From NCBI GenBank assembly GCA_009785765.1, contig WQVP01000004.1, forward strand, positions 1-11,653: DNA of 11,653 nt. Reading direction: 5' to 3'. How positions within the stretch are numbered: the stretch's first letter is position 1; the number at the start of each line of letters is the position of its first letter. This DNA comes from Alphaproteobacteria bacterium. Its GTDB lineage: Bacteria > Pseudomonadota > Alphaproteobacteria > Rs-D84. A model generated the notes under the pieces. That model worked only from the letters and a program-made list of their open reading frames with translations. It was not told the DNA's origin and ran no database searches. Made by a program: the position numbers and the translations under genes. Of this stretch, positions 1-11,653 are shown piece by piece.

Positions 1-3
1 AAT

Positions 4-19
4 AATTTCACATGAAAGC
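4..19. promoter_or_regulatory. parS-like palindrome upstream of parA
   Basis: Positions 6-17 read TTTCACATGAAA, which differs at one base from the central 12 bases of the bacterial parS consensus (TTTCACGTGAAA); over the full 16-base consensus I count 11 matches. It lies about 200 bases upstream of parA, and parS sites commonly cluster around parAB. A related palindrome in the same 33 bp context lies just downstream of parB (2281-2296). ParB binding is inferred; the flanking consensus bases are poor. Confidence 0.4.
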
Positions 20-45
20 ATCAATAACATATTGATTTGTCTTAT

Positions 46-77
46 AAATCTTAAATTCTAAATCTTAAATCTTAAAT
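46..77 (+). repeat. Heptamer array (element A, one visible arm)
   Basis: Four 7 bp units plus a partial fifth: AAATCTT at 46-52, the variant AAATTCT at 53-59, AAATCTT at 60-66 and 67-73, then AAAT at 74-77. It follows, 7 bases on, a core (6-38) that is 27/33 identical to the core of the parB/gpsA element at 2283-2315. By analogy with that element this should be the right arm, with the left arm outside the window. Read on the plus strand as TCTTAAA, each unit junction contains TAA. Confidence 0.8.
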
Positions 78-80
78 GCC

Positions 81-109
81 TTGACCGAAAACACCGGTTA
101 TTGTATTCT
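81..109 (+). promoter_or_regulatory. Candidate sigma70 promoter for parA
   Basis: TTGACC (81-86, 5/6 to TTGACA) is separated by 17 bases from TATTCT (104-109, 4/6 to TATAAT). It would start transcription near 116, giving a leader of about 100 bases that contains the hairpin at 144-198. No better pair was seen between the repeat array and parA. This is a motif match only. Confidence 0.4.
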
Positions 110-143
110 TTCGGCACAAAGGAAAGGAAGCTTTTCGGAATGG

Positions 144-198
144 ATCCCCGGATATTTGCTCATACCGCGCTTTGCGCGATTTCGCAAATTCCGAGGAT
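144..198. repeat. Imperfect palindromic element in the parA leader
   Basis: The left arm ATCCCCGGATATTTGC (144-159) pairs with GCAAATTCCGAGGAT (184-198), with one mismatch and one bulged base. Inside it, CGCGC (166-170) and GCGCG (174-178) form a second perfect stem with a TTT loop. The structure ends about 20 bases before the parA start codon. The outer arms (TGGATCCCCGGA and TCCGAGGATGAC) resemble dispersed palindromic repeats of alphaproteobacterial genomes; that resemblance is from memory and unchecked. No T-run follows, so it is not an obvious terminator. Confidence 0.6.
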
Positions 199-219
199 GA
201 CACATAAGGATGGAAATAT

Positions 220-1008
220 ATGAAAGTAATTGCATTTGCAAATCAAAAAGGCGGTGTTGGGAAAACCACGACCGCTATTAACATAGGCGCATCTTTGGCC
301 GCTATTAAACGTCGTGTGCTTTTAATTGATCTTGATCCACAGGGTAATGCGGGCACCGGTCTTGGTTTCGTGCGGAATCAACATGCGCAAAGCGTGCATG
401 GCGTAATTATGGGCACGTCGGCGGCACAAGATAATATATTGGCCACGAATGTTGTTGGCATGCATATTATGCCGTCTTCGCCCGCTTTATCCGGCGCCGA
501 AGTAGAGCTTTTGGATATGGAAAACCGGGAATATCGTCTTCGTGATGCTCTTGCCCCGGTGATGGATCATTATGATTATATATTGATTGATTGTCCGCCG
601 GCGATGGGTTTTTTAACACTTAATGCGCTGACCGTGGCAACGGATGTAATTGTGCCGCTTCAATGCGAGTTTTATGCTCTGGAAGGCCTTCAACATTTAA
701 TGGGCAACGTAAGCGAAATACAAAAGAAATGGAATCCATCTTTGAATCTGATGGGGGTTTTGTTGACCATGTATGACAAGCGTAATAACCTTTCCAAGGC
801 CGTAGAAGACGATGTTCGTGCGGCATTTGGAGATAGGGTCTTTAAAACGGTCGTGCCACGAAATGTCCGTATTTCAGAGGCGCCGTCGCACGGAAAACCC
901 GCCCTATTCTATGATATGACATCGCCGGGCGCACAGGCATATTTACGTGTCGCAACCGAAATTGTTGACGCCTCAGGCGACGCCGAGGCACTAGGCATCA
1001 GGCACTAG
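220..1008 (+). CDS. parA: Chromosome partitioning ATPase ParA (Soj)
   Basis: A 262-residue ParA/MinD-superfamily ATPase, which with ParB and parS segregates the chromosome origin on the nucleoid. The deviant Walker A motif KGGVGKTT is at residues 10-17, preceded by the typical start MKVIAFANQ. The A' segment VLLIDLDPQGN and the Walker B segment YILIDCPPAMG follow, and the length is normal for chromosomal ParA. AAGGA at 206-210 gives a ribosome site 9 bases before the ATG. The last residues (about EALGIRH) and the TAG stop at 1006-1008 are encoded by the left arm of the inserted repeat element, so the native C-terminus may have been altered by insertion. Arginine codons are mostly CGT with no AGA, unlike the ORF that follows. 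Identification is secure from motifs and from the parB gene downstream. Confidence 0.96.
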   Translation: MKVIAFANQKGGVGKTTTAINIGASLAAIKRRVLLIDLDPQGNAGTGLGFVRNQHAQSVHGVIMGTSAAQDNILATNVVGMHIMPSSPALSGAEVELLDMENREYRLRDALAPVMDHYDYILIDCPPAMGFLTLNALTVATDVIVPLQCEFYALEGLQHLMGNVSEIQKKWNPSLNLMGVLLTMYDKRNNLSKAVEDDVRAAFGDRVFKTVVPRNVRISEAPSHGKPALFYDMTSPGAQAYLRVATEIVDASGDAEALGIRH

Positions 1009-1014
1009 GCGCTA
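987..1014 (+). repeat. Left inverted arm of element B (4 x 7 bp)
   Basis: The units are GGCACTA, GGCATCA, GGCACTA and GGCGCTA, in perfect 7 bp register. The first copies are translated as the end of ParA, and TAG at 1006-1008 is the parA stop codon. CTAG at the unit junctions puts TAG on both strands. Confidence 0.9.
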
Positions 1015-1032
1015 GTAATTGGAGCAGACAAT

Positions 1033-1392
1033 ATGTTAGTAAAAGATTTGGAAGTTTTTAAAAAGGCCCATAGATTTACTTTGCAAATATATGGCATTAC
1101 AAAACAGTTTCCGCGCGAAGAGTTGTTTGGTTTGGTATCGCAAATGCGCCGTTCTGCATACTCTATAAATTCAAACCTTATGGAGGGTGGAACCAAGGGG
1201 TTTGGCGCAGAATATGCAAGATTTGTTTTGATTTCCAGAGCTTCCGTGTCAGAGTTGGAATATCAATTAGAATTAGCAAAAGATTTAAAATATATAGATA
1301 TAACAAGGTTTAATGAATTGATTGAAGAGTTAAATCAAATAGGAAAAATGTTATCCGCATTACATAAAAGCATAAAAAATACTAATGCCTAG
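1033..1392 (+). CDS. Four-helix-bundle protein, 23S rRNA intervening-sequence (S23/IVP) family
   Basis: A 119-residue protein with the family hallmarks: an opening of type VKDLEVFKKAHRFTLQIY, then FPREELFGLVSQMRRSAYSINSNLMEG in the middle, then EYARFVLISRASVSELEYQLELAKDL. The sequence is almost entirely amphipathic helix, as in the S23/bAvd fold of four antiparallel helices that assembles into a positively charged pentamer. Its biochemical role is not established for the family; relatives lie inside rRNA intervening sequences, and bAvd works with reverse transcriptases of diversity-generating retroelements. GGAG at 1021-1024 sits 8 bases before the ATG. The stop TAG (1390-1392) and the last two residues lie in the right repeat arm. 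Four of seven arginines use AGA or AGG, and the gene is more AT-rich than parA and parB, consistent with foreign origin. Confidence 0.9.
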   Translation: MLVKDLEVFKKAHRFTLQIYGITKQFPREELFGLVSQMRRSAYSINSNLMEGGTKGFGAEYARFVLISRASVSELEYQLELAKDLKYIDITRFNELIEELNQIGKMLSALHKSIKNTNA

Positions 1393-1410
1393 TGCCCAGT
1401 GCCTAGTGCC
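1383..1410 (+). repeat. Right inverted arm of element B (4 x 7 bp)
   Basis: The units are TAATGCC, TAGTGCC, CAGTGCC and TAGTGCC, reverse-complementary in type to the left arm at 987-1014. It provides the stop codon of the four-helix-bundle gene at 1390-1392 and ends 20 bases before the parB start codon. Confidence 0.9.
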
Positions 1411-1430
1411 TTTAACCAAAGGTTGTATAA

Positions 1431-2261
1431 ATGTCAAAATTTGGACTTGGTCGGGGACTTGCCGACATTAAAACAGAAATGACTGGCACGTCGGAAATAT
1501 CCGTTTTGGCCGGCGGTGAACGTGTTGTGGTTCGTAATATTCCGATTGCGAATATTATTCCAAATCCGGATCAGCCACGTAAGACTTTCACAGAAAGCGA
1601 ATTAAAAGATTTAACAAATTCAATCGCTGAAAAAGGTGTTTTACAGCCGATTCTGGTGCGAAATTCATCAAAAACACCGGGAAATTATGAAATTATTGCC
1701 GGAGAGCGCCGCTGGCGGGCGTCTGGTGCGGCGGGACTTTCCGAAATTCCGGCCTTGGTAAAGACGGTGTCTGATGATAATGCGATGGAAATAGCCCTTA
1801 TTGAAAATGTGCAACGTGAAAATCTTAACCCAATTGAAGAGGCGGCGGCATATAAAAATCTGTTGGATAATTGTGCTTATACTTTGGGTGATATTGTGCA
1901 ATTGATTGGAAAAAGCGAGAGTTATATAAGGAATATTATGCGTCTTGGGAGTCTTCCAGAATCTGTAAAAGATATGGTGGAATCGGGCGAATTGTCTGCA
2001 TCGCACGCCCGCACATTGATAAAGTCAGATGATGCAGAGCGCATGGCACGTGAAATATTGGCAAAAAAATTAACGGTTGAAGATACCGCCAAAATGGTAA
2101 AAGGTAAAGATGACGATGCCAATGCGGACAAGCGTAAATTGGAATCAGCATTGTCAGTTCCTGTGAAGATAAAGATTAAAAAGGGCGGGGCGGGCGAGAT
2201 AATATTGTCTTTCCGAAACAAGTTCCAGATGGAACAATTAATAGAAAAATTGTGTCAGTGA
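1431..2261 (+). CDS. parB: Chromosome partitioning protein ParB (Spo0J)
   Basis: A 276-residue ParB CTPase and DNA clamp that loads at parS and spreads. The N-terminal KFGLGRGLADI (residues 3-13) is the usual ParA-stimulating peptide. The CTP-binding fold has IPNPDQPRKTF (about 43-53), GERRWRA (91-97) and ENVQREN (125-131). A helix-turn-helix of type YTLGDIVQLIGKSESYIRNIMRL follows, then SASHARTLI and a C-terminal dimerisation region. AAAGG (1418-1422) lies 8 bases before the ATG. The last codons and the TGA stop (2259-2261) lie inside the left arm of the next repeat element (2252-2336). It is separated from parA by element B, so co-transcription with parA would have to pass through the four-helix element and its potential long hairpin. 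Confidence 0.96.
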   Translation: MSKFGLGRGLADIKTEMTGTSEISVLAGGERVVVRNIPIANIIPNPDQPRKTFTESELKDLTNSIAEKGVLQPILVRNSSKTPGNYEIIAGERRWRASGAAGLSEIPALVKTVSDDNAMEIALIENVQRENLNPIEEAAAYKNLLDNCAYTLGDIVQLIGKSESYIRNIMRLGSLPESVKDMVESGELSASHARTLIKSDDAERMAREILAKKLTVEDTAKMVKGKDDDANADKRKLESALSVPVKIKIKKGGAGEIILSFRNKFQMEQLIEKLCQ

Positions 2262-2336
2262 CAGTGTCCGTGTCAGTGGTTGTTTCATATGAAAAATTAT
2301 ATAACATATTGATTTTAGGCCCTGACACTGTCACTG
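2252..2336. repeat. Inverted-arm element C between parB and gpsA
   Basis: The left arm 2252-2279 is built on a 6 bp unit (GTGTCA, GTGACA, GTGTCC, GTGTCA). The right arm (2323-2336) has inverse units TGACAC and TGTCAC. CAGTGACAGTGTC (2256-2268) and GACACTGTCACTG (2324-2336) are a perfect 13 bp inverted repeat. The core at 2283-2315 is 27/33 identical to the core at 6-38, including 15 identical bases ATAACATATTGATTT. It carries no ORF and resembles an ORF-less version of element B. Its left arm supplies the parB stop codon. No T-run follows, so it is not an obvious terminator. Confidence 0.85.
2281..2296. promoter_or_regulatory. parS-like palindrome downstream of parB
   Basis: TGTTTCATATGAAAAA matches 13 of 16 positions of the parS consensus TGTTTCACGTGAAACA, keeping TTTCA and TGAAA but having TA instead of CG at the centre. 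It lies 20 bases beyond the parB stop codon inside the core of element C. A sister site in homologous context lies upstream of parA (4-19). The central CG is normally important for ParB binding, so a variant specificity or loss of function are both possible. Confidence 0.45.
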
Positions 2337-2354
2337 CGAACAAGGTGAGCAAAA

Positions 2355-3230
2355 ATGAAAGTTGGAATTATTGGTTCAGGCGGATGGGGAAGTGCGTTGG
2401 CTGTGGCCATAAAGCGGGCAGGGCACGATTGCGTGCTTTGGTCGCACAGTGGGACGCTGGGCGCAGAGGCCCGCAAGCAATGCAATATTGATGAAATAAC
2501 AAATACGCCAATTACGACGAATTTTTCGGATTTAACAGATGCGGATGTTTGGTTGATGGTAACGCCGTCAGAGTTTTATTATGAAACCATGCAAAAAAGC
2601 CGGCCTTTTTGGAATAATCAGCCGATTATAATATGCGCCAAAGGCATCGGTCCACGTGGCGGATTAAAGTCCGCCGGTCTTTCTGAAATATTTGGCAGTG
2701 ATGTAAATGTTGGTATGTTTTCAGGTCCACAATATGCGGCCGAGGTTTCGGATGGCAAATTAACCGGAAGTACCGTCGCAGGCGATGATAATATTATAAG
2801 AATTGGCCGGGAAATATTTCGGGAATTTGTATTGGAAGAAACTGATGATATTATTGGAACGCAGCTTGGCGGGGCGGGCGCCAACGTGGCCGCCGTATTG
2901 ATGGGGTATTTAACCGAAAATGGTGCGGCTGAGAACGAGCGGGCACTGCGAATAACACAAATATGGGACGAGATCCGTGCCATCGGTCGTGCAATTGGCG
3001 CACGTGATGAGACATTTGCCGGACTTTCCGGTCTTGGCGAATTGATATTAAAATCCAACAGTAAAACATCCCGCAACTATGCAAGCGGTCGTGATGTTGC
3101 GGCCGGCCGGGCAATTATCGGTACCGTAGAGGGGGTTGTTGCCACAAAAGGATTTCTGGAATTGGCCAAAAAGGCCGGTGTTTCATGCCCAAATATTGAA
3201 TATCTGGATGAAAAGATAAGGGGTTTGTAA
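2355..3230 (+). CDS. gpsA: GpsA-like NAD(P)-dependent glycerol-3-phosphate dehydrogenase, atypical active site
   Basis: A 291-residue member of the GpsA family, which reduces dihydroxyacetone phosphate to sn-glycerol-3-phosphate for phospholipid synthesis. The Rossmann motif GSGGWGSALA is at residues 7-16, AKGI at 95-98, SGPQYAAEV at 123-131, and the C-terminal domain GLSGLGELI at 223-231 with SRN at 239-241. Length is short of the usual 320-340. Two catalytic positions differ: the family motif LGGALKN reads LGGAGAN (171-177), so the catalytic Lys is Ala176, and the conserved Asp of GLGDL is Glu229. The Lys of AKG (Lys96) and the Arg of SRN (Arg240) remain. AAGGTGAG at 2342-2349 is a good ribosome site. 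It could be a working divergent enzyme or a GpsA homologue with changed function; family assignment is firm, activity is not. Confidence 0.85.
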   Translation: MKVGIIGSGGWGSALAVAIKRAGHDCVLWSHSGTLGAEARKQCNIDEITNTPITTNFSDLTDADVWLMVTPSEFYYETMQKSRPFWNNQPIIICAKGIGPRGGLKSAGLSEIFGSDVNVGMFSGPQYAAEVSDGKLTGSTVAGDDNIIRIGREIFREFVLEETDDIIGTQLGGAGANVAAVLMGYLTENGAAENERALRITQIWDEIRAIGRAIGARDETFAGLSGLGELILKSNSKTSRNYASGRDVAAGRAIIGTVEGVVATKGFLELAKKAGVSCPNIEYLDEKIRGL

Positions 3231-3691
3231 TGAAGTTGTTTAAAAATAAACTGGTAAGAGAATGGATTATCCCGGTTATTATAATACCGGTTGTATTGGG
3301 TGTTTTTACAGCGACTCGGATTCAAATAAGGGCCCAGGTTTCAGATTTCTGCGCACTTCGTCATGAAATATATACAGAAATGACAAGAGATGGTGCGCCA
3401 AAAGATCCTGTTATTGCAGAAGGCACAATGGGGGATTTGTTGGTCAGACTTCCCCAGACAGAGAGATTAAAACGGATTGCAAGTGCGGCCCCAAGCGCAA
3501 GATTCGTATCCATAAATAATCCAGAACAATATATAATCCCTGGATATTGTCTGTTGAATGCGATTCCTTTTCCAACAATAAGCGATAATAACGTGCGGTG
3601 TTTGTATCGTTTGTTTTGTGGTAATGCGTCCGATATGCATGGATATTATGCGGTTGAATTGTGCGGGGATACTATGACGTGCAGACATTGA
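3230..3691 (+). CDS. Small membrane-anchored Cys-rich protein, unknown function
   Basis: A 153-residue protein not recognised. Basic residues at the start (KLFKNKLVR) are followed by a hydrophobic stretch at about 12-28 with several prolines and isoleucines, suggesting a signal anchor with the rest outside the cytoplasm. Six cysteines lie in the exported part (41, 107, 124, 130, 145, 151), an even number compatible with disulfides. The start codon overlaps the gpsA stop (TAATG at 3228-3232), and AAGGGG lies 7 bases upstream, so translation is probably coupled to gpsA. AGA arginine codons are common compared with gpsA. The stop is 25 bases before the phosphatase gene, so the three likely form one transcript. 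Confidence 0.7.
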   Translation: MKLFKNKLVREWIIPVIIIPVVLGVFTATRIQIRAQVSDFCALRHEIYTEMTRDGAPKDPVIAEGTMGDLLVRLPQTERLKRIASAAPSARFVSINNPEQYIIPGYCLLNAIPFPTISDNNVRCLYRLFCGNASDMHGYYAVELCGDTMTCRH

Positions 3692-3716
3692 CGACGAAAA
3701 AATAAGAGGATTATAT

Positions 3717-5093
3717 ATGACTATAAGGCGTATTTTGCCGGCTTTTATGGCCATTTTTATAACATTTACTTTGTTTTTTGCATATATTGATTTGATGACG
3801 TCGCATCCACGTGCACTTACCGCAGATATGGCCGCCCGGCCAAATTCGGGTATTCGTAATATTATTTTAATGATACCGGATGGGACAAGTATAGGCGGAA
3901 TAACTTTGGCCAGGTGGGTAAAATCGTATGATGCGGCCACAGGCACAGTTGACCCAACGGTTCAATTGAATATGGATAGCATGGCAAGTGGATTAATACG
4001 CACATGGTGGACGGATGGCGATATAATCGGCGCTGTTGTTGATTCTGCGCCGGCCGGCACCGCAATGGCTTCGGGCGTTAAAACAAACGATAATTATATT
4101 GGCATTGATGTAAACCGGAATCCTGTGGATAGCGTGCTGCACGCAGCAATTCGGTCTGGACGCTCAACGGGATTAATTGCGACCAGCAATATCCAGCATG
4201 CAACGCCTGCCGCATTTTCTGCGCATCATTATAACCGTCGTGCATATTATGATATTGCGGCGCAGCAAATATCAGCCGGTATAGACGTCCTTATGGGTGG
4301 CGGCCGACAATTTATAGATATTGACGATGCACGTGCCGCCGGATTTACGTATATAACAACACGGGAAGAGATGAAAAATCATCAAAAAGGCCGGCTTTTA
4401 GCAATGTTTGCAGATAATGCAATGCCTTATGATATAGATAAAGTGGACGAGCCATCTTTGGCAGAAATGACGCATAACGCCATTCGTATTTTGTCGCAAA
4501 ATCGTCGTGGTTTCTTTTTAATGGTAGAAGGCTCTAAAATTGATTGGGCAGGGCACGCAAATGATCCGGTCGGATTGGTGTCAGATATATTGGCGTTTGA
4601 TCGTGCGGTCGGCGTTGCTTTGGAATTTGCGAAAAATCGCCGTGATACTATGGTTATTGTTGCGCCAGATCATGGCACAGGCGGTATTACCATGGGTAAT
4701 CGTGATACTTGCCGCAATTATTCCGAAATGTCGGTGAACCAATTTGTATCTCCATTGGCACGTGCCAGTATGACGGGCGAAGGGATTGTCCACAAATTTG
4801 ATCAAGGTCGTACGAATCTGGTGCATGTGGTGTGCGAATATTATGGTATTTGTGATTTAACACCGGCGGAAATTGCACAAATTCGTGCCGCATCCGATAG
4901 GGACATGAACCGCACAGTTGGCCCAATGATGTCAAGGCGTGCATATATCGGATGGACAACACATGGGCACACGGGCGAAGACGTGCAATTATTCTCATAT
5001 TTGCCGGGCGGAAGTCGCATAGTTGGAACAATTGAAAATACGGATATCGCACGGATAATTTCTGGTATTTGGCGGTTGCGCTTGAACCAATAA
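3717..5093 (+). CDS. Alkaline-phosphatase-superfamily phosphomonoesterase, exported
   Basis: A 458-residue PhoA-type metalloenzyme expected to hydrolyse phosphate monoesters outside the inner membrane. A hydrophobic N-terminus (about residues 6-27) is a signal peptide or anchor. Metal and catalytic motifs in order: IPDG with Asp55; the nucleophile motif VDSAPAGTAMASG with Ser110; HATPAAF at 161-167; EGSKIDWAGHAND with Glu271, Asp276 and His280; APDHG with Asp318 and His319; and HTG with His418. The residue two after the nucleophile serine is Pro112, where the classic signature has a small residue. The set of ligands looks complete, so the enzyme is probably active. An AGAGGA ribosome site precedes the ATG. 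It is the last gene of the gpsA run. Substrate preference (monoester or diester) cannot be read from the sequence, so no gene symbol is given. Confidence 0.9.
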   Translation: MTIRRILPAFMAIFITFTLFFAYIDLMTSHPRALTADMAARPNSGIRNIILMIPDGTSIGGITLARWVKSYDAATGTVDPTVQLNMDSMASGLIRTWWTDGDIIGAVVDSAPAGTAMASGVKTNDNYIGIDVNRNPVDSVLHAAIRSGRSTGLIATSNIQHATPAAFSAHHYNRRAYYDIAAQQISAGIDVLMGGGRQFIDIDDARAAGFTYITTREEMKNHQKGRLLAMFADNAMPYDIDKVDEPSLAEMTHNAIRILSQNRRGFFLMVEGSKIDWAGHANDPVGLVSDILAFDRAVGVALEFAKNRRDTMVIVAPDHGTGGITMGNRDTCRNYSEMSVNQFVSPLARASMTGEGIVHKFDQGRTNLVHVVCEYYGICDLTPAEIAQIRAASDRDMNRTVGPMMSRRAYIGWTTHGHTGEDVQLFSYLPGGSRIVGTIENTDIARIISGIWRLRLNQ

Positions 5094-5110
5094 AAAACCA
5101 GTTTTTTATT
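5089..5110. terminator. AT-rich bidirectional hairpin between convergent genes
   Basis: AATAAAAAAC (5089-5098) and GTTTTTTATT (5101-5110) are perfect inverted repeats with a 2-base loop. The hairpin contains the stop codons of both converging genes (TAA at 5091-5093 on plus; TAA read from 5108-5106 on minus). Each strand ends in a T-run, but the stem has almost no GC, so termination would be weak and is uncertain. Confidence 0.45.
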
Positions 5111-5954
5111 GTGTGTTATACGCCTGCAAATATTGTACATGATTTCTTATGGCGGATTTAACGTTGTTAATTTCCTGTTCAAGCCCTGTATTATCTTCGT
5201 CCGGAATCCGAAAATTCCATCTGATTCTAAGGCGTTGCAGTTCCCATTTTTGTTCCCGCACGGCACCTTTATATGCGTCTTTTATCATTTCTTTTCTTGC
5301 CTTTGGGCTTTTGTTAAAAAGCGACAGTTTTTCTGCGCAATCATCACAAAGGCCAAGCGGGTTCTTTGTATCAAGATTCGTAGGGCTATAAGAAAAAAGA
5401 CTTGCGTTCATAGTGCACTGTCCTGATATACAATGACCCAGGAAAAGTGGGTGCAAATGCAATATTTCATGCACTGTGACCCAATAAGATATATAATAAA
5501 GCACTTCTTGTTGGTTAAGATATTCAAAGGTATCAGAGCTTTTTTGACCTTTTTGTCTCCCTATTTGCCTTGGGTATATTGTAATAGACGGAGACCCTTG
5601 CAGGCGTGCAACGTGCCCCAAGGTGTGCTTTCCTTTTGGTGGTTTAAACCTGGATATAGAAATGACTATGTTATCAGGGTCAATTATTTGATGCATTTTA
5701 TCGTCATGCCACAATGATGGAAACATTCTGGCCCATAGTGGTGGTGCATATTTGGATTTTCTGTATGAAAGGCCCCATTGTCTGTATGTCTTTGATATCA
5801 CAGGCAAATCATTGCCGGTGAAAAAGCTCATGGTACAGGCTGCGCCATCTTTTACGCCACGCAATATATCCTTGCTTACGCACTTTGGCGCAATAATATT
5901 TGTCCCAGAAAAGTTATAAAGGGTTTTTATCATGATGTGGATATTTTTGCACAT
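5106..5954 (-). CDS. Divergent archaemetzincin-like zinc metallopeptidase
   Basis: A 282-residue protein. Residues 162-182 read HEILHLHPLFLGHCISGQCTM, followed 20 residues later by CDDC (203-206). Archaemetzincins (peptidase family M54) have HExxHxxGxxHCx4CxM and then CxxC after about 17 residues; here HExxH, the HC pair, Cx4CxM and CxxC are all present, but two extra residues separate the second and third histidines. The Cys residues would bind a second, structural zinc. The segment before it (QEVLYYISYWVTVHEIL) fits the active-site helix. No signal peptide is evident, so a cytoplasmic enzyme is likely; substrate unknown. No clear ribosome site precedes Met1 or the alternative Met8. TTGACA occurs at 5970-5965 on this strand, without a convincing -10. 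The C-terminus is helical and charged. Confidence 0.7.
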   Translation of the reverse strand: MCKNIHIMIKTLYNFSGTNIIAPKCVSKDILRGVKDGAACTMSFFTGNDLPVISKTYRQWGLSYRKSKYAPPLWARMFPSLWHDDKMHQIIDPDNIVISISRFKPPKGKHTLGHVARLQGSPSITIYPRQIGRQKGQKSSDTFEYLNQQEVLYYISYWVTVHEILHLHPLFLGHCISGQCTMNASLFSYSPTNLDTKNPLGLCDDCAEKLSLFNKSPKARKEMIKDAYKGAVREQKWELQRLRIRWNFRIPDEDNTGLEQEINNVKSAIRNHVQYLQAYNTQ

Positions 5955-6042
5955 GAAAATAATTTGTCAAGCCGAAAAAAGAAAAGGTTTTTCATCGCAC
6001 AAATTGTCCAATCCCTGTTAAGAATAGGGCGAGAGAGCTTTT

Positions 6043-6105
6043 TAGTAAATAGTAAATAGTAAATAGTAAATAGTAAGTAGTAAGTAGTAAGTAGTAAGTA
6101 GTAAA
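6043..6105 (+). repeat. Heptamer array F (9 x 7 bp)
   Basis: Nine exact 7 bp units: TAGTAAA four times (6043-6070), TAGTAAG four times (6071-6098), then TAGTAAA once (6099-6105). No inverted arm was found between 5955 and 6200, so it is a solitary arm. It lies in the 172 bp gap between the archaemetzincin-like gene and the small accC-coupled gene. The block structure suggests slippage expansion after a single base change. Confidence 0.95.
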
Positions 6106-6126
6106 TTATGTCGGCATCGCTGGTTT

Positions 6127-6498
6127 TTATAAAGATTTCTTTTTTGTGAATTTTGCAAATTCACGGATTGCGGCCGGCAATGGTAAGTTGCATCTTTTGC
6201 AATCTTTTGTGCAGTCAGTACATTCTGTCATGCCAAGCAGCGTGAATGTGATTTCTGGCTTTATATACGTATCAGCCACGACCGATTGGCCAAAGTGTTC
6301 AAATTGAACAACTTTTGGAATAGGTTTAATGTGTAATCGGCCGGAAACCATACCTTTTTTGTCGTCCCCGGTGCCAATTTTATCGGTTAATTCATTCGCA
6401 ATAATAGAATATATAACCTTTTCCGGATGATCAGTCTCTGTTTTAAATGGGACTTTGATTGTATGCCGTGGAAGTTCAAAGCTTGTCTGTACTATCAT
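6127..6498 (-). CDS. Small Cys-cluster protein coupled to accC, unknown function
   Basis: A 123-residue protein not recognised. The preferred start is the ATG at 6498-6496, which overlaps the accC stop in an ATGA arrangement, with GGAAAAAG upstream inside accC. An in-frame ATG four codons earlier (6510) is the alternative and would give 127 residues. The protein is mostly beta-like and polar, with no membrane segment. Near the C-terminus CTDCTKDCKRC carries four cysteines, a plausible metal or zinc-knuckle site, followed by a basic helical tail (FAKFTKKK). Position as the last gene of the accBC transcript suggests co-expression with carboxylase subunits, but a role in fatty acid synthesis is only guessed from context. 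Confidence 0.75.
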   Translation of the reverse strand: MIVQTSFELPRHTIKVPFKTETDHPEKVIYSIIANELTDKIGTGDDKKGMVSGRLHIKPIPKVVQFEHFGQSVVADTYIKPEITFTLLGMTECTDCTKDCKRCNLPLPAAIREFAKFTKKKSL

Positions 6499-7868
6499 TT
6501 CTTTTTCCATTCGTCTTTAAGTTTTTTTTCCAACCAAAGGTTGTCATAATCGCATGCCTGTATGTCCTCGTTCGCAAGCAAACGTTGTTGCAAAGGAATC
6601 GTTGTGTGTACGCCCTCTATGACATATTCATCCAGTGCACGTTGACTGCGACGTATGCATTCCGTACGAGTTGGTGCCCATACGATTAATTTCGCAACCA
6701 TAGAGTCATAGTTTGGCGGTATGCGCCAGCCACTGTACGCCGCCGCATCAATGCGCACGCCAAGGCCGCCTGGGGTTTGGTATGCGGTGACGGTGCCAGC
6801 GCTTGGGACAAAGGTCTCTGGATCTTCGGCATTAATACGAAATTCAATGGCGTGTCCGTTGGACTTTAAATCTTTTTGTTTAAAGCGTAATTTCTCGCCC
6901 ATAGCAACACGGATTTGTTCGCTGATTAAATCAACGTCGTAAATCATCTCTGTCGCTGGGTGTTCAACCTGGATACGTGTGTTCATTTCAAGGAAATAAA
7001 ATTCGCCGTCTTGGTATAAAAACTCCAATGTGCCGGCATTTTGATAGCCCATTTTTTTAATGGATTCCCGGCAAACCTCTATCATATCATCACGTTGTTT
7101 GTCGGTTAAACAGACGGCCGGCGCTTCTTCTATGACTTTTTGGCGGTTGCGCTGGATTGAACAATCACGTTCGCCGAATATAACAACATCGCCGTATTGG
7201 TCGGCTAAAACCTGAAATTCAATATGGCGTGGATGCGTTAATAATTTTTCCATATACAGTTTGTCATCGCCAAAACCGTTCAGAGCCTCTCTTTTGGTGG
7301 CTGTGAATGCGTCTTCCATTTCGTCGGGTGAATATACGGGGCGAATACCTTTGCCTCCGCCGCCTGCAGCTGCTTTTAAAAGAACGGGATAGCCGCATTT
7401 TTCCGCAACATCCAAAGCATCTTCCAAAGTATCAACACTTCCGTCAGAGCCTGGGATAACCGGCAATCCACATTCTTTGGCCGTTAATTTTGCATTAACT
7501 TTATCACCCATGCGATCAACTTGCAGGGCGGTTGGGCCGATGAATATTAATTTATGCTCTTCAACCTTTTTAATAAAATCTGTGCGCTCTGATAAAAATC
7601 CATAGCCCGGATGTATGGCATCAGCATTGGTTAATAATGCCGCCGTCAAAATCGCCGCCTGGTCAAGATATGAATCTTTGGCGGGCGCAGGGCCAATACA
7701 AACCGATTCGTCCGCCAGTTTTACATGCAAAGAATCTTTGTCAGCGGTTGAATAAACCGCAACGGATTTAATCCCCATATCACGGCACGCACGAATAATG
7801 CGAAGCGCAATTTCACCACGATTGGCAATAAGGATTTTTTTGATTTCGTGAGTTTTAGTTTTTTTCAT
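6495..7868 (-). CDS. accC: Biotin carboxylase subunit of acetyl-CoA carboxylase
   Basis: A 457-residue AccC that carboxylates biotin on AccB using ATP and bicarbonate, the first half-reaction of malonyl-CoA synthesis. The N-terminal KKILIANRGEIALRIIRACRDMG is diagnostic. The ATP-grasp segments are AAGGGGKGIRPV, HIEFQVLADQYGDVVIFGERDCSIQRNRQKVIEEAP and EFYFLEMNTRIQVEHPATEMI, followed by the C-terminal domain with GHAIEFRINAEDP. I choose the ATG at 7868-7866 (MKKTKTHEIKK); the open frame runs 12 codons further upstream, but those codons are the repeat arm. The result is that the start codon is preceded directly by the arm of element D, with no Shine-Dalgarno sequence. The accB gene is upstream, separated by 83 bases almost entirely filled by the element. 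Confidence 0.96.
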   Translation of the reverse strand: MKKTKTHEIKKILIANRGEIALRIIRACRDMGIKSVAVYSTADKDSLHVKLADESVCIGPAPAKDSYLDQAAILTAALLTNADAIHPGYGFLSERTDFIKKVEEHKLIFIGPTALQVDRMGDKVNAKLTAKECGLPVIPGSDGSVDTLEDALDVAEKCGYPVLLKAAAGGGGKGIRPVYSPDEMEDAFTATKREALNGFGDDKLYMEKLLTHPRHIEFQVLADQYGDVVIFGERDCSIQRNRQKVIEEAPAVCLTDKQRDDMIEVCRESIKKMGYQNAGTLEFLYQDGEFYFLEMNTRIQVEHPATEMIYDVDLISEQIRVAMGEKLRFKQKDLKSNGHAIEFRINAEDPETFVPSAGTVTAYQTPGGLGVRIDAAAYSGWRIPPNYDSMVAKLIVWAPTRTECIRRSQRALDEYVIEGVHTTIPLQQRLLANEDIQACDYDNLWLEKKLKDEWKKK

Positions 7869-7871
7869 GTG

Positions 7872-7948
7872 CGTGAATCGTGAATCGTGAATCGTAAATC
7901 GCAAGGTGACATAAAAATCGTCTTACGATTTACGATTTACGATCCACG
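7872..7948. repeat. Inverted heptamer element D between accB and accC
   Basis: The left arm (7872-7906) has CGTGAAT three times, then CGTAAAT and the degenerate CGCAAGG. The right arm (7921-7948) has TCTTACG, ATTTACG twice and ATCCACG, the reverse-complement type. A 14-base core separates them. It lies 3 bases from each neighbour: the accB stop is at 7954-7952 and the accC start at 7868-7866. In the accBC transcript it would fold into a hairpin of about 28 bp, placing accC's start codon at its base. Confidence 0.9.
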
Positions 7949-7951
7949 CCC

Positions 7952-8404
7952 TTATTCAATAACAACCAACGGCTGGTCAAATTCAACGGCTTGGGATTCG
8001 GAGATAAGAATTTCACGAACCACACCATCTTTTTCAGCCAAGACTTTGTTAAATGTTTTCATGGCCTCTATTAAACAAAGCGTATCGCCCGCTTTGACAG
8101 ATTTGCCAACCTCTATGAATTTTGGTGCGCCGGGTTCGGCCGATAAATATACAACGCCGACCATTGGGGATTTAATCGCATTGGCTGCGTTCGCTGTGGG
8201 CGAAAGCACAGGTTCTGTTGAAATATGGGCAGGTGCCGCAACAGGTGCAGAAATCATAGGGCCAGCGACGATATTTTGTTTTTTGGAAAGTTCTATTTCA
8301 CGGCGGAAAAGGCCGAAAAGAAGCGAAGTTTCAATCTTCATTTCTGTGATTCCAAGCTTGTCCATTTGTTCGGACATTTTGGAAATTTTGCAGTGTTTTA
8401 ACAC
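7952..8404 (-). CDS. accB: Biotin carboxyl carrier protein of acetyl-CoA carboxylase
   Basis: A 150-residue AccB. The C-terminal biotinyl domain has KSPMVGVVYLSAEPGAPKF (78-96), EVGKSVKAGDTLCLIEAMKTFNKV with the biotin-accepting Lys116 in the EAMK motif, and VREILISESQAVEFDQPLVVIE at the end. A proline- and alanine-rich linker (about 47-75) joins it to a short N-terminal region of about 45 residues. The start used is GTG at 8404-8402, preceded by AAGAGA 8 bases upstream; an internal ATG at codon 10 is an alternative. A strong promoter lies upstream at 8466-8439. It is first of the accB-accC-small gene transcript. Confidence 0.95.
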   Translation of the reverse strand: MLKHCKISKMSEQMDKLGITEMKIETSLLFGLFRREIELSKKQNIVAGPMISAPVAAPAHISTEPVLSPTANAANAIKSPMVGVVYLSAEPGAPKFIEVGKSVKAGDTLCLIEAMKTFNKVLAEKDGVVREILISESQAVEFDQPLVVIE

Positions 8405-8438
8405 AAAGGTATCTCTTGTTTAATTAAACGGAACTTTT

Positions 8439-8466
8439 ATTGTAGCACGGATAGGTATGATGTCAA
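8439..8466 (-). promoter_or_regulatory. Sigma70-type promoter for the accBC operon
   Basis: On the minus strand a perfect -35 TTGACA (8466-8461) is followed after 16 bases by TACAAT (8444-8439, 5/6). Transcription would start near 8432, about 28 bases before the GTG start of accB. Its -35 lies 7 bases from the outer end of element E. Confidence 0.75.
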
Positions 8467-8472
8467 ATTAAT

Positions 8473-8551
8473 TAGTGGCTAGTGCTAGTGGCTAGGGATT
8501 AGTGGTTTTTTATGATATAATACTAGCAATAACCACTAGCACTAGCCACTA
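8473..8551. repeat. Inverted heptamer element E at the accB/ABC junction
   Basis: TAGTGGCTAGTGCTAGTGG (8473-8491) is repeated perfectly, inverted, at 8551-8533 (19 of 19). Units are 7 bp, except that both arms contain the same 6 bp unit TAGTGC at the second position. More degenerate units continue inward to 8506. The loop of about 40 bases contains an extended -10 promoter motif. The right arm ends 1 base before the ATG of the ABC ATPase gene. Confidence 0.93.
8513..8521 (+). promoter_or_regulatory. Extended -10 promoter in the core of element E
   Basis: TGATATAAT fits the extended -10 consensus TGnTATAAT perfectly. No TTGACA-like -35 is present, as is usual for this class. Transcription would start near 8528, about 25 bases before the ABC ATPase start codon, giving a leader made of the element's right arm with no ribosome site. 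Confidence 0.6.
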
Positions 8552-8552
8552 T

Positions 8553-9266
8553 ATGAAAAAAACAGTTGTAAAATTAACCAAAGTTATCAAAGATTTCCCA
8601 GAGGAAATGGGCGGGTTTTTCCGTGCCCTGGATAGTGTATCATTTGAAATCAAAGCGGGCGAATTTGTTGCAATTATGGGGCCTTCTGGATCCGGTAAAT
8701 CAACATGCATGAACATTGTCGGTGCGCTGGACGTGCCGACTGGCGGAAAATACGAATTAAACGGCCTGGACGTAAACCAAATGACGGCGGACGAATTGGC
8801 CGTCGCACGTAATGAACATATTGGCTTTGTTTTTCAAAACTTTAATCTTTTAACAAAGCGCAGCGTCTTGGACAATGTTATGTTGCCATTGATGTATCGT
8901 GGACTTTCCCGTGACGACCGATATAAACGTGGCCGCCGTATGTTAAAGGCGGTCGGACTTGAACGGTTTGAAAAATATCTGCCGACGCAATTATCCGGCG
9001 GTATGCGTCAACGTGTTGCGATTGCACGTGCCCTGGCCGGTGATCCAAAGATTATCCTGGCGGACGAGCCGACCGGTGCGCTGGATTCCAAGACCGGCAA
9101 AGAGATTATGGATATATTTAAAAAAATGAATCGGGAAACCGGCGCCACAATCATTATGATTACACACGAATTTGATGTGGCAAAACATGCTGACCGCCTT
9201 ATACATATCCGCGACGGCAAAATAAACCATGATGGCAAAATGCCAAAAGACACAAAGGGGTTATAA
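8553..9266 (+). CDS. ABC transporter ATP-binding protein, MacB/LolD type
   Basis: A 237-residue nucleotide-binding subunit that should pair with the permease encoded at 10329-11546. Walker [10 protein letters not shown] is at residues 43-51, the Q-loop in FVFQNFNLL, the signature LSGGMRQR (family usually LSGGQQQR), Walker [13 protein letters not shown], and the switch histidine in MITHEFD. The ATG at 8553 ([11 protein letters not shown]) is preferred because the upstream in-frame ATG at 8502 lies in the repeat element. There is no Shine-Dalgarno sequence: the bases before the ATG are the right arm of element E. Unusually, two unknown genes lie between this gene and its permease. Substrate is unknown; the family handles lipoproteins, macrolides and peptides. 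Confidence 0.93.
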
Positions 9267-9267
9267 A

Positions 9268-9468
9268 ATGACACAAAAACCAACAGATACTTTCGCAGAA
9301 ATGGCAAACACTCATGGAATTAATTATGCCAAAGGTGAAATGCCTATTTTTGAACAAGGGCAAAAAGAGATAGAGGCCACCAAACCAATAGCCGAACAAA
9401 AAAAGCATCAACTGTCGCCTGCGTCCATCGCAGAAGAAATAAAAAACAGGTACGGGCCAAATAAATAA
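9268..9468 (+). CDS. Short protein sharing a C-terminal module with the next gene
   Basis: A 66-residue hydrophilic protein not recognised. The chosen start (ATG at 9268) is 1 base after the ATPase stop codon, with AAAGGGG upstream; an in-frame ATG 13 codons earlier would overlap the ATPase gene. Its whole length aligns with the last 60 or so residues of the 276-residue neighbour: QKP near the start, then a [TS]F-E-[ML] block, G followed by AK, an F-Q-QKE block, PA, and the end [EH]-RYG-N-K. The two ribosome sites are also alike (AAGGGGTTATAAA and AAGGGGTTTATAA). I infer partial duplication or a shared recognition module. No signal peptide, membrane segment or double-glycine leader is visible. 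Confidence 0.7.
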   Translation: MTQKPTDTFAEMANTHGINYAKGEMPIFEQGQKEIEATKPIAEQKKHQLSPASIAEEIKNRYGPNK

Positions 9469-9501
9469 CCATAATTGCAGGTCAAGCCAAGGGGTTTATA
9501 A

Positions 9502-10332
9502 ATGAAACTAATAATAAAAATAAATTCACTCACAGATCTTTATAATAAATATAAAGGCATGCCGGTCATAATGGATAGACGAAATCAGTCGGCACAAAGA
9601 CTGGTTGATGATCTTAAAAAAATTGGAATTATTTTTACAAAATTCAGTGCCGATTATGGTTTGTCCAAAGGGGACAGAGAATTATTACACAGCATGGCAG
9701 AAATGCTTTGGGTTGTTGATAATCCAAATATTGCAATAAATAAAATAGAATTGTTTTCCAACAAAAAAGTAGAGATTTCCGATGATGTTATATCTGAACT
9801 ATTAACACAAGAGAGCCGTGTACAAAAACAGGCGATGGACTTGATTAATAAAATCATAACAAAAAATCCATCTTTGGCCACGATACCTTTGGAGGGTACG
9901 GGCGAACAGATTGATTTTCTGAAAAGTGTTTTGCATGGATATTCGCCAGAAAACATTGCATTTTATATTAAAAACAAAAATAACAAAGAGTTTAACGATA
10001 AATACCGCAAGTTCAGACAAGAGATTTTGGATTTGACCGAGGTGTCTATTGGGAGTACCGTCTTGACAGACAAACAAAGAGAAAAGCTTTTAGAGGCGGC
10101 ACAAAAATATCATCAACACAAGATTGACATGAAACGAATTGGTTCTGTGCAACAAAAGCCCGAAGCCCCACAATCGTTTGAAGAACTTGTGGCGATTTAT
10201 GGATTTCAAAAGGCGAAAATAATGTTTGGCCAACAACAAAAAGAAGAAGGGGCAAAATCCGATTTACTGCCCGCCGGATTTTTGGGCGCACAGGGGGAAC
10301 ATCTGCGAAGATATGGGGATAATAGTAAATGA
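9502..10332 (+). CDS. Helical cytoplasmic-type protein of unknown function in an ABC operon
   Basis: A 276-residue protein not recognised. It is predominantly charged and helical with no signal peptide or membrane segment. The first 200 residues carry no motif I know. The last 60 (from QQKPEAPQSFEEL to RRYGDNSK) match the whole of the 66-residue protein encoded just upstream. AAGGGG precedes the ATG. The stop overlaps the start of the permease gene (ATGA at 10329-10332), implying translational coupling. Of 11 arginines 6 are AGA and 3 are CGA, whereas the permease uses mostly CGT/CGC, so this gene was probably acquired and inserted between the two transporter subunits. It might be a partner or regulator of the transporter; no function is assigned. 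Confidence 0.8.
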   Translation: MKLIIKINSLTDLYNKYKGMPVIMDRRNQSAQRLVDDLKKIGIIFTKFSADYGLSKGDRELLHSMAEMLWVVDNPNIAINKIELFSNKKVEISDDVISELLTQESRVQKQAMDLINKIITKNPSLATIPLEGTGEQIDFLKSVLHGYSPENIAFYIKNKNNKEFNDKYRKFRQEILDLTEVSIGSTVLTDKQREKLLEAAQKYHQHKIDMKRIGSVQQKPEAPQSFEELVAIYGFQKAKIMFGQQQKEEGAKSDLLPAGFLGAQGEHLRRYGDNSK

Positions 10333-11546
10333 CATTTTCAGACATAATGAAAGAATCTTGGTTGTCAATTTCCGGAAATAAAATCCGGTCGTTTTTGACT
10401 ATCCTGGGCATCATAATCGGTGTTGCGGCGGTGGTTGTTATGGTTACCGTCGGCGAAACTGTGCAACGCCAAATTGATGAACAATTTTCTGCGCTGGGTA
10501 CAAACACAATTATTATCCGTGCGGGTGCGGCGCAAATTGGCGGCGTACGTACGGCCGGCGGCGGTATGCGTTTAACCATCCAAGACGCCGAAGCGATTGC
10601 GACCCTTCCGGGCGTTGATATGGTCGGCCCAATGCGTTCTGCACAGGCACAAGTAATTGCGGGAAGTCGCAACTGGTCAACACAATTAATGGGAGTGTGG
10701 CCACAGCATCAACAAATCCAAAACATAGAAATGTCGCATGGTGTGTTTTTTGACCGAGCGGCATTACGAAACGCATCAACTCATGCGGTTATCGGAACAC
10801 GTGTTGCACGTGAATTGGATCTTTTGCCAAACCCTGTCGGACAGGTGATAAGAATAGGCCAAGTTCCATTGGTTGTTGTCGGTATGACACGTGAAATGGG
10901 TGATGGAATGCAGTCAACGGATGATGCTATATTCGTGCCGCTTTCCACTATGCAGCAACGTATTCAATCATGGCGTTTTCATAATGCGGTGCCGACGATA
11001 ATGTTGCGCCTTCACGATACGGCGGATAATAATTTCATGACCGAACAAATAACTGCATTGCTTCGTGATAGGCACCGACTTCGTGATACAGACCGTGATA
11101 CATTCCAAATCACAGACATGCGCCAAGTTATGGAGACTATGAACACGGTTGCGGGCATTATGAATATGCTTCTTATATCAATTGCGGCGGTATCATTATT
11201 GGTTGGTTCAATCGGTATTATGAATATGATGCTTGTATCTGTATCCGAACGCACACGTGAAATCGGAATTCGCAAAGCCATCGGCGCCAAAGAATCAAAT
11301 ATAATTGTTCAATTTATGAGCGAATCAGTCGTTATATCATTTATCGGCTCTATGATAGGATTATTAATCGGAATAGGGGGCGCAATGTTTGTTGTGCCGG
11401 CATTATTGGAATCCTCTGCACAAATATCATATTGGGCGGTTATAATATCGTTTGTTGTGGCAATTGTTGTGGGATTGGCGTCCGGTGTATTCCCCGCCAT
11501 AAAGGCCGCAAAGCTGAACCCTATTGATTCACTTCGCCATGAGTAG
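10329..11546 (+). CDS. ABC transporter permease, MacB/FtsX family
   Basis: A 405-residue permease with four membrane segments: one near residues 22-42 (FLTILGIIIGVAAVVVMVTVG), a large periplasmic MacB-PCD-type domain, and three C-terminal helices. The hallmark NKIRSFLTILGIIIGVAAVV lies near the N-terminus. The C-terminal FtsX core has VGSIGIMNMMLVSVSERTRE followed by IGIRKAIGAK, and the end is VFPAIKAAKLNPIDSLRHE. It carries no fused ATPase domain; the separate ATPase encoded at 8553-9266 should serve it. No MacA-like periplasmic adaptor gene is in the window, so both MacAB-type efflux and other mechanotransmission roles remain possible. Its start overlaps the stop of the preceding unknown gene by 4 bases. 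Confidence 0.94.
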   Translation: MTFSDIMKESWLSISGNKIRSFLTILGIIIGVAAVVVMVTVGETVQRQIDEQFSALGTNTIIIRAGAAQIGGVRTAGGGMRLTIQDAEAIATLPGVDMVGPMRSAQAQVIAGSRNWSTQLMGVWPQHQQIQNIEMSHGVFFDRAALRNASTHAVIGTRVARELDLLPNPVGQVIRIGQVPLVVVGMTREMGDGMQSTDDAIFVPLSTMQQRIQSWRFHNAVPTIMLRLHDTADNNFMTEQITALLRDRHRLRDTDRDTFQITDMRQVMETMNTVAGIMNMLLISIAAVSLLVGSIGIMNMMLVSVSERTREIGIRKAIGAKESNIIVQFMSESVVISFIGSMIGLLIGIGGAMFVVPALLESSAQISYWAVIISFVVAIVVGLASGVFPAIKAAKLNPIDSLRHE

Positions 11547-11547
11547 G

Positions 11548-11652
11548 AAAATCAATTGATGCGGGTGCCTGCTTGTTATTCTCGCCGGTCATGTACTTAT
11601 ATGTACACTCCCTTGCGAATAACGGCGCAATCACCACGCCTGAATTGATTTT
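11548..11652. repeat. Long imperfect palindrome after the permease gene
   Basis: AAAATCAATT (11548-11557) pairs with AATTGATTTT (11643-11652), and GTTATTC (11575-11581) with GAATAAC (11617-11623). At the centre GTAC (11593-11596) and GTAC (11603-11606) flank TTATAT. About 105 bp could form a cruciform or long RNA hairpin. It starts 2 bases after the permease stop codon. It is not of the heptamer type, and may be a dispersed palindromic repeat or part of the operon's transcript end; the window ends 1 base later. Confidence 0.7.
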
Positions 11653-11653
11653 G

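Follow-up and report, generated by a model that had tools for sequence, protein, structure and literature searches.

The window analysed here, an 11,653-nucleotide stretch that forms one contig (C4) of an alphaproteobacterial assembly (G000; 512,778 bp, 54.6% complete), carries on its plus strand a parA-type ATPase gene (220 to 1008) and a parB gene (1431 to 2261), both identified by profile search and separated by a third open reading frame (ORF). This ORF (1033 to 1392, plus strand) begins with ATG, encodes 119 amino acids and belongs to the S23/IVP family of four-helix-bundle proteins, as given by its scores against PF05635 (124.7 bits; cut-off 33.8) and TIGR02436 (113.6 bits; cut-off 24). 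It is preceded by a GGAG (1021 to 1024), read from the sequence as a possible ribosome-binding site, and is enclosed by two inverted arms, each built of four 7-nt units. The left arm (987 to 1014, plus strand; GGCACTA, GGCATCA, GGCACTA, GGCGCTA) contains the stop codon of the upstream host gene parA, and the right arm (1383 to 1410, plus strand; TAATGCC, TAGTGCC, CAGTGCC, TAGTGCC) contains that of the S23 ORF. An earlier note on this DNA had described a 119-codon S23/IVP ORF inside inverted arms of 7-nt units, and both the description and the coordinates hold.

The two arms are mutually complementary in 23 of their 28 positions. The interrupted duplex of 28 base pairs between 987-1020 and 1377-1411 has a computed energy of −51.8 kcal/mol, a value equalled at 1 of 2,000 random positions of the same geometry in a sample of the genome that includes the window. 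When the RNA from 975 to 1425 is folded, the arms form the terminal stem, with z = −4.2 versus 100 shuffles. The S23 ORF is AT-rich, as the earlier note had it, with a G+C of 0.333 versus 0.479 for parA and 0.425 for parB. The remark that AGA and AGG codons are absent or rare in parA is also true, in small numbers (AGA/AGG counts of 3/1 in S23, 0/2 in parA and 0/1 in parB).

The profile search gave the S23 ORF no match to a profile of any nuclease, recombinase or polymerase, and no transposase profile was matched by this ORF, the only one in the element assigned to a family. It is related to the Avd proteins of diversity-generating retroelements: it exceeds the cut-off of bAvd PF22296 (43 bits; cut-off 40), falls below that of the Avd equivalog NF033474 (48 bits; cut-off 80) and is related to PHROG 3206, an Avd-homologous family. 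The element differs from those systems in that no PF00078 was found in the 54.6%-complete genome and in that the one Avd locus examined (L274) has no heptad arms. A component of a defence system was considered and rejected, with no PADLOC match. At the gathering score, the window contains no Rfam match, which agrees with the earlier proposal that an IVS-like S23 element resides here outside rRNA, between parA and parB.

Short-unit repeats that lack an S23 gene also occur in the window. Array calling detected a 7-nt array of the AAATCTT type upstream of parA (52 to 77) and about nine 7-nt units of the AAATAGT type at 6041 to 6107. A heptad hairpin of the AATCGTG type (7870 to 7948; arms 7870-7904 and 7919-7948; RNA fold −37.6 kcal/mol) sits where the minus-strand ORFs 6495-7904 and 7952-8404 meet. 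By eye, the translations of these two ORFs resemble biotin carboxylase and biotin carboxyl carrier protein. Downstream of parB, a hairpin of 6-nt units (2252 to 2337; GTGTCA type; RNA fold −28.9 kcal/mol) was found by eye, under the threshold of the array caller. Two palindromes, TTTCACATGAAA at 6-17 and TTTCATATGAAA at 2283-2294, which look parS-like, flank the parAB genes on either side. The second of these lies in the loop of the hairpin of 6-nt units, and sites similar to TTTCACATGAAA are also present within the parA-parB spacer of two other loci (L119, L120). A MITE core shared by 6-17 and 2283-2294 was rejected as an explanation, given that the two cores look like parS sites. No common sequence was seen by eye in the hairpin loops.

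S23 genes and their repeat arms

A search with PF05635 returned six S23 genes in the assembly, and all six ORFs lie between inverted arms of short units, the unit differing from one ORF to the next: GGCACTA in the window, and GGGGATA, AGTAATC, TATAGTC, AGTGTTAGTGATT (6+7) and GGTAAGA elsewhere. Scanning 386,527 of the 512,778 bp (61 of 102 contigs, all six S23 contigs among them) revealed 205 short-period arrays, grouped in 36 unit families, versus none in a block-shuffled control. The arrays are of the STRR type, 181 of the 205 having a period of 7 and 128 having an inverted partner at most 450 nt away, versus 12 of 205 controls. The majority of the heptad hairpins are without S23, and their spacers are mostly of 5 to 141 nt. 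Three of the S23 units recur widely in arrays with at most one mismatch (GGCACTA in 21, GGTAAGA in 18 and AGTAATC in 29), and AGTGATT is found in 28 such arrays, one of them exact, in a set that overlaps that of AGTAATC. GGGGATA and TATAGTC are each present in two arrays of the sample. These counts per unit include the S23 arms themselves where they were called.

S23 genes were found in 19 of 60 genomes (that of the window and 18 relatives), with 64 matches in the relatives. The loci read comprise 28 of these 64 and the six of the assembly, including one from an outside alphaproteobacterium (G057), and the inverted-arm score was at least 16 in 32 of these 34. The two others (L007 and L025) proved on reading to have short or eroded arms, those of L007 lying partly within the 3′ end of the ORF.

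To look beyond this family, the best 80 of 568 S23 matches in named genomes were used. Five of them (L188, L196, L200, L201 and L220, labelled Rickettsiales bacterium) were set aside as belonging to the window's own family. The labels of the remaining 75 loci include Acidobacteria, Bacteroidetes, Cloacimonadota, Desulfobacterales, Wolfebacteria, Planctomycetota and WOR-3, and four (L186, L242, L248 and L251) bear alphaproteobacterial or proteobacterial labels and may be kin of the window. Among these 75 from the best 80 of 568, 63 reached a score of at least 16 versus 6 of 277 same-locus controls, and 60 a score of at least 18 versus none of the 277. Arrays are visible by eye in several of the 12 misses (L192, L202, L247, L249, L251). 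The same-locus controls are positions of identical geometry taken 1.2 to 2 kb away and are probably mostly coding, whereas the flanks of S23 are spacers. A different control, in which the upstream side of one locus was set against the downstream side of another (342 pairs), gave a 95th percentile of 15.95, a 99th of 21.8 and a maximum of 25; in part, these high scores reflect the similarity of units at different loci, and the same-locus control is the cleaner of the two. The tie between S23 ORFs elsewhere and inverted short-unit arrays, whose absence the earlier note had named as a refutation, is thus borne out both in the family and across groups. No rRNA was detected by Rfam in the 20 of the 75 loci that were tested, and the element seems to live commonly in operon spacers, which goes beyond what had been claimed. 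On viral contigs (L314-L326), 12 of 13 S23 loci were testable and all 12 scored at least 18, some with identical arms, suggesting that the element may be carried by phages. We hold the anatomy of the element and its spread with high confidence.

S23 or Avd was matched in 32 records among 72,556 plasmids, 28 of the 32 being cyanobacterial by name. All nine cyanobacterial plasmid S23 loci (L265-L273; eight distinct) have repeat arms on both sides, seven called by the array caller and two (L266 and L272) recognized by score or by eye, and six of the nine have an inverted score of at least 16. L270 and L271 have the same arms, the right arm of L267 and of L268 starts within the end of the ORF, and the arrays of L265 are in direct orientation. 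Two further loci (L308 and L309) scored 31 and 18. In the Pseudanabaena locus L265, very long AAAAGCT/AAAAGCC arrays, direct and not inverted, occupy 2301-2926, with more arrays nearby.

The density of arrays was compared among 30 genomes of the family, each contig being sampled to at most 20 kb. It was observed that the 17 genomes with S23 contain 74 arrays in 441,040 bp versus one in 289,389 bp of the 13 genomes without it, an approximately 49-fold difference in density. At least one array was found in 12 of the 17 versus 1 of the 13, and copy number gave a Spearman coefficient of 0.72 (by genus, rho 0.78, n = 13, p = 0.002). The exceptions are five S23-positive genomes that are array-free in samples of 9 to 11 kb and one S23-negative genome (G025, 82% complete) that has a single array. 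Since 10 of the 13 S23-negative genomes belong to three genera (g4, g7 and g11), the co-occurrence amounts to few independent changes. Nine S23-negative genomes outside the family gave no array in 124,084 bp, a figure that includes a 2,198-bp piece of G041 with a G+C of 0.00, probably masked, and none was found in 50 kb of E. coli K-12. The only S23-positive genome sampled outside the family (G057) gave no array in 20,000 bp, although its S23 gene has arms. At the 75 cross-group loci (from the best 80 of 568), 36 arrays were found in 372,409 bp outside the element, distributed over 22 loci.

The repeat unit was compared with the protein at the 66 of 114 loci that have a clear period of 7, keeping own-family duplicates and counting a unit as shared when at most one of its seven positions is mismatched. 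Units were shared by 56% of the pairs with at least 70% S23 identity (16 pairs, one of which, L028/L200, is one locus twice) and by 40% of those with 60-70% identity (45 pairs). This share drops to 11% of 292 pairs at 50-60% identity and to 1-2% below 50%. The overall correlation is weak (Mantel rho −0.12, p = 0.0005, 66 loci). Given that close S23 pairs often share units and distant ones seldom do, a unit tends to be passed on with its protein, and units drift fast.

Flavobacterium was not usable as a test of co-occurrence because S23 is present in 50 of 51 genomes, leaving no contrast between presence and absence. One heptad pattern of the AGC type was found in 9 of these 51 genomes and its backwards control in 10, the control matching as heptads with a different unit would. 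Matches of the pattern partly or wholly adjoin S23 genes in G060, G087, G096, G100 and G110.

Two candidate drivers other than S23 were tried and rejected. For RAYT (PF01797), 3 of 40 genomes matched, all weakly: G007, which has no S23, and two heptad-rich genomes, G012 with a score above the cut-off and G017 with one under it; none was found in G000, G001, G006 and G016. Reverse transcriptase (PF00078) is present in 14 of 40 genomes, ten of them S23-positive, but three heptad-rich genomes (G000, G001 and G017) have no match, nor does the S23-positive G002, which is 97% complete.

Occupied and empty sites

A search for parB in 60 genomes (that of the window and 59 relatives) gave matches in 51, and the best 30 of these 51 junctions were read. 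In 21 of the 30, parA and parB are contiguous, with gaps of −8 to 18 nt and no S23, so the earlier statement that parAB is usually contiguous stands and the S23 ORF is not conserved at this position. All four other genomes of the window's genus belong to this contiguous class. S23 with arms was present at 2 of the 30, in the window's genome and in G006, where the arms have another unit and are eroded and the protein is a distant relative of that of the window (44% identity). At the junction of G012 (L107), a heptad hairpin without S23 occupies the same place as the S23 element of the window, having either inserted independently or been left by an S23 copy whose gene has since disappeared. The junction of G005 contains a possible remnant of an S23-free heptad hairpin, four others have different spacers, and for one no parA was found. 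The empty parA-parB junctions that were read carry no array.

Six plasmid sites with S23 could be compared with S23-free relatives, the flanks being 77-99% identical by piece. At site 1, the element is present in Trichormus and Scytonema and absent from the plasmids of Aulosira (97-98% identity), Nostoc carneum and Microchaete (97%); GTAAT is found at both ends, and Nostoc C052 holds a decayed copy at this place. Site 2 is occupied in three Nostoc plasmids (interrupted in N6) and empty in four relatives that were read (91-95%), while in a fifth, L285, some 0.2 kb of different, S23-free spacer stands there. The repeat at this site is TTCTA, although that sequence resembles the heptad unit. Site 3 lies one gene further on in pNsp_c, contains a different S23 with other arms, and is empty in L281, L283, L284, L267 and L268; it shows a weak repeat of ATG and about 45 nt of extra sequence past the right arm. 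Site 4, between cmr2 and cmr3, is occupied in Picosynechococcus 7003 and not in 7002 (82-91%), with ends that are unreadable. At site 5, Nostoc MS1 was compared with Trichormus and NIES-3756 (80-91%), and TACTAAG is repeated. Site 6, in Calothrix (77-91%), has junction flanks too diverged for the ends to be readable. The insertion point of sites 1, 2, 3 and 5 is at most 2 nt from the stop codon of the upstream gene, or within it.

Two new S23-free hairpins were also seen, one in ATCC 53789 with the same unit as the resident S23 and one, of similar unit, inside an S23 gene of Nostoc N6, both without duplication. Duplications of 5-7 nt thus accompany three of the six S23 sites and a weak one of 3 nt a fourth, with two unreadable, and neither of the two new hairpin sites has any; a target-site duplication of constant length was sought at these eight sites and not found. 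The junctions of the plasmid empty sites that were read are free of arrays. The presence of S23 where the junctions of relatives are empty and array-free indicates that the ORF comes in with its arms. At 10 of 109 loci, left and right arm agree to at least 96%, even though the units of a single arm are not identical, which suggests that one arm was copied from the other. The earlier suggestion that the element is perhaps mobile thus gains from the empty parA-parB sites, which are common, and from those on plasmids, and judged from these sequence comparisons we have good confidence that elements of this class move.

Proposed working and alternatives

The stretch from 987 to 1410 is probably one copy, of about 0.4 kb, of a minimal mobile element that has heptad arrays as its ends and S23 as its sole gene, with S23 aiding its placement. 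The element would have been inserted in the sense direction into the spacer of the parA-parB operon, at the parA end, and would be transcribed by the host operon. Of 116 loci, 84 have S23 in sense and 9 in antisense between two co-directional ORFs, as scored on longest open frames and not on gene calls. This bias is what expression of S23 from host operons would give. The arms may pair into the interrupted stem of 28 base pairs, a possible substrate of RNase III, and the resulting RNA could be tolerated as it is in the rRNA IVSs; processing of the element's mRNA by RNase III, and with it the separation of the parA and parB messages that the earlier note proposed, would be an inference from the fold and from the literature on rRNA IVSs. 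The stop codons of the heptads would terminate reading frames. Indeed, the left arm contains stops in all three sense frames at 37 of 66 loci versus a mean of 13.3 (maximum 20) after letter shuffling, because a period of 7 nt carries one stop into each frame. The S23 protein, as an Avd-like oligomer (2rld and 2gsc, two solved relatives, each contain five chains), may recognize its own class of heptad stem and help to place copies of the element, and of shorter hairpins with similar arms, in new spacers. The 23S rRNA IVSs would then be the rRNA-resident form of the element.

That S23 itself drives the mobility is a point in which we have moderate confidence. The 36 unit families versus six S23 genes, in a part-scanned, 54.6%-complete assembly, count against it, as does the suggestion by the authors of PMC4990558, in the passages cited, that the S23 protein of Coxiella is not synthesized in vivo. 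The missing match to a nuclease, recombinase or polymerase profile, the duplications at some sites only, the scarcity of arrays with GGGGATA and TATAGTC, the few independent changes behind the co-occurrence, the weak overall correlation of unit with S23 identity and the Flavobacterium counts also weigh against the proposed working. It is conceivable, though rather unlikely, that the heptad hairpins are mobile units moved by a host or trans-acting factor, with S23 as cargo in the loop that perhaps binds or stabilizes the hairpin RNA. Such a role would fit the lack of S23 in most hairpins, the appearance of S23-free hairpins at new sites and the absence of a match of S23 to any catalytic domain. 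It does not, however, fit well with the near absence of arrays from the S23-negative genomes of the family (one in 289,389 bp of samples) and their absence from the samples of nine S23-negative outside genomes and 50 kb of E. coli K-12. Units also often agree among close S23 relatives, and the two obvious trans factors, PF01797 and PF00078, do not fit the heptad-rich genomes.

Replication slippage could create and extend heptad arrays, between two of which S23 would land by chance, and array copy number does vary, with Coxiella strains that are one heptamer apart in the cited passages of PMC4990558. Slippage yields direct pairs, however, whereas 128 of 205 arrays have inverted partners versus 12 of 205 controls, and arms at least 96% alike were found in 10 of 109 loci despite non-identical units within an arm. 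The array-free junctions of the empty sites that were read largely refute this explanation, which we regard as improbable in the extreme. It is likewise very improbable that S23 is adaptive in the parAB operon of this lineage, with the arms as a device for mRNA processing or attenuation. The sense orientation, the strong terminal stem and the open frame would be expected of such a device, but the four further members of the genus have no S23 at this junction, and the only other S23 among the best 30 of 51 junctions, that of G006, has 44% identity and other, eroded arms. Moreover, five further S23 copies lie elsewhere in the assembly.

The favoured reading, a mobile element that S23 may help to place, can be set beside known systems. 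23S rRNA IVSs that bear S23 are described in Leptospira, Coxiella, Brucella and Xanthomonas in the cited part of PMC4990558, which states that S23/IVP proteins have no known function. The likeness extends to a sense S23-family ORF, an inverted terminal stem and a similar size (428 nt in Coxiella), and cleavage by RNase III in vitro is described for the Coxiella rRNA IVS (PMC4990558). According to the same passages, GACAGAT heptamers lie just upstream of the start codon in Coxiella, so heptamers beside an S23 gene are already in print for that organism; for Xanthomonas they report a protein pentamer. In contrast, the element of the window is in a protein-coding operon and not in rRNA, is multi-copy, is flanked left and right by heptad arrays whose unit varies from copy to copy, and is accompanied by S23-free hairpins genome-wide. 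By location it is not a 23S rRNA IVS; it has the gene and the design of the IVS and belongs to a mobile class outside rRNA.

The STRRs of filamentous cyanobacteria, hairpin-forming 7-bp repeats of unexplained function in the cited part of PMC2670836, and the TAACTGA repeats of Beggiatoaceae (PMC4679880) resemble the present arrays in being intergenic 7-nt direct arrays, the STRRs often forming hairpins. The MacGregor 2015 abstract (PMC4679880) reports no evident mechanism of transmission, and the passages cited from these two sources name no responsible gene, whereas here the arrays are tied to S23. Among the matches listed for the open PMC literature, outside which lie preprints and most subscription papers, no paper linked S23 genes generally to heptad arrays.

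REPIN/RAYT systems, which combine one gene with many short gene-less palindromic elements, are alike in outline. They differ from the present element, in whose genome (54.6% complete) PF01797 has no match, where the arms are tandem heptads of variable unit and where the gene is S23.

A wider reading, which we put forward tentatively as a possibility that falls short of the probable, is that S23 proteins are mobility factors for a new and very widespread class of minimal transposable element, each lineage having its own unit of about 7 nt, which with a partner build or copy inverted heptad ends, so that the heptanucleotide repeats of cyanobacteria and others and the rRNA IVSs would be products of one system. 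The heptanucleotide repeats lacked an explanation in the cited parts of PMC4679880 and PMC2670836, and the present data join them to S23. With one small gene, short ends, many empty sites and carriers among laboratory cyanobacteria, direct tests are possible. If S23 drives the mobility, these would be among the smallest autonomous elements and would work without known transposase chemistry; if it does not, S23 marks hairpins that are moved by something else. Either outcome changes the annotation of intergenic repeats in many groups.

Some loci place S23 in operons of other kinds. Two of the plasmid elements (L265 and L272) lie within CRISPR operons, between cas6 and cas4 and between cmr2 and cmr3. 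A figure legend of PMC10910872 expands the label 23S rRNA IVP among CRISPR-linked proteins, and this location may be what that label reflects. In table rows of PMC5524665, a four helix bundle protein follows guanylate kinase. On a Geminocystis plasmid (L273, 1554-4280), the S23 element is again located between an AAA-family ATPase gene and parB.
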